Assembly: GCF_004366735.1 (NCBI RefSeq)
Contig: NZ_SOQX01000002.1
Coordinates: 1-64,000, forward strand
Reading direction: 5' to 3'
DNA: 64,000 nucleotides
Origin: Thiohalophilus thiocyanatoxydans
GTDB lineage: Bacteria; Pseudomonadota; Gammaproteobacteria; UBA6429; Thiohalophilaceae
Part shown: positions 1 through 64,000 of the stretch, one piece after another
How the letters are laid out: every line of letters starts with the position of its first letter
Numbering within the stretch: the first letter of the stretch is position 1
Made by a program: the position numbers and the translations under genes
Notes under the pieces: model-generated
What the model was told of the DNA's origin: nothing
What the model saw: only the letters and a program-made list of their open reading frames with translations
The model's database searches: none

Positions 1-72
1 TGTTCATCCGGGCCTCCTGGCGGTTGGTTTGGGTTTGCACCGCCAATTGTCCGGGTAGGTGCCGGATGAACA
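1..72. repeat. Inverted repeat at window start
   Basis: TGTTCATCCGG at 1-11 is exactly complementary to CCGGATGAACA at 62-72, so a long-range stem can form around a 50-nt loop. No gene lies here. It could be an RNA structure or the end of an element cut by the window edge. Two CTAGNNN heptamers follow at 92-105. Function is unknown. Confidence 0.4.
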
Positions 73-160
73 ACCTACTGAGAGATCACACCTAGCCCCT
101 AGTTCCTGGCAGTCTGCCCGATACCGCTGCGCTATATCGGGCCTACCGGCTATATCTGGA

Positions 161-189
161 TTGCAAAGCCCTGATCGCTCGAGTAAAAT
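161..189 (+). promoter_or_regulatory. Probable sigma-70 promoter of the rpsF operon
   Basis: TTGCAA at 161-166 and TAAAAT at 184-189 are separated by 17 bp, close to the sigma-70 consensus. Transcription would start near 196 and leave a leader of about 100 nt before rpsF. The leader contains a strong hairpin, CCGGCC-CGCA-GGCCGG, around 210-226. rpsF leaders in many bacteria bind the S6:S18 complex for autoregulation; whether this one does is inference. Confidence 0.55.
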
Positions 190-296
190 GCGCCACCTTT
201 ACAACTCTCCGGCCCGCAGGCCGGCGGGTTCCTTGCTCCACCGCGGCCGCGAGGCTTCGACGGGGGGCTGTTAAACCGAAAGGATATATCGAGACT

Positions 297-653
297 ATGC
301 GTCATTATGAAATCGTGTTTCTGGTCCACCCTGACCAGAGTGAACAGGTCCCGGCCATGCTGGAGCGCTATCGCAATCTGGTGGAAGGCAACGGTGGCAA
401 GGTCCACCGCGTTGAAGACTGGGGCCGTCGTCAGCTGGCCTATTCCATTCAAAAGGTTCACAAGGCGCATTATGTGCTGCTGAACATCGAATGCGATCAG
501 GCAACCCGCGATGAGCTGGAGAGCGGCTTCCGCTTTAACGATGCCGTCATTCGCAATCTGATCATCCGCCGCGATTGCGCCATCACCGAAGCTTCCCCGA
601 TGGCGAAGAAAGACGAGCGCGAAGAAGAGAGCAGTGAGCCAAGCGCGGCCTGA
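297..653 (+). CDS. rpsF: 30S ribosomal protein S6
   Basis: This is the small-subunit protein S6, which binds 16S rRNA together with S18. The N-terminus [19 protein letters not shown] and the internal segment [20 protein letters not shown] are diagnostic of the family. At 118 residues it is slightly shorter than the E. coli protein, which carries a long acidic tail; here the tail is a short charged Glu/Lys stretch. AAAGGA upstream acts as the ribosome binding site. It is the first gene of the rpsF-rpsR-(DUF2232)-rplI cluster. Confidence 0.97.
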
Positions 654-702
654 GCCGGCACTGCCTCCCGTTCAATCAGCTGACCACTAAGGATTTATAA
701 TT

Positions 703-933
703 ATGGCCCGTTTTTTCCGTCGCAAGAAATTCTGTCGTTTTACCGCCGAAGGCTTCACCGAGATCGATTACAAGGATCTCGGCGTGCTGAAGGCCAATGT
801 CACCGAAAGCGGCAAGATCGTCCCCAGTCGCATTACCGGGACCAAGGCCCGTTTTCAGCGCCAGCTGTCCACGGCCATCAAGCGCGCCCGGTATCTGGCC
901 CTGCTGCCGTATAGCGACTCGCACAAGGATTGA
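703..933 (+). CDS. rpsR: 30S ribosomal protein S18
   Basis: S18 is the small-subunit partner of S6. The 76-residue product starts [17 protein letters not shown] and contains the family signature [19 protein letters not shown] followed by the conserved [11 protein letters not shown]. It lies 49 bp after rpsF in the same direction, and AAGGA precedes the start. The length matches the family. Confidence 0.97.
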
Positions 934-963
934 TCCGGCGCTGTTCGCTGGCGAACAGGCCCC

Positions 964-1896
964 GTGATAATGATGCAATCGCTGGCAAGTTATGCCATGC
1001 GCGGTCCGCTCCAGGCCATTGTGGCGCTGGTCGGGCTGGCCGCCTTGTCGTTGCTCTTTTTCCCGCTGAGCTGGCCGATCAGTTATCTCGGCGCCGGGGT
1101 CGTGGCCCTGGTGGCCCTGACCCAGGCCAGCCGCGAGAGCCTGTTGATCGTGTTTGGCGCCACCGCGGCGCTGGCCCTGCTGGCGATGACGATCGGCGGT
1201 CCGCATTACGGTGTCGGTTATGCGCTGTCGGTCTGGCTGCCGGCCTGGCTGGCGGCCCAGTGGCTGCGCCAGCATCAGTCGCTCTCCCAGACGCTGGGAC
1301 TGACCGGGCTGGCGGGATTGATCGGGATCGGGGTGATGTTCCTGTTACTGGGCGATCCCGCCCAGTGGTGGAGCACCTATTTCGATCAGCGGATCATCCC
1401 GGATCTCAAGGCGGCGGGCGTCGAGTTTCCGGACGAGGCGGCGTTTCGCGAGCTGTTGCAGCAGGTGGCCGGGGTGATGACCGGCGCGCTGCTGGCCACG
1501 CTGGTGCTCAGCGCCATCGTCGGGGTGTTGATCGGGCGTTACTGGCAGGCGACGCTGTTCCAGGTCGGCAGCCCGCAGGAGTTTCGCCAGTTGCGTCTGG
1601 GCACCCTGGCCGCCGGAATCGGCCTGCTGATCGTGGCCCTGGCCCAGTTTGTCGGCGGCCTGGCAGGGCAGTGGCTGGTCAACGCGGCCACGGTGGTGTT
1701 GAGCGTGTTTCTGTTTCAGGGGCTGGCTATCGGTCATCAGCTGGCCGGCCGCCTCCCGAACGGGCAGCCCTGGATGGTGGCGTTGTATATTGTTTTGCTG
1801 TTTACGCTGCCCTACGGGGCGATCGCCGTCGCCATGCTGGGCATGCTGGATAACTGGATTGATATTCGTCGTCGCTTCCCCGATGCGACGAGCTGA
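964..1896 (+). CDS. DUF2232-type multi-pass membrane protein
   Basis: A 310-residue, very hydrophobic protein with about eight predicted membrane segments, for example [20 protein letters not shown] near the N-terminus and [20 protein letters not shown] near the C-terminus. Proteins of the DUF2232/YybS type often sit between rpsR and rplI in gammaproteobacteria, and this position supports the call. The molecular role is not established. A second reading frame over the same DNA is a GC-rich shadow. Confidence 0.8.
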
Positions 1897-1952
1897 ACAA
1901 ACGAGAACATTTAACCGACGTAACATTCGCGACAGGTATTGAGGTAATAAAA

Positions 1953-2402
1953 ATGGAAGTGATTCTGCTGGAAAACGTAGCCAACCTCGGCACTCTGGGT
2001 GACAAGGTCAACGTTCGCCCGGGCTATGGCCGCAACTATCTGGTACCGCAGAAAAAAGCGGTTCCGGCCACCAAAGAGAACATCGAGGTGTTCGAGGCAC
2101 GCCGCGCCGAGCTCGAAAAAGCCGCTGCCGAAGCCCTGGCCGCCGCCCAGGCCCGCGCCGGGCAGATCGCCGCGCTGGAGCAGGTGACCATCCGCGCCCA
2201 GGCCGGTGAAGAGGGTAAGCTGTTCGGCTCCGTGGCCGTGGCCGACATCGCCGACGCGGTAACCGCGGCCGGTATCGAGCTGGAAAAACGCGAAGTGAAC
2301 CTGCCCGAAGGGCCGATTCGCCTGACCGGCGAATACCAGGTCGAGCTGCAGCTGCACGCCGAAGTGATGCAGCCGATCAAGCTGGTGGTCGAAGCCGAGT
2401 AA
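1953..2402 (+). CDS. rplI: 50S ribosomal protein L9
   Basis: L9 is a large-subunit protein with two globular domains joined by a long helix. The 149-residue product begins [19 protein letters not shown] and contains the highly conserved [16 protein letters not shown]. The alanine/glutamate-rich connecting helix spans about residues 45-75. GAGG precedes the start, and the gene closes the ribosomal part of the cluster. Confidence 0.97.
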
Positions 2403-2549
2403 GCGATTCCCCGGGCTGTCCCGCCCGTCGCGCCATCTGTGTGACGCGCGGCACAACGCTGCCGTGCGTCATCGCCTGTCAAGCCCGTCAAGGTAAATAA
2501 ACTCCTTTGCAACCGCTCCGTTCGGCGGCGGGGGTGTGCTATGCTCAGG

Positions 2550-2568
2550 GCCTCCGCGACGCGGAGGC
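2550..2568. repeat. GC-rich hairpin between rplI and dnaB
   Basis: GCCTCCGC at 2550-2557 pairs with GCGGAGGC at 2561-2568 around a 3-nt loop. No T-tract follows, so it is not a standard intrinsic terminator. It lies in the 260-bp gap before dnaB, just after a possible extended -10 element (TGCTATGCT, 2537-2545) that may serve dnaB. Confidence 0.4.
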
Positions 2569-2663
2569 AGGGTCAATCATCCGGCTTAATTTTTCTTCGG
2601 CAAGCCCGGGCAAGTCACGTGCCGGGGGATCCGAAGGCGATGGAACTATAACGATTAATCATC

Positions 2664-4064
2664 ATGCCTGACGCTATCTATTCGGTCGCCGATTCGGATC
2701 AGGCGACAGACGCACTCAAGGTCCCGCCGCATTCCATCGAGGCGGAGCAGGCCGTGCTCGGCGGGCTGATGATCGACAACAGCAGCTGGGATCAGGTGGT
2801 CGAGCAGGTCAGCGAGAGCGACTTCTACCGCCGCGATCACCGGCTGATCTTCAGCGCCATCGCGGCCCTGGCCGAAGAGGCCAACCCCTGCGACGTGGTG
2901 ACCCTCTCCGAATGGCTGCAACAGCGCAACCAGCTGGATGCCGCCGGCGGCATGAGCTACCTGGGCGGACTGGCCAAGAACACTCCCACCGCCGCCAACA
3001 TCAAGGCCTACGCCGCCATCGTGCGCGAGCGTTCGGTGCTGCGCCAGCTGACCCGGGTAGCCACCGAGATCGGCAATCTGGCCTACAACCCCGAAGGGCG
3101 CAGCAGCGCCGAGGTCCTGGATCAGGCCGAGAAGGCGGTGTTCGACATCGCCGAGCAGGGCGCCCACAACCGCTCCGGCTATGTCGGCATCAAGGAGTTG
3201 CTGGTCAAGGCGGTGGATCGCATCGACACCCTCTATCAAAGCAGCTCGGCCTATACCGGGGTGCCGACCGGCTACACCGATTTCGACGACATGACCTCGG
3301 GGCTGCAGAATTCCGATCTGATCATCATCGCCGGGCGCCCCTCGATGGGCAAGACCTCCTTCGCCATGAACCTGGTGGAGAACGCCGCCATCAAACACCA
3401 GACCCCGGTGGCCGTGTTCAGTATGGAGATGCCCGGCGAGCAACTGGTGATGCGCATGATGTCCTCGCTGGGCCGCATCGATCAGCACAAGATCCGCACC
3501 GGCAAGCTGGACGACGCCGACTGGCCGCGGCTGACCTCGGCGGTGGGCATTCTCAACGAAGCACCCATCTATATCGACGACACCCCCGGCCTCTCGCCGA
3601 TGGAAGTGCGCTCCCGCGCCCGGCGCATCAAGCGCGAGCACGGCCTGGGGTTGATCGTGATCGACTACCTGCAGCTGATGCAGGTGAGCGGCAACACCGA
3701 AAACCGCGCCACCGAGATCTCCGAGATCTCCCGCGGCCTCAAGGGGCTGGCCAAGGAGCTCAACGTACCGGTGATCACCCTCTCGCAGCTCAACCGCTCG
3801 CTGGAGCAGCGGCCCAACAAGCGCCCGGTCATGTCGGATCTGCGCGAATCGGGCGCCATCGAGCAGGACGCCGACGTGATCGTCTTCATCTATCGTGACG
3901 AGGTCTATGACGAGGAGAGTTCCGACAAGGGTACCGCCGAGATTATCATCTCCAAACAGCGTAACGGCCCCATCGGCACCACCCGCCTGACCTTCCTGGG
4001 CCAGTACACCAAGTTCGAAAACTACATTTCCGGGGACAACTACCTCGAAGGACCCGGTGGATGA
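2664..4064 (+). CDS. dnaB: Replicative DNA helicase DnaB
   Basis: DnaB is the hexameric 5'-3' helicase that unwinds DNA at the replication fork. The N-terminal domain begins with the typical KVPPHSIEAEQAVLGGLMID. The RecA-like domain carries Walker A GRPSMGKTS near residue 225, Walker B LIVIDYLQLM and the segment LSQLNRSLEQRPNKRPVMSD. At 466 residues it has the usual length and no intein. The stop overlaps the start of alr by 4 bp (ATGA), so the two are likely translationally coupled. Confidence 0.97.
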   Translation: MPDAIYSVADSDQATDALKVPPHSIEAEQAVLGGLMIDNSSWDQVVEQVSESDFYRRDHRLIFSAIAALAEEANPCDVVTLSEWLQQRNQLDAAGGMSYLGGLAKNTPTAANIKAYAAIVRERSVLRQLTRVATEIGNLAYNPEGRSSAEVLDQAEKAVFDIAEQGAHNRSGYVGIKELLVKAVDRIDTLYQSSSAYTGVPTGYTDFDDMTSGLQNSDLIIIAGRPSMGKTSFAMNLVENAAIKHQTPVAVFSMEMPGEQLVMRMMSSLGRIDQHKIRTGKLDDADWPRLTSAVGILNEAPIYIDDTPGLSPMEVRSRARRIKREHGLGLIVIDYLQLMQVSGNTENRATEISEISRGLKGLAKELNVPVITLSQLNRSLEQRPNKRPVMSDLRESGAIEQDADVIVFIYRDEVYDEESSDKGTAEIIISKQRNGPIGTTRLTFLGQYTKFENYISGDNYLEGPGG

Positions 4065-5137
4065 CCCGAGCGACCCGGGCCACCCTCAACCTGCGCGCCC
4101 TGCAACACAACCTGACCGTCGCCCGCCGGCACGCGTCCGACAGCCGCCTGATGGCGATCATCAAGGCCAACGGTTACGGCCACGGCATGATCGAGGTGGC
4201 CCAGGCGCTGGATGATGCCGATGCCTTCGGCGTCGCCACCCTCGACGAGGCGATCGCCCTGCGCGAGGCCGGGATCCCGCAATCGATCGTGCTGCTCGAA
4301 GGGTTCGTCCGGGAGGACGACTTGCGGCTGATCGACGGCTTTCAGCTGCAGCCGGTGATCCATCACCCCGATCAGATCGCCATTCTGGAACAGGCCTCAG
4401 GTCCGGCGCTGGATGTCTGGCTCAAGGTCGACACCGGTATGCATCGTCTGGGTGTCGCGCCGGCCGAGGTGGCCGCGACCCTGAGCCGGCTGCTCGGCTG
4501 CCCGCGTGTGGCGCGGGTACGGCTGATGACCCACCTGGCCAACGCCGACGACCACGAGGACGACTTTACCCTGGAGCAGATCCGCCGCTTCGAGACTCTG
4601 GATGATCTGTCTGTTACGGCGCGCAGCATTGCCAACTCCGCCGGGATCCTCGGCTGGCCACAGGCCGCCAGCGACTGGGCGCGGCCGGGGATCATGCTCT
4701 ATGGTGTCTCCCCCTTTAATAACAGTGTCGGCGAGCAGCACGATCTGCGTCCGGTGATGACCCTGCGCTCGCAACTGATCGCGGTGAACCGGCATCAGGC
4801 CGGCGAGCCGATCGGCTACGGCGGCAGCTGGCGCTGTCCCGAGGATATGCCCATCGGCGTGGCGGCCATCGGTTACGGCGACGGCTATCCGCGTCACGTG
4901 CCCAGCGGTACGCCGGTGTTGATCAATGGCAAGCGGGTGCCCATCGTCGGGCGCGTGTCGATGGACATGCTCTGCGTGGATCTGCGCAACTGCCCGAAGG
5001 CGGCCATCGGCGATGAGGTGATCCTCTGGGGCGAGGGGTTGCCGGTGGAAGAGATCGCCGAAGCGGCGGGGACGATTGGGTATGAGTTGTTGTGCAAGGT
5101 GACCGCGCGGGTGGGGTTTGACTACATTCACGAGTGA
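4061..5137 (+). CDS. alr: Alanine racemase
   Basis: A PLP-dependent enzyme that converts L-alanine to D-alanine for peptidoglycan. The PLP-binding lysine lies in MAIIKANGYGHG, near residue 34. The catalytic-tyrosine region IGYGGSW and the downstream GRVSMDMLCVDL are present. The length of 358 residues is normal. The start overlaps the dnaB stop; a dnaB-alr pairing is common in gammaproteobacteria. Confidence 0.96.
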   Translation: MTRATRATLNLRALQHNLTVARRHASDSRLMAIIKANGYGHGMIEVAQALDDADAFGVATLDEAIALREAGIPQSIVLLEGFVREDDLRLIDGFQLQPVIHHPDQIAILEQASGPALDVWLKVDTGMHRLGVAPAEVAATLSRLLGCPRVARVRLMTHLANADDHEDDFTLEQIRRFETLDDLSVTARSIANSAGILGWPQAASDWARPGIMLYGVSPFNNSVGEQHDLRPVMTLRSQLIAVNRHQAGEPIGYGGSWRCPEDMPIGVAAIGYGDGYPRHVPSGTPVLINGKRVPIVGRVSMDMLCVDLRNCPKAAIGDEVILWGEGLPVEEIAEAAGTIGYELLCKVTARVGFDYIHE

Positions 5138-5770
5138 AGCCTGATCTTATTCCCTCTCCCCTTTGGGGAGAGGGTTAGGGAGAGGGGAGAAGGATCGCCC
5201 TCCGGGCGAGCTGAACTTGAAAGCGGACCCACGCACCTGCGCACCTCGTCATTCCGGCGCAGGCCGGAATCCAGTCTATAGAAAATGACCGCCCTCCGGG
5301 CGCCCTGAATCTCGAAAGCGCTGACCCGCCAGCGCGCCTCGGGTTCATTTCTTTGTCACGCGACGAAAGAAACAGAACCAAAGAAAACGCGCCCGAAAAC
5401 GCCGCCGGTCCAGCCATTTCCAATGGCTGAACCGGTTCCCTGCGCTTCTCATTCCAGTCGGAGCTCGCCAGACGGCACGTCCCTGTGCCGACTGGCGAGT
5501 GCGCGCGTCCATGCGCGCACCCTTCGGGCTAATCCTCCTTCCACTGCGATGCTCGGCGTCGTCTGACGGGATCAAGGGGTTAGTAGTGGAGTCAGGGGGA
5601 AACCCGTAGAAGCGAGAACGGGCCAAGGGTTGGCGTGAGTGGAAATCGGTAGTAGTGTTGCTAAAATTAGGGCTATCTGTAATATCAGGACCCGGGTCCT
5701 GATATTACAGACGTCTGTCTTTTACCGAATAACACACACACGTCTGTATATATCACTGTTATGTTTTCAA
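5138..5770. other. Gene-less repeat-rich stretch after alr
   Basis: No convincing gene. A hairpin with arms CCCTCTCCCC (5152-5161) and GGGGAGAGGG (5165-5174) follows alr and may act as a processing or termination element. ATTCCGGCGCAGGCCGGAAT (5252-5271) is a palindromic dispersed repeat. A purine-rich stretch near 5350-5400 (GACGAAAGAAACAGAACC) resembles a common proteobacterial intergenic repeat. Minus-strand ORFs over it look translated by chance. Confidence 0.5.
5677..5710. promoter_or_regulatory. 34-bp perfect palindrome
   Basis: CTGTAATATCAGGACCC at 5677-5693 is followed at once by its exact reverse complement at 5694-5710, a loopless palindrome with 17-bp arms. ACGTCTGT is then present twice, at 5711-5718 and 5740-5747. 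The site lies 60 bp upstream of the small membrane protein gene. It could be an operator for a dimeric regulator or a cruciform; no T-tract supports termination. Confidence 0.55.
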
Positions 5771-6040
5771 ATGAAAATTAACAAAGAAACTATTATTGGT
5801 GTTGTAGTATTTTTGGTTGCTTTTGGCGCCATTGCGGCCGCAACCGGGTTGTATGGCGTTATTTACATTGGCCTTGCTTTTGTGCTCGCTGTAATTTCTA
5901 TTAATCTCTTTTCACGGAAATCAGTGTTAGCAAAAACTGGCGCAGTAGTTCTAAATACTGATTTAATTTATAAAGTATTGATGCCGAGAAAGTATAAGAG
6001 CGCAATTAAAGAGTTGAAAGAAAAAGATGAAGAAACATAA
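5771..6040 (+). CDS. Small membrane protein in an integron-like cassette
   Basis: An 89-residue protein of unknown function. Two adjacent hydrophobic segments, about residues 8-26 and 29-47, are followed by a basic/acidic tail ending KELKEKDEET. The ATG at 5771 is chosen because upstream in-frame codons run through the palindrome region and lack membrane-protein character. Base composition is AT-richer than the chromosome. The stop codon lies at the left edge of an attC site, the arrangement expected of a gene cassette. Confidence 0.6.
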   Translation: MKINKETIIGVVVFLVAFGAIAAATGLYGVIYIGLAFVLAVISINLFSRKSVLAKTGAVVLNTDLIYKVLMPRKYKSAIKELKEKDEET

Positions 6041-6127
6041 CAAATTATTCAAGTTCGCAGGGTTTTCAGGCCTGCCGGACCCTCAAAAGCTGCGCTTTTT
6101 CGGGCCCGCTTAATTCAGTCGTTAAGT
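6035..6127. repeat. Integron attC recombination site
   Basis: The left end reads ATAACAAATTATTCAAG (6037-6053) and the right end CGCTTAATTCAGTCGTTAAG. The reverse complement of the right end, TTAACGACTGAATTAAG, pairs with the left end in the classical attC pattern. The right core GTTAAGT (6121-6127) fits GTTRRRY; the left core ACATAAC has one deviation from RYYYAAC. The ends are those of the 59-base-element class found with aadA-type cassettes. The next gene starts 11 bp after the core, as in cassette arrays. No integron integrase is in the window. Confidence 0.75.
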
Positions 6128-6137
6128 ATACGAAACT

Positions 6138-6767
6138 ATGAACCTTGAGAGCACGTTGAAAGGGTCACTTTGGTTGGCGGCAATTGCCACACTCATTGTC
6201 GTGGGGATCTATTTCTATAACTTTCATGGTCCTTTATCTGGGGTACCTCAGGATTGGGCGAGCTTTGGAGGGTATATAGGTGGTGTTTTAGGCCCCTTTT
6301 ATGCGTTCCTAGCATTCATTGGACTTCTGGAAACACTACGGCAGTCCCGGCTGCAACGGGAGTTGGAGGGCTTACTACACACCATCCATCAATTCGAAAA
6401 GGATCTTAATTATTATGCAAGTTTGACTGTAACGTGTGATAGCCCTTGGATTTGGGGTAATGATTTGGATGCTGCATCTGACATAAAGGAGTTGCCTCTC
6501 CGGACGCTGCTGGAGAGCGATAGCATAGACTGGGAACAACACTTAAAAGAATTGCGGGATGGTTTGGTGTTTCGCATGCAAGCTGATGGAACGCTATTTC
6601 AAGATCGCGATATCTGGTTAAAGGCGAAATTGGCAGCAGAAGGCCTCTTTAATCATTTAGAACTATATCGGGAAAAGGGTGGAGAGCAAGCGGTGTGTGA
6701 GTATTACTACAAAGCATACGAAATACCCAAAAATCGGCTCGCGGATTCTGATTGGCCGATAGCTTAA
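6138..6767 (+). CDS. Two-TM orphan protein with putAbiC-like organisation
   Basis: A 209-residue protein. TM1 is LWLAAIATLIVVGIYFYNF (about 11-29); TM2 is VLGPFYAFLAFIGLLETL (about 50-67), preceded by a Trp/Gly-rich ASFGGYIGG. A soluble domain of about 140 residues follows. N-terminal two-helix architecture with a G-x-L-P-F-AFLAFIGLL-like second helix recurs in proteins annotated as putative phage abortive infection (putAbiC) proteins. That is a resemblance from memory, not a demonstrated homology. It starts just after the attC core, so it is likely a cassette gene. Confidence 0.5.
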   Translation: MNLESTLKGSLWLAAIATLIVVGIYFYNFHGPLSGVPQDWASFGGYIGGVLGPFYAFLAFIGLLETLRQSRLQRELEGLLHTIHQFEKDLNYYASLTVTCDSPWIWGNDLDAASDIKELPLRTLLESDSIDWEQHLKELRDGLVFRMQADGTLFQDRDIWLKAKLAAEGLFNHLELYREKGGEQAVCEYYYKAYEIPKNRLADSDWPIA

Positions 6768-6778
6768 CAGCGGATAGT

Positions 6779-6820
6779 GGGGTCAGGTCTTGCGTTTTGC
6801 TTCTGACCCCCAGAATCTCG
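6779..6820. repeat. REP-like GGGGTCAG hairpin, copy 1
   Basis: GGGGTCAG (6779-6786) is complementary to CTGACCCC (6803-6810). AGGTCTTGCGTTTTGCTTC (6785-6803) recurs exactly at 7402-7420, and both copies are followed by CCAGAATCTCGT. Related GGGGTCAGTTCC and GGGGTCAGGTCC starts occur near 7017 and 6836. Together they fill 6768-7113, which holds no convincing gene. Such repeats are often mobilised by REP-associated (RAYT) transposases; none is present here. Confidence 0.6.
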
Positions 6821-7113
6821 TAACTGGGGCGAACGGGGTCAGGTCCAACATTCGAACATTCACGTTTTAAACTCATTAATAATCGGTGTCAGAGAGCAAT
6901 TATTTCTTAATATTAGCGAATTCTGTATTTGACTGATTACCCGGCCCATCGAATTGCACGCTGGCGCGAGTCTAGGTAGTGTGTGAGACAGTAGGGCTTT
7001 GGGCACATGGATAGCGGGGTCAGTTCCAAGATTCAAATATTGTTGTAATGTTGGAATTGGCCCCCGAAGACTAGTAGCTGACCTCCGAAGACTAAACAAA
7101 GGAGCCTTTAAGA

Positions 7114-7344
7114 ATTAAGATTTTTCCCAAGAAGCTTTTACCCCTTGTGGTATTACTCGTTGTCGGAAATTTATTTCTGATTTCGGCGACTTATCTTCGC
7201 CTGGGTGCCGAGGATCCCGTATTCCCATGGGTCGTTGCAAACTTTATGGGTGTGTCAGCATTTGTGATTATTATGGTGTTACTAGTATACCGGCGTCGCC
7301 GTATTAGACGGAACAGGCTCGATGTACAGAATAGGGCTCGATGA
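7114..7344 (+). CDS. Small membrane protein, possible ATT start
   Basis: An orphan protein of 76 residues (65 if the GTG at 7147 is used). A strong Shine-Dalgarno AAAGGAG (7098-7104) lies 9 nt before an in-frame ATT at 7114. Reading from there gives a basic N-terminus (xKIFPKKLL) before the first hydrophobic helix, and no ATG/GTG/TTG lies upstream before a stop at 7093. A second hydrophobic segment (VVANFMGVSAFVIIMVLLVY) and an Arg-rich tail follow. Either a rare ATT start or a mutated ATG explains this. Function is unknown. Confidence 0.45.
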   Translation: MKIFPKKLLPLVVLLVVGNLFLISATYLRLGAEDPVFPWVVANFMGVSAFVIIMVLLVYRRRRIRRNRLDVQNRAR

Positions 7345-7512
7345 CATAATAACCGGTGAAAAAGGTGTCGGAGGGATTAAATTTTGACCGATAGCGAGGT
7401 TAGGTCTTGCGTTTTGCTTCTTGAAAGGCAAAAGGCAAGACCTGGTGCCAGAATCTCGTTAAAGAGGCGACGTGAACCTATCCTGATTTTTCGGCTGTTT
7501 TAACGTTAGAGG
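7340..7512. repeat. Possible degenerate attC site with inserted REP-like hairpin
   Basis: The right end TTTTAACGTTAGAG resembles an attC R' core (CGTTAGA), and AATAACC at about 7349 could be the left core. Between them lies the second copy of the AGGTCTTGCGTTTTGCTTC repeat, forming a hairpin with arms AGGTCTTGC (7402-7410) and GCAAGACCT (7435-7443). The cores match less well than in the site at 6035-6127. I regard it as a decayed attC invaded by a REP-like element. Confidence 0.3.
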
Positions 7513-7521
7513 TTATATGTA

Positions 7522-7917
7522 TTGGGTGTAAAAAATACAGAAGATGTTTTTATACCTGATCTGGAAGTGATGAAGCTCCAGGAGGAAAAATTTAAGGAAG
7601 AAGGTAAAATTTCCTTTTTGCTCTCTCGTGGTGGGATAAAAAGATTCCGGAAGCTGTTAAAAATTCATCAGACTGATTTTGGGCGGAGCGGTAAAAAAAG
7701 AGTGGTTGGAAGAGCTATGTTCATAATAAATGGTTTACGCTTTATGTATCATAGCTTTATTTCTATTTTCTTCGATTCACAACTTGAAAATGTCCACAGT
7801 TTTTACATTATTCACCAGCCTGTAATCAAATCGGTTATGGAAGACGAGTATTATGAAAACCCCAAGTGTACTGTCGTAACTTTCATACGAAAAAACAATC
7901 CACCAGTGTCGTGGTGA
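7522..7917 (+). CDS. Orphan protein of unknown function
   Basis: A 131-residue AT-rich ORF starting at TTG, with AGAGG about 9 nt upstream. An ATG at 7517 is out of frame and stops at once. The N-terminal third is Lys/Glu-rich (LQEEKFKEEGKISF); the middle is hydrophobic (FINGLRFMYHSFISIFFD-like). I do not recognise a family. Its position just after the GTTAGAG core fits a gene cassette. A shortened or frameshifted start is possible. Confidence 0.4.
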   Translation: MGVKNTEDVFIPDLEVMKLQEEKFKEEGKISFLLSRGGIKRFRKLLKIHQTDFGRSGKKRVVGRAMFIINGLRFMYHSFISIFFDSQLENVHSFYIIHQPVIKSVMEDEYYENPKCTVVTFIRKNNPPVSW

Positions 7918-8008
7918 GTCAGTTAAACGCATAGAAGAAGTCGGTAACAAACGAGAATTATTCGTATTACTCTGTGTCACCGACCCGTTTTAAAAAGAGG
8001 AGGGAGCG

Positions 8009-8491
8009 ATGGAATTTCTGGGATTACCCGCCTGGCTTTGGTGGCTTGCTATTGCAGTGGCATTGATCGTTTTCGATCTGACGGTGGTTGGGACTCAGTT
8101 TATCCTGGTGGCTACGGGCCTGGCGGCACTGGTCTCGGCATTATTGGCGGCACTGGGTTTCAGCCTGACAGGCCAGGTATGGGGATTCGTCCTTGCCACG
8201 CTCGTACTGGTTCCGGTAATGATGTGGGTCTTCAACAAAACCATGCGTCCGACAGGCCCGGGTCCGCGTGAGCCGGGTTGGGAGAACGGTGAGCCGGTTG
8301 TCGTCGTGCGCCGGGGTGATGACCTGGTCGCCAAGCTGAAGGGGGATATGTACCCGCTCGAACTGGTAGACGGCAGTGTCCCCGTGGAAGGCGAGCGACT
8401 GATCGTGGAACAGATGAAGGGGATCACCGTGTTGGCCTACCGGGCTGCGGAGACTAAAGCGATGGAACACAACGAACGTACAGGAGAATAA
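8009..8491 (+). CDS. NfeD family membrane protein
   Basis: A 160-residue NfeD-like protein. N-terminal helices include WLWWLAIAVALIVFDL (about 8-23) and GFVLATLVLVPVMMWVFNKT (about 55-75), and a C-terminal OB-fold-like domain contains the short beta segments GEPVVVVRRGDDLVAKLKG and LIVEQMKGITVLAYR. NfeD proteins pair with SPFH/stomatin proteins in membrane microdomains. The next gene, 3 bp downstream, is such a partner, so a two-gene operon is likely. GGAGGGAG precedes the ATG. Confidence 0.88.
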   Translation: MEFLGLPAWLWWLAIAVALIVFDLTVVGTQFILVATGLAALVSALLAALGFSLTGQVWGFVLATLVLVPVMMWVFNKTMRPTGPGPREPGWENGEPVVVVRRGDDLVAKLKGDMYPLELVDGSVPVEGERLIVEQMKGITVLAYRAAETKAMEHNERTGE

Positions 8492-8494
8492 AAA

Positions 8495-9457
8495 ATGGGA
8501 CAGCTGGGAGCTTCAGTCGGCCTGATCGCGGCCGTCATTGTTGGTATCGGGATCATCGCCTTTATTGTAAAGGGCATTTTTATCGTTCAGCAGAGCCAGG
8601 CGGTGGTGGTGGAACGTCTGGGTAGTTACAACAGAACGCTTCAGCCGGGTATCAATTTCCTGATCCCGGTTCTTGAGCGGCCCCGACCGATCAAAATCCG
8701 TCGTTACGAAAGCACCGGGCTCACCACCAAGACGTTACAGGAACGAGTGGTTGAGGAGATCAAGATCGACACGCGTGAGACGGTCCTTAATTTCCCGGCC
8801 CAGCCGGTAGTAACAGCCGACAACGTTACCATTCAGATCGATGGGGCGCTCTATTTTGAAATTCAGACGCCCCGGGATGCGGTTTACCAGGTGGAAAACC
8901 TGATTCAGGCCGTGGAAGTGCTCTCTAAAACGACCTTGCGTGCCGTGGTGGGCAGCAGCGAACTGGACAAGCTGTTCTCCAACCGCGATGAAATCAACGC
9001 CCAGCTGCAAACCGTCATGGACGAGGCCGGACAGAAATGGGGGGTCAAGGTCAACCGTGTAGAAATCCAGGACATCACGCTGCCGAGCGACGTCGAAGAG
9101 GCCATGCGCCAGGTGATGGCTGCCGAGCGAAAACGTCGCGCCACGGTAACCGAGGCGAATGGCTACAAGGAAGCCCAGATTAAAAAAGCCGAGGGCGATA
9201 AACAGGCCGCTATTCTGCGGGCCGAGGGTGAACGCAAGTCCATCGAGGAGGTGCTGAGCGCAGGCAAGGAGACAAATGCCGAGCTCAATGCCCAGACCGT
9301 CGTCAGCTACCTGATTGCCCAGCGGTATCTGGATACCCTGCCTGACATTGCCAAAGAAGGCGATCGTGTGATGGTACCGTACGAGGCAACCGGAATTCTG
9401 GGCAGTCTGGAGTCGATCAAATCCCTGTTCCCGGGGGCAGCTGGAAACCCGACGTAA
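8495..9457 (+). CDS. SPFH/Band 7 membrane protein (stomatin/QmcA-like)
   Basis: A 320-residue stomatin-type protein. It has one N-terminal membrane helix (about 8-28), an SPFH domain (QSQAVVVERLGSYNRTLQPG onward), and a coiled-coil C-terminal part with ERKRRATVTEANGYKEAQIK and RAEGERKSIEEVLSAGKE. Such proteins oligomerise as scaffolds in the inner membrane and can affect proteolysis of membrane proteins. It follows nfeD by 3 bp, the canonical pairing. It matches QmcA/YbbK better than FtsH-bound HflK/HflC. Confidence 0.92.
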   Translation: MGQLGASVGLIAAVIVGIGIIAFIVKGIFIVQQSQAVVVERLGSYNRTLQPGINFLIPVLERPRPIKIRRYESTGLTTKTLQERVVEEIKIDTRETVLNFPAQPVVTADNVTIQIDGALYFEIQTPRDAVYQVENLIQAVEVLSKTTLRAVVGSSELDKLFSNRDEINAQLQTVMDEAGQKWGVKVNRVEIQDITLPSDVEEAMRQVMAAERKRRATVTEANGYKEAQIKKAEGDKQAAILRAEGERKSIEEVLSAGKETNAELNAQTVVSYLIAQRYLDTLPDIAKEGDRVMVPYEATGILGSLESIKSLFPGAAGNPT

Positions 9458-9635
9458 CGAATTTAATGGAAAAGCCGGCTCAGAGTGGCAACAAAGCGCA
9501 AAGCGGGATCGAACCTGCGTAAGTTACTGATAGAAGAAATGAATGGGTCAAATCACAGCTGAAATAACCGCTTAAAAACGTTTTCAAAGGGGAGATGACG
9601 CTTCCAAGCTGTTTCATTTAACAAAGGGGAAGGGA

Positions 9636-10580
9636 ATGGAAGAACAACAAGAAACCAAATGGATTTGCGGGTTCTGGCGCCGGATTGGGGCGCTGATTGT
9701 GGATGTTTTTGTTCTGGGCGTAGTGGGGTTTGCCCTCGGGCAGGTGTTTGGTGAGCTGTTTATCGAACTGGGCGGCTTGGGTCGGCTGCTCGGGTTTGCG
9801 ATTGCGCTGGTTTACTTCGGGGTGTTGAACAGCTCGATTGGTAACGGACAAACCCTGGGCAAGCGCCTGCTGGGGATCCGGGTAGTGGATGAGGGGAATA
9901 ATCCCATCGGGTTGCTTCGCTCATTTGCGCGTTATGTCGTGCTTGGTTTGCCGTTTTTTCTTAATGGAATTCAGCTCGGCGGGGAGGCGTTGATCTATCT
10001 GGCTTTCCCGCTTTCTGTCATCATCTTTGGTGGCGGTCTGGCTATTGTCTATCTGTATGTGTTCAACCGGGTGACACGCCAGTCCCTGCATGATCTGGTT
10101 GTGGGAACTTATGTGGTTAATGCGGCCGCGCCGAAGCAGGCTGTGGGGCCGGTCTGGAAGCCGCATCTTGTTGTGGTCACGGTTCTGTTTGTTACCGCCG
10201 CTGTCGTGCCGGCTTTCACTCTGAAACTGGCGGATGATTCACCCTTGAAGGAAATGCTCTCGATTCATGCAACCCTGATAAAAAACCCGCTGGTGCGCTT
10301 TGCCAATGTGACCATGGGCTCGACGATCCACAATATGGCCTCGGATGATTCGACGACCACGAACCATGTGACCGTTAAGGTGTTTGTCGCGCGCGATGTG
10401 CTGGATGATTCAGAACTCGCCCGCCAGATGGCCCGGACAGTTATTGCCGGTTATCCCCAGGCCATGGACCGGGACCTGATCCAGGTTACCCTGATCTACG
10501 GCTTCGATATCGGCATCTGGTCACAATGGCGCAGCCAGTCCTACAACTTCGAACCGGAAGAATTGGCAACTGATATATAA
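9636..10580 (+). CDS. RDD family membrane protein with C-terminal soluble domain
   Basis: A 314-residue protein. The RDD domain covers about residues 8-170, with FWRRIGALIVDVFVLGVVG, the central Gly/Gln TLGKRLLGIRVVDE and the closing TRQSLHDLVVGTYVV. A further hydrophobic segment (HLVVVTVLFVTAAVVPAFTL) anchors a C-terminal soluble domain of about 110 residues of no family I recognise. RDD proteins are poorly characterised membrane proteins, some linked to transport or stress. GGGAAGGGA serves as ribosome binding site. Confidence 0.8.
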   Translation: MEEQQETKWICGFWRRIGALIVDVFVLGVVGFALGQVFGELFIELGGLGRLLGFAIALVYFGVLNSSIGNGQTLGKRLLGIRVVDEGNNPIGLLRSFARYVVLGLPFFLNGIQLGGEALIYLAFPLSVIIFGGGLAIVYLYVFNRVTRQSLHDLVVGTYVVNAAAPKQAVGPVWKPHLVVVTVLFVTAAVVPAFTLKLADDSPLKEMLSIHATLIKNPLVRFANVTMGSTIHNMASDDSTTTNHVTVKVFVARDVLDDSELARQMARTVIAGYPQAMDRDLIQVTLIYGFDIGIWSQWRSQSYNFEPEELATDI

Positions 10581-10722
10581 CTTCGAGGATCGGGGGGCAG
10601 TATTCCAGCTCATTGGTGTGAATTATCGGTGGTTAGCGTTAATGGGGGCGGTGGCAAACGAGGACTGTTCGCGTTAGCATTTGTCGCAAGTCATATCGCC
10701 TTTGTTCTTGTAAGCTAGACCT

Positions 10723-11520
10723 ATGAAGCCATTACCCCGCGCACTCTTTATATCTCATGGCGGCGGCCCGTTGCCGTTGCTGGGCGATCCGGGGCATGGG
10801 CAAATGGTATCGTGTCTGCAGGATATCGCCTCAAACATTCCGCGCCCGGAGGCGGTTCTGGTGGTCAGTGCCCATTGGGAAGAGCCGGTTCCGGCCATCA
10901 CTGCAGGTAGCACACCGCCGTTGATCTATGACTACTACGGGTTCCCGCCGGAGTCGTACGAGATCGCGTATCCGTGTGCCGGTGAACCGTCCCTGGCGCG
11001 CGAGGTGTATCGCCTGCTCGGCGAGGGGGATATCGAAGCCCGGCTGGATGAGGCGCGCGGTTTTGATCACGGGGTTTTCGTGCCGCTCAAGATTATGTAT
11101 CCGCAGGCGGATATTCCCTGTGTGCAGCTGTCGCTGGCCGACAGTCTCGATCCGGCTTTTCATATCCAGGTGGGCAGTGCGTTGCAAAGTCTGGCCAGCC
11201 GCAATGTGCTGGTGATCGGCTCGGGGTTCTCGTTTCACAACATGGAAGCCTTCTTCGCGCCCGAAAACGCCGAATCTGATCGGCTCAACAAGGCGTTTGA
11301 AGTGTGGTTACAGAACGTGTGCGAAGACCCTGAACTGCCGGAATTTAAACGGCATGAGCAATTAATTCATTGGGAAGAGGCGCCGGGCGCACGCTTCTGC
11401 CATCCGCGCGAAGAGCATCTTTTACCACTTCATGTCTGCTACGGGATAGCACAGGCGCCCAGTACCGAGCGGTATGAGCTATCCATCCTGAACAAACAAT
11501 CGAGCATGTATTTGTGGTGA
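10723..11520 (+). CDS. Class III extradiol ring-cleavage dioxygenase-like (DODA/YgiD)
   Basis: A 265-residue LigB-fold protein of the 4,5-DOPA dioxygenase extradiol-like group. Metal-ligand candidates are the His of FISHGGGPLPL (near residue 10), VSAHWEE (near 50), GFDHGVFVPL (near 110) and EEHLLPLHVCYG near the C-terminus. Bacterial members open catechol rings, but most have unknown physiological substrates. It stands alone with no aromatic-degradation genes nearby, so the substrate cannot be inferred. Confidence 0.85.
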   Translation: MKPLPRALFISHGGGPLPLLGDPGHGQMVSCLQDIASNIPRPEAVLVVSAHWEEPVPAITAGSTPPLIYDYYGFPPESYEIAYPCAGEPSLAREVYRLLGEGDIEARLDEARGFDHGVFVPLKIMYPQADIPCVQLSLADSLDPAFHIQVGSALQSLASRNVLVIGSGFSFHNMEAFFAPENAESDRLNKAFEVWLQNVCEDPELPEFKRHEQLIHWEEAPGARFCHPREEHLLPLHVCYGIAQAPSTERYELSILNKQSSMYLW

Positions 11521-11551
11521 GTTAACGGCCAACTGTGCTCAAGGTTCCTCT

Positions 11552-11583
11552 GCACCCCGACGACAGGTGCAAACGTCTCCGCG
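11552..11583. repeat. Dispersed GCACCC..AAACGTCT repeat, copy 1
   Basis: GCACCCCGACGACAGGTG followed by CAAACGTCTCCGCG is a diverged copy of a short repeat also found near 28390 and 42640, where it reads GCACCCAAACGACGGGCAT then AAACGCCTTTGCG. It lies between genes, next to CTCTGC-type sequence. The function is unknown. Confidence 0.45.
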
Positions 11584-11683
11584 AACTCCGTGTTTTTCAC
11601 GATGACAGGAGTGAAGGCGATTGCCCTGACTCAATAAACAGACTTCGTGTCTTCGTGGTGAGACGTTTTTACGTCAAACAGGA

Positions 11684-11965
11684 CTATTTCTGTGATAGCC
11701 GGATATAGGCACGGGCCCGCTCGACCTTGTCGATACAGTTTGGGTATTTACCAAACTCAGACTGTACCTTGGCAGCCGTCAGCAGGCTGGCGGCCTTGGT
11801 GTACTCCATGGTGCCACTAAAGCCCTTGGCCTTGGCAAAGTCGAGCTCCTGGTAGGCGGTTTTCAGGCCACGTTCACATTGCCGGGCAGCATTACTCTCG
11901 GGGTTGCCTGCGCATGCGGTGATAACGAAAAATGCCAGGGGCAGAAGGAATAGTTTTAATCGCAT
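11684..11965 (-). CDS. Small predicted lipoprotein
   Basis: A 93-residue protein with a signal peptide and lipobox: MRLKLFLLPLAFFVITAC, in which the Cys at position 18 is followed by AGN. The mature part contains two further cysteines (RQCERG and PNCIDK) and is otherwise helical, with an ELDFAKAKGFSG segment suggesting a short helical hairpin. GGAGG lies 6 nt before the ATG. No family recognised; an outer-membrane-anchored periplasmic protein is likely. Confidence 0.7.
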   Translation of the reverse strand: MRLKLFLLPLAFFVITACAGNPESNAARQCERGLKTAYQELDFAKAKGFSGTMEYTKAASLLTAAKVQSEFGKYPNCIDKVERARAYIRLSQK

Positions 11966-12110
11966 TGTAACCTCCGAAATCTTGTGCGTACGGCAGAGGA
12001 TCTCAGACTATGATATTAACGATTCTCAACCGATTTTAATACTTGGTTAACATTTCAGGAATAACCCGTTTTTCTGGGGCAATAGACTTACATGCAGCCA
12101 CAATCCTGAA

Positions 12111-12352
12111 CTGCCAACTGCCAACTGCCAACTGCCAACTGCCAACTGCCAACTTCGCTTAATCTTTCTCTGCGTCCTGGCGTCTCTGCGAGAGATACCA
12201 TGCCGATCCGACGAATGCCAGGTAGCGCTGCGCGCAACCTGGCCTACACTTTATCTGCCATCTGCCATCTGCCATCTGCCATCTGCCATCTGCCATCTGC
12301 CATCTGCCATCTGCCATCTGCCATCTGCCATCTGCCATCTGCCATCTGCCAA
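12111..12352. repeat. Heptamer tandem arrays CTGCCAA/CTGCCAT with dispersed repeat between
   Basis: Six perfect copies of CTGCCAA fill 12111-12152. Thirteen perfect copies of CTGCCAT plus one CTGCCAA fill 12255-12352. Both arrays end in CTTCGCTTAATC-TTCTCTGCG. Between them lie a CTCTGCGTC-CTGGCGTC type repeat (12164-12198) and a 38-bp hairpin element (12213-12250). The latter two recur in the same order at 27277-27369. The array spans the 3' flank of the minus-strand sensor gene. Confidence 0.85.
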
Positions 12353-12384
12353 CTTCGCTTAATCGTTCTCTGCGTTGAGATATT

Positions 12385-13341
12385 TTATCCCGCTTCCGCC
12401 ACCGCCTCCCCGAACCAGAACCGGCTGTCCATCTCCAGAAACTGCTGGAAGTGGATGTAGTGTGAGCCGTCACAGGAGAAGGTGAGCCCGACCATGCCGT
12501 TGATGATGTTGAACGAGGCGGAGCGCAGGTAGATGGTTTCGTCCGCGTGGCGCAGGGCCTTGAACTGATCCAGCACACGGCCGATGTCCTCGAAGCTGAC
12601 CTGGGTGCGCTCATGCGTGGGGCGGCGCGGGTAGGCGAGGCAGCGTTCGGGATCGACGATCTCATCGAGCATGTGGATGTTGTAGTCATACGGATCGTCA
12701 AGCGACCAGAAGGAAGCGCGGGAGCTGGAGAAGTGGATCTTGACGTGAAAAATGCCGTGATGGCGCAGCATGTCGGCGATGCTGTTCATTACTTCGCCGA
12801 GTACCTTGTCCATGGCGCTGATGCTGCGCTGTTGCTGGAACACGGTGCCGCGGATCGCCGGGTCGCCCTTGTACTGGCTCCAGCCGGCCGAGGCCGGGGG
12901 GTTGCCGCGCTGGCTGTGCAAATCGTCGACGTGGTAGTCGGCGGCAATGAAGCCGAGGATCGCGTCACCCTGACACACGGCCTGGATGGCGGTGATGCAG
13001 GGGCGCAGGCTGTGACGGCTGGTATAGACCGGTGACAGGGTGAAGCCCTGCCAGGGCAGAGTACGCTTTAAATAGGGCCGGCCGGTGAGATCCAGACCGC
13101 GCCACTGGGTATCGAGCTGCTTGTTCTCCACGTTGGCGGAGATCAGGATGTGTTGGGTGTTCACCGCATAAAGCATGTGGCAGTGGGGCAGTCGTTCCAG
13201 TCCCTGCCACAGCACCTGATCCAGCCGGGCGGGTTCCTGCCAGACAGTGGCCGCCTCTACGGCGAGGGCGGTCAGCGGCTCGGCCGCGAGGCTGGCGAGC
13301 AGTTGTTTTTGATAGGTAATGCGATCCTTGAAGGCTGACAT
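12385..13341 (-). CDS. PDC (Cache-like) sensor domain protein
   Basis: A 318-residue soluble protein. The N-terminal part (about 1-150) resembles a PDC/Cache fold as in chemoreceptors: FKDRITYQKQLLASLAAEPL, then HMLYAVNTQHILISANV and TGRPYLKRTLPWQGFTLSP. The C-terminal half has no family I can name. There is no transmembrane helix, so it is not a classical receptor. The ATG at 13341 is chosen because GGAG lies 4 nt upstream; the longer frame runs into unlikely sequence. Confidence 0.6.
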   Translation of the reverse strand: MSAFKDRITYQKQLLASLAAEPLTALAVEAATVWQEPARLDQVLWQGLERLPHCHMLYAVNTQHILISANVENKQLDTQWRGLDLTGRPYLKRTLPWQGFTLSPVYTSRHSLRPCITAIQAVCQGDAILGFIAADYHVDDLHSQRGNPPASAGWSQYKGDPAIRGTVFQQQRSISAMDKVLGEVMNSIADMLRHHGIFHVKIHFSSSRASFWSLDDPYDYNIHMLDEIVDPERCLAYPRRPTHERTQVSFEDIGRVLDQFKALRHADETIYLRSASFNIINGMVGLTFSCDGSHYIHFQQFLEMDSRFWFGEAVAEAG

Positions 13342-13542
13342 AATGCTCCATCCATGTGGTTGTCGAGTCTTTCTATTCCTGTACTGGTATTCAAATAGTG
13401 TGCCGTCCATTCTCCCCGCAGTGTGTGACAGGCGGATGACGTTTGTCTTTCGCGGCAAATGTGCCGGGGTTGCGCGGGGATCGCGACAGGCTGGCTCATG
13501 GTACCATGTCCCCTGATCTCAAGAGCGGATATCTAACCCCCT

Positions 13543-14907
13543 ATGGCCAAGAGCAAGATTGTCTATTCCTGCACCGAATGCGGCAGCCAGGCACCAAAAT
13601 GGGCCGGGCAGTGCGGTGACTGCGGGGCGTGGAACACGCTGGTGGAGGTGACGGCGGTGGGCGGCGGCAGTCGCAGCGCCCGCTTTACCGGGTTTACCGG
13701 CGAGGCGAGCGGCCAGCGGGTGCAGCGCCTCGCCGAGGTGGGCGCCGAGGATGTGACGCGGGTGGCCACGGGGATCGGCGAGTTCGATCGGGTGCTGGGC
13801 AGCGGGCTGGTACCCGGCTCGGTGGTGCTGCTGGGCGGCGATCCGGGGATCGGCAAATCGACCCTGCTGTTGCAGACCGTGGTCAGTCTGGCCGAACAGC
13901 TCTCGCCTTTGTACATCACCGGCGAGGAGTCGCTGCAGCAGGTCGGGTTGCGCGCCCAGCGGCTGGGACTGGCCGCCGGCGATCTGCGCCTGCTGGCGGA
14001 GACCCGCATCGAGGACATTCTGGCCATCGCCCAGCAGGAGCAGCCGCGGGTGCTGGTGATCGACTCCATCCAGACGGTCTATACCGACGAGGTGACCTCG
14101 GCGCCCGGCTCGGTGAGCCAGGTGCGCGAGTCGGCGGCGCAGCTGGTGCGCTACGCCAAGCAGACCGGCACCGCGCTGTTTCTGGTCGGGCACGTGACCA
14201 AGGAGGGCAACCTGGCCGGCCCGCGGGTGCTGGAGCACATGGTCGATACGGTGCTCTATTTCGAGGGCGATTCCGGCAGCCGTTACCGGCTGGTGCGGGC
14301 GATGAAAAACCGCTTCGGCGCGGTCAACGAGCTGGGCGTGTTCGCCATGACCGACAAGGGGCTGCGCGAGGTGAATAACCCTTCCGCGATCTTTTTATCC
14401 CGCCACGACGAGGCGGTGCCCGGCAGTGTCATTCTGGTTACCCTGGAGGGCAGCCGGCCGCTGCTGGTGGAGGTGCAGGCGCTGGTCGACGACAGCCAGC
14501 TGAGCAACCCGCGCCGGGTGACCACCGGGCTGGAACACAATCGCCTGGCCATGCTGCTGGCGGTGCTGCATCGCCATGCCGGGGTGGTGTGCGCCGATCA
14601 GGACGTGTTCGCCAACGTGGTCGGCGGCGTGCGGGTGAGCGAAACCGCCGCCGATCTGGCGGTGATCCTGGCGGTGATATCGAGCCTGCGCAACAAGACC
14701 CTGCCACAGGATCTGGTGGTGTTCGGCGAAATCGGCCTGGCCGGCGAAATCCGTCCCGTCCCCAACGGTCAGGACCGTTTGAACGAGGCGGCCAAGCACG
14801 GCTTCAAACGCGCCGTCGTCCCCAAGGGCAACGCCCCGCGCAAACCCATTGACGGCCTGCAGATCACCGCCGTCAGCCGGCTGGAAGAACTGCTGGATCT
14901 CTTTTAA
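13543..14907 (+). CDS. radA: DNA repair protein RadA
   Basis: RadA processes branched recombination intermediates and acts as a helicase in homologous recombination. The N-terminal zinc finger has CTECGS and CGDCGAW (about residues 8-30). Walker A is GGDPGIGKST near residue 100, the RadA-specific motif KNRFG is near residue 255, and a Lon-protease-like domain forms the C-terminus (DLVVFGEIGLAGEIRPV). Its 454 residues match the usual length. It is transcribed divergently from the sensor gene at 12385-13341. Confidence 0.97.
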   Translation: MAKSKIVYSCTECGSQAPKWAGQCGDCGAWNTLVEVTAVGGGSRSARFTGFTGEASGQRVQRLAEVGAEDVTRVATGIGEFDRVLGSGLVPGSVVLLGGDPGIGKSTLLLQTVVSLAEQLSPLYITGEESLQQVGLRAQRLGLAAGDLRLLAETRIEDILAIAQQEQPRVLVIDSIQTVYTDEVTSAPGSVSQVRESAAQLVRYAKQTGTALFLVGHVTKEGNLAGPRVLEHMVDTVLYFEGDSGSRYRLVRAMKNRFGAVNELGVFAMTDKGLREVNNPSAIFLSRHDEAVPGSVILVTLEGSRPLLVEVQALVDDSQLSNPRRVTTGLEHNRLAMLLAVLHRHAGVVCADQDVFANVVGGVRVSETAADLAVILAVISSLRNKTLPQDLVVFGEIGLAGEIRPVPNGQDRLNEAAKHGFKRAVVPKGNAPRKPIDGLQITAVSRLEELLDLF

Positions 14908-15381
14908 ACGATTCGGTTAATTAACGCGGAGTTCGCAGAGGCGCAGAGTCGCGGAGAAAATAATAATCCGTACCTCGGCGTTTCCGCGCCTATGCGACCT
15001 CCACGTTATTTCCCAGATACGAGAGAAGACCAACGAAAACACCGAATGAATTGATTCGGTTTAGTTCGGTGTTTTCAGTGTGTCGGTGGTTTTTTTGACT
15101 CGTTAGAAATAATGTAAAGCTGCGAGAAAAACGATTCATTGAATCCTCTGCGTCTCCGCGCCTCTGCGACCTCCGCGTTATTTCCCGGATGACGAGAGAA
15201 GATCACCGAAAACACCGAATGCATTGATTCGGTTTAGTTCGGTGTTTTCAGTGTCTTGGTGGTTTTTTGACTCGTTAGAAATACTGTAAAGCTGCGAGAA
15301 GAACGATTCATTGAATCCTCTGCGTCTCCGCGCCTCTGCGACCTCCGCGTTATTTCCCAGAGGATGAGAGAAGGGGATTAT
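14908..15381. repeat. Tandem 173-bp duplication downstream of radA
   Basis: The segment GAGAGAAGA recurs at 15021, 15194 and 15366, a period of 172-173 bp. Each full unit contains an AACACCGAAT-n-ATTCGGT-n-CGGTGTTTT hairpin, a GACTCGTTAGAAATA stretch and a CTCTGCGTCTCCGCGCC repeat. The hairpin followed by TTTT could terminate radA and the facing pilZ/FHA operon. No ORF of interest. Confidence 0.7.
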
Positions 15382-15756
15382 TCAATCAGACTCGAGCAGT
15401 TCGGCCAGTTCGCGTTCGAGCAGGGCGGGATCGCCGAGGTTGAGTTCGAGCAGCCGGTGCAGGTGACTGGCGCTGTCCAGGTCCATCTGTTCGAAGTGCA
15501 GGCCGAGGCGATCTGCTTCGTCGTGGGTGATCCGGACCTCGAAAGCCGGATGGACGGCATCGCTCAGTCGCAGTTGCAGGATCAACACGCGCGTGATGTT
15601 AGCCGGCCAGTTGGCGGGACGTTGAACCAGCGCGCCGCGCAGGCTGATGTCGAGTATATCGGTTTGCCACTGCCGGTGGTCGGCGGGATCGATCAGCTGC
15701 ACCTCGCCGTCGAAGGGAATCCGGGTAAAGTGTCGCCGTTCAAAGGAGCCGGTCAT
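15382..15756 (-). CDS. PilZ domain protein
   Basis: A 124-residue protein with the cyclic-di-GMP-binding PilZ signature: FERRHFTRIPFDG at the N-terminus gives the RxxxR element, and DILDISLRGALVQRP gives the D/NxSxxG element. It starts 2 nt after the stop of the FHA gene, so the two are co-transcribed. The role is probably c-di-GMP sensing; the output cannot be told from sequence. Confidence 0.88.
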   Translation of the reverse strand: MTGSFERRHFTRIPFDGEVQLIDPADHRQWQTDILDISLRGALVQRPANWPANITRVLILQLRLSDAVHPAFEVRITHDEADRLGLHFEQMDLDSASHLHRLLELNLGDPALLERELAELLESD

Positions 15757-15758
15757 GC

Positions 15759-16397
15759 TCAGTCCAGAAAGAACTGCATCTTGATGTTGCCGATCTGAAT
15801 GGTGTTGCCGTCCTGCAGTTTGTGGCTGTGTTCGCCCAGCGGCTGGTTGTCCACCAGCGGCGGATGATCGCCTTCCAGGTGGGAGAGAAAATAGCCGTCG
15901 TTGCGCCGGGTGATGACCGCGGTGGCGATGCCCGGTTTGCCCAGGTTGGTCATGGAACGGTTCAGGCTCAGGGTCTTGCCCAGGTTCTGCCCATTGAGGA
16001 TCTGCAACCAGCCCTGGCGCGATTCATGGCTGACTTCGGGTTCGGCCGGTTGCGACGGCGCGACTTCCTCGATCCCGGGCGGTTGCTCCGCGCTGGCCAT
16101 GTGGGGATCGTCTTCGTATTTGTAGGCGAGGGTGTGTTTGCCGACGCGGATGACATCCCCGTCCTTGAGCAGGTGCTTGGCGATCTTCTCCTGCCCGACA
16201 TAGGTGCCGCCTTCGCTGTCGAGATCCAACAGCACCGAGGTCTGATCCCGGGTATCGATGCGTGCGTGTTGCGGCGAGACCGCCAGACTGTCGATATGGA
16301 TGGTGCAGTCGGGATCGCGACCGATCAACATGCTGCCCTTGAGCACCGGGTAGACGCGTAGCATGCTTCCCTTGAATGACAGCGTCAGCTTGGACAC
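15759..16397 (-). CDS. Protein with two FHA domains
   Basis: A 212-residue protein. The first FHA domain has the core motifs MLIGRDPDCTIHIDS and SPQHARI (about residues 22-50) and binds phosphothreonine peptides in known families. The second (about 135-210) is degenerate, with NLGKPG in place of GR but a good GNTIQIGNIKMQF strand. A Pro/Glu-rich linker joins them. It is operonic with the downstream PilZ gene, suggesting a signalling role that combines phosphorylation and c-di-GMP. Confidence 0.85.
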   Translation of the reverse strand: MSKLTLSFKGSMLRVYPVLKGSMLIGRDPDCTIHIDSLAVSPQHARIDTRDQTSVLLDLDSEGGTYVGQEKIAKHLLKDGDVIRVGKHTLAYKYEDDPHMASAEQPPGIEEVAPSQPAEPEVSHESRQGWLQILNGQNLGKTLSLNRSMTNLGKPGIATAVITRRNDGYFLSHLEGDHPPLVDNQPLGEHSHKLQDGNTIQIGNIKMQFFLD

Positions 16398-16589
16398 GTA
16401 GGACTCGGCTCCCGGTGTAGTGGCGTGAATAAAAAAACGATATTTATCGTAGAATTATAGTTGATTATTAATGTTATTATACAACTGCGCCGCAGGATAG
16501 TCCCGATTTTGACCGTCTGTCTGCAATTTATGGCCTTACATCCACCGGCAACCGGGCGCGGGTTCGGCCGGCCGGGGCACCCACTGGTT

Positions 16590-17885
16590 TCAGGTTGTGC
16601 CTGATTTCCCCCTGTCTGGCGGGACGATTTGCCAGTTGGGATCGATATGCACGGTTTTCACCGCGTTGCCGGTGGTCTGGACGATTTCGATCGGGTAGTT
16701 GGCGATTAGCAGGCTGGTGCCCGGGTCCGGGATATGTTCCAGGTATTCGAGGATCAGGCCGTTGAGGGTCTTGGGGCCCTCAACGGGCAGCTCCCACTCC
16801 AGCGCCTTGTTGAGTTCGCGAATGGTGATACTGCCGTCGACCAGGTAGGTGCCGTCGTCCTGGATATGGATGTCACGACTGGAGGCGGCCGGATCGGTGG
16901 TGAACTCGCCAACGATCTCTTCGAGAATATCCTCCAGGGTCACCAATCCCTGAATATCGCCGTACTCGTTGACCACCAGCGCGATACGCCGGCGCTCGTG
17001 CTGAAAATTGAGCAACTGGGTGTGCAGTGGCGTACCTTCTGGGACGAAATAGGCGTCACGAATGATCTTGCGAAAGCTCTCCTTGTCCAGCTCGTCCTGC
17101 TGGAAAAGTCGCACGGCCCGGCGCAGATGCACCATGCCGATTACATGGTCGATATCCCCTTCGTAAACCGGCATGCGGGTGTGCTGACTTTCGGTCAGTT
17201 GCTGGGCGATCTCCTCCCACTCGTCGGCCAGATCGATACCAACGATCTCGTTGCGCGGGACCATGATGTCATCGACGCTGACTTTCTCCAGATCCAGAAT
17301 GCTCAGCAGCATCTCCTGATGGCGTTGCGGGATCATGCTGCCGGCCTCGCTGACCACCACGCGCAGTTCCTCGCTGCTCAGGGTCATGCGCCCGGCTTCA
17401 TCGAGTCGGACCCCGAACACCCGGAGCAGGCCGTTGGAGAGGCGGGTGATCAACCAGACCAGCGGGTAAAAGATTTTCAGCAGCGGGGCCAGAACGTAGG
17501 AGGCGGGCAGGGCATAGCGCTCCGGGTTGAAAGCCGCCAGGGTCTTGGGTGTGACCTCGGAGAAGATCAGTACGACAATGGTCAGGGCGATGGTCGCGAT
17601 CCAGATGCCCGACTCGCCGAACAGCCGGATACCGATCAGCGTGGCAATCGCCGAGGCCAGGATATTGACGAAGTTGTTGCCCAGCAGAATGACCCCGATC
17701 AGGCGATCGGGCCGGGTCAGCAGGCGTTCGGCCAGTTGCGCTCCCTTGTGCTGTTTTTCGGAGAGGTTGCGCAGCCGATAGCGATTGAGGCTCATCAGCC
17801 CCGTTTCGGAGCCGGAGAAAAATCCCGACATAATCAACAGAAAGACGAGTATGCCGATGAGCATACCAAGGGGTAATTCGTTCAA
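16590..17885 (-). CDS. CNNM/CorC-family membrane protein (HlyC/CorC, YfjD-like)
   Basis: A 431-residue protein with an N-terminal DUF21/CNNM membrane domain (about 1-180, with FFSGSETGLMSLNRYRL and GNNFVNILASAIAT), a CBS pair (about 195-330, with DIMVPRNEIVGIDL and ALVVNEYGDIQGLVTLEDI) and a C-terminal CorC/HlyC domain. Family members act in magnesium or cobalt efflux/resistance. It lies directly downstream of the CcsA-like gene on the same strand, a common pairing near ffh. Confidence 0.92.
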   Translation of the reverse strand: MNELPLGMLIGILVFLLIMSGFFSGSETGLMSLNRYRLRNLSEKQHKGAQLAERLLTRPDRLIGVILLGNNFVNILASAIATLIGIRLFGESGIWIATIALTIVVLIFSEVTPKTLAAFNPERYALPASYVLAPLLKIFYPLVWLITRLSNGLLRVFGVRLDEAGRMTLSSEELRVVVSEAGSMIPQRHQEMLLSILDLEKVSVDDIMVPRNEIVGIDLADEWEEIAQQLTESQHTRMPVYEGDIDHVIGMVHLRRAVRLFQQDELDKESFRKIIRDAYFVPEGTPLHTQLLNFQHERRRIALVVNEYGDIQGLVTLEDILEEIVGEFTTDPAASSRDIHIQDDGTYLVDGSITIRELNKALEWELPVEGPKTLNGLILEYLEHIPDPGTSLLIANYPIEIVQTTGNAVKTVHIDPNWQIVPPDRGKSGTT

Positions 17886-17981
17886 GAACGCGCTGCCTCT
17901 TGCGGATTTGGGAGTAAGTGGATTACGCAGGACATGGCTGACAGTGTCAAGGTTTCAGGTGCCGTGGTCCCGGCGTGTTGT

Positions 17982-18809
17982 TTACGCCTGATGAAGGATC
18001 AGCTCGATAACAAACTTGCTGCCGAAATAGGCCAGCATCAGGGCGATAAAGGCGGCAATGGTCCAGCGAATGGCCACGCGTCCGCGCCAGCCGAACTGGA
18101 TGCGTCCCCAGAGCAGGATGGCAAACAGGATCCAGGCGATGATCGACAACACGGTTTTGTGAACCAGGTGCTGGGCGAACAGATCCTCCAGATAGAAGCC
18201 GCCGCTGAGCAGTGAAACGCTCAACACGATAAAGCCCAGGCCGATCATCTGGAACAGCATGGTTTCCATGGTCTCCAGCGGCGGCAGCGCGCGCAGGATA
18301 CCGCCCGGCTGTTTGTTGTGCAGATGCGCTTCCTGGAAATACAACAGGATGGCCTGCACCACGGCGATGCTCAGCAGGCTGTAGGCGAGAATCGAGATCA
18401 GAATATGAAATTCCAGACCGGCACTCAGATCCCGCGCCAGATACTGGTGTTCGTCACTGAGCAGGCGTAACAGCACGGTCAGGGCGGTAAACGGCAGGAC
18501 GACGATGCCGAGGGATTCGATGGGGCGGGTGAACGATGACAGAATCAGTAACAGCGCCACCAGCCAGCCCACCAGGCTGAAAACGGTGTAGAAACCGACA
18601 TCCAGACCGGCATCGGTCCACAACAGTTGCCAGAGCAGGCTGCCGTGCAGCGCCACCGCCACCAGGCCGATCAGCAACGGGCGCAAGCGGGCGGCCTGCT
18701 GCGCCATGGCGCCGCCGATCAGACGTTGCCATAGCAGGCCGCCGGCCAGCAGGTACAGGAGTATGCCGGCCACGCCGGGCAAGAACAGATTCAACGCGAG
18801 GGAATTCAT
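17982..18809 (-). CDS. CcsA/HemX-like cytochrome c assembly membrane protein (YpjD)
   Basis: A 275-residue protein with about eight helices and the family signature in the HILISILAYSLLSIAVVQAIL region, plus HLVHKTVLSIIAWILFAILL near the C-terminus. The conserved histidines suggest haem handling, as in CcsA, but YpjD-type proteins next to ffh have no proven role. Start: the ATG at 18809 is preferred; an adjacent GTG or an upstream extension to 18890 is possible. Confidence 0.85.
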   Translation of the reverse strand: MNSLALNLFLPGVAGILLYLLAGGLLWQRLIGGAMAQQAARLRPLLIGLVAVALHGSLLWQLLWTDAGLDVGFYTVFSLVGWLVALLLILSSFTRPIESLGIVVLPFTALTVLLRLLSDEHQYLARDLSAGLEFHILISILAYSLLSIAVVQAILLYFQEAHLHNKQPGGILRALPPLETMETMLFQMIGLGFIVLSVSLLSGGFYLEDLFAQHLVHKTVLSIIAWILFAILLWGRIQFGWRGRVAIRWTIAAFIALMLAYFGSKFVIELILHQA

Positions 18810-19109
18810 CACGGGCAAATCATCGCACAGCTCGATCGGTGAAGGAAGTATATATCTTCCGGCGCGGCGTGGATCGGACAGGGCGTTCACGGTGCACGGT
18901 CGCCGGATCGGGTTGCGGATAGGCGTCGGCGGGGCGAATTGCCGCCATTGTCGGCTAATCGTCGCGTTAAGCCTATAAAATGGCTGATTATCAAGCTCTT
19001 AGACTTGTGACTCTGGTGGCATTTTGGTTTACTTGAAAATGGCATCATTGGACTCGTTATAAAAAGGGGTGAAGCATGATTCAGATTGGCGGAGTTAGGG
19101 CTTAACTAG

Positions 19110-19874
19110 ATGGAATTGCAGGTTTTAGGTTGCAGCGGCGGTGTCGGCGACGGTTTGCGTACCACCACGATGAAGTTGGGCCAGGAGATTCTGATCGATG
19201 CCGGCACCGGTGTGGGCGATCTGACCCTGGAGCAGATGACCGATCTGCGGCATATTTTCCTCACCCATTCGCATCTGGATCACATCGCCAGCATTCCCCT
19301 GCTGGTGGACAGTGTGTTCGAGCATCTGCACGAACCGCTGACCATCCACGCCCTGGATGCGACCCTCGATGCCCTGCGCACGCACATTTTCAACAATGTC
19401 ATCTGGCCCGACTTTGCCGCGCTGCCGCATCCTGATCGGCCGGTGCTGCGTTATCAGCCGATGCAGCCGGGCGAAAGCCGGCAAGTGGGGGAGCTGCAGT
19501 TCGAGATGGTGCCGGTCAATCACGTGGTCCCCGGAGTGGGCTATATCGTGCGCAATACCCGGCGGGTATTCGCTTTCAGTGGCGATACCACCACCAATGA
19601 CACCTTCTGGGCCCGGCTCAACCAGCTGGATCGGCTGGACATGCTGATCGTCGAGGCCGCCTTCCCGGATCGCGATATCGACATCTGCCGCCGTGCCGGC
19701 CATTATTGCCCCTCGCTGCTGGCGGAAGATCTCCTCAAGCTGCGCCACCGGCCCGAGATCTACATCTCCCACAACAAGCCGGGTGACGAGGACGAGATTT
19801 ATGACGAGTGTCGCCGCGTTATCACCACCCATCACCTCAATCGCCTCTCGGCGGGCAGTCGTTTCACGTTATAA
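19110..19874 (+). CDS. MBL-fold hydrolase, class II cyclic-nucleotide phosphodiesterase-like
   Basis: A 254-residue metallo-beta-lactamase-fold protein. The metal-binding motif is THSHLDH near residue 52; further ligands are the His of VPVNHVVPG and the Asp of FSGDTT, with a final ISHNKPGDED. The early GCSGGVG and TTMKLG fit the group that includes class II cAMP phosphodiesterases and RNase Z-like enzymes. The substrate is not determined by sequence. It is followed by ffh after 48 bp. Confidence 0.82.
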   Translation: MELQVLGCSGGVGDGLRTTTMKLGQEILIDAGTGVGDLTLEQMTDLRHIFLTHSHLDHIASIPLLVDSVFEHLHEPLTIHALDATLDALRTHIFNNVIWPDFAALPHPDRPVLRYQPMQPGESRQVGELQFEMVPVNHVVPGVGYIVRNTRRVFAFSGDTTTNDTFWARLNQLDRLDMLIVEAAFPDRDIDICRRAGHYCPSLLAEDLLKLRHRPEIYISHNKPGDEDEIYDECRRVITTHHLNRLSAGSRFTL

Positions 19875-19875
19875 T
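19870..19875 (+). promoter_or_regulatory. Possible -10 box of ffh
   Basis: A perfect TATAAT overlaps the stop codon of the MBL-fold gene, 47 bp before ffh. No good -35 box is visible 17 bp upstream, so the assignment is tentative. Confidence 0.3.
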
Positions 19876-19922
19876 CCTCCCGTGGCCGCTGCAGCGGTCG
19901 GGTTCAATTCAAGTGAGGCAGT

Positions 19923-21284
19923 ATGTTTGATGGTCTGAGCGAGCGACTTGGCCAGACGGTGCGTAACCTGCGGGGTGTCGGCCGGCTGACTGAGGAGAAT
20001 ATCAAGGACACTCTGCGCGAGGTGCGCATGGCCCTGCTGGAGGCCGATGTGGCCCTGCCGGTGGTCAAGGAATTTACCGATCACGTGCGAGAGAAGGCGC
20101 TGGGCGAGGATGTGCTCAAAAGCCTGACCCCGGGTCAGGCGCTGATCAAGATCGTCAACGATGAACTGGTCGCGCTGATGGGCGCGGCCAACGACAGTCT
20201 GGATCTGAGCGTGACCCCGCCGGCGGTGATCCTGCTGGCCGGCCTGCAGGGCTCGGGCAAGACCACCAGCGCCGGCAAGCTGGCTCGCTGGCTGCAGGAG
20301 AACCAGAAAAAATCGGTCATGCTGGTCAGTACCGACATCTATCGCCCGGCGGCCATCGATCAGCTGGAGACCGTGGCCGGCCAGGTGGAGGCCGAATTCT
20401 GCCCCAGTGCCAGTGACGAGGATCCGGTGAAAATTGCCCAACGGGCGCTGGAGCAGGCGAAGGTCAAGCACAAGGATGTCTTGATTGTGGATACCGCCGG
20501 GCGACTGCACATCGACGAGACCATGATGGACGAGGTGCGGCGTCTGCACGAGGCGGTCCAGCCGGTCGAGACCCTGTTCGTGGTCGACAGCATGACCGGT
20601 CAGGACGCAGCCAACACCGCGCGCGCCTTCCACGATGCGCTGCCGCTGACCGGGGTGATCCTGACCAAGACCGATGGTGACGCCCGCGGCGGGGCGGCGC
20701 TGTCGATTCGCCAGATCACCGGCAAGCCGATCAAGTTCCTCGGTACCGGCGAGAAGACCACCGCGCTGGAGCCCTTTCATCCGGATCGGATCGCCTCGCG
20801 CATCCTGGGCATGGGCGACGTGGTCTCCCTGGTCGAAGAGGCCCAGGGCCAGATCGATGTGGACGAGGCCGAGAAGATGGCGGCCAAGCTCAAGAAGGGC
20901 AAGGGCTTCGATCTGGAGGATTTTCTCGCCCAGTTCCAGCAGATGAAAAAAATGGGCGGGCTCTCCAGCCTGATGGACAAGCTGCCCGGTATGCCCAATG
21001 TGCCCCAGGGGGCGATGGATGCGGCGGCCGGCGAGCAGCAGATGAAGCGCATGGAGGCGATCATCCGCTCCATGACCCCCGCGGAGCGGCGCAAACCGGA
21101 TCTGATCAAGGGCTCACGCAAGCGGCGCATCGCCGGGGGCTCCGGCACCCAGATCCAGGACGTCAACCGGCTGCTCAAGCAGTTTACCCAGATGCAGAAG
21201 ATGATGAAGAAAATGAAAGGCGGCGGCATGGCCAAGATGATGCGCGGCCTCAAGGGCGGCAACCTGCCGCCGGGGTTGATGTAA
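19923..21284 (+). CDS. ffh: Signal recognition particle GTPase Ffh
   Basis: Ffh (SRP54) binds 4.5S RNA and signal sequences to target proteins to the inner membrane. The N domain starts MFDGLSERLGQTVRNLRG. The G domain has P-loop GLQGSGKTT (about 107-115), DTAGR and TKTDGDARGGAAL. The methionine-rich M domain ends QKMMKKMKGGGMAKMM. Its 453 residues match the family. It precedes the rpsP operon, a conserved neighbour. Confidence 0.97.
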   Translation: MFDGLSERLGQTVRNLRGVGRLTEENIKDTLREVRMALLEADVALPVVKEFTDHVREKALGEDVLKSLTPGQALIKIVNDELVALMGAANDSLDLSVTPPAVILLAGLQGSGKTTSAGKLARWLQENQKKSVMLVSTDIYRPAAIDQLETVAGQVEAEFCPSASDEDPVKIAQRALEQAKVKHKDVLIVDTAGRLHIDETMMDEVRRLHEAVQPVETLFVVDSMTGQDAANTARAFHDALPLTGVILTKTDGDARGGAALSIRQITGKPIKFLGTGEKTTALEPFHPDRIASRILGMGDVVSLVEEAQGQIDVDEAEKMAAKLKKGKGFDLEDFLAQFQQMKKMGGLSSLMDKLPGMPNVPQGAMDAAAGEQQMKRMEAIIRSMTPAERRKPDLIKGSRKRRIAGGSGTQIQDVNRLLKQFTQMQKMMKKMKGGGMAKMMRGLKGGNLPPGLM

Positions 21285-21430
21285 CCGCCCGGAAGGCGTG
21301 CGGGGTACAGCCCGAGCCTCGAAACAGGGCGAAAACCGCCGAAGACACGTTTTATTCAGGGGCTTCAATGGCTGACGCTGTAGTCAGTGACCGGGGCGGG
21401 TAAATTTTCCCGCAAAATGGCTCTAAACCC

Positions 21431-21458
21431 TTCACTTTTCCGCCATTTTCAGTACAAT
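21431..21458 (+). promoter_or_regulatory. Probable promoter of the rpsP operon
   Basis: TTCACT (21431-21436) and TACAAT (21453-21458) are separated by 16 bp. Transcription would start near 21465, giving a leader of about 75 nt before rpsP. No other candidate in the ffh-rpsP gap is better. Confidence 0.5.
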
Positions 21459-21539
21459 GCCCCCCTCTTTTCGGGAAGGCTGTCCGACCGCGAGTCGTGA
21501 CGGCCTCAATTTATTTGGTACAAGAGGTTATAAGTCGCG

Positions 21540-21797
21540 ATGGTAACCATACGTTTGGCACGCGCCGGCGCTAAAAAACGCCCTTTCTATCACATCGTGG
21601 TCACGGACTCCCGTAACCGCCGGGATGGCAGCTATCTCGAGCGCCTGGGGTTCTTCAACCCGGTGGCCACCGGTAACGAGGTGCGTCTGAACCTGGACAG
21701 TGAGCGTATTTCTCACTGGATCAGCAAGGGCGCCCAGGCTTCCGAACGGGTCAGCAAACTCGTCAAGGAACAGCAGAAACGGGCCACAGCGGCGTAA
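21540..21797 (+). CDS. rpsP: 30S ribosomal protein S16
   Basis: An 85-residue small-subunit protein starting [20 protein letters not shown], the family signature, followed by [26 protein letters not shown] precedes the ATG. It is the first gene of the rpsP-rimM-trmD-rplS operon, which ends at the terminator near 23620. Confidence 0.97.
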
Positions 21798-21860
21798 GAC
21801 GCTGTAACACCGCCTGGATCCCGAAGACGGGCCATGCCGGGCGGAGGACTGCGACAGGCC

Positions 21861-22385
21861 ATGCAACATGCCGATGACATGATTGTGTTGGGGCATATAA
21901 GTGGCCTGTTTGGTGTCCAGGGCTGGGTGAAGGTCTATTCCCATACCGAACCTCGCGACAACATTTTGCGTTATTCCCCCTGGTATCTGTCGATCGAGGG
22001 CGAATGGCGGCCCTATCCGGTGGCACAGGGCAAGCAGCACGGCAAGACGCTGATCGCCCGACTGGAATCGTGCGCGGATCGCGACAACGCCGCGGCGCTG
22101 GTCGGCAAGGAGATCGCCGTGACCCGGGCCCAGCTGCCGGCACTGGATGAGGGCGATTATTACTGGCGGGATCTGCTGGGCTTGCAGGTTATCAACCTGG
22201 GCGAGCGGAATCTGGGCCAGGTGACGAACCTGATGGAAACCGGCGCCAATGATGTGCTGGTGGTCGAGTCGCAGCAAGACGGCGAGAGACACGAACGGCT
22301 GATCCCCTTTATCCGCGAACAGGTGATCAAAAACGTGGATCTCGAGCAGGGCGTGATACGCGTCGACTGGGATCCGGATTATTGA
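21861..22385 (+). CDS. rimM: Ribosome maturation factor RimM
   Basis: RimM binds S19 and assists maturation of the 30S head. The N-terminal domain has IVLGHISGLFGVQGWVKVYS, and the C-terminal PRC-barrel contains DYYWRDLLGLQVIN and GANDVLVV. The ATG at 21861 is chosen because GGAGG lies upstream and the resulting N-terminus (174 residues) matches family length. ATGs at 21834 and 21879 are alternatives. Confidence 0.93.
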   Translation: MQHADDMIVLGHISGLFGVQGWVKVYSHTEPRDNILRYSPWYLSIEGEWRPYPVAQGKQHGKTLIARLESCADRDNAAALVGKEIAVTRAQLPALDEGDYYWRDLLGLQVINLGERNLGQVTNLMETGANDVLVVESQQDGERHERLIPFIREQVIKNVDLEQGVIRVDWDPDY

Positions 22386-22419
22386 TTCATGCCGGGCAAC
22401 GGTATGAAGGTGAAGTGAC

Positions 22420-23163
22420 ATGCGCTTTGATTTTGTCACCCTGTTTCCGGAGATGTTCAGCGCGGTCACCGGCGCCGGAATCACCGGCCGGGCACTGAGC
22501 CGCGGTCTGGTCGAGGTGGGACTCTACAATCCGCGCGACTATACCGCGGACCGTTACCAGACGGTGGACGACCGCCCCTACGGCGGCGGCCCCGGGATGG
22601 TGATGCTGTTCGAGCCGCTGCGTGATGCGATTCGTGATGCACGTGGCAGCGGCGACGCCGCGGGACGGGTAATCTACCTGTCACCGCAGGGGCGCAAACT
22701 GGATCAGGCCGGACTCGAAGCGTTGTCCCGCCACTCGCACCTGATACTGGTGTGTGGTCGCTACGAAGGGATCGACGAGCGGCTGATTCAGGCCGAGGTC
22801 GACGAGGAGTGGTCCATCGGTGACTACGTTCTCAGTGGCGGCGAACTGGCCGCCATGGTGATGATGGACGGAATCACCCGGTTGTTGCCCGACGCGCTGG
22901 GCCACGAGGATTCGGCGCAACAGGATTCTTTTTCGGACGGGCTGCTGGATTTTCCGCAGTTTACCCGGCCGGAGATGATAGAAGGCAGGCAAGTCCCGCC
23001 GGTATTGCTCAGTGGCGATCACAAGGCCATCGAGCGCTGGCGGCTCAAACAGGCGCTGGGTCGAACCTGGCTGCGACGTCCCGATTTACTCGAGACGTTC
23101 GAACTGGATGAGGAACAACAGACTTTGCTCGCGGAATTTATCCACGAGCAGGATATTGAATAA
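22420..23163 (+). CDS. trmD: tRNA (guanine-37-N1)-methyltransferase
   Basis: TrmD methylates G37 of tRNAs using SAM and has the trefoil-knot SPOUT fold. The start [20 protein letters not shown] and the knot motifs [27 protein letters not shown] and [14 protein letters not shown] are all present. The length of 247 residues is normal. It is part of the rpsP operon, 34 bp after rimM. Confidence 0.97.
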
Positions 23164-23190
23164 CGAGGCACGAGCTTGGGAGCGATGAGC

Positions 23191-23541
23191 ATGAGTAACA
23201 TTATCGACCAGTTAGACGCGGAACAGATGAACAAGGAAATCCCGGAGTTCGGCCCCGGCGATACCGTCGTCGTTCAGGTAAAAGTGAAGGAAGGTACGCG
23301 CGAACGTCTGCAGGCCTATGAAGGCGTGGTGATCGCCAAGCGTAACCGCGGCCTCAACTCCTCGTTCACCGTGCGCAAGGTATCGTACGGTGAAGGTGTT
23401 GAGCGTGTTTTCCAGGTCTACAGCCCGACCCTGGCCGACATTCAGGTCAAGCGTCGCGGCGATGTGCGTCGTGCCAAGCTCTACTACCTGCGCGAACGTG
23501 CCGGCAAGTCTGCCCGCATCAAGGAAAAGCTCACCAAGTAA
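23191..23541 (+). CDS. rplS: 50S ribosomal protein L19
   Basis: A 116-residue protein at the 30S-50S interface. The start at 23191 ([14 protein letters not shown]) matches E. coli L19, so the in-frame ATG/GTG codons upstream are not used. Conserved segments are [30 protein letters not shown] and [19 protein letters not shown]. It is the last gene of the operon. Confidence 0.97.
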
Positions 23542-23594
23542 ACTGGTGCGGCATGGCAGTCCGCTCGAACTACCGCGCGCCGGTAATCATAAAA

Positions 23595-23627
23595 ACGGGT
23601 AACCCGCCAGGGTTACCCGTTTTTTTG
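23595..23627 (+). terminator. Rho-independent terminator of the rpsP operon
   Basis: ACGGGTAACCC (23595-23605) pairs perfectly with GGGTTACCCGT (23610-23620) around a 4-nt loop and is followed by a run of T residues to 23626. It lies 54 bp after rplS, a textbook intrinsic terminator. Confidence 0.95.
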
Positions 23628-23648
23628 TATTGGCGACGGCAATCCCGC

Positions 23649-25493
23649 GTGCGGGGGCCGCGCTGGCGCGGGATACTTGCTGCGCTGGTGCTGCTGATCG
23701 CGCCGCCGCTGGCCGCCGACGAATCCCTGCAGGAGGTACGCGCCCTGGCCGACAGCGGCGCCGCCACCCTGGCGATGCAGTTGCTCGATGAGCTGCAACC
23801 GACCATGCCTTCCCAACAGAGCGAATGGCTGGCGCTGGAGCGCGAACGGGTTCGGATCTATCGCCAGAGCGGTCAGTGGCAGCAACTGGCCAGCCGGTTG
23901 ACCGGCTTTCCCCGCAATATGCCGGAGCAGGCCGTGCGCTGGGCCATGACCGAGCGGGCCAACGCCTTTTTGAAACTGGATAAACCGCGACGGGCCCTGT
24001 CGGTGTTGCAGGAGCTGATCTGGTTAATTGAGCCGGTCGAGGATGAATGGCTGCGCCGTTGGCGGGAACTGGTGATGATCAGTTACATTCGTCTGGGGCT
24101 GGCCGAAGACGCCTATCTGGCCAGTCGCCAGTTTTATCAGGACTATCCCCCGCAAAACCGTGAAGACCGCCTGTTGCAGGCGCGGATTCTGCTGATGAGC
24201 GATCGCCCCGGGGAGGTGCCAGAACTGCTGGCCGGCGAAGAGGATGCCGAAGCCGGCATGCTGACGCTGCTGGCCCAGTTGCGTGGTGACGTGCGTGCAC
24301 CGAAGACAGTCATGCAGGCCGGCCTGCGTCACCTGCGCGGCAAATGGGTCAAGGCCGATAACCGCCACCATTTATGGGCGGTGATCGCCGAGGCGGCCCG
24401 GCGTAGCGGGGATCGGATCACCACCGCCAACGCCCTGGAGCATGTGCTGGCCGGGCATAGTACAGAACCCCTGCCGCCCGGTCTGTTCGACTATAACGCC
24501 GACAGCCTCTGGAACGCCTATGTGGATCTGGCCACCTATCTGGGCAACCAGCAACAGTTTCTGATCGGCGATGACGCGCCCTGGTTCAAGGCCGCGGAGC
24601 AGGCGCGGCGCAAGCAGCCGGTGCGCGCCCGATCCTATTACGCGGTATTAATGCTCAAGGGGCAGACCGCGGCCAGCCGCCAGCGCGCGGCCAAAGCGTT
24701 CATTGCCCTGATGCGCCAGCGTTCGCGCGGCGCCGCGCTGATGGAAGCGTTGTTTCTCGACAGCAAACAGTTTCGGCAGGTTGCGGCTATTCCGCTCAGC
24801 GTTCGACTGGAGCTGGTGGACATTGCGCTGGCGCGTTCGGAGATCGAACGCGCCTCGGCCCTGATGGCGAGTATCGAACAGGTGCCCGAAGACGAAGAGG
24901 CGTTTATCTGGCAATTACGCCGCGCGCGTATTCTGGTGCTGGGAGGTGAAGTGAGCAAGGGCCATCAGACCCTGCAGGATCTTCTGGCGTCGATGACACA
25001 GCCGCAGGAACAACAGCTGGATCAGGTGTTGCAAGTGGTGTTCGATCTGCAGACCGCCGGGGCGCATGAGGAGGCACTGGATCTTTTTGCGATACTGCAA
25101 GAACTGACCACCGACACCAAACGTAAACGCGAACTTTATTACTGGATGGCCGATTCCCATCAGTCCCGGGAACAGTTTGCCGAGGCGGCCCGTCTGTATC
25201 TTAAATCCGCCATGTTGATCGGCGCCGATGCCATGGATCCCTGGGCGCAGACCGCCCGCTATCAGGCCGGGGTCGCCCTGTCGCGGGCGGGCCTGGTGGA
25301 CGATGCCCGGGCGCTGTTTGAACACCTGCTGCGGGTGACCGAGGATAAAAGTCGCAAAGCAGTGTTGCGCCAGGAGTTGCAAAAGCTGTGGTTGCTGGAA
25401 GGCGGACGCAGTGGTGACGCCGCCGCACCTGCCACGGATGACGCCGCGGCAAACCGGTTTCAGGCGCCCGCGGCCTCCCGTTCGCCGCAGTAA
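23649..25493 (+). CDS. Exported helical-repeat (TPR-like) protein
   Basis: A protein of about 614 residues. After a signal-peptide-like N-terminus (RWRGILAALVLLIAPPLAADE) come repeated helical pairs with TPR character, for example LADSGAATLAMQLLDELQ, KLDKPRRALSVLQELIWL and AEDAYLASRQFYQDYP. No catalytic motif is visible. The start is uncertain: the long frame begins within the rplS tail and crosses the terminator, so I take the GTG at 23649 (TTG at 23625 is the alternative). A periplasmic scaffold or assembly role is inference. Confidence 0.65.
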   Translation: MRGPRWRGILAALVLLIAPPLAADESLQEVRALADSGAATLAMQLLDELQPTMPSQQSEWLALERERVRIYRQSGQWQQLASRLTGFPRNMPEQAVRWAMTERANAFLKLDKPRRALSVLQELIWLIEPVEDEWLRRWRELVMISYIRLGLAEDAYLASRQFYQDYPPQNREDRLLQARILLMSDRPGEVPELLAGEEDAEAGMLTLLAQLRGDVRAPKTVMQAGLRHLRGKWVKADNRHHLWAVIAEAARRSGDRITTANALEHVLAGHSTEPLPPGLFDYNADSLWNAYVDLATYLGNQQQFLIGDDAPWFKAAEQARRKQPVRARSYYAVLMLKGQTAASRQRAAKAFIALMRQRSRGAALMEALFLDSKQFRQVAAIPLSVRLELVDIALARSEIERASALMASIEQVPEDEEAFIWQLRRARILVLGGEVSKGHQTLQDLLASMTQPQEQQLDQVLQVVFDLQTAGAHEEALDLFAILQELTTDTKRKRELYYWMADSHQSREQFAEAARLYLKSAMLIGADAMDPWAQTARYQAGVALSRAGLVDDARALFEHLLRVTEDKSRKAVLRQELQKLWLLEGGRSGDAAAPATDDAAANRFQAPAASRSPQ

Positions 25494-25752
25494 ACTCAAA
25501 GGGCGGGATTCGCGTTGCCCGGGTGAGGCACGATACGCACAGAGTGAATCATGCGCCGCCATGGAGCGGTCGGCAGAACGAAGCAGGGCGGGTTGGCGGT
25601 GATGGCCGGCGCCACCGAAGGGCTGGCGGCCTCGCGGTTCTATCCTGTTTATGCCTGAACGATCGTGGAAACAGCGCAGTTCGGACTGGTATCCGCGCAC
25701 TTATCCGGACAGAATAGGGCGTGTTCTCACCGGTATAAATTCGGGTATTGAT

Positions 25753-26232
25753 ATGACCATCTCCCGCTTTCAGATCACCGTGCCGCCGGGGACCCTGGCT
25801 GTCACCCTGAACGGGGAGGTCATCACCGGCATCGATTTACATGCGCGTCCGCTTCAACGGCTACCGGCGGCGAGCCGGGATGCGGAAAAACGGGTGGCCG
25901 CCGAGCTGGCTGCCTATTTTGTCGATGCCGCGGCGCCGCTGGCGTGGCCGCTCCAGTTTGCCGGCAGCGATTATCAGCTACGGGTGTGGCGGGCGTTGCG
26001 GGCCATTCCGGCGGGGAAGGTCAAAACCTATGGCCAGCTGGCGGCGGAGATCGGCGGCTGTGCCCAGGCGGTGGGCAATGCCTGTCGGCAAAATCCGATT
26101 CCCATCTATATTCCCTGTCACCGGGTGGTGGCGCGCGGAGGGATTGGCGGCTTTGCCGGCAAGACCGCCGGCCAGCCGATCCGGCTCAAGCGCTGGTTGC
26201 TGCAACACGAGGGTGTGGTGCTCACCGCATGA
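25753..26232 (+). CDS. ogt: Methylated-DNA-protein cysteine methyltransferase
   Basis: A 159-residue suicide enzyme that repairs O6-alkylguanine. The active-site motif IPCHRVVARGGIGGFAGK contains the acceptor Cys, preceded by YQLRVWRALRAIPAGKVKTYGQLA, the helix-turn-helix that binds the minor groove. The ATG at 25753 is used because the family N-terminus starts there and upstream codons look non-coding. The stop overlaps the xerD start (ATGA). Confidence 0.93.
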   Translation: MTISRFQITVPPGTLAVTLNGEVITGIDLHARPLQRLPAASRDAEKRVAAELAAYFVDAAAPLAWPLQFAGSDYQLRVWRALRAIPAGKVKTYGQLAAEIGGCAQAVGNACRQNPIPIYIPCHRVVARGGIGGFAGKTAGQPIRLKRWLLQHEGVVLTA

Positions 26233-27134
26233 GTGATCCGGCACAACAGCAGGCCCTGATCGAGCAGTTTCTCGATGCCCTGTGGATGGAGCGGGGGCTG
26301 CGCGAAAATACACTGGCGGCCTACCGTTCCGATCTGGGGCAATTCGGTCAGTGGCTGGCGCAGCAGGGTCGCGATTCGCTGCTCAATGTGCATCGCGAAC
26401 AGATTCAGGGCTATCTCGCCCAGCGCCTCGAGGACAAACGCAGTCCGCGCAGTACCGCCCGGCTGTTGTCCTGCCTGCGCCGCTTCTATGCCTGGTTGCG
26501 GCGCGAGCAGCGTATCGACGAGGATCCCACGGCCCTGATCGAGGCACCCCGCCTGGGGCGGCCGCTGCCGAAAAGTCTCAGCGAAGCGGACGTCGACGCC
26601 CTGTTGCAGGCGCCGGATACCGCCACCGCCAAGGGGTTGCGGGATCGCTGCATGCTCGAGGTGTTGTACGCCACCGGCCTGCGGGTCTCGGAGCTGGTCA
26701 ATCTGCAGCTGGGGCAGCTCAATCTGCAGCAGGGGGTGGTGCGGATCACCGGCAAGGGCGACAAGGAGCGTCTGGTGCCGCTGGGCGAGGAGGCGCTGGG
26801 CTGGTTGCAGCGCTACTTGCAGGACGGGCGGCCCGCCATGCTCGACGGTCAGCTGAGCGGCGCGCTGTTTATCAGCAACCGCCGCCACGCCATGACCCGT
26901 CAGACCTTCTGGTACCTGATCAAGGATTACGCGCGCCGGGCCGGGATCGACAAGCCGCTCTCCCCGCACACCCTGCGCCACGCCTTCGCCACCCACCTGC
27001 TCAACCACGGCGCCGATCTGCGCGTGGTACAGATGCTGCTCGGCCACAGCGATCTCTCCACCACCCAGATCTATACCCACATCGCCAAAGTCCGTTTACA
27101 GGAACTCCACGCTCAACATCATCCCAGGGGGTGA
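26229..27134 (+). CDS. xerD: Site-specific tyrosine recombinase XerD
   Basis: XerD acts with XerC at dif to resolve chromosome dimers. The 301-residue product has the N-terminal SAM-like domain (FLDALWMERGLRENTLAAYR) and the catalytic residues in ATGLRVSELVNL (Arg), HTLRHAFATHLLNHGADL (His-x-x-Arg), LLGHSDLSTTQIYTH (His and Tyr). Length and motifs match XerD. It overlaps the preceding methyltransferase gene by 4 bp. A dsbC gene follows, as in many gammaproteobacteria. Confidence 0.95.
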   Translation: MSDPAQQQALIEQFLDALWMERGLRENTLAAYRSDLGQFGQWLAQQGRDSLLNVHREQIQGYLAQRLEDKRSPRSTARLLSCLRRFYAWLRREQRIDEDPTALIEAPRLGRPLPKSLSEADVDALLQAPDTATAKGLRDRCMLEVLYATGLRVSELVNLQLGQLNLQQGVVRITGKGDKERLVPLGEEALGWLQRYLQDGRPAMLDGQLSGALFISNRRHAMTRQTFWYLIKDYARRAGIDKPLSPHTLRHAFATHLLNHGADLRVVQMLLGHSDLSTTQIYTHIAKVRLQELHAQHHPRG

Positions 27135-27146
27135 GAGTGACGAGTT

Positions 27147-27417
27147 CTGAGTTCTGAGTGCTGAGTGCTGAGTTCCGGGTGGCGCAGGTCACGCTGGCGA
27201 TAGCCTGCGTGACACCCGGCTACGAAGATATTCGACTCTCGCAAAGGCGCCGAGCCGCTGAAGATTTAAAGAGGATATTTCTCTGCGTCTTGGCGTCTTT
27301 GCGAGAGACAACCTCCACCCTGCCGAGCGGAGAATGCCAGGTAGCGATGCGCGCAACCTGGCCTACACTGCTTCGCACTCAGCACTCAGCACTCAGCACT
27401 CAGCACTCAGCACTCAG
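27147..27417. repeat. Inverted heptamer arrays flanking a dispersed element
   Basis: Four CTGAGTK units (27147-27174) stand on the left; six perfect CACTCAG units (27376-27417) stand on the right. CACTCAG is the reverse complement of CTGAGTG, so the arrays are inverted relative to each other. Between them lie a CTCTGCGTCTTGGCGTC repeat (27277-27308) and a 38-bp hairpin element (27332-27369) that matches 12213-12250 with one mismatch. The gap between xerD and dsbC contains no gene. Confidence 0.85.
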
Positions 27418-27484
27418 CACTGATTTTTGTGGAACTTCTCCCCGTTTTGGCTATCAGATAACCCACACCCGGGCGTGAATCGGA

Positions 27485-27490
27485 TATAAT
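27485..27490 (+). promoter_or_regulatory. Possible -10 box of dsbC
   Basis: A perfect TATAAT lies 40 bp before the dsbC start. The -35 region is poor, so an activator or extended element may be involved. Tentative. Confidence 0.35.
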
Positions 27491-27529
27491 CCCACGCGTT
27501 ATACACACTAACCCTTGGTTGTCACTCTT

Positions 27530-28252
27530 ATGCAGAAATTTTCCCGTGTTGTTGTTATCGCCGCCCTGCTGGGGCTGTTCTCCCATGCCGGTGCCGATGA
27601 GCTTGAGCAGGCGCGCAAGGCAATCATGGAACGTTTCGACGATGTCAAAGCCGAGAATGTCGCGCCGTCACCCGTCGAAGGAATGTACCGGGTCACGATT
27701 CCTCCGCAGGTGTTTTACATGTCCTCCGATGGGCGGTATGTGGTGGACGGCGAAGTCATCGACCTCGACAACCAGCGTAACCTGACCCGCGAGTACCGTC
27801 AGCAGTCGGTGGCCGAGTCCATTGAGGCACTGGGCGAGGAGTCGATGATTGTTTTCGGTCCGGATGACGCCGAACATACCGTGACCGTGTTTACCGATAT
27901 CGACTGCGGTTACTGCCGCAAGCTGCATGAAGTGGTCGATGATTACAACGAGCGGGGTATCCGGATCCGCTACCTGGCCTATCCCCGCGCCGGTCTCGAA
28001 TCCCGCTCCTATCAAAAGGCCGTTTCCGCCTGGTGCGCCGACGATCAAAAAGCGGCTTTGACCAAAGCCAAGCAGGGCGAGGCGATTCCGAACAAGAGCT
28101 GTGACGCGCCCGTCACCCGTCATTTTGAGCTGGGGCAGAAGATCGGTGTCTCCGGTACCCCGGCACTGGTGCTCGAATCCGGGCAGATCGTCCCCGGCTT
28201 CGTCCCCCCCAAACGCCTCGCCGCAATTCTCAATGGCAAGGCACCGAACTGA
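27530..28252 (+). CDS. dsbC: Thiol:disulfide interchange protein DsbC
   Basis: A periplasmic disulfide isomerase. The signal peptide QKFSRVVVIAALLGLFSHAGA precedes an N-terminal dimerisation domain (about 20-80) and a thioredoxin-like domain with the active site CGYC in FTDIDCGYCRKLHE. A second cysteine pair (WCADD and KSCDAP) is conserved in DsbC, as is the cis-Pro in SGTPALVL. The ATG at 27530 gives a 240-residue precursor, the typical length. Confidence 0.93.
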   Translation: MQKFSRVVVIAALLGLFSHAGADELEQARKAIMERFDDVKAENVAPSPVEGMYRVTIPPQVFYMSSDGRYVVDGEVIDLDNQRNLTREYRQQSVAESIEALGEESMIVFGPDDAEHTVTVFTDIDCGYCRKLHEVVDDYNERGIRIRYLAYPRAGLESRSYQKAVSAWCADDQKAALTKAKQGEAIPNKSCDAPVTRHFELGQKIGVSGTPALVLESGQIVPGFVPPKRLAAILNGKAPN

Positions 28253-28449
28253 AAAGATCCAACGCAGAGGCGCAAAGAACGCTAAGAAAATAATTATGAA
28301 TGTTGAATTTTAAATTCTGGGTTTCAGAACTGGGTTCCATTCAAAATTGAACATTTAAAATTCAAAATTATTACTTTCTCCGCGTTCTTTGCACCCAAAC
28401 GACGGGCATAAACGCCTTTGCGTCCTCCGCGTTAATTACACCAAACTGA
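28253..28449. repeat. Intergenic CTCTGCG-type repeats between dsbC and cnoX-like gene
   Basis: Copies of the dispersed repeats appear in both orientations: AACGCAGAGGCGCAAAGAACG near 28260 and CTCCGCGTTCTTTGCACCC near 28379, the latter leading into AAACGACGGGCATAAACG. TTGAATTTTAAATTC and GAACATTTAAAATTC form an imperfect inverted repeat between them. The two genes converge here, so this may act as a bidirectional terminator region. Confidence 0.5.
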
Positions 28450-29313
28450 CTAGTTGAGTGCCTGTGCCAGCAGGCGGCGGTATTTGCTGACCAGTTCGCC
28501 CTGGTTGCCGAGCAGTTCGAACATTCTTAACAGTCCCTTGCGTCCGGCGTCGTCGTTGTAGGTGCGATCGCGTTTGACGATCTCGAGCAGCTGTTGCATC
28601 GCTTCGTCGTGACGGCCTTCGGCGGCGTAGCGGGCGCTGAGTTGATAGCGGGCTTCGCTGTCTTTGGGATCGGTTTCGATGCGTTTTTCCAGTGTCGGGA
28701 TATCGTCCGAGTCGGCCAGGGTTTCGGCCAGTTCCAGTTTGGAATAGAGCGCCGAGACTTCCGGGCTCATCTGGACATCGACGGAGAGGCTGTCGAGTAA
28801 CTGGCGGGCGTCGTCGTAGCGTTCTTCCTGGATCAGGATCTCGGCGAAGCGCACCCGATTTTGCATGTTCTCTTTATCATCGAGAATGATCTGCTGCATC
28901 TGTTGCAGCGCCTGTTCCGTCTCGCCTGCTTCATAGCGATCGATGGCCTGCTGCATGGGCGTGTCCGGCTTGCCTTCTATGTGTTTGTCGAGCAGGGCGC
29001 GGATCTCGCCTTCGGGCTGGGCACCGGTGAACTCGTCGACGATCTGGCCGTTTTTGACCAGCTTGACCGTGGGCACGCTGCGCACGCCGAAGTGGGCGGC
29101 CAGTTCCTGTTGCTGATCGATCTCCACCTTGGCCAGCATGAACTGCCCCTGATACGCCTCGGCCAGTTTTTCCAGCACCGGCATCAGGCTCTGGCAGGGG
29201 CCGCACCAGGTGGCCCAGAAATCCACCAGCACCGGCACCTGATGGGAGGCATCGATCACCTGTGCTTGAAAAGTCTGGGCGCTGACATCGAAACTGTACT
29301 GCGATTGGCTCAT
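28450..29313 (-). CDS. Thioredoxin/TPR co-chaperone (CnoX/YbbN-like)
   Basis: A 287-residue protein. The N-terminal thioredoxin domain has the active site CGPC in FWATWCGPCQSLMPVLEKLAE and cis-Pro in VRSVPTVKLVKNG. The C-terminal half carries TPR-like helices (AIDRYEAGETEQALQQMQQI and LSARYAAEGRHDEAMQQLLE). This is the layout of CnoX/YbbN, which protects proteins from over-oxidation and hands them to GroEL/DnaK. It is the last gene of the minus-strand recombination cluster. Confidence 0.9.
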   Translation of the reverse strand: MSQSQYSFDVSAQTFQAQVIDASHQVPVLVDFWATWCGPCQSLMPVLEKLAEAYQGQFMLAKVEIDQQQELAAHFGVRSVPTVKLVKNGQIVDEFTGAQPEGEIRALLDKHIEGKPDTPMQQAIDRYEAGETEQALQQMQQIILDDKENMQNRVRFAEILIQEERYDDARQLLDSLSVDVQMSPEVSALYSKLELAETLADSDDIPTLEKRIETDPKDSEARYQLSARYAAEGRHDEAMQQLLEIVKRDRTYNDDAGRKGLLRMFELLGNQGELVSKYRRLLAQALN

Positions 29314-29382
29314 GGTCTGTCCTGTCGGTTGCTGAACGGAGAAGGATGAAAACGTCCCCGGACGGGCGGGACGTGTGGCGAA

Positions 29383-32300
29383 TTATACCTGCATTGGCCA
29401 CAGTTGCGCAGCGACGGTAAACAGCAGGCTGATTCGAAGTTCATGATGGGGCCACAGCTGGCGAATGCCTTCGGCGTAGAGCCGCATCTGGTCTTCATAG
29501 CCGGCGGCCACGGCCGCGGGATTGTCGAGCGCGGCGCGATGGGTCTTGTAATCGATCAGATGAATCCGGCCGGGCTCGATTAACAGCCGGTCGATAATGC
29601 CGTTGACGGTTCGTTCCCCCTGGCGATAGAGCAGCGGCAGTTCGTTGCGGCACTGCACCTCGGTGGCGGGCTGAAAAACCTCGGCCAGTTGCGGGGCCGA
29701 AAAGGCGGCCAGCGCCTCGTCCCACCACTCGGCCAGTTGCGCGGCGCCGGCCTCGCCGGCCAGCCGTTGCAGCGCGGTCTCCCGCGGCAGTGCCGGGTCC
29801 TGGCAGAGCCACTCTAGGCAGCGGTGGATGACAATACCCCGCGTGCGCCCGTCTTCATCCTCGACACCGCCGCCGTTCTCCGCCCCCTGCTGGCTGGGCG
29901 CCAGCGCCGCGTCGCCGGCGCCGAGGGGCAGCGGCCGGCGTAGGCGCGGATCCGGTTCGGGGACGACCTCGGCCTCGGCGGCGGGCGTCGGCGCCGGTGT
30001 CGGCGGGGGTTCGTTGCGGGTGACCAGGGTCCGGACGGTCTCGATCTGATCGGGCTGCAAGTCAAAGGCGCCGGCGATCTGCTGATACCAGCTGGTGGTT
30101 TCGTCCCGTTTGGGCAGGCTGCCGGAAATATACAGTCGCTGGCGGGCGCGGGTGAGCGCCACATATAAAAGGTTGGCCTCCTCGCGGCGGGCGGCACTTT
30201 CGGCCCGCTCGATCACCGCCTCGCTGAGCGGGTCCTGCCAGCCCTTGCCGGGGCGCAGCAGGAAATGGGCCGGGCGGGGGGCGTTGGCCGGCCATTCCAC
30301 CAGCGCCTCGTGAGCCTTGCCGCGCGGCTCGGCGCGGGCGCTGTCGATCACAAAGACCACCGGCGCCTCCAGTCCCTTGGCGCCGTGAATGGTCATGATG
30401 CGCACCCGCGCCTGCCGGCCGGCGTCGGCCGGCTCGTCGGGGGCATCGTCGTCGTTCTGACGCAACTCCCGCAGCCACTGGGCGAAGGTCATCAGGCTCG
30501 GATAGCGGCCGCTGTCCATCTCCAGTGCCAGCTCCTGAAAGCGCACCAGGTTGGCCATGACGCGCGGCACCAGGTGGGTGGGAAACGCGGCCCGATAGCG
30601 GGCCAGCACATTGGCCTCGCTGTAGATGCGATCCAGCAGATCGTGCACCGGTATGCGTCCGGCCAGGGTGCGCCAGCGGGCCAGGTGATCGTGGGCGCGG
30701 CGCAGCGGGGCCTCGGGGGGCTGATCGGCGACCTGCAGCGCCAGCCGCTCGAACCAGTTCCCCGGTGCCTCGCCGGCCAGTTGCATCAGATCCCGGTCGT
30801 CGACGGCGAACAGCGGCGAGCGCAGGATGCCGGCCAGTGCCAGGTTGTCGAAGGGCATGCTCAGCCAGTTGAGCAGGTTGAGCATGTCCTGCACCTCGAT
30901 GCTCTCCAGCAGGGTACCGCGATTGCCGCTCAGATAGGGAATGCCCGCCTCGCGCAGCGCCTGTTCGTACTCGGGCAGGTGAGTGCGCGAGCGCACCAGC
31001 AGCAGAATGTCGTCGTAATCGATCGCCCGGGCCGGCGCGTCGGGGCTCGCCTGGACCGGCAGGCGGGTGTCGATCAGGTGGCGAATTTCCTCGGCGATCG
31101 TCTGTGCCTCCTGGCGGTGGCGGGTGTGGGTCGGCTCGGGGCGCGGCATCAACAATGGATTGCGCAGCGGCGTGTCGGCGCTTGCTTCGGTTTCAGCCTC
31201 GTCCTCCTGTTCTTTGGCCGGCGGCAGCAGAATCACCTCGCCCCACAGCGATTGATGACGGGTGTGGTGCTCGGGGAAGTCGGGGATCTGCTGGTGCAGG
31301 CGGGGATCGTCGCCGAACAACTGGTTAACGAAGTCCATAATCGCCGGGGCCGAGCGCCAGGAAGTATTGAGCGGATAACGCTGCGCGCCCAGACGACGCT
31401 CCAGCCACTCGGTGGCGGTGTCGAACAGCCGCGGTTCGGCGCGGCGAAAGCGGTAGATCGACTGTTTGGTATCCCCGACTAAAAAGACGCTGCGCTGGCG
31501 TTCGCTCTCCTGGGCCAGCTCTTCGAGCAAGGGCAACAACAGCTGCCACTGGGTCGGGTTGGTGTCCTGGAACTCGTCCACCAGCAGATGGGCGATGCGC
31601 TGATCGAGTTTGTACTGCACCCACAGCGCATTGTCGCCATCGTTGAGCAGTTGATAGGCCTTCCATTCCAGATCGGTGAAATCGAGCAGCCGCTGTTCGC
31701 GCTTGATGCGCTGGTAATGATCCAGCAAGGCGACGCCGGCCCGGTACCAGGCGCTGTTGACCCGGTAGTTGCGTTGCGCCGCCAGCTGTTGCTGAACACG
31801 CAACAACTCATCACATAACTGGTGATGCAACGCGATCAATTCCTCCGCACCGGCATCGCCCAGTTTTTTGCGCAGGGTCTGGTTGGCATCCCGTTTACGC
31901 GGGTTACCGTCCTGGGTGAGAAAGGTCTGCAATACCGCAACATAGCGGGCGCTTATATCCGCCTGTTCGTCCAGTGCGTCTTGCAGTTGTTGGATCGTTT
32001 TGTTGTTGGTGGGGTTCGGGTGGTTTGACAACAGTTCGATAAAGCGCGCCAGTCGCTGGCAACGCCCGGCATCAGCAAAAAAGTCGGCGATCGGATCCGT
32101 GTCGGGATCGATGTCCAGCTGGTCGCGCAACTGCCGGCAGGCCCAGTCGATCGGATCGGACTGGCCGGCGGTATAGACCCACCAGTCGCTGCGATGCCCG
32201 ACGAACTGGCGCAGGGCGCCGAGGGTGTTGGACAGGCCCAGCTCGTCGAACAGTTGGCGCAGGGCAATAGCTTGCGGACTCTGCGGTTCGCGGGCGGCGT

Positions 32301-32763
32301 TGACCATCAACGCCTCGCGGGCCTCGTCGAGCAGTGCGGCGGTGCGCTCCAGCAGTTCAAAGCCGGGCGGGACATCTGCCTCCAGCGGGAAGCGGCGCAG
32401 CAGCTCCTGGCAAAAGGCGTGGAAGGTGGTGGCGCGTACGCTATAGGGCGTTTGCAACAGCCGTTGATAGAGTTGCCGGGCCTGCTGGCGCAGGGCCGGG
32501 CTCGGTTCCAGCTGCAGGGCCTGCAACTGATGATCCAGCGTGGCGTCGTCGCACAGCGCCAGTTGCTGTAACCGCTGCAGCAGGCGCTGCTGCATTTCGG
32601 CCGCCGCCTTGCGGGTGAAGGTGATGGCCAGGATCGCGTCCGGCTCGGCCCCCTCGAGCAACAGCCGCAGCAGGCGGCTGACCAGCAGATAGGTCTTGCC
32701 GCTGCCGGCCGAGGCCTGCACGGTGATGTTGCCCACCAGGGCAGGGGTCGCGGCGCCGCTCAT
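29383..32763 (-). CDS. UvrD-like helicase/nuclease, AddA-type subunit
   Basis: A protein of about 1126 residues. Walker A ASAGSGKT lies at residues 17-24; other superfamily-1 motifs include ILAITFTRKAAAEMQQRL, LLVDEFQDTNPTQW, VFLVGDTKQSIYRFRRA and IMTIHGAKGLEAPVV. The C-terminus has a PD-(D/E)XK nuclease core, with IIDRLLIEPGRIHLIDYKTH. The start at 32763 is chosen because AGGAG lies 6 nt upstream; the frame is open to 32922. With the neighbouring AddB-type gene it should form a double-strand-break end-resection enzyme equivalent to RecBCD. Confidence 0.88.
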   Translation of the reverse strand: MSGAATPALVGNITVQASAGSGKTYLLVSRLLRLLLEGAEPDAILAITFTRKAAAEMQQRLLQRLQQLALCDDATLDHQLQALQLEPSPALRQQARQLYQRLLQTPYSVRATTFHAFCQELLRRFPLEADVPPGFELLERTAALLDEAREALMVNAAREPQSPQAIALRQLFDELGLSNTLGALRQFVGHRSDWWVYTAGQSDPIDWACRQLRDQLDIDPDTDPIADFFADAGRCQRLARFIELLSNHPNPTNNKTIQQLQDALDEQADISARYVAVLQTFLTQDGNPRKRDANQTLRKKLGDAGAEELIALHHQLCDELLRVQQQLAAQRNYRVNSAWYRAGVALLDHYQRIKREQRLLDFTDLEWKAYQLLNDGDNALWVQYKLDQRIAHLLVDEFQDTNPTQWQLLLPLLEELAQESERQRSVFLVGDTKQSIYRFRRAEPRLFDTATEWLERRLGAQRYPLNTSWRSAPAIMDFVNQLFGDDPRLHQQIPDFPEHHTRHQSLWGEVILLPPAKEQEDEAETEASADTPLRNPLLMPRPEPTHTRHRQEAQTIAEEIRHLIDTRLPVQASPDAPARAIDYDDILLLVRSRTHLPEYEQALREAGIPYLSGNRGTLLESIEVQDMLNLLNWLSMPFDNLALAGILRSPLFAVDDRDLMQLAGEAPGNWFERLALQVADQPPEAPLRRAHDHLARWRTLAGRIPVHDLLDRIYSEANVLARYRAAFPTHLVPRVMANLVRFQELALEMDSGRYPSLMTFAQWLRELRQNDDDAPDEPADAGRQARVRIMTIHGAKGLEAPVVFVIDSARAEPRGKAHEALVEWPANAPRPAHFLLRPGKGWQDPLSEAVIERAESAARREEANLLYVALTRARQRLYISGSLPKRDETTSWYQQIAGAFDLQPDQIETVRTLVTRNEPPPTPAPTPAAEAEVVPEPDPRLRRPLPLGAGDAALAPSQQGAENGGGVEDEDGRTRGIVIHRCLEWLCQDPALPRETALQRLAGEAGAAQLAEWWDEALAAFSAPQLAEVFQPATEVQCRNELPLLYRQGERTVNGIIDRLLIEPGRIHLIDYKTHRAALDNPAAVAAGYEDQMRLYAEGIRQLWPHHELRISLLFTVAAQLWPMQV

Positions 32764-33103
32764 AGCCGGCTCCTGTGCCGGGACACACTGGCCGGGTTGA
32801 TCGGGCTTGTAATCGGGGATCGTCCAGCTAGACTTATTCGATGCACTGGCGGCGTGCGACATGTGCGCCCGCCGCCAAGCGGACGTCGCACAGGGAGACG
32901 TGTCGGGGGCAGGACAGCCCACTCAGGATGAACCGCAGGGATGACTGTGGCAGTGACACGGAGCAGTCGAGCGCGCCGGCGCAGGCCGGGGCGTAGACCG
33001 GAACTGCCCGGACAAGCAACGGGCCGGAGTGCCCGCAGGGAATTGAGCCGGGATGGCCGCCGGGGTGGATCAGCATCCGCATCGGTGGGTCGTCCCGTTT
33101 TTT
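32764..33103. other. 340-bp gap between the two helicase-nuclease genes
   Basis: No credible gene on either strand. It contains GCGCCGGCGCAGGCCGGGG, a diverged copy of the palindromic repeat near 5255, and an A/T run right after the upstream gene's stop. The gap is long for an addB-addA operon and may hold an insertion of dispersed repeats or a separate promoter. Confidence 0.4.
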
Positions 33104-36031
33104 TTATGTCTGCCAGACCGGTTTTCGACATAACAGTGCCATATCACAATAGTTGCAGGTGTCCGCATCCCCCCAGGCGGGCAGCCCCTGACCCGCCTCA
33201 ATCTGGTTCACGAGGGTTTGCAGGCGTTCGCCGACCGCCTCGCCAAGCGGTTGCAATTCGTCCGCCGTCAGCGAACAGTTCAGTTTGAGCGGTTTGTCCG
33301 CTTTATCAAAATGCAGATAGGCCACTTCAAGCACCGGCTGTTCCGGAGCCTGTTGCTGTTGCAGCAGGGCATAGAAGGGCAGCTGGATCGCTTCGCCGCT
33401 GCGGACTTCCGCCGGTTTGGGCAGGCTGCGCCCCGTCTTGTAATCGAGGATCGCCTGCCCCTCATCGGCGCGATCGATCCGATCCAGCCGTCCCCGGATC
33501 GCCACCGCCCCCAGCTGACCCTCACAGCGTAGTTCGGTCTGGCTCACCCGCCAGCCGCCCTGGCGGCGGGCGATCTGCCAGTCGAGATAGCCGGGAATGA
33601 AGGCCCGCCAGCGGGCGAGCCAGGCCTGGTGCTCAAAATTGTCGGCCAGTACATCGGCGAATACCGCCTCGGAAATCGCCTCCAGCCGGGCGATGGCGGC
33701 GGCGCGGTTGGCCGGCTCGAACGGCGCGTCGAACGGTTCGGGCAGACCGGCGACCGGGGTATGCAGGGCCTGCAGGCAGCGATGCACCCGCTCGCCATAG
33801 TCGGCGCTGGACAGCGCCTCGCGGATCTCCTCCGGCGGTTTGAGCTGCAGGGCGCGCGCGGCGTAGTACTGATAGGGACAGTCCAGCAGCTGCTGATAAT
33901 CGCTGGGCGAGAAGCCCGGCGGCAGCAGGCCGGCCTCCAGCACCGGCACCGGCTGGACACTCGGTGACGGCAGGGGTACGGCCGGTTCGTGCGCTACCTG
34001 AAAGGCCTCGGCGGCATTGGCCTGCGCGGCCAGGGGGGTGGCCAGCAGTGACTGATCGGGCCAGGCTTGCTGGTGCAGGGTCAGCAGATGTTCCAGCCAG
34101 TGGCTGATGACCACCGGTTCGCCGTCCTGTTCGGCGCGGGCGGTGACGAGTACCGCCGGCGCGGCTTCCAGCAGGCGACGGATGTGATAGAAGCGCTCGG
34201 CGTAATGGGTCTCGCGCTGCGGCAGCCCCAGTTCGTGGCGCACCTGTTGATTGAAAAACGGGCTGATGGCCGGATGGCCGGGCAGCGATTCCTGTTCGGC
34301 GCCGGCCAGGATCAGGGCGTCGAATTGTTGCAGCTGGCTCTGGGCCAGCCCCAGCAGGCGCACCCGCTGCTGGGTGGGGCGGGGCCGAAAATGGGTGCGT
34401 TCCAGGTGTCGGCCCAGCCAGGTGCGAAACTCACCCCAGGCCAGTTCGAAGGCGCCGGCATCGACCCCGCCGGCGAGCTTCTCCAGCAGTTGCACTAGGC
34501 GGCTGCCGGCGGCGTCCTGTTCCAGCGCCCGGTCCATTTCCAGCCGCTGCAGGCTCTGTTGCAGGGCGGCGATCCAGCGGGCGGCCGGATGGCGGCCCCG
34601 GCGCAGGGCCAGCAGCGGCGCGGCGGCGGCCTCCAGCCGATCGAACAGATCCAGTAACGGGGTGATGTCCGCCTGGTTGGCCAGCCGTTTACGCCGGTCG
34701 TGGGCGTGGGCGCGATAGCGGTTGAGATTGCGGGCGATGTTTTCGTGGCGAATGAGGTCCTGCTCCAGGCGCCAGGTGGCCAGCCGGTGCTGCTCGGCAT
34801 CGGCATCGGCGAAGACGAACGGCGATTTGAGCAGATCCAGCAGCGGCAGATGGGCAAAGTCTTCTTCCAGACACTCCAGCCAGCGCTCCAGGGCCGCCGC
34901 GGCACTGGTGGTGGAGAGCGCCCAGCCGGCGGCGTCGGCCAGCTGAATCCCGGCGCGCTCCAGCAGGGCGCGCACCCGCCGGGCCAGACGCCGGTTTTCG
35001 GTGATGATGGCGATCCGGGTCTTGCCCGCCAGCAGCCACTGGCGCACCTGCAGATCGATGGCCCGCGCCTCGTGTTCGGCATTGTCGGCCAAAAGTACCG
35101 CCAGCCGTTCCCGCGCCGGGCTCTCCGGGGCCGCCTCGGCCAGTTGCCGGGCGCTCTCCCGCAGGGGCGGATCGTTCTGGTCGAAGACGCTCTCCAGCAG
35201 CCGGACATAGGCGGTCGTGGGCGGGGGCGTGGCGGGCAGGGCGAGCCGTTGGGCCAGGGGTTGCAGATGCTGATCGGGATAACCGGTGGGCGCTGTCGCG
35301 ATCTGGCCCTGTAGATAGAGGTGCAGCTGTTCGCGCTGCAACAGGCTCTGCAGCCACTGCTGCTCCGCCGGGGCCGGCGGGCGGGCGATGGCGAGCCACA
35401 GCTGATGCTGCGTGTCGAGGTGCTCCAGGCTGTGGCGCAGGGCCAGCAGGTGGGCGGAGTCGGCGTCGGTCAGGCCCTGGGCGCGCAGCTGCTCGTGCCA
35501 GGCGTGCCACAGGGTGTGAACAATGGTGGCCTCGCGGCCGAGGGTCTGGCGCAGGCTGTCGCGCACCCCGTAGGCGTTCTGCAGCCGGTCGATGAAACTG
35601 TCGCAATCGGCCGGCAGGCCGATCTCGCCCAGAGTCAGGGCCTGGAACAGTTCCAGCAGTTCGCTGGCCAGCAGCCAGGGACTGGCCTGGTTGAACAGGT
35701 GTTGATAGGGGCGCAGCGCCTCGACCAGCAGCAGTTCGGCGCTGACCGCGGAACAGACCCGGACGGTATCGGGCACAAACGATTGCACCCAGTCGCGCAG
35801 CGGGCGGATATCCAGTCCCACCAGCCCGCCGAAGCCCTGTTCGGTCGCGGCGTCCAGTAATTGTCGACGCAGCGGACCGCTGACCTGGGGATCGTCGACC
35901 AGCAGCGTGACCCCGGTGAGATCCGGCAGCTGTTCACGGTGGTGGCGGATCAGATCCCGGGCGAGTTGTTGCAGGGGATCGGCGTGGTAGGGGAGGACCA
36001 CCACGCGGTCATGCAGGCTGTCTGGCGTCAT
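33104..36031 (-). CDS. AddB-type PD-(D/E)XK nuclease subunit with Fe-S cluster
   Basis: A 975-residue protein. The N-terminal two thirds resemble an inactive helicase of the AddB/RecC group and lack a Walker A motif. The C-terminal nuclease has AIRGRLDRIDRADEGQAILDYKTG. Four cysteines fit the AddB iron-sulphur pattern: one in LLDCPYQYYAARAL near residue 718 and three in CNYCDMALLC at 959-968. It precedes the AddA-type gene on the same strand. Confidence 0.88.
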   Translation of the reverse strand: MTPDSLHDRVVVLPYHADPLQQLARDLIRHHREQLPDLTGVTLLVDDPQVSGPLRRQLLDAATEQGFGGLVGLDIRPLRDWVQSFVPDTVRVCSAVSAELLLVEALRPYQHLFNQASPWLLASELLELFQALTLGEIGLPADCDSFIDRLQNAYGVRDSLRQTLGREATIVHTLWHAWHEQLRAQGLTDADSAHLLALRHSLEHLDTQHQLWLAIARPPAPAEQQWLQSLLQREQLHLYLQGQIATAPTGYPDQHLQPLAQRLALPATPPPTTAYVRLLESVFDQNDPPLRESARQLAEAAPESPARERLAVLLADNAEHEARAIDLQVRQWLLAGKTRIAIITENRRLARRVRALLERAGIQLADAAGWALSTTSAAAALERWLECLEEDFAHLPLLDLLKSPFVFADADAEQHRLATWRLEQDLIRHENIARNLNRYRAHAHDRRKRLANQADITPLLDLFDRLEAAAAPLLALRRGRHPAARWIAALQQSLQRLEMDRALEQDAAGSRLVQLLEKLAGGVDAGAFELAWGEFRTWLGRHLERTHFRPRPTQQRVRLLGLAQSQLQQFDALILAGAEQESLPGHPAISPFFNQQVRHELGLPQRETHYAERFYHIRRLLEAAPAVLVTARAEQDGEPVVISHWLEHLLTLHQQAWPDQSLLATPLAAQANAAEAFQVAHEPAVPLPSPSVQPVPVLEAGLLPPGFSPSDYQQLLDCPYQYYAARALQLKPPEEIREALSSADYGERVHRCLQALHTPVAGLPEPFDAPFEPANRAAAIARLEAISEAVFADVLADNFEHQAWLARWRAFIPGYLDWQIARRQGGWRVSQTELRCEGQLGAVAIRGRLDRIDRADEGQAILDYKTGRSLPKPAEVRSGEAIQLPFYALLQQQQAPEQPVLEVAYLHFDKADKPLKLNCSLTADELQPLGEAVGERLQTLVNQIEAGQGLPAWGDADTCNYCDMALLCRKPVWQT

Positions 36032-36058
36032 GGGAACTGGCCCGGACGCGGAAATGGT

Positions 36059-36382
36059 TCAGCGTTCCAGGTACTGAAGTTTGTCCGGTACGCCGTCCCA
36101 CTCCTTGGCATCGGGCGGGGGATCTTTGATTTCCATGATCACCGGCCATTCCCGGGACAGCTCGGCATTGAGTTCAATGAAGTTTTCCATCCCGGCGGGC
36201 ACATCGTCCTCGGCGAAAATCGCTTCGGCCGGGCACTCCGGTTCGCACAGGGTGCAGTCGATGCACTCTTCGGGATCGATCGCCAGAAAGTTGGGACCTT
36301 CGTGAAAGCAGTCGACAGGACACACCTCAACGCAGTCGGTGTACTTGCATTTGATACAGTTGTCGGTGACCACGTAAGTCAT
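36059..36382 (-). CDS. fdxA: 7Fe ferredoxin FdxA
   Basis: A 107-residue ferredoxin that should bind one [3Fe-4S] and one [4Fe-4S] cluster. The N-terminal [20 protein letters not shown] and the following [17 protein letters not shown] carry the cysteines. The C-terminus [13 protein letters not shown] is typical of FdxA. The ATG at 36382 is chosen because AAGGAG lies 7 nt upstream; the ATG at 36388 is too close to it. mutS-fdxA adjacency is common in gammaproteobacteria. Confidence 0.94.
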
Positions 36383-36503
36383 GTGCATGCTCCTTAATCT
36401 GTTCAGCAAGGTCGAACCCGGGTTCCGTTCCAGGATATCGGTTCGACGGGCAATTCAATAAGAGTATGGTAGCGTGAAACGCGGGCGAGGTGCGAGCCCG
36501 GGC

Positions 36504-39059
36504 TTACGGGCCGAGTAACTTTTTCAGCTGGTAGATCTGTTCCAGCGCCTGGCGGGGTGACAGCTCGTCCGCGTCCAGCTGGCGCAGGGTGGACAGGACG
36601 GGATGCTCGTCGGGTTCCGGGGTGGTCGGTGGCGGGACGGAAACATGCTCGCCCTGTTCCAGTTGTTGCAGCTTGGCCTGCGCCTGTTCGAGCACCGCGC
36701 GCGGCACGCCGGCCAGGGCGGCCACATGCAGGCCGTAACTGCGACTGGCCGGACCGGGTTTGACCTGGTGCAAAAAAACGATCTGCTCGCCGTGTTCGCG
36801 GGCGTCCAGATGCACGTTGCGACAGTGCGGCAGCAGCTCCGGCAGCCGGGTCATCTCGAAATAGTGGGTGGCGAACAGGGTATAGGCCTGGATCCGGGTC
36901 AGCAGATCCCGGGCGCTGGCCCAGGCCAGGGCCAGTCCGTCGAAGGTGCTGGTGCCGCGGCCGATCTCGTCCATTAATACCAGGCTGTGCCGGGTGGCGT
37001 GATGCAGGATGTTGGCGGTTTCGGTCATCTCCACCATAAAGGTGGAGCGTCCCCCGGCGAGATCGTCGGCGGCGCCGATGCGGGTGAATATGCGATCCAC
37101 CGGCCCGATCCGCGCCGATTCGGCCGGCACATAACTGCCGATATGGGCGAGCAGGGTGATCAGCGCGATCTGACGCATATAGGTGGATTTGCCGCCCATG
37201 TTGGGGCCGGTGATGATCAGCATGCGGGTCGTCTCATCCAGCTCGAGATCATTGGGGGTGAACGGGGTCGACTGCACCTGTTCGATGACCGGGTGGCGGC
37301 CGGCGCTGATCTGCAGCCCCTCGTCGGGTACCAGTTGCGGGCAGCGCAGATTCAGTGCCGCCGCGCGCTCGGCCAGGTTGCCCAGCGCATCCAGTTGGGC
37401 CAGGGCGGCGGCGCACGCCTGCAGATCCCGATGCTCGGTGTTGAGCCGATCCAGCAGTTGATCGTACAGCGCCTTTTCCCGGGCCAGGGCCCGTTCGTTG
37501 GCGCTCAATACCTTGTCTTCGAGCGCTTTGAGCTCCGGGGTGATATAGCGCTCGGCGGCCTTCAGGGTCTGGCGGCGTTGGTAATGGGCGGGTACCGATT
37601 CGGCCCGGGCGCGGCTGATCTCGATGTAATAACCGTGAACCCGGTTGTAGCCGACCTTGAGCGTGGGGATGCCTGACTGGTCCCGCTCGCGCTGCTCCAG
37701 CTCGGCCAGCACATCGCCAACGTTGTGCTGCAGATCGCGCAGCTCATCCAGCTCGCTGTCATAGCCTTCGGCGATCACCCCGCCGTCACGGATCAGCAGC
37801 GGTGGTTGTTCCACCAGCGCCTGCTCGAGCAGGGCGACGATCTGCGGAAACGGCCGGGCCTGTTCGGCCAGCTCGTCGAGCAGCGGATTGTCGCTCGCCA
37901 GCTCGCCCAGCTGCCGCTGCAGCTCGGGCAGCACCGCCAGCGCCACGCTCAACTGGCGCAGATCCCGCGGCCGGGCCGACTTCAGAGCCACCCGGGTCAG
38001 AATCCGTTCGATATCGCCGACCTGATTGAGCAGTTCGCGCAGCGGGGCATAACGCTCGTCTTCCAGCCATAAGCCGATCAGTGCCTGGCGCTGGCGCAGC
38101 CGGGCCTGAGCCCGCAATGGCCGATTGATCCAGCGGCGCAGCAGGCGGCTGCCCATCGGGGTGACGCAACGGTCCATGATCCCCGCCAGGGTGTGGGCGT
38201 GCTGGCCGGCCAGATTCTGTTCCAGCTCCAGATTCTGGCGGGTAGCGGCATCCAGCAGCAGGCTCTGTTCCCGCTGTTCGCTGATCAGGCCGTGCAGATG
38301 GGGCAGCACGCCGCACTGGGTCTCCTGCACATAACGCAACAGCGCGCCGGCGGCGGCGATCGCCAGCGGCCAGTCATCGCAGCCGAAACCGGCCAGGTGC
38401 CGGGTCTGAAACTGCTCGCACAACAGGCGATAGGCGCTGTCGTGATCGAAGAACCAGGGTGGACGGGGTTTGATGGCCAGCACCCGGGAATCGAGCGGGT
38501 CGCTGTTAAAGCTCTCCTCGACCAGCAGCTCGGCCGGTTGCAGACGTACCAGCTCCGAGTGCAACGCCTCGTTGCCTTGCAGCTGCTGGACGCTGAAGCG
38601 GCCGCTGCTGAGATCAAGACAGGCCAGCCCATAGTGATCCTGGCGGGCATAGAGGGCGGCGACCAGGTTGTCGCGACGTTCTTCCAGCAGGGCCTCGTCG
38701 GTCAGGGTACCGGGGGTGACGATGCGTACCACTTCGCGCTTGACCGGTCCCTTGCTGGTGGCCGGATCGCCGATCTGTTCGCAGATGGCCACCGACTCGC
38801 CCTGGCGCACCAGTCGGGCGAGATAACTCTCCACCGCGTGATAGGGCACCCCGGCCATCGGAATCGGCTGGCCCGCCGACTGGCCGCGCTGAGTGAGGGT
38901 GATGTCGAGCAGACGAGCCGCGCGTTTGGCGTCGTCGTAGAACAGCTCGTAAAAATCGCCCATGCGATAAAACAGCAGAATATCCGGATAGCTCGCCTTG
39001 AGCTGCAGATACTGCTGCATCATCGGCGTGTGCCGGGAAGTGGGTGCGGTGCTCGACAT
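36504..39059 (-). CDS. mutS: DNA mismatch repair protein MutS
   Basis: MutS recognises mismatches and starts repair. The 851-residue protein has the mismatch-binding motif [14 protein letters not shown] (with the Phe-x-Glu wedge), Walker [15 protein letters not shown] near residue 618, and ABC-ATPase motifs [19 protein letters not shown] and [16 protein letters not shown]. The C-terminus [17 protein letters not shown] is conserved. The ATG at 39059 agrees with the family N-terminus; the open frame extends to 39128. Confidence 0.97.
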
Positions 39060-39367
39060 GGGCTGTGAGTTTATCGACTTTGCTGCGTTCGGGAAACTGC
39101 CCGGCGTTTTCGAGGCCCTGGAAATCAACGCGGAGATCGCGGAGTCGCAGAGACGCGGAGAATTTATTAAATGGTTTTTTGGAGCAAGGAAGGCATGGCG
39201 CCGGGCATACAGGATAAAGTTGAAAAAGCCTTTATTGATTTTTCCTCGTCACTCGTCCCTCGTACCTCGTCACTGAATCGGCTTGCGCCGATTCGACAGC
39301 TGCCATACAGTTTCTCCCATAATAAGAACGTCGGTGAACCGGCGTAATCGATGGAGGAGAGACCGGA
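39060..39367. repeat. mutS-pilZ gap with CTCGTNN heptamers
   Basis: Four heptamers CTCGTCA, CTCGTCC, CTCGTAC, CTCGTCA run without interruption at 39245-39272. A CGCGGAGATCGCGGAGTCGC type dispersed repeat lies near 39128-39160. No gene is visible. The divergent mutS and pilZ promoters must lie here, but I see no strong consensus. Confidence 0.65.
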
Positions 39368-39676
39368 ATGCCAAGGGATTATGACGAAAAGCGCGATTTC
39401 ATTCGGGTGGAGGTGGATTGTGATATCCGCTTCAAGCCGCAAGGAAGCGAGCAGGAGGCGATCGGGCGGCTGGCCAATCTCAGTGGACGGGGACTGATGT
39501 TTATTGCCGCCAACGAGATACCGGTGGATACGCAGGTCGAGATTTATGTCGAATCGGACCCGCAGATCAATGCGCCGCTGCATGCCGTGGTGCGGGTGGT
39601 GCGCATGGCCAAACAGCGTCGCGGGGACGGTTATGAGATCGGCGCCATTATTACCAGTGTTCTGGATGAAGAATGA
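39368..39676 (+). CDS. PilZ domain protein
   Basis: A 102-residue single-domain PilZ protein. The N-terminal DEKRDFIRVEVDCD gives the RxxxR-like element in a shortened form (only one Arg-x-x-Ile-Arg), and LANLSGRGLMFI gives NxSxxG. It therefore probably binds cyclic di-GMP. GGAGGAGAG precedes the start. It stands alone before pncC. Confidence 0.85.
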   Translation: MPRDYDEKRDFIRVEVDCDIRFKPQGSEQEAIGRLANLSGRGLMFIAANEIPVDTQVEIYVESDPQINAPLHAVVRVVRMAKQRRGDGYEIGAIITSVLDEE

Positions 39677-39706
39677 GCCGGCCGACAGGCTGCCCGGGTG
39701 CGGCCG

Positions 39707-40222
39707 ATGAGTCGGGTGCCGGGCGACGAGGTCCTGCTGGCACTGGCGCACCGGATCGGTGAGCGGCTGGGGGACGCCCATCTGCAACTGGCCACGGCCG
39801 AATCCTGTACCGGCGGCTGGGTTGCCAAGCTGCTGACCGATGTGCCGGGTTGTTCCGCCTGGTTCGAGCGCGGTTTTGTCACCTATACCAATCAGTCCAA
39901 ACAGGATCTGCTGGGCGTCCCGGCCGACGTGTTGGACGAACACGGTGCGGTGAGCGAGGCGACGGTGCGTGCCATGGCCGAAGGGGCGCTGCATCACAGC
40001 AAGGCCAGCCTGACGCTGTCGGTCAGCGGTATTGCCGGGCCCGGCGGCGGTCGCCCCGACAAGCCGGTGGGGCTGATCTGGTTCGGCTGGGCGCAACAGG
40101 CTGCGCCGGGCAAACCGGACGTGCGCAGTGAGTCCCGGCAGTTCAACGGCAATCGGGACGCGGTCCGCCGCCAGGCGGTGGCCCGGGCGCTGGAAGGCGT
40201 GCTCGAATTGACCGGTGGCTGA
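39707..40222 (+). CDS. pncC: Nicotinamide-nucleotide amidohydrolase (CinA C-terminal type)
   Basis: A 171-residue CinA-C domain protein that deamidates NMN to nicotinate mononucleotide in pyridine nucleotide recycling. The signature is LATAESCTGGWVAKLLTDVPG with the catalytic Ser, followed by YTNQSKQDLLGVP, GAVSEATVRAMAEGAL and SVSGIAGPGGGRPDKPVG. A pncC-recA order is common in gammaproteobacteria. GTG at 39698 is an alternative start. Confidence 0.93.
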   Translation: MSRVPGDEVLLALAHRIGERLGDAHLQLATAESCTGGWVAKLLTDVPGCSAWFERGFVTYTNQSKQDLLGVPADVLDEHGAVSEATVRAMAEGALHHSKASLTLSVSGIAGPGGGRPDKPVGLIWFGWAQQAAPGKPDVRSESRQFNGNRDAVRRQAVARALEGVLELTGG

Positions 40223-40778
40223 GGCCCGCCAACGGTTGTTCCTGGCCCTCTGGCCGCCACCGGAGCTGGCCACGCGGTTGCATCGGGTGGCGACGCAGCA
40301 GTTCGCTGATCAGCATGCCCGTTGCCTGACGGCAGCACAGATCCATCTGACACTCTTTTATCTGGGCCCGTCCGACACCGAGCAGCGCCGCTGTGCCGAG
40401 AAGGTTGCCACCACGCTCGAGACGCCGCCCTTTACCCTGGCCCTCTCCCGCCTGGGCCACTGGCCCCGTCCCCGGGTCGGCTGGATTGCCCCCGAGGAGT
40501 CCCCACTGGGGTTGATCACCCTGGTGAGCCGGTTGCAGCCGGGGTTGGGCGAATGCGGCTTTCGGATCGATTCGCGTCCCTGGCAGGCCCATCTGACCCT
40601 GGTGCGCAAGCTGCGTCGGCCGCCGCTGAGTGAAGCGATTGAACAACCGCTACTGTGGCCGGTCAGCGAGTTCGTACTGGTCGAATCCCGGACCCGGCCG
40701 ACCGGGGTCGAATATCGGATCCTGCAACGCTGGCCGCTGAACGATCAGGACCTTCGGGAAAACCACCGGCTGTGCTGA
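40215..40778 (+). CDS. thpR: RNA 2',3'-cyclic phosphodiesterase
   Basis: A 187-residue LigT/2H-phosphoesterase. The two HxTx motifs are HLTLFYLG (near residue 43) and HLTLVRKL (near 126). These enzymes hydrolyse 2',3'-cyclic phosphate ends of RNA. The GTG start overlaps the end of pncC by 8 bp, so translation is probably coupled. Placed between pncC and recA. Confidence 0.9.
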   Translation: MAEARQRLFLALWPPPELATRLHRVATQQFADQHARCLTAAQIHLTLFYLGPSDTEQRRCAEKVATTLETPPFTLALSRLGHWPRPRVGWIAPEESPLGLITLVSRLQPGLGECGFRIDSRPWQAHLTLVRKLRRPPLSEAIEQPLLWPVSEFVLVESRTRPTGVEYRILQRWPLNDQDLRENHRLC

Positions 40779-41006
40779 AGCCACCGGAGCCACTGAAAAA
40801 GCCTGTGACATATGCAGGTTATTCCGTGGCTTCGGTGTTTTCGGTCGCGGCGTTGTAAAGACCGGCAGGCGGTGTTCGGGCGACCTCGGGCCGGGGCAAA
40901 TCGAGGCTAGGCCATCGTCGGGATTGTGTGAAATAATGGCGTCGGGTTACGAGTGGGCGTGGGACCAGGGATAGGGTTTCATTCGACAAGTTATGGGAGA
41001 AACATC

Positions 41007-42077
41007 ATGGATGCAGACAAGAAAAAGGCACTCAGCGCCGCACTGAGCCAGATCGAAAAACAGTTCGGCAAGGGGTCGGTCATGCGCATGGGCGACACCT
41101 CGGCGGTGCGCAATGTGGAGGCCATTTCCACCGGTTCGCTGGGGCTGGATATCGCCCTGGGCGTGGGCGGCCTGCCCAAGGGCCGGGTGGTGGAGATCTA
41201 CGGTCCGGAATCCTCGGGCAAGACCACGCTGACTCTGCAGGTGATCGCCGAATGCCAGAAACACGGCGGCACGGCGGCCTTCGTGGATGCCGAGCATGCG
41301 CTGGATCCCCAGTATGCGGGGCGCCTGGGCGTGAACGTGGACGATCTGCTGGTTTCCCAGCCGGATACCGGCGAACAGGCCCTGGAGATCACCGACATGC
41401 TGGTACGCTCCAGTGCGGTGGACGTGGTGGTGGTCGACTCGGTGGCGGCACTGACCCCCAAGGCGGAAATCGAGGGCGATATGGGCGACACCCATGTCGG
41501 CCTGCAGGCACGACTGATGTCCCAGGCGCTGCGCAAACTGAGTGGCAATATCAAGCGCTCCAATACCCTGGTGATTTTCATTAACCAGATCCGGATGAAG
41601 ATCGGCGTTATGTTCGGTAGCCCGGAAACCACCACCGGTGGTAACGCGCTCAAGTTCTATGCCTCCGTGCGCCTGGATATCCGGCGTATCGGTTCGATCA
41701 AAAAGGGTGACGAGGTCATCGGTAACGAGACCCGGGTCAAGGTGCTGAAGAACAAGGTGGCGCCGCCGTTCAAACAGGTGGAATTCGACCTGCTGTACAA
41801 CGAAGGCATCTCCCGCGAGGGCGAGATCATCGATCTCGGGGTCAAGGAAGGGCTGGTGGATAAATCCGGCGCCTGGTACAGCTATAACGGTGAGCGCATC
41901 GGTCAGGGCAAGGATAACGTGCGCAACTTCCTCAAGGAGCATCCGCAGATGGCGCAGGATATCGAAGCCCAGATCCGCGACAAGCTGCTGCCCAAGCCGG
42001 CCGAAGGTAAGGCGGAAGCCGCGCCCGATGTGGAGGGCGACGCCGCGCTGGAAGAGGCCGAAACCGAACAAGCCTGA
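41007..42077 (+). CDS. recA: Recombinase RecA
   Basis: RecA forms filaments on single-stranded DNA for homologous recombination and LexA cleavage. The 356-residue protein starts [20 protein letters not shown], has Walker [10 protein letters not shown] at 66-74, and contains [15 protein letters not shown] and [14 protein letters not shown]. The acidic tail is typical. GGGAG lies before the ATG. I found no clean LexA box (CTGT-N8-ACAG) upstream. No intein is present. Confidence 0.98.
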
Positions 42078-42101
42078 TGGCGGTGACGCCGGTTCGGCTG
42101 T

Positions 42102-42542
42102 ATGGCTAAAAGCGTCCGTGAAGCGGCGATGGATCTGTTGTCCCGCCGCGAACACAGTACCTGTGAGCTGCAGCAAAAGCTGGTGCGCAAGGGGTATGCC
42201 GAAGAGGAAGTCGCTTCGGCATTGCAGCGCCTTGCGGATGAAAACCTGTTGAGTGACGAACGGTTCGTGGAAGCGTTCGTCCATTCCCGGCAGACCCGGG
42301 GCTCCGGGCCGCGCAAGATCATTGCCGAACTGTCGCAAAAAGGTGTCAGCGAGACGCTGATCTCCCAATACCTGGATGAACGCAGCCCGGTCTGGATCGA
42401 TCTGGCCAGGGAGGTGCGTGTCAGGAAATTCGGCGCTGCTTTACCCGAGGAGTACAGGGAAAAAGCCCGGCAGATGCGCTTTTTGCAGCAGCGCGGATTT
42501 ACCACCGAGCAGATTCAAAACGTGGTACGGGATGATGACTGA
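42102..42542 (+). CDS. recX: RecA regulator RecX
   Basis: A 146-residue helical protein that limits RecA filament growth. The typical RecX repeats are visible: AAMDLLSRREHSTCELQQKL, ASALQRLADENLLSDERFVE and MRFLQQRGFTTEQIQNVV. It lies 24 bp after recA on the same strand. Confidence 0.94.
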   Translation: MAKSVREAAMDLLSRREHSTCELQQKLVRKGYAEEEVASALQRLADENLLSDERFVEAFVHSRQTRGSGPRKIIAELSQKGVSETLISQYLDERSPVWIDLAREVRVRKFGAALPEEYREKARQMRFLQQRGFTTEQIQNVVRDDD

Positions 42543-42740
42543 CATTTCAGGCAATTGATTTCAGTTGTTTGTTGCCATATATCTCTCGCAGAGACGCAGA
42601 GACGCAGAGCTCGCAGAGATTAATTTTGCTTTGCGGCTCTGCACCCACACAACGGGCATAAACGTCTTTGCGAGAGTCAACGATGTAGATACTTTGCCGA
42701 TAACTGAACCGTTTGTTGATGCAGCGAGACTGGAAGACCC
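42543..42740. repeat. recX-alaS gap with dispersed repeats
   Basis: CTCGCAGAGACGCAGAGACG near 42585 and GCACCCACACAACGGGCAT then AAACGTCTTTGCGAGAG (about 42640-42676) are copies of families also seen near 11552, 12164, 27277 and 28390. The first and last parts are inverted (TCTCGCAGAGACG and TCTTTGCGAGAG), so the element could fold on itself. Confidence 0.6.
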
Positions 42741-45374
42741 ATGATGAACAGCAGTGCTGAATTACGTACAGCCTTTTTGGAATACTTTCGCGAGCGGGGC
42801 CACGAAGTCGTCGCCTCCAGCCCGCTGGTGCCGGCCAATGATCCGACCCTGCTGTTCACCAATGCCGGTATGGTGCAGTTCAAGGAGACCTTCCTCGGTC
42901 AGGAGTCGCGTCCCTACAAGCGGGCGGTCAGCTCCCAGCGCTGTGTGCGCGCCGGCGGCAAGCACAACGATCTGGAAAACGTCGGCTATACCGCCCGCCA
43001 TCACACCTTTTTCGAGATGCTGGGCAACTTCAGCTTCGGTGATTATTTCAAGCGCGAGGCGATCGGGTATGCCTGGGAATTTTTGACCGACGTGTTGAAA
43101 CTGCCGGCGGATAAGTTATGGGTGACCGTCTATCAGGACGACGAGGACGCGGCGAACATCTGGCTCAAGGAGATCGGTGTGGATGAACAACGCTTCACCC
43201 GTATCGGCGACAAGCCGGGCGGCAAGCGTTACGAGAGCGACAACTTCTGGTCCATGGGCGACACCGGCCCCTGCGGTCCCTGTACCGAGATTTTCTACGA
43301 CCACGGTCCCGAAGTCCCCGGCGGTCCGCCCGGCACGCCCGACGAGGACGGCGATCGCTATATCGAGATCTGGAACCTGGTCTTCATGCAGTACGACCGG
43401 GACAAGAGCGGTACCCTCAATCCGCTGCCCAGTCCGTCGGTCGATACCGGCATGGGGCTGGAGCGTCTTGCTGCGGTCATGCAGGGCGTGCACAGCAATT
43501 ACGAGATCGATCTGTTTCAGCGCCTGATCGACGCCGCGGCGAAAGTCACTGGCTGTCAAGACAGGCAGGATAACTCTCTCAAGGTGATCGCCGATCACAT
43601 TCGCTCCTGCAGCTTTTTGATCGTTGACGGCGTGATGCCCTCCAACGAAGGCCGTGGTTATGTGCTGCGACGCATCATCCGCCGGGCGATTCGCCACGGC
43701 CACAAGCTGGGGGCGCCGCAGGGTTTTTTCCATCAGCTGGTGGAGTCGCTGGCCAGGGAGATGGGCGAGGCCTATCCCGAGCTGGTCAAACAGCAGACGA
43801 TGGTGGAGAAGATTCTCAAGCAGGAAGAGGCGCGCTTTGCCGAAACCCTGGAACAGGGCATGCAGATCCTGGATCAGGCGATCGCCGGGCTGCCCGACAA
43901 GACGATCCCCGGCGAGACCATTTTCAAGCTCTACGACACCTTCGGCTTCCCGGTGGATCTGACCAATGACATCGCCCGCGAGCGCGGTCTGCAACTGGAT
44001 ATGGCCGGTTTCGATAAGGCGATGGCCGCCCAGCGCGAACGGGCCCGTTCCGCCAGTCAGTTCGACGTCGACTACGGCGAGGCCGTGCAGGTGGAAGGCG
44101 AGACCGAGTTTACCGGCTACGCGCAGCTGGCCGGCCCGGCTACGGTCGAGGCGATTTATCAAAACGGCCAGCCGGTGGACGAACTGGGCCAGGGCGAGGC
44201 CGGGATGCTGGTGCTGGATCGCACGCCGTTTTACGCCGAGGGCGGTGGCCAGGTGGGCGATCGTGGCCGGCTGCAGTCGGACGGGGGTAAATTCACGGTC
44301 GAGGACACCCGCAAACAGGGCGGCAAGGTGTTCCTGCACTTCGGCAAGGTGACCGAGGGCGCGATTAAAACCGGCGAACAGGTCGAGGCGAGCGTGGATG
44401 CCGAGCGCCGTCAGGCCACGGCCTATAACCATTCGGCCACTCATCTGCTGCATGCCGCGCTGCGCCAGGTGCTGGGCGAGCATGTCACCCAGAAGGGCTC
44501 GCTGGTGGACGCCGAGCGCCTGCGTTTCGACTTTGCCCATTTCGAGCCGATCAGTCGCGAACAGCTGCAGCAGATCGAGGCGCTGGTCAACGAACACATC
44601 CGCCGCAACCATCCGGTCGAGACCCGGGTCATGACCCCTGATGCGGCCCTGGCCGCCGGCGCATTGGCCCTGTTTGGCGAGAAATACGGGGAAGAAGTCC
44701 GGGTACTGCGCATGGGCGAGTTTTCCATGGAGCTGTGCGGCGGCACCCATGTGGCGCGCACCGGCGATATCGGCCTGTTCAAGATCGTCAGCGAGGGCGG
44801 CGTGGCCGCCGGGGTACGGCGTATCGAGGCGATGACCGGTCAGCGGGCCCTGCAGTGGGTGGAAGAGAACGAAGCGCAGCTGGATGAAATCGCTGCCCAG
44901 TTCAAGGGCGCCCGCGAGCAACTGGCCGAGCGGGTACACCAGACGCTGGAACAGAACCGTCAGCTGGAAAAAGAGGTGGAGCGGCTCAAGACCAAACTGG
45001 CCAGCAACCAGGGTGCTGATCTTGCCGCCCAGGCCCGGGAGATCGACGGGCTCCAGGTGCTGGCGGCCCGGCTCGACGGCGCCGATCCCAAATCGCTGCG
45101 CGACACCGTGGATCAGCTCAAGAACAAACTCGGTTCGGCGGCCGTGGTGCTGGCCACCGTCAGCGACGGCAAGGTGGCGCTGGTTGCCGGCGTGAGCAAG
45201 GACAATACCGATAAACTCAAAGCCGGCGAACTGGTGAATATGGTCGCGCAACAGGTTGGCGGCAAGGGCGGCGGCCGTCCCGACATGGCCCAGGCCGGCG
45301 GCAGTCAGCCCGAAGGACTGGATGCCGCCCTGGCCAGTGTCCCGGACTGGGTTCGCTCCCAGCTGGCCGGCTGA
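42741..45374 (+). CDS. alaS: Alanine-tRNA ligase
   Basis: An 877-residue class II synthetase. The N-terminal catalytic core has [16 protein letters not shown] and [18 protein letters not shown]. The editing domain contains the zinc ligands [11 protein letters not shown] and [13 protein letters not shown] (near residue 665). The C-terminal coiled coil and oligomerisation domain ([15 protein letters not shown]) are intact. ATG codons at 42741 and 42744 are equivalent starts. recX-alaS-lysC-csrA is the canonical gammaproteobacterial order. Confidence 0.97.
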
Positions 45375-45545
45375 AGGCGCCTGGCCCCGGGGGGCGGTCG
45401 GGTCGCACCTGGCCGGTTTTTTTATTTTTCTGTCCGATGGCGGGTTGATCGAGGCCTTTTTCCTGTCTCCGGCGGGGATGCGCCTTTCAATCTTTTGTCA
45501 ACTAGTGTTTAATTTGCGCCCTTTGGGCACCGTGTAAAGGTTTTA

Positions 45546-46775
45546 ATGGCTCTTATTGTTCAAAAATACGGCGGTACGTCGGTTGGTACGGTTGAGAAAA
45601 TCGAGAATGTCGCCGACAAGGTGATCGCCAGTCGTCAGGCCGGCCACGACGTGGTGGTGGTCGTTTCCGCCATGAGCGGCGAGACCAACCGGTTGATCGA
45701 GCTGGCCAGCCAGGTGAGTGACCAGCCCGATCCGAGGGAGTACGATGTGCTGGTCTCCACCGGTGAACAGGTGACCATTGCCCTGCTGAGTATGGCCCTC
45801 AATGCCCGTGGCTATCCGGCCCGCTCCTACACCGGCTCGCAGGTGCATATTCTGACCGACAGCGCGCATACCAAGGCGCGGATCCTGGATATCGATGAAA
45901 GCCGCATGCGCACCGATCTGGATCAGGGCCGGGTCGTGGTGGTGGCAGGCTTTCAGGGACGGGATGAGGAGAACAATATCACCACCCTCGGTCGCGGGGG
46001 TTCCGATACCACCGCGGTGGCGCTGGCGGCGGCCCTGAAGGCCGACGAATGCCAGATCTATACCGACGTGGATGGTGTTTACACCACTGATCCCCGCGTC
46101 GTCGCTGATGCCCGGCGCCTGCAGCGTATCACCTTCGAGGAGATGCTGGAGATGGCCAGCCTGGGTTCGAAAGTCCTGCAGATCCGCGCGGTGGAATTTG
46201 CCGGCAAGTATAATGTCAATCTAAGAGTGCTTTCGTCCTTTGAAGAGGGCCCTGGCACACTGATCACTTACGAGGAACAAGCGGATATGGAACAACCTGT
46301 CATCTCCGGCATCGCCTTCAATCGCGATGAAGCCAAGCTGACGATTCTGGGCGTTCCGGATCAACCCGGTATGGCGTTCAGTATTCTGGGCCCGATTGGT
46401 GACGCCAATATTGAAGTCGATATGATCATCCAGAACGTCGGCGCCGACGGCACCACCGATTTTACCTTTACCGTGCATCGCAACGATTATGATAAAACCC
46501 TGAAACTGCTACAGGACGTTGCGGGCAAGCTGGGCGCGCGTGAGGTTGCAGGTGACAAATCCATTGTTAAAATTTCACTGGTTGGTGTGGGGATGCGTTC
46601 CCACGCCGGTGTCGCCAGTCAGATGTTTGAAACCCTGGCCAGGGAAGGAATCAATATCATGATGATATCCACCTCGGAAATTAAAATCTCCGTCGTCATC
46701 GAGGAAAAGTATCTCGAGCTGGGTGTACGGGCACTGCATAGCGCTTTCCAGCTTGAGCAGGAAATGACTCTGTAA
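45546..46775 (+). CDS. lysC: Aspartate kinase
   Basis: The enzyme phosphorylates aspartate, the first step to lysine, threonine and methionine. The 409-residue monofunctional form starts [19 protein letters not shown] and has [19 protein letters not shown]. Two C-terminal ACT domains follow ([20 protein letters not shown] and [20 protein letters not shown]). There is no fused homoserine dehydrogenase. Confidence 0.96.
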
Positions 46776-46928
46776 ATCGGTCGGGGATCGTGAAATAACG
46801 ATCTTTTACCGGTTTTGATTTTATTAAAGTTTAGTGATCAGTTGACGATATCCAACGGGAGCCTGCCCGCTATCAGGCCGACCGAAGGACAGAAATGACC
46901 GAATTATCCGAAAAGGAGTTAGATTAAC

Positions 46929-47123
46929 ATGCTGATTTTGACCAGACGGGTGGGTGAAACACTCATGATTGGCGACGAAGTGACCGTGACAGTCCTGGGT
47001 GTCAAGGGCAACCAGGTACGTATCGGCGTCAATGCGCCGAAGGATGTCTCCGTCCACCGTGAGGAGATCTACGAGCGGATCAAGAGCGAAGATGACGGCA
47101 GCACCCGGGAGTCCGGCAGCTGA
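46929..47123 (+). CDS. csrA: Carbon storage regulator CsrA
   Basis: A 64-residue RNA-binding dimer that controls translation of target mRNAs. It starts [20 protein letters not shown] and has [28 protein letters not shown], with the RNA-contact residues L4/R6/R7 and R44-type arginine preserved. AAAAGGAG precedes the ATG. The position before tRNA-Ser is the standard csrA-serV arrangement. Confidence 0.97.
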
Positions 47124-47181
47124 GACTTTACCTCGGCCCCCGGCCCTAGTATCCTTTGCTCCCCCGGTAAAACGGGGTTCC

Positions 47182-47274
47182 GGAGAGATGGCCGAGTGGC
47201 TGAAGGCGCTCCCCTGCTAAGGGAGTATGGGGTTAATAGCTCCATCGAGGGTTCGAATCCCTCTCTCTCCGCCA
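47182..47274 (+). tRNA. tRNA-Ser(GCT)
   Basis: A 93-nt class II tRNA with encoded CCA. The acceptor GGAGAGA pairs with TCTCTCC, the anticodon stem CTCCC/GGGAG encloses loop CTGCTAA (anticodon GCT at 47216-47218), a long variable arm follows, and the T-arm has GGTTCGAATCC. The last 14 nt (47261-47274) form the left attachment repeat of the adjacent genomic island. Confidence 0.97.
47261..47274 (+). other. attL: tRNA-Ser 3' end of the genomic island
   Basis: CTCTCTCTCCGCCA, the end of tRNA-Ser, is repeated exactly at 59694-59707. The two copies bound a 12.4-kb segment with an integrase gene, the expected signature of integration into a tRNA 3' end. Confidence 0.85.
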
Positions 47275-47537
47275 ATTTATAATTATAATCCTATAAAAAA
47301 CAATAACTTAATATTGCATTCATACGCATAGTCCCCCATTTGGCCCCCTTTTGTAGCCGTAGCAGTTCCTTCGGGTTACTGTGATCATAGTTTTCTATAA
47401 TTTCAAAAATATCTGGTTGCTGAGAACCAATCGTTATCCGCAAATCAAATCGCACTGATAGAAAGCCTCTAGCCTTGAGCTCTAGTGTTTAGAGGCCTGA
47501 GGCTATCTTCCTAAAATAGTGAATCAGGTGGAATCGG

Positions 47538-48287
47538 ATGCCATGTAGCAAATGCGGTGAAAAAAACACCATTCGAGCACATTTAATTCCTCAAGTGTTT
47601 TGTAAAGAAGTGCAGACTGGGAAAAGCCATGCTACAGCGGTTAAGACAGATGGATCTTTTCATCCTACTCAATCAGGCACATTCGATAAAAACATACTAT
47701 GTGCAACCTGCGATGGGGAGTTGGGTAGACTGGAAGAATATGCCGCTATTGTGTTTGCTAATATAAGAAAAGGCTCAATTAATAGAGGATTTGGCATAAA
47801 AGAATGTCACGGTATCGACAAAGATAAAATTTTAAGATTCTGTGCAGGAATTCTCTGGAAATACAGTATTACCTCTGAGGAATATGGAAAAATTGATCTT
47901 TACAGCTATCAAGATGAAATTAAGAAAATTGCATTCGGTGAAATAGAAATTCCCTCATGGTTTGATGTCGCTTTAGTGCGATTGCTGATCCATAAGCAAG
48001 ATGATGAGGTTTTTGCATACCGAGCACCTTTGAATTTAAAGAAACAAAATGTCAGGTTGTATAATTTCATGCTGGGCGGCATGGTTTGTTTGGTTAAAGC
48101 CAATAAGAAAAAAATGAATTTTGGTGATGAGCTATCAAAAATTTTGTTAAACCAGGAAGGCGAATTGAGATATTTGCTGGCGCCAGCTGAGGTTTCCGAA
48201 GAGTATAGGCTATCTAAACAACTAGCTAATGAATCATCTAGATTGTCTGCGTTCTTGGATAAACAGGATACAACCATAAACCGATAA
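47538..48287 (+). CDS. HNH-like treble-clef protein
   Basis: A 249-residue protein. The N-terminus has a zinc-knuckle pattern, C3-x2-C6 (MPCSKCGEKN), then AHLIP with His15 and C55-x2-C58 in NILCATCDGELGRLEEY. This spacing is that of HNH/treble-clef nucleases, whose catalytic His lies in an AHxxP segment. The remaining 180 residues are helical and match no family I know. The gene is AT-rich and lies 29 bp before the nuclease gene, so they are probably one operon. Catalytic activity is inference. Confidence 0.55.
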   Translation: MPCSKCGEKNTIRAHLIPQVFCKEVQTGKSHATAVKTDGSFHPTQSGTFDKNILCATCDGELGRLEEYAAIVFANIRKGSINRGFGIKECHGIDKDKILRFCAGILWKYSITSEEYGKIDLYSYQDEIKKIAFGEIEIPSWFDVALVRLLIHKQDDEVFAYRAPLNLKKQNVRLYNFMLGGMVCLVKANKKKMNFGDELSKILLNQEGELRYLLAPAEVSEEYRLSKQLANESSRLSAFLDKQDTTINR

Positions 48288-48316
48288 CGATCTGCTAGTT
48301 TTCGAGGGAGATGGGG

Positions 48317-49273
48317 ATGAGTTTTACATTTACAGATTACGCTGTAGAAGTTCTGGTGGATGCAGACAAGCCGCTAACCTATCAGGAAATATGGGAAATT
48401 GGTAAGAGTAAGGGTTTGGATCAACGGTTGAACACTACAGGTAAAACCCCATGGCAAACACTTGGTGCAAGATTGTTTGTGGAAGTAAGGGATAATCCTA
48501 GAACTGAATTTATTAAAATTGGAAGCAGACCCGCCAGATTTTTTCTTAAGTCAAGAGCTAGCCAGTTGCCAGATGACATAATAGAAAAAATCGAAGTATC
48601 AGAAAGAAAAGAAAAAGAGCCTAAATCTAAATATACCGAAAGAGATCTCCATCCGCTGGTTAGTTATTTTGCATATACGAACCCCACATTTAGTCGGGGG
48701 AAAAGCATACTTACCAAAACTATATTTCATGAGAAATCTAAGAAGCATGGATATAGTGAGTGGAGCCATCCGGATCTCGTGGGTTTTCATCTTCCCTTGG
48801 AAGACTGGAATCCCGATCTAATAGAGTTCAATCGTATATCAGATAACAATGCATTAAAGCTGTTCTCTTTTGAGCTAAAAAAATCGATAACTAAAGGTAA
48901 TTACAGAGAAGCTTTTTTTCAGGCTGTTTCCAATTCGTCGTGGGCAAATGAAGGGTATCTGATTGCTGCAGAAATAAAACAAGATGATGAATTGCTCTCA
49001 GAGCTTGAGCGGTTATCTATGTCATTCGGTATTGGTGTGATTCACCTTGATCTTAATGATATTGATTCATCGGGAATTCTCTATCATGCCAAATATAGGC
49101 CTCAGTTGGATTGGGAAACGATGAATAAATTGTCTGAGCAAAATGATGACTTCAGGCAATTTATCAAGGATGTCAAGATTGATTATGATTCGAAACGAAT
49201 ACATAAGTCTGAATACGACGATGTGATTGAGGACCCTGAGTCTTATATAAATAAAATCAAAGGGGATGTTTGA
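48317..49273 (+). CDS. HARE-HTH domain PD-(D/E)XK nuclease
   Basis: A 318-residue protein. Residues 1-80 match the HARE-HTH winged-helix pattern: FTFTDYAVEVLVDADKPLTY, then GKTPWQTLGARLFVEVR and a closing FFLK. HARE-HTH domains have been proposed to recognise modified DNA. The C-terminal part has a nuclease-like core: Asp153 in SHPDLVGFH, then Glu186 and Lys188 in FSFELKKS (D-E-x-K), followed by a Gln-containing helix REAFFQAVS. The ATG at 48317 has GGGAG 6 nt upstream and is preferred over 48311. Likely a defence nuclease. Confidence 0.65.
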   Translation: MSFTFTDYAVEVLVDADKPLTYQEIWEIGKSKGLDQRLNTTGKTPWQTLGARLFVEVRDNPRTEFIKIGSRPARFFLKSRASQLPDDIIEKIEVSERKEKEPKSKYTERDLHPLVSYFAYTNPTFSRGKSILTKTIFHEKSKKHGYSEWSHPDLVGFHLPLEDWNPDLIEFNRISDNNALKLFSFELKKSITKGNYREAFFQAVSNSSWANEGYLIAAEIKQDDELLSELERLSMSFGIGVIHLDLNDIDSSGILYHAKYRPQLDWETMNKLSEQNDDFRQFIKDVKIDYDSKRIHKSEYDDVIEDPESYINKIKGDV

Positions 49274-49484
49274 TTTGTAATGAAAATTGATGGCCTAGAT
49301 GTTTGATGGAGCTAGAGAAACAGGTGGGTTCCGGCTAATACTTATAAAGTTTCAACTTATGTGATTACACTGTTTTGGTTGCTATTCTGACAGTATCACG
49401 CACACCGATTATTTTGGTGATGCCAAGGCCATCAAGCGGGTGCTGGATAAGCAGACCCGCCGCCTGGAGAAAGAGGATCTGACC

Positions 49485-49628
49485 ATGAAGAAATCGAACA
49501 CCTCGAAGCAGAAGCCCGAAAACACCTCGACGCAATTAAGCGACTCCGAGCTGAACAAGCTGGAGAAACAGGCGCTAGTGAACCTGTATCGGGCGAGGGA
49601 TCGGCGCAAGAAGCTGAATGAGAAGTAG
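49485..49628 (+). CDS. Small protein with ELxKLEKxAL motif, copy 1
   Basis: A 47-residue basic protein with a disordered Ser/Thr/Lys-rich start and a helical C-terminus SELNKLEKQALVNLYRARDR. It is a paralogue of the protein encoded at 58019-58291: 16 of the last 26 residues are identical. AGAGG lies upstream of the ATG at 49485. The frame stays open back to 49365 and could encode HTDYFGDAKAIKRVL upstream, which looks like the remnant of another gene. Function is unknown. Confidence 0.55.
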   Translation: MKKSNTSKQKPENTSTQLSDSELNKLEKQALVNLYRARDRRKKLNEK

Positions 49629-49655
49629 GCGAGACCTAAGGGTTATACGCAGACT

Positions 49656-49838
49656 ATGAGCGAGAAACCAGCAATATACAAGAGCGCCAATGTCGTGCGG
49701 CTCAGTCAGAGCAGATGTCTCTCGACTTTCAGCCCGCCACCGCCGTACCTGCTGAACAAGCCCAGGCAAGAGACACCTTCGAGAACCATTATCGTGGAGT
49801 TCCCACAGGCGAAATCCGGGTCGGGGTCGACAGATTAA
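49656..49838 (+). CDS. Doubtful small ORF, possibly frameshifted
   Basis: A 60-residue frame beginning MSEKPAIYKSANVVRLS. An overlapping frame from 49715 to 49879 (54 residues, with DTFENHYRGVPTGEIRVGVD) looks at least as protein-like, and joining the two would need a frameshift. No good ribosome binding site precedes either. This may be a decayed gene. Confidence 0.25.
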   Translation: MSEKPAIYKSANVVRLSQSRCLSTFSPPPPYLLNKPRQETPSRTIIVEFPQAKSGSGSTD

Positions 49839-49882
49839 CCACCCATAACGAAACGACAACACCGCAATCAAGGATATAAGCG

Positions 49883-50161
49883 ATGCCCGATGAGAAGAAG
49901 CCGAACAAGGACTTACCGACTGAGAGCTTGCTGAAGCAGCGCGTATTTTCCTATCCAATGTCGATGCGGGACGAAAATACCGTCCCCATACCTCTGCTAC
50001 CGCCCGAGCCCTCAAGCGAATTTCTGACGAGGTTCGACAAGAACTGGGATCCGATCCTGGCCATGTTCGCGAAGTACGAGGAAAGTACGGGCCGTTCACT
50101 TCCACTCACATCGGAGCAAAGGTCGTCGATGGAATCGATGGTCAAAAAGAACTCCACATAA
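49883..50161 (+). CDS. Small island protein of unknown function
   Basis: A 92-residue acidic/basic protein: MPDEKKPNKDLPTESLLKQ, a Pro-rich middle (IPLLPPEPSS) and a helical tail ending MESMVKKNST. AAGGA lies 9 nt before the ATG. Coding appearance is fair, but I recognise no family. It sits in the decayed region between the nuclease module and the AlpA operon. Confidence 0.45.
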   Translation: MPDEKKPNKDLPTESLLKQRVFSYPMSMRDENTVPIPLLPPEPSSEFLTRFDKNWDPILAMFAKYEESTGRSLPLTSEQRSSMESMVKKNST

Positions 50162-50730
50162 CCTGATGGGGCAGGAGTAGCTGGACGCTGACCTGCTCGA
50201 CTCCCCCACGCAAACTGTTGTCGTCACCCAGGACGGCAAGCTGACTATCTTTTACCAGGTCTATTCCTACGACACCTCAAAAGCCTGTCGGAGAGCCTCG
50301 CCGCCAGGAAGGGTGATTCCTGTAAAATTTGTATATTATTTGCTCAGTTTTGCTAAGGCATAGGTGATAGCTGGGATGATAGCCATTGATAATTCAGGGA
50401 GTGTGCTGAGAGTAATTCCCAACACTGCCATTGCTGTTCAGGTCCGCGCGCGTACTGATCGCAAAACTTAATTTTCTCGCTCTCCAAACTTCTGAACACT
50501 ACATTTCGATAGTCATCCCAGAATTACACTACATGGATATAGATAGATCTATAGATGTAGCAGTGTGTTCTGTGTGCCTGGGTAACTGTGTTTTTGTGCA
50601 CTTATTCGCTATGTAGTATTTCCCTATGCGGTGAAATCGCTGGAAACCCAATCACTGCAAGGGTCTCAGAATGATGCTGTGCCCGGTATGTGTGCTGGGT
50701 CTCTGTGCCCGATTTGTGCCTAGATTGTGC
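50162..50730. other. Gene fragments and non-coding DNA in the island
   Basis: A frame at about 50188-50340 encodes TQTVVVTQDGKLTIFYQVYS, which looks like a piece of a real protein but has no start. The rest, including a 61-codon frame at 50431, shows no coding character. Imperfect 11-bp repeats of the type ATTGTGCCTAG run from 50712 to 50763 into the end of the minus-strand gene. Confidence 0.4.
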
Positions 50731-51273
50731 CTAGATTGTGCCCAATTTGTGACTGAGTTGTGCCAGTTCACCTTCCTGTACACAGGTGAGGTTTGTGATT
50801 TTGTTATAACCAATCCCTTTCCTATCAATGCAATGTTTAATTTCCCCAGTGAAAACAAGTTTTCCTAGTTTGCTACGGAGTGATTTGTGGACACGACACC
50901 ACCTGCCGGGTGGTTGGCCTACAGCTTCCATCCAGAATCGACGGAATTTTCCACGCTCTGGCGGATCGAACTGACCATGTATGCCTGCGGGGTAGGTGTT
51001 TCCCCGCCGGCTCTTGATGCTCACATTAAAAAATTTCACGGCCTGCAGCTGACCATCCAGGGTTTCGAATTCCAGAACAACACTGCCTGTTCTTGTCGTG
51101 CGATGGCCGATAAAGCGGAACAGGTGAGTAGTTTCGTTGGCACTGCTATTGGCTCCAGGAGGATGCTTTGGTGGACGCATTCCATCCGCTGAAGCATGGC
51201 TGGTTCCACCATACTCAGCCAACCATTCATCCGTGGTCTGATCTTCAGGCCTCTTTTTCGCAGCGGTCAGCAT
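50731..51273 (-). CDS. Island protein in the alpA operon, function unknown
   Basis: A 180-residue protein. The central segment FRFIGHRTTRTGSVVLEFET and the following QLQAVKFFNVSIK suggest a small beta-domain; the C-terminus is basic and contains a Cys-rich VHKSLRSKLGKL stretch. It starts within the TGATG overlap with the end of the upstream Cys-rich gene, so translation is coupled. Genes of this kind accompany AlpA regulators in P4-like islands. No function assigned. Confidence 0.6.
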   Translation of the reverse strand: MLTAAKKRPEDQTTDEWLAEYGGTSHASADGMRPPKHPPGANSSANETTHLFRFIGHRTTRTGSVVLEFETLDGQLQAVKFFNVSIKSRRGNTYPAGIHGQFDPPERGKFRRFWMEAVGQPPGRWCRVHKSLRSKLGKLVFTGEIKHCIDRKGIGYNKITNLTCVQEGELAQLSHKLGTI

Positions 51274-51491
51274 CAGTTACCTGCCTTATCCTCCGAATTC
51301 GAGCGGGTAAACGGCCTCACAGACCACAACGGGCAAATCTCGCTACTGCACACCCGGATCAATTCGACGACACTTTTCTGGGTCCTTGTGTCGTCTTTTT
51401 CGCCACCCATGCACATGTAGCAGTGCGCATCTACGGAAGCTCGCAGCGAGGTCGATTTCAGGCCTTTGGAAAGCGGATTCTGTGTCTTCAT
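51273..51491 (-). CDS. Small cysteine-rich island protein
   Basis: A 72-residue protein starting MKTQNPLSKGLKSTSLRAS. The pattern CYMCMGG, then CSSEICPLWSVRPF provides four to five cysteines that could bind zinc. Similar short CMGG/CPLW proteins are familiar from proteobacterial genomic islands, but their role is unknown. The ATG overlaps the stop of alpA (ATGA), and its own stop overlaps the next start. Confidence 0.65.
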   Translation of the reverse strand: MKTQNPLSKGLKSTSLRASVDAHCYMCMGGEKDDTRTQKSVVELIRVCSSEICPLWSVRPFTRSNSEDKAGN

Positions 51492-51685
51492 GCCACATCC
51501 CCTTTCCGGCTCTCTTCGACCCGGGCCTCGATCCACTCAGCGACGTCAGATTCAAGCCAGCCGACAGCCCTGCCGCCCAGTGAGATGGGTCTGGGGAACC
51601 GGCCCTCTGCAATGCGTAGATACAGAGTGCTGCGAGACAGGCCTGTGCGGGCGACTACGGTCGGAAGCCGAAGGATGGTCTTCAT
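51488..51685 (-). CDS. AlpA-family transcriptional regulator
   Basis: A 65-residue MerR-like winged helix-turn-helix protein. The sequence RLPTVVARTGLSRSTLYLRI followed by FPRPISLGGRAVGWLESDV is the family signature. AlpA proteins act as excisionase-like activators of P4-type integrases. It is the first gene of a three-gene overlapping operon and is not next to the integrase. Confidence 0.9.
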   Translation of the reverse strand: MKTILRLPTVVARTGLSRSTLYLRIAEGRFPRPISLGGRAVGWLESDVAEWIEARVEESRKGDVA

Positions 51686-51795
51686 CGTCTAATACCTCCT
51701 CATGGGTTATCAAGAAGTCCATGGGCGAGGAGATTAGGGGAGGGGGAGAACGAATCGTAGGAACAGTAAAGGAACAGTTAATTCTGGACGGAGGG

Positions 51796-52662
51796 CTAGT
51801 TGAGCCTTTCCAGATTCTTCAGGGCATCCCAGCCAATTTCCGGCGTAATCGGATCGATGAACGGCAGGACCGCGATCATTTCCGCAGGGGGGACACAATA
51901 GTTTTTGCTCCGACCGGGTAGGTAAGTGCTTGAACGGGAAGGAAAGAGATCGCCGAACAATACCCGGTGCACTTCGGCATTCTCGATAGTTTCAGCCAGC
52001 CAGGTTTCTGCAGAGTTGACCAGTTCCAACAGGCCGATTTTCCTTGTGTTGTCTCTGACAAACAGATTGTGGATTTCCAGGGCCAGGTGGGCGACCGGGC
52101 GGGCCGGGGTCATGACCCGTTGTCTGAAGCTGGTGATAACCTGTTCTTTGTCACCAGTGCTTGAGTCGAAAGCCGGATAGGTCCGGGTATTTTGCCGGGC
52201 AGCTGTAAGCATGAGATCCCGAAGGGGAAGCTGGGTATTCGGGTCTTCGCTAGAGCTTAATTTTTGACCAAGCACCCACCCAGCGCGCATTCGGGAGTGA
52301 AAACGGCGTAGCCCATCGTTCAGAATCTGTTCAATGCGCTTGTTAGGCAGGTCGAGAAGGGATGAAATTCCGGGTGTAGCCCGGAGTTCCTTTCGTTCTG
52401 GGCTCCTCGGTTTGGTGCCAGTTTTGAACATCCGTGCGCTTATCGCATCAACAAATGATGAACGTTTGTCCTGCTCCTCCGGATAACAGAGAACCGAGAG
52501 GAGAATAGCTGCACCGACAGGGGCAAACCCGTCAAAAACCGGGGCCAGTACAAGCTCCTGATATGCCATATCCCGATCAATGCTGGCCATCTTCCAGGCA
52601 TTGGACAGCCGCCGGTAAATCCCCAGACGGTCTTCTTGTTTTTCTGAGGGGGTAGTGGTCAC
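51796..52662 (-). CDS. Large island protein of unknown function
   Basis: A 288-residue soluble, mostly helical protein without a recognisable motif. The region GWVLGQKLSSSEDPNTQL and the C-terminal FIDPITPEIGWDALKNLERL look well-formed, and codon use is consistent across the frame. It lies 110 bp upstream of alpA on the same strand. Divergent from hsdM. Confidence 0.55.
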   Translation of the reverse strand: MTTTPSEKQEDRLGIYRRLSNAWKMASIDRDMAYQELVLAPVFDGFAPVGAAILLSVLCYPEEQDKRSSFVDAISARMFKTGTKPRSPERKELRATPGISSLLDLPNKRIEQILNDGLRRFHSRMRAGWVLGQKLSSSEDPNTQLPLRDLMLTAARQNTRTYPAFDSSTGDKEQVITSFRQRVMTPARPVAHLALEIHNLFVRDNTRKIGLLELVNSAETWLAETIENAEVHRVLFGDLFPSRSSTYLPGRSKNYCVPPAEMIAVLPFIDPITPEIGWDALKNLERLN

Positions 52663-52765
52663 GGGCTGGTATCGAGATTCAGGGTTTTCCCTGAGGCAAG
52701 CTCTGGTAAGCAGTAGAGATTAAAAGGTTGTCTATTTCTGTCTATCTGCATCCCATGTAGTATAT

Positions 52766-52794
52766 CCACCATGTTTTGAAGTCCACAATGGTGG
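52766..52794. promoter_or_regulatory. Inverted repeat in the hsdM upstream region
   Basis: CCACCAT (52766-52772) and ATGGTGG (52788-52794) form an inverted repeat with a 15-bp spacer in the AT-rich divergent region between the 288-residue gene and hsdM. It could be an operator for either gene. Low confidence. Confidence 0.3.
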
Positions 52795-52909
52795 AAATTC
52801 AAGCAGTTATAGATGATTTATGTGAATGGTAGTGCTCCTTTTGATACCAGTACCCGAATCGAATCTTAATTGGCAATAAAAACAATAACTTATAGAGTTC
52901 CTCGCCGAC

Positions 52910-54391
52910 ATGTTTGAGCAAACCTTCAAAAATATCGATGACGTGCTGTGGAAAGAGGCCGGCTGCGCGACGGAGCTGGACTATACCGAGCAGACTTCCT
53001 GGATGCTGTTTCTCAAGTACCTGGATGACCTGGAGCAGGAGCGGGCCATGGAGGCCGAGCTGCGAGGCAAGTCCTACGATTTCATCATTGACGAGGACTA
53101 CCGCTGGTCGAAGTGGGCGGCGCCGAAGAAGGCCGACGGCTCATTTGACCACGACAACGCCGAGACCGGCGAAGATCTCATCCTCTTCGTAAACACCAAG
53201 CTGTTTCCCTACCTGCAGGGCTTTCGCGAGCGCGCCTCCGGGCCGGATACCATCGAGTACAAGATCGGTGAGATCTTCGGCGAGATCCGTAACAAGTTCC
53301 AGAGTGGCTACAGCCTGCGTGAAGCGCTGGAGCTGATCGATAGCCTGAGCTTCCGCTCGCAGAAGGAAAAGCACGAGCTCTCACACCTGTACGAGGCCAA
53401 GATCCGCAACATGGGCAACGCCGGGCGTAACGGCGGCGAATACTACACCCCGCGCCCGCTGATCCGCGCGATGATAAAAGTCACCAAACCGAAGATCGGC
53501 GAGCGTATCTACGACGCGGCCGCCGGCTCGGCCGGCTTTATGTGCGAGGCTCACGACTACCTACGCTACGGGCCGGATGGTCCTGACGGTAACAAACCAC
53601 CCAAGCTGTCCACAAAAGACCTGGAGACACTGCAGACCCGCACCTTCTACGCCAAGGAGAAGAAAAGCCTGCCCTATGTCATCGGGATCATGAATATGAT
53701 CCTGCATGGCATCGAGACGCCCAACATCCAGCACACCAACAGCCTGACCGAGAACCTCAGCGACATCCAGGAAAAGGACCGCTTCGACGTGATCCTTGCC
53801 AATCCACCCTTCGGCGGCAAGGAGCGCAAGGAGATCCAGCAGAACTTCCCCATCAAGACCGGCGAGACGGCCTTTCTGTTCCTGCAACACTTCATCAAGT
53901 ATCTCAAGGCCGGCGGCCGGGCGGCCATCGTTATCAAGAACACCTTTCTATCCAACTCCGACAACGCCTCCCGCGCCCTGCGCAAAGAGCTGCTGGAGAA
54001 CTGCAACCTGCACACCATCCTCGACTGCCCCGGCGGGACGTTCCTTGGCGCTGGTGTAAAGACTGTAGTGCTGTTCTTCGAGAAAGGCGCGCCGACACAA
54101 AATATCTGGTACTACCACCTCGACCCTGGCCGCAGCCTGGGCAAAACCAATCCGCTCAACGACGACGACTTGAAGGAATTCGTCGAACTGCAGGCCAGCT
54201 TTGCCGACTCGGATGAATCCTGGACGGTAAATATTGAAGACATTGATCAGGAAACCTGGGATCTGTCGGTCAAGAACCCCAACAAGGCCGAGGAAGATCC
54301 CCTGCGCGATCCCGAGGTCATCATCAACGAGATCGAAACCCTAGACAGGGAGAGCGAGGAAATCCTGGAAGGGATACGGGGGATGTTATGA
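52910..54391 (+). CDS. hsdM: Type I restriction-modification methyltransferase HsdM
   Basis: A 493-residue N6-adenine methyltransferase. The N-terminal HsdM domain starts MFEQTFKNIDDVLWKEAGCA. The SAM-binding motif is YDAAAGSAGFM, and the catalytic motif IV is NPPFGG at residues 298-303. The stop overlaps the hsdS start by 4 bp (ATGA). GC content is high, unlike the AT-rich left part of the island. Confidence 0.95.
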   Translation: MFEQTFKNIDDVLWKEAGCATELDYTEQTSWMLFLKYLDDLEQERAMEAELRGKSYDFIIDEDYRWSKWAAPKKADGSFDHDNAETGEDLILFVNTKLFPYLQGFRERASGPDTIEYKIGEIFGEIRNKFQSGYSLREALELIDSLSFRSQKEKHELSHLYEAKIRNMGNAGRNGGEYYTPRPLIRAMIKVTKPKIGERIYDAAAGSAGFMCEAHDYLRYGPDGPDGNKPPKLSTKDLETLQTRTFYAKEKKSLPYVIGIMNMILHGIETPNIQHTNSLTENLSDIQEKDRFDVILANPPFGGKERKEIQQNFPIKTGETAFLFLQHFIKYLKAGGRAAIVIKNTFLSNSDNASRALRKELLENCNLHTILDCPGGTFLGAGVKTVVLFFEKGAPTQNIWYYHLDPGRSLGKTNPLNDDDLKEFVELQASFADSDESWTVNIEDIDQETWDLSVKNPNKAEEDPLRDPEVIINEIETLDRESEEILEGIRGML

Positions 54392-55611
54392 CGTCAACTT
54401 GGAATACGAAACCTTTGAAAGAGGTCTCCGGCTTTCAAGGTGGATCACAGCCACCGAAATCGCAATTTGTATCTGTACCTCAGGAAGGATATGTGAGGCT
54501 TTTACAAATAAGAGATTTCAAGAGTGATGACAAAGCAGTTTATATTCCTGTCACGAAGAAAATTCGCACCTGTTCCGAAGATGATATTTTGATTGGAAGG
54601 TACGGCGCCTCCGTAGGCCAAATTCATAGAGGCAAGTCGGGTGCATATAATGTTGCACTTATTAAAACGATACCTGACGATGAAGTGATTGACAGAAACT
54701 ATTTTTATTACTTTCTAAATTCCGCTCTTTTCCAACGGCCATTAATGAATATCGCCGCAAGATCAGCGCAAGCTGGATTCAGCAAAGAAGACATAGCTAA
54801 CTTTCCGGTGCCTGTACCGCCGCTTCTCGAACAAAAACGCATCGTCGCCATTCTCGATGAGGCCTTCGCGGGGACTGAAGCGGCCATAGCCAATACCGAA
54901 AAGAACCTCGCCAATGCCCGTGAATTGTTTGACAGTTACCTGAATGCGATCTTCAGTCAAGATGCCAGAAAATGGCACAAAGATACCTTAGATAACGTTG
55001 TTGATGAAACATGCTCACTTTCTTATGGAATCGTTCAGCCAGGGAAAGAATTTCCAAATGGACTGCCCGTAGTTCGCCCAACCGATTTAACAAAAAAAGT
55101 CATTACGCTAGATAATTTAAAACATATCAATCCAGATCTAGCTAAGTCATATAAAAGGACTACGTTGATAGGAAATGATCTGCTTCTCTGTGTGCGAGGG
55201 AGCACGGGCGTTGTTTCTATTGCGGCTAGTGAGTTAGCGGGAGCGAATGTAACTAGAGGCATTGTTCCAATTCGATTTAATTCTTCTGTTCTCACTCAAG
55301 AATTCGGATATTACTTACTGAAGTCACCCAGTGTACAAGAACAGATTAAGGAGAAAACATATGGAGCTGCGTTAATGCAAATTAACATTCGCGACATGAA
55401 GAAATTAAAACTATCCATTCCGCCATTAAATAAACAAACAGACTTGTCGAGCATGCTGGATGACCTCAGTTTTGAGACGCGACGGCTTGAATCTATCTAC
55501 CAACAGAAACTAACTGCTCTCGCCGAACTCAAACAGTCCCTGCTGCAAAAGGCCTTCACCGGCGAGCTGACAGCCGAGATGCACAAAGAGGCTGAAGAGG
55601 CGGTGGCATGA
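54388..55611 (+). CDS. hsdS: Type I restriction-modification specificity subunit HsdS
   Basis: A 407-residue protein with two target-recognition domains, each followed by a conserved helical region. The first ends PLLEQKRIVAILDEAFAG, the second PPLNKQTDLSSMLDDLS. Both recognition domains are AT-rich while the helical regions are GC-richer, the usual sign of domain exchange. HsdS sets the DNA sequence for the complex. It overlaps hsdM and hsdR by 4 bp at each end. Confidence 0.93.
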   Translation: MTSTWNTKPLKEVSGFQGGSQPPKSQFVSVPQEGYVRLLQIRDFKSDDKAVYIPVTKKIRTCSEDDILIGRYGASVGQIHRGKSGAYNVALIKTIPDDEVIDRNYFYYFLNSALFQRPLMNIAARSAQAGFSKEDIANFPVPVPPLLEQKRIVAILDEAFAGTEAAIANTEKNLANARELFDSYLNAIFSQDARKWHKDTLDNVVDETCSLSYGIVQPGKEFPNGLPVVRPTDLTKKVITLDNLKHINPDLAKSYKRTTLIGNDLLLCVRGSTGVVSIAASELAGANVTRGIVPIRFNSSVLTQEFGYYLLKSPSVQEQIKEKTYGAALMQINIRDMKKLKLSIPPLNKQTDLSSMLDDLSFETRRLESIYQQKLTALAELKQSLLQKAFTGELTAEMHKEAEEAVA

Positions 55612-58001
55612 ACGAAGCCGAGACCCGTGCCGAACTGATCGACCCGGCCCTGAAGGAGGCTGGCTGGGGCGTGGTGGACGGCAGCCGGGTACGGCGCGAG
55701 GTGATCGCGCCGGGGCGGCTGATCGGCGGCGGCCGGCGCGGCAAGCAGGACATTGCCGACTATGTGTTGATGTATCGCGGCCAGAAGCTCGCGGTGATCG
55801 AGGCCAAGAAACGCACCTCACCGGACACCGAAGGATTAGGCCAGGCCAAGCGCTATGCCGAACGCTTGCAGGCCCGCTTTGCCTTCTCCACCAACGGGGT
55901 CGGTATCTACCGGGTGGATATGCACACCGGCGAGGAAGGCTATGCGAAAGCCTTTCCGTCACCGGATGCGCTCTGGCATGAAGCCTTTGCCGAGCGGAAT
56001 CTCTGGCGCGAACGCTTCGGTGCGGTGCCTTTCGAGGACAAGGGCGGCTTCTGGCAGGCACGCTACTATCAGCACAACGCCATCAACAAGGCTCTGGAGG
56101 CCATCGCCGAGGGGCGTGACCGCATTCTGCTGACCCTGGCCACCGGCACAGGCAAGACGGCCATCGCCTTTCAGATTGCCTGGAAGCTGTTCCATGCCCG
56201 CTGGAGCCTGGCGGCGCGGGCGAGTGGCGAGCCAGGACGCCAGCCGCGCATCCTGTTCTTGGCCGACCGCAACATCCTCGCCAACCAGGCCTTTAACGAT
56301 TTCTCCGCCTTCCCCGATGACGCGCTAGTGCGCATCGACCCGGAGACCATCCGCAAGAAGGGCCGGGTGCCAAAAAACGGCAGCATCTTCTTCACCATCT
56401 TCCAGACCTTCATGACCGGGCGCAATGCCGAGGGCAACCCGCAATACAACTTCTACGATTACCCGGCAGACTTTTTCGATTTCATCATCATCGACGAGTG
56501 CCACCGGGGCGGGGCCAACGACGAGAGCAACTGGCGCCAGATCATGGAGCATTTCAGCCCGGCCGTGCAGCTTGGCCTGACCGCCACGCCCAAACGCACC
56601 CACAACACTGACACCTATGCCTACTTCGGCGACCCGGTGTATATCTATTCCCTCAAGGAGGGCATCAACGACGGCTACCTAACCCCGTTCAAGGTACGGC
56701 AGATCGCCACGACTCTGGATGATTACGTCTTCACCTCGGACGATCAGGTCATCGAGGGCGAGATCGAAGAGGGCCGGCGCTACACCGAGGAAGACTTCAA
56801 CCGGGTTATCGAAATTCGTGAGCGCGAGCAGTACCGCGTGAAGCTGTTCATGGAGAGCATCGACCCGCGCGAGAAGACCCTGGTATTCTGCGCCACCCAG
56901 GAACATGCCCTGGCGGTACGCGATCTCATCAACCAGATGAAGACCATCAAGGATCCGCACTACTGCGAGCGCGTCACGGCCAATGACGGCGCCGAGGGCG
57001 AGCGCTGGCTGCGGGCCTTCCAGGATAACGAGAAAACCATTCCAACAATTCTCACGACCTCTCAGAAGCTCTCCACCGGCGTGGATGCGCGCAACGTGCG
57101 CCACATTGTGCTGATGCGGCCGGTGAACTCCATGATCGAGTTCAAGCAGATCATCGGCCGCGGCACGCGCCTGTTCGACGGCAAGGACTATTTCACCATT
57201 CATGACTTCGTGAAGGCCTACGAGCATTTCAACGACGAGGAATGGGACGGCGAGCCGCTGGCCCCGGATCCCTGCCCGCGCTGCGGTAACGTGCCCTGTA
57301 CCTGCGTGATCGAACCGCCCAGGCCCTGCGAGGTTTGCGGACAGAGCCCCTGTGTCTGTCCCAAAGAACCGCCCGAGGAATGCCCTGTATGCGGCGAATC
57401 GCCCTGTGTCTGCGACAAGCAACGCAAGGTGAAGGTAAAACTGGCCGACGGCAAGGAACGCACCCTGCAGCACATGAGCGCGACCACCTTCTGGAGCCCC
57501 GACGGCAAGCCGATCTCCGCCGCTGAATTCGTGCAACGGCTCTTCGGCGACCTGCCCGAGCTGTTCAAGAACGAGGACGAGCTGCGCCAGTTGTGGAGCC
57601 GACCGGATACCCGCAAGGCCCTGCTGAACGGCCTGGAGGAAAAAGGCTACGGCGTCGAGCAGCTACGTGAAATCGGCAAGATGATCGAAGCCGAGAACAG
57701 CGACCTGTACGACGTGCTGGCGTATATCGCCTACGCACAACCGCCAGTGACCCGAGCCGAGCGGGTGGAGTCACACAAGGAGCTCATTTTCTCCCGCTAT
57801 GACTACCGTCAGAAAGAGTTCCTGGAATTCGTGCTGAATCATTATATTGAACGCGGCGTCGGCGAGCTGGATACCGACAAGCTCCCCGTGCTGATCGAAC
57901 TCAAATACTACAGTGTCGGTGACGCCATCGCCGAGCTGGGCAACGTCAGCAATATCCGGCAGGTGTTTGTTGAGTTTCAATCATATCTTTATGAGCCTTG
58001 A
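55608..58001 (+). CDS. hsdR: Type I restriction enzyme HsdR with Cys-rich insertion
   Basis: A 797-residue translocating endonuclease. The N-terminal nuclease has KQDIADYVLMYRGQKLAVIE then AKK. Walker A is ATGTGKT near 179-185, the DEAD-type motif is DECHRGG near 296. Residues 556-602 hold three CxxCGxxPCxC repeats with an 18-residue period (starts 556, 574, 592), which looks like a zinc-binding insertion unusual for HsdR. The remainder, with LNHYIERGVGELDTDKLP, is intact. Frame and length suggest a functional enzyme. Confidence 0.93.
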   Translation: MNEAETRAELIDPALKEAGWGVVDGSRVRREVIAPGRLIGGGRRGKQDIADYVLMYRGQKLAVIEAKKRTSPDTEGLGQAKRYAERLQARFAFSTNGVGIYRVDMHTGEEGYAKAFPSPDALWHEAFAERNLWRERFGAVPFEDKGGFWQARYYQHNAINKALEAIAEGRDRILLTLATGTGKTAIAFQIAWKLFHARWSLAARASGEPGRQPRILFLADRNILANQAFNDFSAFPDDALVRIDPETIRKKGRVPKNGSIFFTIFQTFMTGRNAEGNPQYNFYDYPADFFDFIIIDECHRGGANDESNWRQIMEHFSPAVQLGLTATPKRTHNTDTYAYFGDPVYIYSLKEGINDGYLTPFKVRQIATTLDDYVFTSDDQVIEGEIEEGRRYTEEDFNRVIEIREREQYRVKLFMESIDPREKTLVFCATQEHALAVRDLINQMKTIKDPHYCERVTANDGAEGERWLRAFQDNEKTIPTILTTSQKLSTGVDARNVRHIVLMRPVNSMIEFKQIIGRGTRLFDGKDYFTIHDFVKAYEHFNDEEWDGEPLAPDPCPRCGNVPCTCVIEPPRPCEVCGQSPCVCPKEPPEECPVCGESPCVCDKQRKVKVKLADGKERTLQHMSATTFWSPDGKPISAAEFVQRLFGDLPELFKNEDELRQLWSRPDTRKALLNGLEEKGYGVEQLREIGKMIEAENSDLYDVLAYIAYAQPPVTRAERVESHKELIFSRYDYRQKEFLEFVLNHYIERGVGELDTDKLPVLIELKYYSVGDAIAELGNVSNIRQVFVEFQSYLYEP

Positions 58002-58018
58002 TATAGGAGCCTAAACAT

Positions 58019-58291
58019 ATGAGTGGCGACAATAAAAACAATAATTACATTAAGAATGAAGAGGGAAAAATAATACGATCGGATGGTTGCCCGAGAGTCT
58101 TGCATCTTGAATATTCAAGTGACAAGGGACAAGAAAAACCATCTGAGGCGACTGTCGAGTCTAATATCTGTGATGAAAGTGAAATTTCGCCAAATGAACT
58201 GGATAAGCTGGAGAAAATGGCGCTAAGGGTAATCTACAAGGCCAGGGAGCGACGTCGCCGACTTAATAATAAAAATGAAAATGATAACTAG
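58019..58291 (+). CDS. Small protein with ELxKLEKxAL motif, copy 2
   Basis: A 90-residue protein. The N-terminal 55 residues are polar and probably disordered; the C-terminus NELDKLEKMALRVIYKARER matches the copy at 49485-49628. AGGAG lies 9 nt before the ATG, and hsdR ends only 17 bp upstream, so it belongs to the R-M operon. The basic C-terminal helix could bind nucleic acid or a partner protein. Function is unknown. Confidence 0.65.
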   Translation: MSGDNKNNNYIKNEEGKIIRSDGCPRVLHLEYSSDKGQEKPSEATVESNICDESEISPNELDKLEKMALRVIYKARERRRRLNNKNENDN

Positions 58292-58314
58292 ATGTAGCGC
58301 CCAGCCCCTGATTT

Positions 58315-59538
58315 TCAGGAAGTCCTGGCTTGTTTGTTTATTGGAATTATGTCTGCCTGCTGTGAGGTTACATAATTCGCCCATTCCTGCATCATCTTCC
58401 GGCGTTTGGCAAACAGGTCGCCACGTCGATAGGCGGCCTCGACTTTATTCTCGATAACATGTGCGAGAGCCATTTCCGCCACATCGCGCGGAAAGCTTGA
58501 TACCTCGCCGGACCAGTCCCGGAAACTGGACCGAAAACCGTGCGGTACATAGTCGCCACGTGCGCCATTGATTCCATATCCCATCCCGCGCATTAGTTGT
58601 AGTAGCGACATGTTGGACAGGGGGCGCCCATGTTGGCTCCCCGGGAAGACATAGGGATTGCCTTCAATGCGGGGCAGAGCGCTGAGAATTTCGATGACCG
58701 CATCTGAGAGCGGGACTCTGTGCTCCCGTCGGGCCTTCATCCTGGCAGCAGGTATAGTCCAGACGGCCCCTTCCAGGTCGATTTCGTCCCAATTGGCGTT
58801 CAATACCTCGTTGGTGCGCGTGGCAGTCAGGATGAGGAACTGTAGCGCCATAGCCGATACGTTCTCCTTCTGTGACAGCTCCGCCATGAACGCGGGAACT
58901 TCGGCATGCGGCATAGCAGGGTGGTGATTGACTTCTCTCACCCTCGAGGGCTTCGGCAACAGCTTGTTCAGGTGGCCGCGCCAGCGGGCGGGATTCAGTG
59001 AATCCCGGTACTTGTGGGCAGCTGCATAGTCCAGGACGTTTTCCATGCGACCCTGAACTCGTTTGGCGGTTTCTGTCTTGTTCGTCCAGATCGGGGAAAG
59101 AATCGCCAGAATATCCTCGGTGGTGATGGCATCCACCGGCTTTGACCCTATAACGGGCCGGACATAGGTTTGGAGAGTACTGACCCACTGCCGGGCATGC
59201 TTGGCATTCTTCCAGCCACGCCTGTGGGCCCGGATGTACCGTGCCGCACAGGTGGTAAAGGTGGGCACGGTCTCTTGCTCGATTCTGCGGACCTCGATGG
59301 GATCGATCCCCGAAGAAGCCTGCAAGCGGCATTCAGAAGCCTTGAGGCGAGCATCAGCGAGGGAAACATCCGGGTAGCTACCCAGGCCCATCTCGCGACG
59401 CCTGCCGTTGAGGGTGAACCGCAGAACCCACTTCTTGGCGCCTGACTTCGATACCACCAGACGCAGACCGCCGCCGTCCTCGTATTTGCCTGGGCCGGCG
59501 GTTGCGACCTTGCGAGGGGTTAGTTTGTGAATGGCCAT
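58315..59538 (-). CDS. P4-type tyrosine integrase
   Basis: A 407-residue integrase. The N-terminal DUF4102 domain has KYEDGGGLRLVVSKSGAKKW and MGLGSYPDVSLADAR. The catalytic domain has the Arg in TATRTNEVLNANW, His-x-x-Arg in PHGFRSSFRDW, and the final His/Tyr in MALAHVIENKVEAAYRRGDL. It should catalyse integration at the tRNA-Ser 3' end. Its start lies 155 bp from the right att repeat. Confidence 0.95.
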   Translation of the reverse strand: MAIHKLTPRKVATAGPGKYEDGGGLRLVVSKSGAKKWVLRFTLNGRRREMGLGSYPDVSLADARLKASECRLQASSGIDPIEVRRIEQETVPTFTTCAARYIRAHRRGWKNAKHARQWVSTLQTYVRPVIGSKPVDAITTEDILAILSPIWTNKTETAKRVQGRMENVLDYAAAHKYRDSLNPARWRGHLNKLLPKPSRVREVNHHPAMPHAEVPAFMAELSQKENVSAMALQFLILTATRTNEVLNANWDEIDLEGAVWTIPAARMKARREHRVPLSDAVIEILSALPRIEGNPYVFPGSQHGRPLSNMSLLQLMRGMGYGINGARGDYVPHGFRSSFRDWSGEVSSFPRDVAEMALAHVIENKVEAAYRRGDLFAKRRKMMQEWANYVTSQQADIIPINKQARTS

Positions 59539-59693
59539 ATATATCCCAATCCAGTGTTCCGTGGGTCCCCCACCAGGTCCCCCAATCTAACTGGATTTTA
59601 CCGGATATGTTCGGACACTGTCGAACAGTAAGTGCTTGTTAAGTAATGCTAAGGTTGATTTCTATGGACGCTATTGTAGACAAACACGGCGGA

Positions 59694-59707
59694 CTCTCTC
59701 TCCGCCA
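59694..59707 (+). other. attR: copy of the tRNA-Ser 3' end
   Basis: CTCTCTCTCCGCCA is identical to the last 14 nt of tRNA-Ser. The bases before it differ, so only the tail of the tRNA is duplicated. It marks the right end of the island. Confidence 0.85.
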
Positions 59708-59715
59708 TATCGAAT

Positions 59716-59747
59716 AAAAAGGCCGCCCTGACGGGCGGCCTTTTTAT
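59716..59747 (+). terminator. Rho-independent terminator, displaced from tRNA-Ser
   Basis: GGCCGCCC (59721-59728) pairs with GGGCGGCC (59733-59740) and is flanked by AAAAA and TTTTT. It lies just after attR. Before integration it would have followed tRNA-Ser directly, so it is probably that gene's original terminator. Confidence 0.85.
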
Positions 59748-59754
59748 TCAGTTT

Positions 59755-59877
59755 CTAGGCGCTAGTTGCTAGGGGCTAGAAGTTATCCGGCTTGAAACCG
59801 GCCCCGATAATCAGTATATTGCGCCTTCTCCAAGGTTTGGGTGGTTTTCCTAGCAACTAGTATCTAGCACCTAGCCC
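59755..59877. repeat. CTAGNNN heptamer arrays flanking a short spacer
   Basis: Four CTAGNNN units run at 59755-59782 (spacers GCG, TTG, GGG, AAG) and four at 59850-59877 (CAA, TAT, CAC, CCC). Reverse complements of CAA and CCC are TTG and GGG, so the two arrays are inverted. The 67-bp centre has no gene. It lies between the displaced terminator and tRNA-Arg. Confidence 0.75.
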
Positions 59878-59887
59878 CTGTTCTAAA

Positions 59888-59964
59888 GCGCCCGTAGCTC
59901 AGCTGGATAGAGTACCTGGCTACGAACCAGGCGGTCGGAGGTTCGAATCCTTCCGGGCGCGCCA
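59888..59964 (+). tRNA. tRNA-Arg(ACG)
   Basis: A 77-nt tRNA with encoded CCA. Acceptor GCGCCCG pairs with CGGGCGC, the D-arm has AGCTCAGCTGGATAG, the anticodon loop CTACGAA gives ACG, and the T-arm has GGTTCGAATCC. In many gammaproteobacteria it follows csrA and tRNA-Ser directly; here the island separates them. Confidence 0.97.
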
Positions 59965-59965
59965 T

Positions 59966-60006
59966 ATAACGACAAAAGCCCGCTTTATGCGGGCTTTTGT
60001 CGTTAT
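59966..60006 (+). terminator. Terminator of tRNA-Arg (18-bp perfect stem)
   Basis: ATAACGACAAAAGCCCGC (59966-59983) and its exact complement at 59989-60006 form an 18-bp stem with a 5-nt loop, including a T-rich 3' arm. It starts 1 nt after the CCA end. Confidence 0.85.
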
Positions 60007-60153
60007 CGGCCTGGTATGGAGATTCGAACCTCCGACCGCGAAATTATAAATAGTGTTCGACAAATTCGCCGGGAGCGAATTTGGACGGCCGCAGGCCGCC
60101 CCGAAGGGGTGGCGCACAGGGATGTGCGCCATCAATCCTTCCGGGCGCGCCAT

Positions 60154-60197
60154 ATAAAACGAAAAGGGCCACCTTCGGGTGGCCCTTTTTGTTTTAT
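60154..60197. terminator. Hairpin terminator in the tRNA-Arg repeat module
   Basis: ATAAAACGAAAAGGGCCACC (60154-60173) pairs with GGTGGCCCTTTTTGTTTTAT (60178-60197) with one mismatch and a TTCG loop. It follows a copy of the tRNA-Arg 3' end just as the hairpin at 59966-60006 follows the intact tRNA. Confidence 0.8.
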
Positions 60198-60536
60198 CCG
60201 CTGTACCAGCAGGATTTGAACCTCCGACTACAAATTGGTTGGTTCGACAAATCGGCAGGATGACGTACAGGGATGTACTAATGTCGCGGGAGGCAGGAAG
60301 CCGGGAGCGACCAGCCGATTTACTCGCCCCATCCCTGGGGCTCGCCCTTCGGGCCAACGGTGCTCCGCACAGTTGTTCAAAATTGCTCCCGGCAATTTTG
60401 TGGACGACACAAAGTGTCGCCCGCAGGGCGTGAGGCCAGGGAAGGCCTCGCGTCAATCCTTCCGGGCGGCCCCGGAACCCCCTCGGGTTTCATCGGGCCT
60501 TCGCAACTCGCGCTGCTCGTTCGCGTCGCGCCACTC

Positions 60537-60570
60537 AAAAAGCCCATTCCTTACTGGAATGGGTTTTTTC
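60537..60570. terminator. Third hairpin, also terminator of the minus-strand porin gene
   Basis: AAAAAGCCCATTCC (60537-60550) pairs with GGAATGGGTTTTTT with one G-T pair. It has A and T runs on both sides and lies 46 bp after the stop of the convergent minus-strand outer-membrane protein gene, which it may terminate. Confidence 0.75.
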
Positions 60571-60615
60571 GTCTCCCTGTGCCTGTCGGCGCAGCCGAAG
60601 AATGACAGACAGGTA

Positions 60616-61161
60616 TCAGAACCGCATACCGAGATTGACGTTGACGCCCTTGTATTCAAAATCAACGCCGTTATCACTCTCGTCAAGGTATTGGATGTAT
60701 TCAGCGGAAATATAGCTGTTATTTTGCCCGACAATCTCAAGGCCGACGCCATACGAGACCCCGTCTGCTTTGTCGGTGACGTCATACCCGCCACCGGCGG
60801 CATCAAGCCGGCCTGTTGAGTAACCGGCCAGGCCGTACAGGTTCACCCGCTCGGCCAGAGGCAAGTCACCTCGCAGAAATAACGACTCTGCTCGATCGAG
60901 CTCCATTTGGGACCCATTATCCAGACCGGAGACTTTAATAGCATCCGAGCCGATACCTTTGAGAAAGTGCGCTTCGATGGCGATCACCGGCAGCAGATAT
61001 TTGCCTATCGTGAGTTTCAGACCAGTGGGATCTGACTTGACCTCGTTTTCGTTTTTATAGTCTCCCCAGTGGTGACCAATCCCGATATAGGTATCAGCCA
61101 GCGAGGCACCCGGGAAGGCAAGCAACAGGAACGGCACAGCGACAGCAAGTTTTTTAAGCAT
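60616..61161 (-). CDS. Outer-membrane beta-barrel protein
   Basis: A 181-residue precursor. The signal peptide KKLAVAVPFLLLAFPGASLA is followed by alternating-residue beta-strands (TYIGIGHHWGDYK, LFLRGDLPLAERVNLYGLAG, YGVGLEIVGQNNSYISAEYI) and a C-terminal Phe (VNLGMRF), as required for BAM insertion. It belongs to the small OmpA/OmpW-like barrel group. The ATG at 61161 has AGGAG upstream; the longer frame upstream is not used. Regulation not visible. Confidence 0.82.
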   Translation of the reverse strand: MLKKLAVAVPFLLLAFPGASLADTYIGIGHHWGDYKNENEVKSDPTGLKLTIGKYLLPVIAIEAHFLKGIGSDAIKVSGLDNGSQMELDRAESLFLRGDLPLAERVNLYGLAGYSTGRLDAAGGGYDVTDKADGVSYGVGLEIVGQNNSYISAEYIQYLDESDNGVDFEYKGVNVNLGMRF

Positions 61162-61630
61162 GTTTCTCTCCTTGGTCAAAAATTCTCCACCCAAACCGCG
61201 GGCAGGGAGCGAACCGCAACCAGCGCCGAGCGATGTATGATTCTGCCGGTGAAAATAGCAGAAAACCGGGCTACACCGATACAAAAAGCGTGTTTTATGA
61301 GTGCCAAGTTGATGATTTTAGCCGTTGTACCAGCTGAATTCGAACCGCCGACGTCGAATGGCCGGTTCGACACGCAGGCGGATCCTGCGCGGAATGTCGG
61401 CGCGCCCGCGGCTGCGACGCCTGAATCCCTGCGGGTTCATCGGACCTTCCCAATGCGTTTTGCCTGTTAGGATTGGGTTATAAAATAAAATCGGCTCTCT
61501 CTTGCATGGGAGTCTGTTTTGTTTTCAGGATCGTCACTGTTAGAGTCCTAATCTTTACGGAGTGATTACAGGACAGGTGGCTCATCCCGGTCTATGCTGA
61601 GACTGAACAGATAACAATCGGAGGCAGAGA
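61162..61630. other. Porin-orphan gap with a decayed tRNA-derived module
   Basis: GTACCAGCTGAATTCGAACC near 61325 and the following GGTTCGAC, then CCTGCGGGTTCATCGGACC resemble the modules at 60007-60500. No gene is visible. The promoter of the minus-strand porin gene must lie near 61165-61250 but no strong consensus stands out. Confidence 0.4.
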
Positions 61631-62053
61631 ATGGAGCATGACGAAGTATCAGAGCGCATCCATCGGGTGGCACAGCTCTACAGGCAGTTCGATAACGAAT
61701 ACTGGGCATTTGTATCGCAGCTTCATCACGCGGGACGGCATCTGGGGATCACGGGCCCGGATCATGAGCGACAGGCTATGGCCGAGATCACTTATGTTGG
61801 TGAGCTGTTTTATATTGGTTTGCGGCTGGTGATCGACGGCGGAAATCCGCTCGGGGAGATTTACCTGGATCATGTGGGGGATGAGGCAATACAGCGTGTA
61901 GGGCGCGTATTTCTCGACGAGGGAGGCCAGCTCCTGGATGCGCCGGCCGGTGCTGTGCTCGGGCAGATACGTGATCCGGATATTGCCCGGCACTTGCTGG
62001 TGAGCTGGCTGGACGGGTGGTTGCAGGATTCGGCGGATCTCAAAACGTTGTAA
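61631..62053 (+). CDS. Conserved-looking orphan protein
   Basis: A 140-residue, mostly helical acidic protein (HRVAQLYRQFDNEYWAFVSQ at the N-terminus, HLLVSWLDGWLQDSADLKTL at the C-terminus). GGAGG lies 7 nt before the ATG, and codon use matches the chromosome. I recognise no family. It lies upstream of soxX but has its own gap of about 210 bp, so a functional link is not shown. Confidence 0.6.
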   Translation: MEHDEVSERIHRVAQLYRQFDNEYWAFVSQLHHAGRHLGITGPDHERQAMAEITYVGELFYIGLRLVIDGGNPLGEIYLDHVGDEAIQRVGRVFLDEGGQLLDAPAGAVLGQIRDPDIARHLLVSWLDGWLQDSADLKTL

Positions 62054-62211
62054 TTGGCGAACAAGTCGTAACCCGATAAATGCATCAGTCATCGATCTGT
62101 TGAAATGATGGTTTAATGAGTTGGTCTGGTGGGGCACTGGTCTTTCGGCATGACAAGCGGATTCGAGAGCTTGATGGCGTAATGCTTATCCGAAGCAGCA
62201 ATGCCTCAATG

Positions 62212-62253
62212 TTGATACAGATCAACTCTTTAGCGTTCGTACGCGACTATAAT
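62212..62253 (+). promoter_or_regulatory. FNR/Anr-dependent promoter of soxXA
   Basis: TTGATACAGATCAA (62212-62225) is a perfect FNR consensus (TTGAT-N4-ATCAA). A perfect TATAAT lies at 62248-62253, 22 bp after it. That is the spacing of class II FNR promoters, with the box centred at -41.5 from a start near 62260. Only about 5 nt would separate the transcript start from the soxX ATG at 62265, suggesting a leaderless mRNA or a downstream start. Confidence 0.75.
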
Positions 62254-62264
62254 TTTAAACTGCC

Positions 62265-62744
62265 ATGATAGTTAGTGTGATAGCGAAACTTTTCAATTTC
62301 AGGCCGGTATTGACGGCGCTTGTTGGCATTGTCGGTTTCTCCCTGTCGGGACCGATACACGGCGAGGAGTATGTTGAGTGGGAAGCGGAGGGCCTGGCTA
62401 TACCCGAACCGCTCGGTGGCCTGCAGGGTGACCCACAGCGGGGCAAGGCGGTGGTGATCGATCGCGATCGCGGTAATTGTCTGGCCTGTCACCTGATGCC
62501 GATTCCCGAGGAGCCCATGCACGGTACCGTCGCGCCACCACTCAACGGGGTCGGCTCCCGGTTGAGCGAAGGTCAGTTGCGTCTGCGGATCGTGAACGAG
62601 CAACGGGTCAATCCCAATACCATCATGCCGGCTTTCTACAAGCGACCCGACAAATATCACCGTCCCCATCCAGCCTACAAGACCACGGTGCTTACCGCCC
62701 AGGAAGTGGAAGACGTGGTTGCCTATCTTATGACGCTAAAATGA
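62265..62744 (+). CDS. soxX: Sulfur-oxidation cytochrome SoxX
   Basis: A 159-residue periplasmic c-type cytochrome. A signal peptide (LTALVGIVGFSLSGPIHGEE) precedes the haem motif C72-LA-C75-H76 in NCLACHLMP, and NTIMPAFYK supplies the axial Met. SoxX pairs with SoxA to attach thiosulfate to SoxYZ. The stop overlaps the soxA ATG. With so short a leader, the GTG at 62277 is a possible start. Confidence 0.9.
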   Translation: MIVSVIAKLFNFRPVLTALVGIVGFSLSGPIHGEEYVEWEAEGLAIPEPLGGLQGDPQRGKAVVIDRDRGNCLACHLMPIPEEPMHGTVAPPLNGVGSRLSEGQLRLRIVNEQRVNPNTIMPAFYKRPDKYHRPHPAYKTTVLTAQEVEDVVAYLMTLK

Positions 62745-63517
62745 GGGGTATGATGACAAAGTGGTATATGCAAATTGTACCTTTTGCCCTGTTGATGATC
62801 CCGGGATCGCTGTTTGCGCTGGAGCCGCAGTCCAGTTACGAACTGTTGAGTGAGGAACTCAAACAGATGCAGGATGATGACTTCGCCAACCCGGGCATGG
62901 CAACAGTGGATCGAGGACGGGAGCTGTTTCAGAAACCGGGCTTTAACGGCAAATCCTGCGCCAGCTGCCACGGCGATGATGGCGAGAAGCTGGACCCCGA
63001 ACGCATCGCCGCCTATCCGATTTATGATGAAGAGCATGGCCCGGTCACATTACAAAGCCGGATCAACCAGTGTTATGCCTATCATCAGGAAGAGTTTCCG
63101 TTGCTTTATGATGCCGACGAATTGATCGCCCTGGAGACCTTCGTGCGCCATCGCGCCCGGGGCGAAAAGATGAATGTGGATGTGAGCGGGCCGATGCGTG
63201 AACACTATGAGGCGGGGAAAGAGATTTTCCATACCCGTATCGGACAGCGTGACATGGCCTGCGTGCATTGTCACGAGACCTATGCCGGACAGCGATTGCG
63301 CGGGCAGATACTCAATCAGGCCCAGATCAACGGCTTTCCCATTTACCGCGTTACCGACGGTAATATTATGAGCCTGCACGAAAAGTTTATCGGCTGTTAT
63401 GGCACGCTGCGGGCGATGCCTTACGAGCCGGGTTCACAGGAGTATATCGATCTGGAAGTGTATATGAGTGCACGCGGCAACGGTTTGCCTATCGAGACGC
63501 CGGGCGTGCGCCAATGA
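62741..63517 (+). CDS. soxA: Sulfur-oxidation cytochrome SoxA (dihaem type)
   Basis: A 258-residue precursor. The signal peptide (VPFALLMIPGSLFALE) precedes two CxxCH sites, C73-x2-C76-H77 and C174-x2-C177-H178, so it is the dihaem form. Cys219 in FIGCYGTLRAMPY is at the position of the cysteine persulfide ligand of the active haem. It closes with GNGLPIETPGVR, a SoxA hallmark. The start overlaps soxX (ATGA); ATG at 62750 and 62753 are alternatives. Other sox genes are not in the window. Confidence 0.94.
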   Translation: MRGMMTKWYMQIVPFALLMIPGSLFALEPQSSYELLSEELKQMQDDDFANPGMATVDRGRELFQKPGFNGKSCASCHGDDGEKLDPERIAAYPIYDEEHGPVTLQSRINQCYAYHQEEFPLLYDADELIALETFVRHRARGEKMNVDVSGPMREHYEAGKEIFHTRIGQRDMACVHCHETYAGQRLRGQILNQAQINGFPIYRVTDGNIMSLHEKFIGCYGTLRAMPYEPGSQEYIDLEVYMSARGNGLPIETPGVRQ

Positions 63518-63576
63518 TCGCCGCATAATCATCGTTGTTTTGTGCCAGACTCGGGTTGTGACCAGAAGGAGGTGCG

Positions 63577-63966
63577 ATGATGTTTGAACTCAATCCTGAA
63601 CGGATTTGCAACATTATCCAGCTGGCCCGCGAGTTTCACGCCAAGGAATCGGTGGTGATCCCCGAGATGCCGAATAATCCCGGTGATGACTGGGCCCTGC
63701 AGGTATTGGCCGATCACCGGGCGGATCCTGTTTACCGGGAACTGCAATACGCCCTCGCGGATATGGAGCCGGACCAGCAGGCCCAGTTGCTGGCGCTCGC
63801 CTGGCTGGGCCGGGATGATTACGCCCTGGCGGAGTGGGACGCCGCGCTACAGACGGCGGTGGAGAATCTGGCCTCCAGTTCTCCCGAGCAGATCATTGCG
63901 ATCCCCTATATCGCCGACTATCTCGAAGAAGGGCTGCGTCTTCACGGTTATAGCTGCCAGGCGTGA
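63577..63966 (+). CDS. DUF3775 family protein
   Basis: A 129-residue protein starting MFELNPERICNIIQLAREFH and ending IPYIADYLEEGLRLHGYSC, with the conserved AWLGRDDY-like core (LLALAWLGRDDYALAEWD). These features match DUF3775. AGAAGGAGG lies before the ATG. The function is unknown. It is the last gene in the window. Confidence 0.8.
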   Translation: MMFELNPERICNIIQLAREFHAKESVVIPEMPNNPGDDWALQVLADHRADPVYRELQYALADMEPDQQAQLLALAWLGRDDYALAEWDAALQTAVENLASSSPEQIIAIPYIADYLEEGLRLHGYSCQA

Positions 63967-64000
63967 TCGCCCGGCAACTCCTTCGCGGCAGCCCGCTACC

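Follow-up and report, generated by a model that had tools for sequence, protein, structure and literature searches.

An HrgA-family candidate nuclease and an HNH-like protein in a tRNA-Ser island of Thiohalophilus thiocyanatoxydans: neighbours rather than a two-gene system?

Introduction

When two short AT-rich genes lie next to each other at the edge of a mobile island, do they form one system, or are they two passengers that share a site? The question is raised by two genes, here called A and B, in a 64,000-nucleotide stretch of Thiohalophilus thiocyanatoxydans DNA, referred to below as the window. A first-pass annotation had read them as a modification-dependent restriction module with two nucleases, in which one protein may sense and the other cut. 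Here, we consider what each protein resembles, where its relatives are found, and how often the two families meet.

Results and discussion

A tRNA-Ser island with two AT-rich genes at its end

Both genes lie just inside the tRNA end of an island that contains a tyrosine integrase and a type I restriction-modification (R-M) system (52910-58001; Table 1). With GC contents of 37% for A and 38% for B against 58% for the window, and with 14-bp att repeats and an integrase in place, the initial picture of two AT-rich reading frames 29 bp apart in a tRNA-Ser island holds, and the restriction-like setting is likewise supported. The exact gap depends on where B starts: from the first ATG (48311), it is 23 bp and the motif residues of B are D155, E188 and K190, the numbering used below; from the second ATG (48317), at which the B reading frame of another genome of the same genus (G038) begins, it is 29 bp and the same residues become D153, E186 and K188. 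In this second numbering, the residues originally cited for B are all present, as are C3, C6, H15 (in AHLIP), C55 and C58 of A, which also carries the acidic residues D50 and D59.

Table 1. Positions of the island features within the window.
Feature	Position	Strand	Basis
tRNA-Ser (GCT), island insertion site	47182..47274	+	ARAGORN
attL, 14 bp, equal to the tRNA-Ser 3' end, CTCTCTCTCCGCCA	47261..47274	+	exact direct repeat
Gene A, 249 aa, HNH-like N terminus, C-terminal region without known domain	47538..48287	+	
Gene B, HrgA-family protein; likely true start 48317 (second ATG)	48311..49273	+	
B residues 1-85, HARE-HTH / winged-helix domain	48311..48565	+	PF05066, E 1.8e-12; winged-helix matches, best Z 8.8
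B residues ~106-304, PD-(D/E)XK-type domain (likely), D155, E188, K190, Q204	48626..49222	+	motif kept 39/39; PaqCI, Z 8.3 over 147 residues
HsdM, type I R-M in the A/B island	52910..54391	+	
HsdS, type I R-M in the A/B island	54388..55611	+	
HsdR, EcoAI/FtnUII type	55608..58001	+	NCBIfam NF046051, E 2.4e-245
Tyrosine integrase of the island	58315..59538	-	
attR, 14 bp, second copy of CTCTCTCTCCGCCA, beside the integrase	59694..59707	+	exact direct repeat

Gene B, an HrgA-family protein with a constant core

What kind of protein is B? Its HARE-HTH match scores 47.9 bits against a Pfam cut-off of 25.9, and Pfam finds no other domain above cut-off in the protein; PADLOC and NCBIfam gave nothing useful for either gene. 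Over 98% of its length, B and HrgA of Helicobacter sp. NHP21005 are 31.8% identical (E 1e-35), and B shares the D-ExK-Q core, at about 27-37% identity, with plasmid-record proteins named HrgA. Judged by its sequence, B is a member of the HrgA family. When 18 close HrgA proteins are aligned with 21 further ones, down to 26% identity (39 rows, some of them near-duplicates), D155, E188, K190, F203, Q204, N208 and W211 are kept in every row, whereas just two of the 21 further proteins retain all four HARE residues W28, G44, P47 and W48. Ten further members were scanned with Pfam, and HARE-HTH scored above cut-off in one, from a Leptospira plasmid, and below it in another; B differs from the further members by its clear HARE-HTH domain. 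The nuclease-type core of the family is therefore constant and its N terminus variable.

In an AlphaFold2 model of B built on an 18-row alignment (pLDDT 80, pTM 0.60), D155 lies in strand 154-160, strand 183-193 carries both E188 and K190, and the helix after it carries Q204; residues 145-152 and 163-179 fall below pLDDT 50. With a structure aligner, the N-terminal part matches winged helices, while the C-terminal part is closest to the restriction enzyme PaqCI, with an rmsd of 3.7 at a Z score of 8.3, a level (near 8) that can also reflect a common arrangement. Behind PaqCI follow 3dnx, a structure whose function is not known (Z 7.7), EndoMS (7.5) and AspBHI (7.2). Foldseek returned no PDB match for B at E<=0.001 and only weak ones in BFVD, of which the two under E 0.001 are both uncharacterised phage proteins by name, and a profile search of solved structures with A and B gave nothing useful. 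From motif and topology together, the PD-(D/E)XK assignment of B is likely, and the earlier description of B as a HARE-HTH and PD-(D/E)XK-type protein is supported by Pfam, the conserved motif and the structural matches.

We consider B probably a nuclease, whose D-ExK-Q domain would cut DNA and whose HARE-HTH winged helix is predicted to bind, and probably to read, it. The winged-helix N terminus, and the name HTH domain-containing protein used in two of the plasmid records examined, might instead suggest a transcription regulator; this is very improbable, since the most conserved part of the protein is the D-ExK-Q core and not the HTH. The combination of a reader with a nuclease domain recalls AspBHI and other type IV enzymes, to which modification dependence would be a further, putative likeness; the AspBHI reader, which is not known to be a winged helix, differs from the N terminus of B. 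Fusions of HARE-HTH with restriction endonucleases, in the same domain order as in B, were reportedly predicted by Aravind and co-workers. Excerpts of PMC10853773 place such fusions in phosphorothioate-linked neighbourhoods and propose that they discriminate modifications; in excerpts of PMC11037411 and PMC10853773, HARE-HTH is a proposed sensor of modified bases, by one account of cytosine rather than adenine.

Close relatives of B look solo

A contig scan found close relatives of B, with about 45-67% identity in the long matches, at 26 loci that span Ignavibacteria, spirochaetes, Campylobacterota, Bacteroidota, Chloroflexi, Deltaproteobacteria and others. Within the window's own phylum, the B profile matched 19 of 398 sampled genomes, five of them weakly or partially, and the window's own genome is the only one of the sample with a gene of the close kind (5.7e-168; next 5.4e-51). 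Such a distribution is what transfer of the gene from phylum to phylum would leave. At least five of the 26 close relatives are split into two frames (L001, L005, L013, L015, L024), which fits a gene that is frequently lost once it has been transferred.

Does B travel with a partner? Apart from the duplicate contigs L018/L019, the 161 proteins encoded within 2.5 kb of B at the 26 loci share a single weak pair (L004/L011), and no methylase partner recurs within that distance. Ten of these neighbours were scanned: seven are metabolic or housekeeping proteins (M20 peptidase, arginase, ThiF, NUBPL-type ParA, PLP decarboxylase, seryl-tRNA synthetase, carbonic anhydrase) and three have no match. A later scan covered 91 of 92 neighbour proteins, omitting one long ORF of L001; among the matches listed, nucleotidyltransferase domains occur in at least three, HEPN in at least two and Fic in at least two, and among the best 25 of 121 families, single members match type II methylase, HEC-06, AbiQ and Orf5 models. 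A few neighbours look like mobile or defence cargo, and a partner nearby may exist for some relatives of B; as a group, the close relatives look solo. Because no methylase partner is conserved, B would most likely limit its cutting to DNA with a modification or state that the host's own lacks; granted that B is a nuclease, we hold such type IV-like action at even odds. It is in this conditional sense that we infer cleavage, modified-base sensing and a defence role for B.

But could B work with the type I system of its own island, either as an accessory subunit of HsdMSR or as a conventional sequence-specific nuclease? Further HrgA genes offer some ground for this idea. We examined 13 of 25 plasmid records with B matches (and 4 of 6 with A matches); five of the 13 carry a further HrgA gene, representing three distinct HrgA proteins, by type I R-M genes, and three of these five have the order hsdM-hsdS-hrgA-hsdR, with hrgA between hsdS and hsdR on Proteus and Vibrio plasmids (L134, L150, L151). 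On a Shewanella and another Vibrio plasmid, hrgA adjoins or lies near hsdR. Chromosomal further HrgA genes have an HsdR-like match in 3 of 12 loci, at distances of 69 bp, ~0.8 kb and ~1.9 kb, the last two at ~25% identity. Excerpts of PMC6563999 and PMC4687069 describe hrgA in Helicobacter pylori as replacing the restriction gene beside its methylase. However, B of the window lies 3.6 kb before hsdM with opposite-strand ORFs in between, and seven HsdM/HsdS/HsdR queries gave no match near any of the 26 close loci, which sets the solo-looking close relatives apart from the several further members in or by type I operons. We regard a type I partnership or conventional specificity of B as unlikely.

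Other neighbours were seen at two loci: AAA ATPase and TPR-protein genes lie upstream of hrgA in Shewanella and in Escherichia marmotae (L137, L152), where the E. marmotae hrgA match is unannotated, and the three could be a recurrent set. In the literature, excerpts present HrgA mostly as a Helicobacter pylori typing marker without an assigned physiological role, and an excerpt of PMC6563999 notes no modification gene near hrgA in Acinetobacter baumannii; a literature search, as far as excerpts of the matches listed go, found no functional work on HrgA.

Gene A, an HNH-like protein in varied company

Gene A fits no Pfam, NCBIfam or PADLOC family. By its match (E 2.5e-8), it is a member of the PHROGs family phrog_19960, which 12 of 15 A-family members match and to which no function is attached; PHROGs returned only families without known function for A, and NCBIfam gave nothing useful for the 15 members. 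Relatives with ~18-35% identity occur on plasmids, in genomes, on viral contigs and in phage records. In the window's class, they were found in 3 other genomes among 369 sampled, and in its phylum in 14 others among 398, some over the N-terminal part only. Six scans of viral contigs yielded two loci, one each from two scans and none from the other four, and four Acinetobacter phage records match when one A relative serves as the query.

Is A an HNH nuclease? In an alignment of 15 family members (A5), G47, C55 and C58 are kept in 15/15 rows; C3, C6 and H15 are kept in all 13 rows that contain the N terminus, and in the remaining two rows the Cys-rich segment and HxxP precede the annotated start. 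The first CxxC and HxIP of A align over 21 columns with HNH-type proteins, a segment shared with HNH / His-Me finger nucleases (hhalign probability 73, against 0 to 1.6 for five column shuffles), and the match stops short of the second CxxC. Canonical HNH nucleases usually carry Asn and Asn/His. At positions 50 and 59, which we take to be the equivalents, all 15 rows have Asp or Glu in their place, so that A is no more than a candidate HNH nuclease. Of the earlier HNH assignment, the HNH-like N terminus with its CxxC pairs and H15 stands, whereas the canonical Asn and Asn/His are replaced by acidic residues: as far as the sequence goes, A is an HNH-like protein with putative HNH nuclease activity. 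The Cys pairs suggest zinc binding. A structure model of A, built from three sequences only, reached a pLDDT of 38.5, a level at which it is uninformative about the fold.

We looked closely at 17 A-family loci, the 15 rows of A5 together with L070 and L090, a set that counts the window and G038. At eight of them, the A-family gene has defence-type company on its own strand, no more than about 100 bp away. The neighbour is HrgA in the window and G038, an Mrr_cat protein 1 nt upstream in L033, a TIR protein 7 bp upstream in L040 and an overlapping MmeI-TRD protein in L060; in L034, a 243-aa gene whose function is not known overlaps the A-family gene and follows McrBC-type genes, and in L035 and L036, which are two related pairs, the neighbours are annotated as HEPN proteins, with no HEPN found by Pfam. 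The other nine (L038, L039, L056-L059, L061, L070, L090) have no defence-type neighbour by Pfam or by eye. Seven more distant matches lie outside the 17 (L062-L066, L068, L069), and in one of these, L064, a SEC-C/Mrr-like gene lies 52 bp downstream. The neighbours of A-family genes thus vary by locus, and the genes stand alone or tightly beside differing defence-type genes. With low confidence, A might serve defence genes as an accessory that binds or nicks DNA. A side observation concerns L057:4000-10000, where short ORFs on one strand, the A-family gene among them, follow each other at regular spacing in what resembles a gene-cassette array.

Do A and B form a system?

In G038, A and then B follow the same tRNA, and after them come the same two minus-strand ORFs and hsdMSR. 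As in the window, the two genes lie on the same strand about 30 bp apart, and no terminator-like match was found between A and B. This conserved arrangement fits a two-gene restriction module in which A and B are co-transcribed and one protein senses while the other cuts; pairing with a nuclease would also be in character for A, given that A-family genes elsewhere lie within ~100 bp of other defence-type genes.

The pair, however, was found only in the window's own genome (G000) and G038, two members of one genus, at the same tRNA. Conserved adjacency, whose lack had been named beforehand as refuting the module, is absent: outside the genus, none of 43 B-family loci (five of them weak or partial matches) holds an A-family match, and none of 21 distinct A-family places holds a B-family match. 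The flanks searched extended up to 8 kb at the 26 close B loci and ~1.5 kb at the other 17, with some shortened by contig ends; gene A is in none of the 26, and a wider flank at 12 of the 17, where the contig allowed it, again gave no A. Of the weak or partial loci, L084 is a fragment from the C terminus, and in L085-L088 the match lies mostly in the HARE part; L053/L067 and L089, which had no match, were left out of the count, and L018/L019 look like one contig counted twice. Both families occur in 2 of 398 sampled genomes: in that of the window, and in G597 at ~75 kb from each other. We therefore dropped A-B pairing across genomes as a candidate, ruled out by the absent adjacency in the sampled loci outside the genus, and the proposed two-gene module is not supported.

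The divergence between the window and G038 also bears on the pair. For B, dN/dS is 0.06 at a dS of 0.28 (12 nonsynonymous and 45 synonymous changes); for A, it is 0.34 at a dS of 0.08 (16 nonsynonymous and 12 synonymous changes). These low ratios indicate that both behave as genes, A under less constraint. Synonymous changes number 12/157 sites in A and 45/194 in B (p 7e-5), and the stretch 47200-48099, which starts at the tRNA and covers the first three quarters of A, is almost identical in the two genomes. This near-identity looks like a recent exchange of the island's tRNA end. Such an exchange of A but not of B would show that the genes are separable, and it says nothing on whether they function independently. 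We considered the low synonymous divergence of A as proof that A and B have separate origins and rejected this, because a recent exchange of the island end would explain 47200-48099.

With these points weighed, a two-gene module appears quite unlikely; cooperation confined to this lineage is possible, with linkage as the one argument for it. We favour, at a probability of roughly 0.6, the reading that two independent mobile defence-type genes adjoin each other at the island's tRNA end, B being a stand-alone HrgA-family restriction-like nuclease and A a separate gene. On this reading, A would have joined B in the window's lineage and would not be required by it. B would file as an HrgA-family member and A as a member of a family without known function, and the two do not look like a new two-gene system.

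A broader picture can be drawn, though as a whole we think it rather improbable: HrgA could be a widely transferred stand-alone restriction family that combines a constant D-ExK-Q nuclease with an exchangeable N-terminal reader, which would be HARE in the clade of B and another domain in other clades, and the A family could be a separate one, made up of H-(D/E)-(D/E) zinc proteins that join HrgA, Mrr, McrBC-type, TIR, HEPN and MmeI-type effectors as a common DNA-sensing or DNA-nicking partner. For HrgA, function is directly testable with a single gene, given the conserved nuclease-type core, the HARE reader and a solo distribution across phyla. For the A family, a small protein found beside several kinds of defence-type gene, a survey is worthwhile despite a pairing with HrgA that looks local.

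Other features of the island

When the whole island was used as a query against plasmids, two records were returned, each matching only in HsdR. The second half of the window's HsdR contains three CxxC-rich repeats (PCPRCGNVPCTC-like; 57273-57420), which are also present in G038. No second att end was found in the 17.4 kb of G038 examined, so that the far end of that island would lie beyond this stretch. Between the two genomes, protein identity is 96% for HsdM and 92% for HsdR and only 33% for HsdS (54388-55611 in the window; L037:7382-8629), a case of specificity exchange within one R-M operon. After hsdR, the genes of G038 (L037:11058-17006) differ from those of the window; judged by eye, one of them has a canonical-looking HNH motif and another resembles a CBASS-type nucleotidyltransferase.
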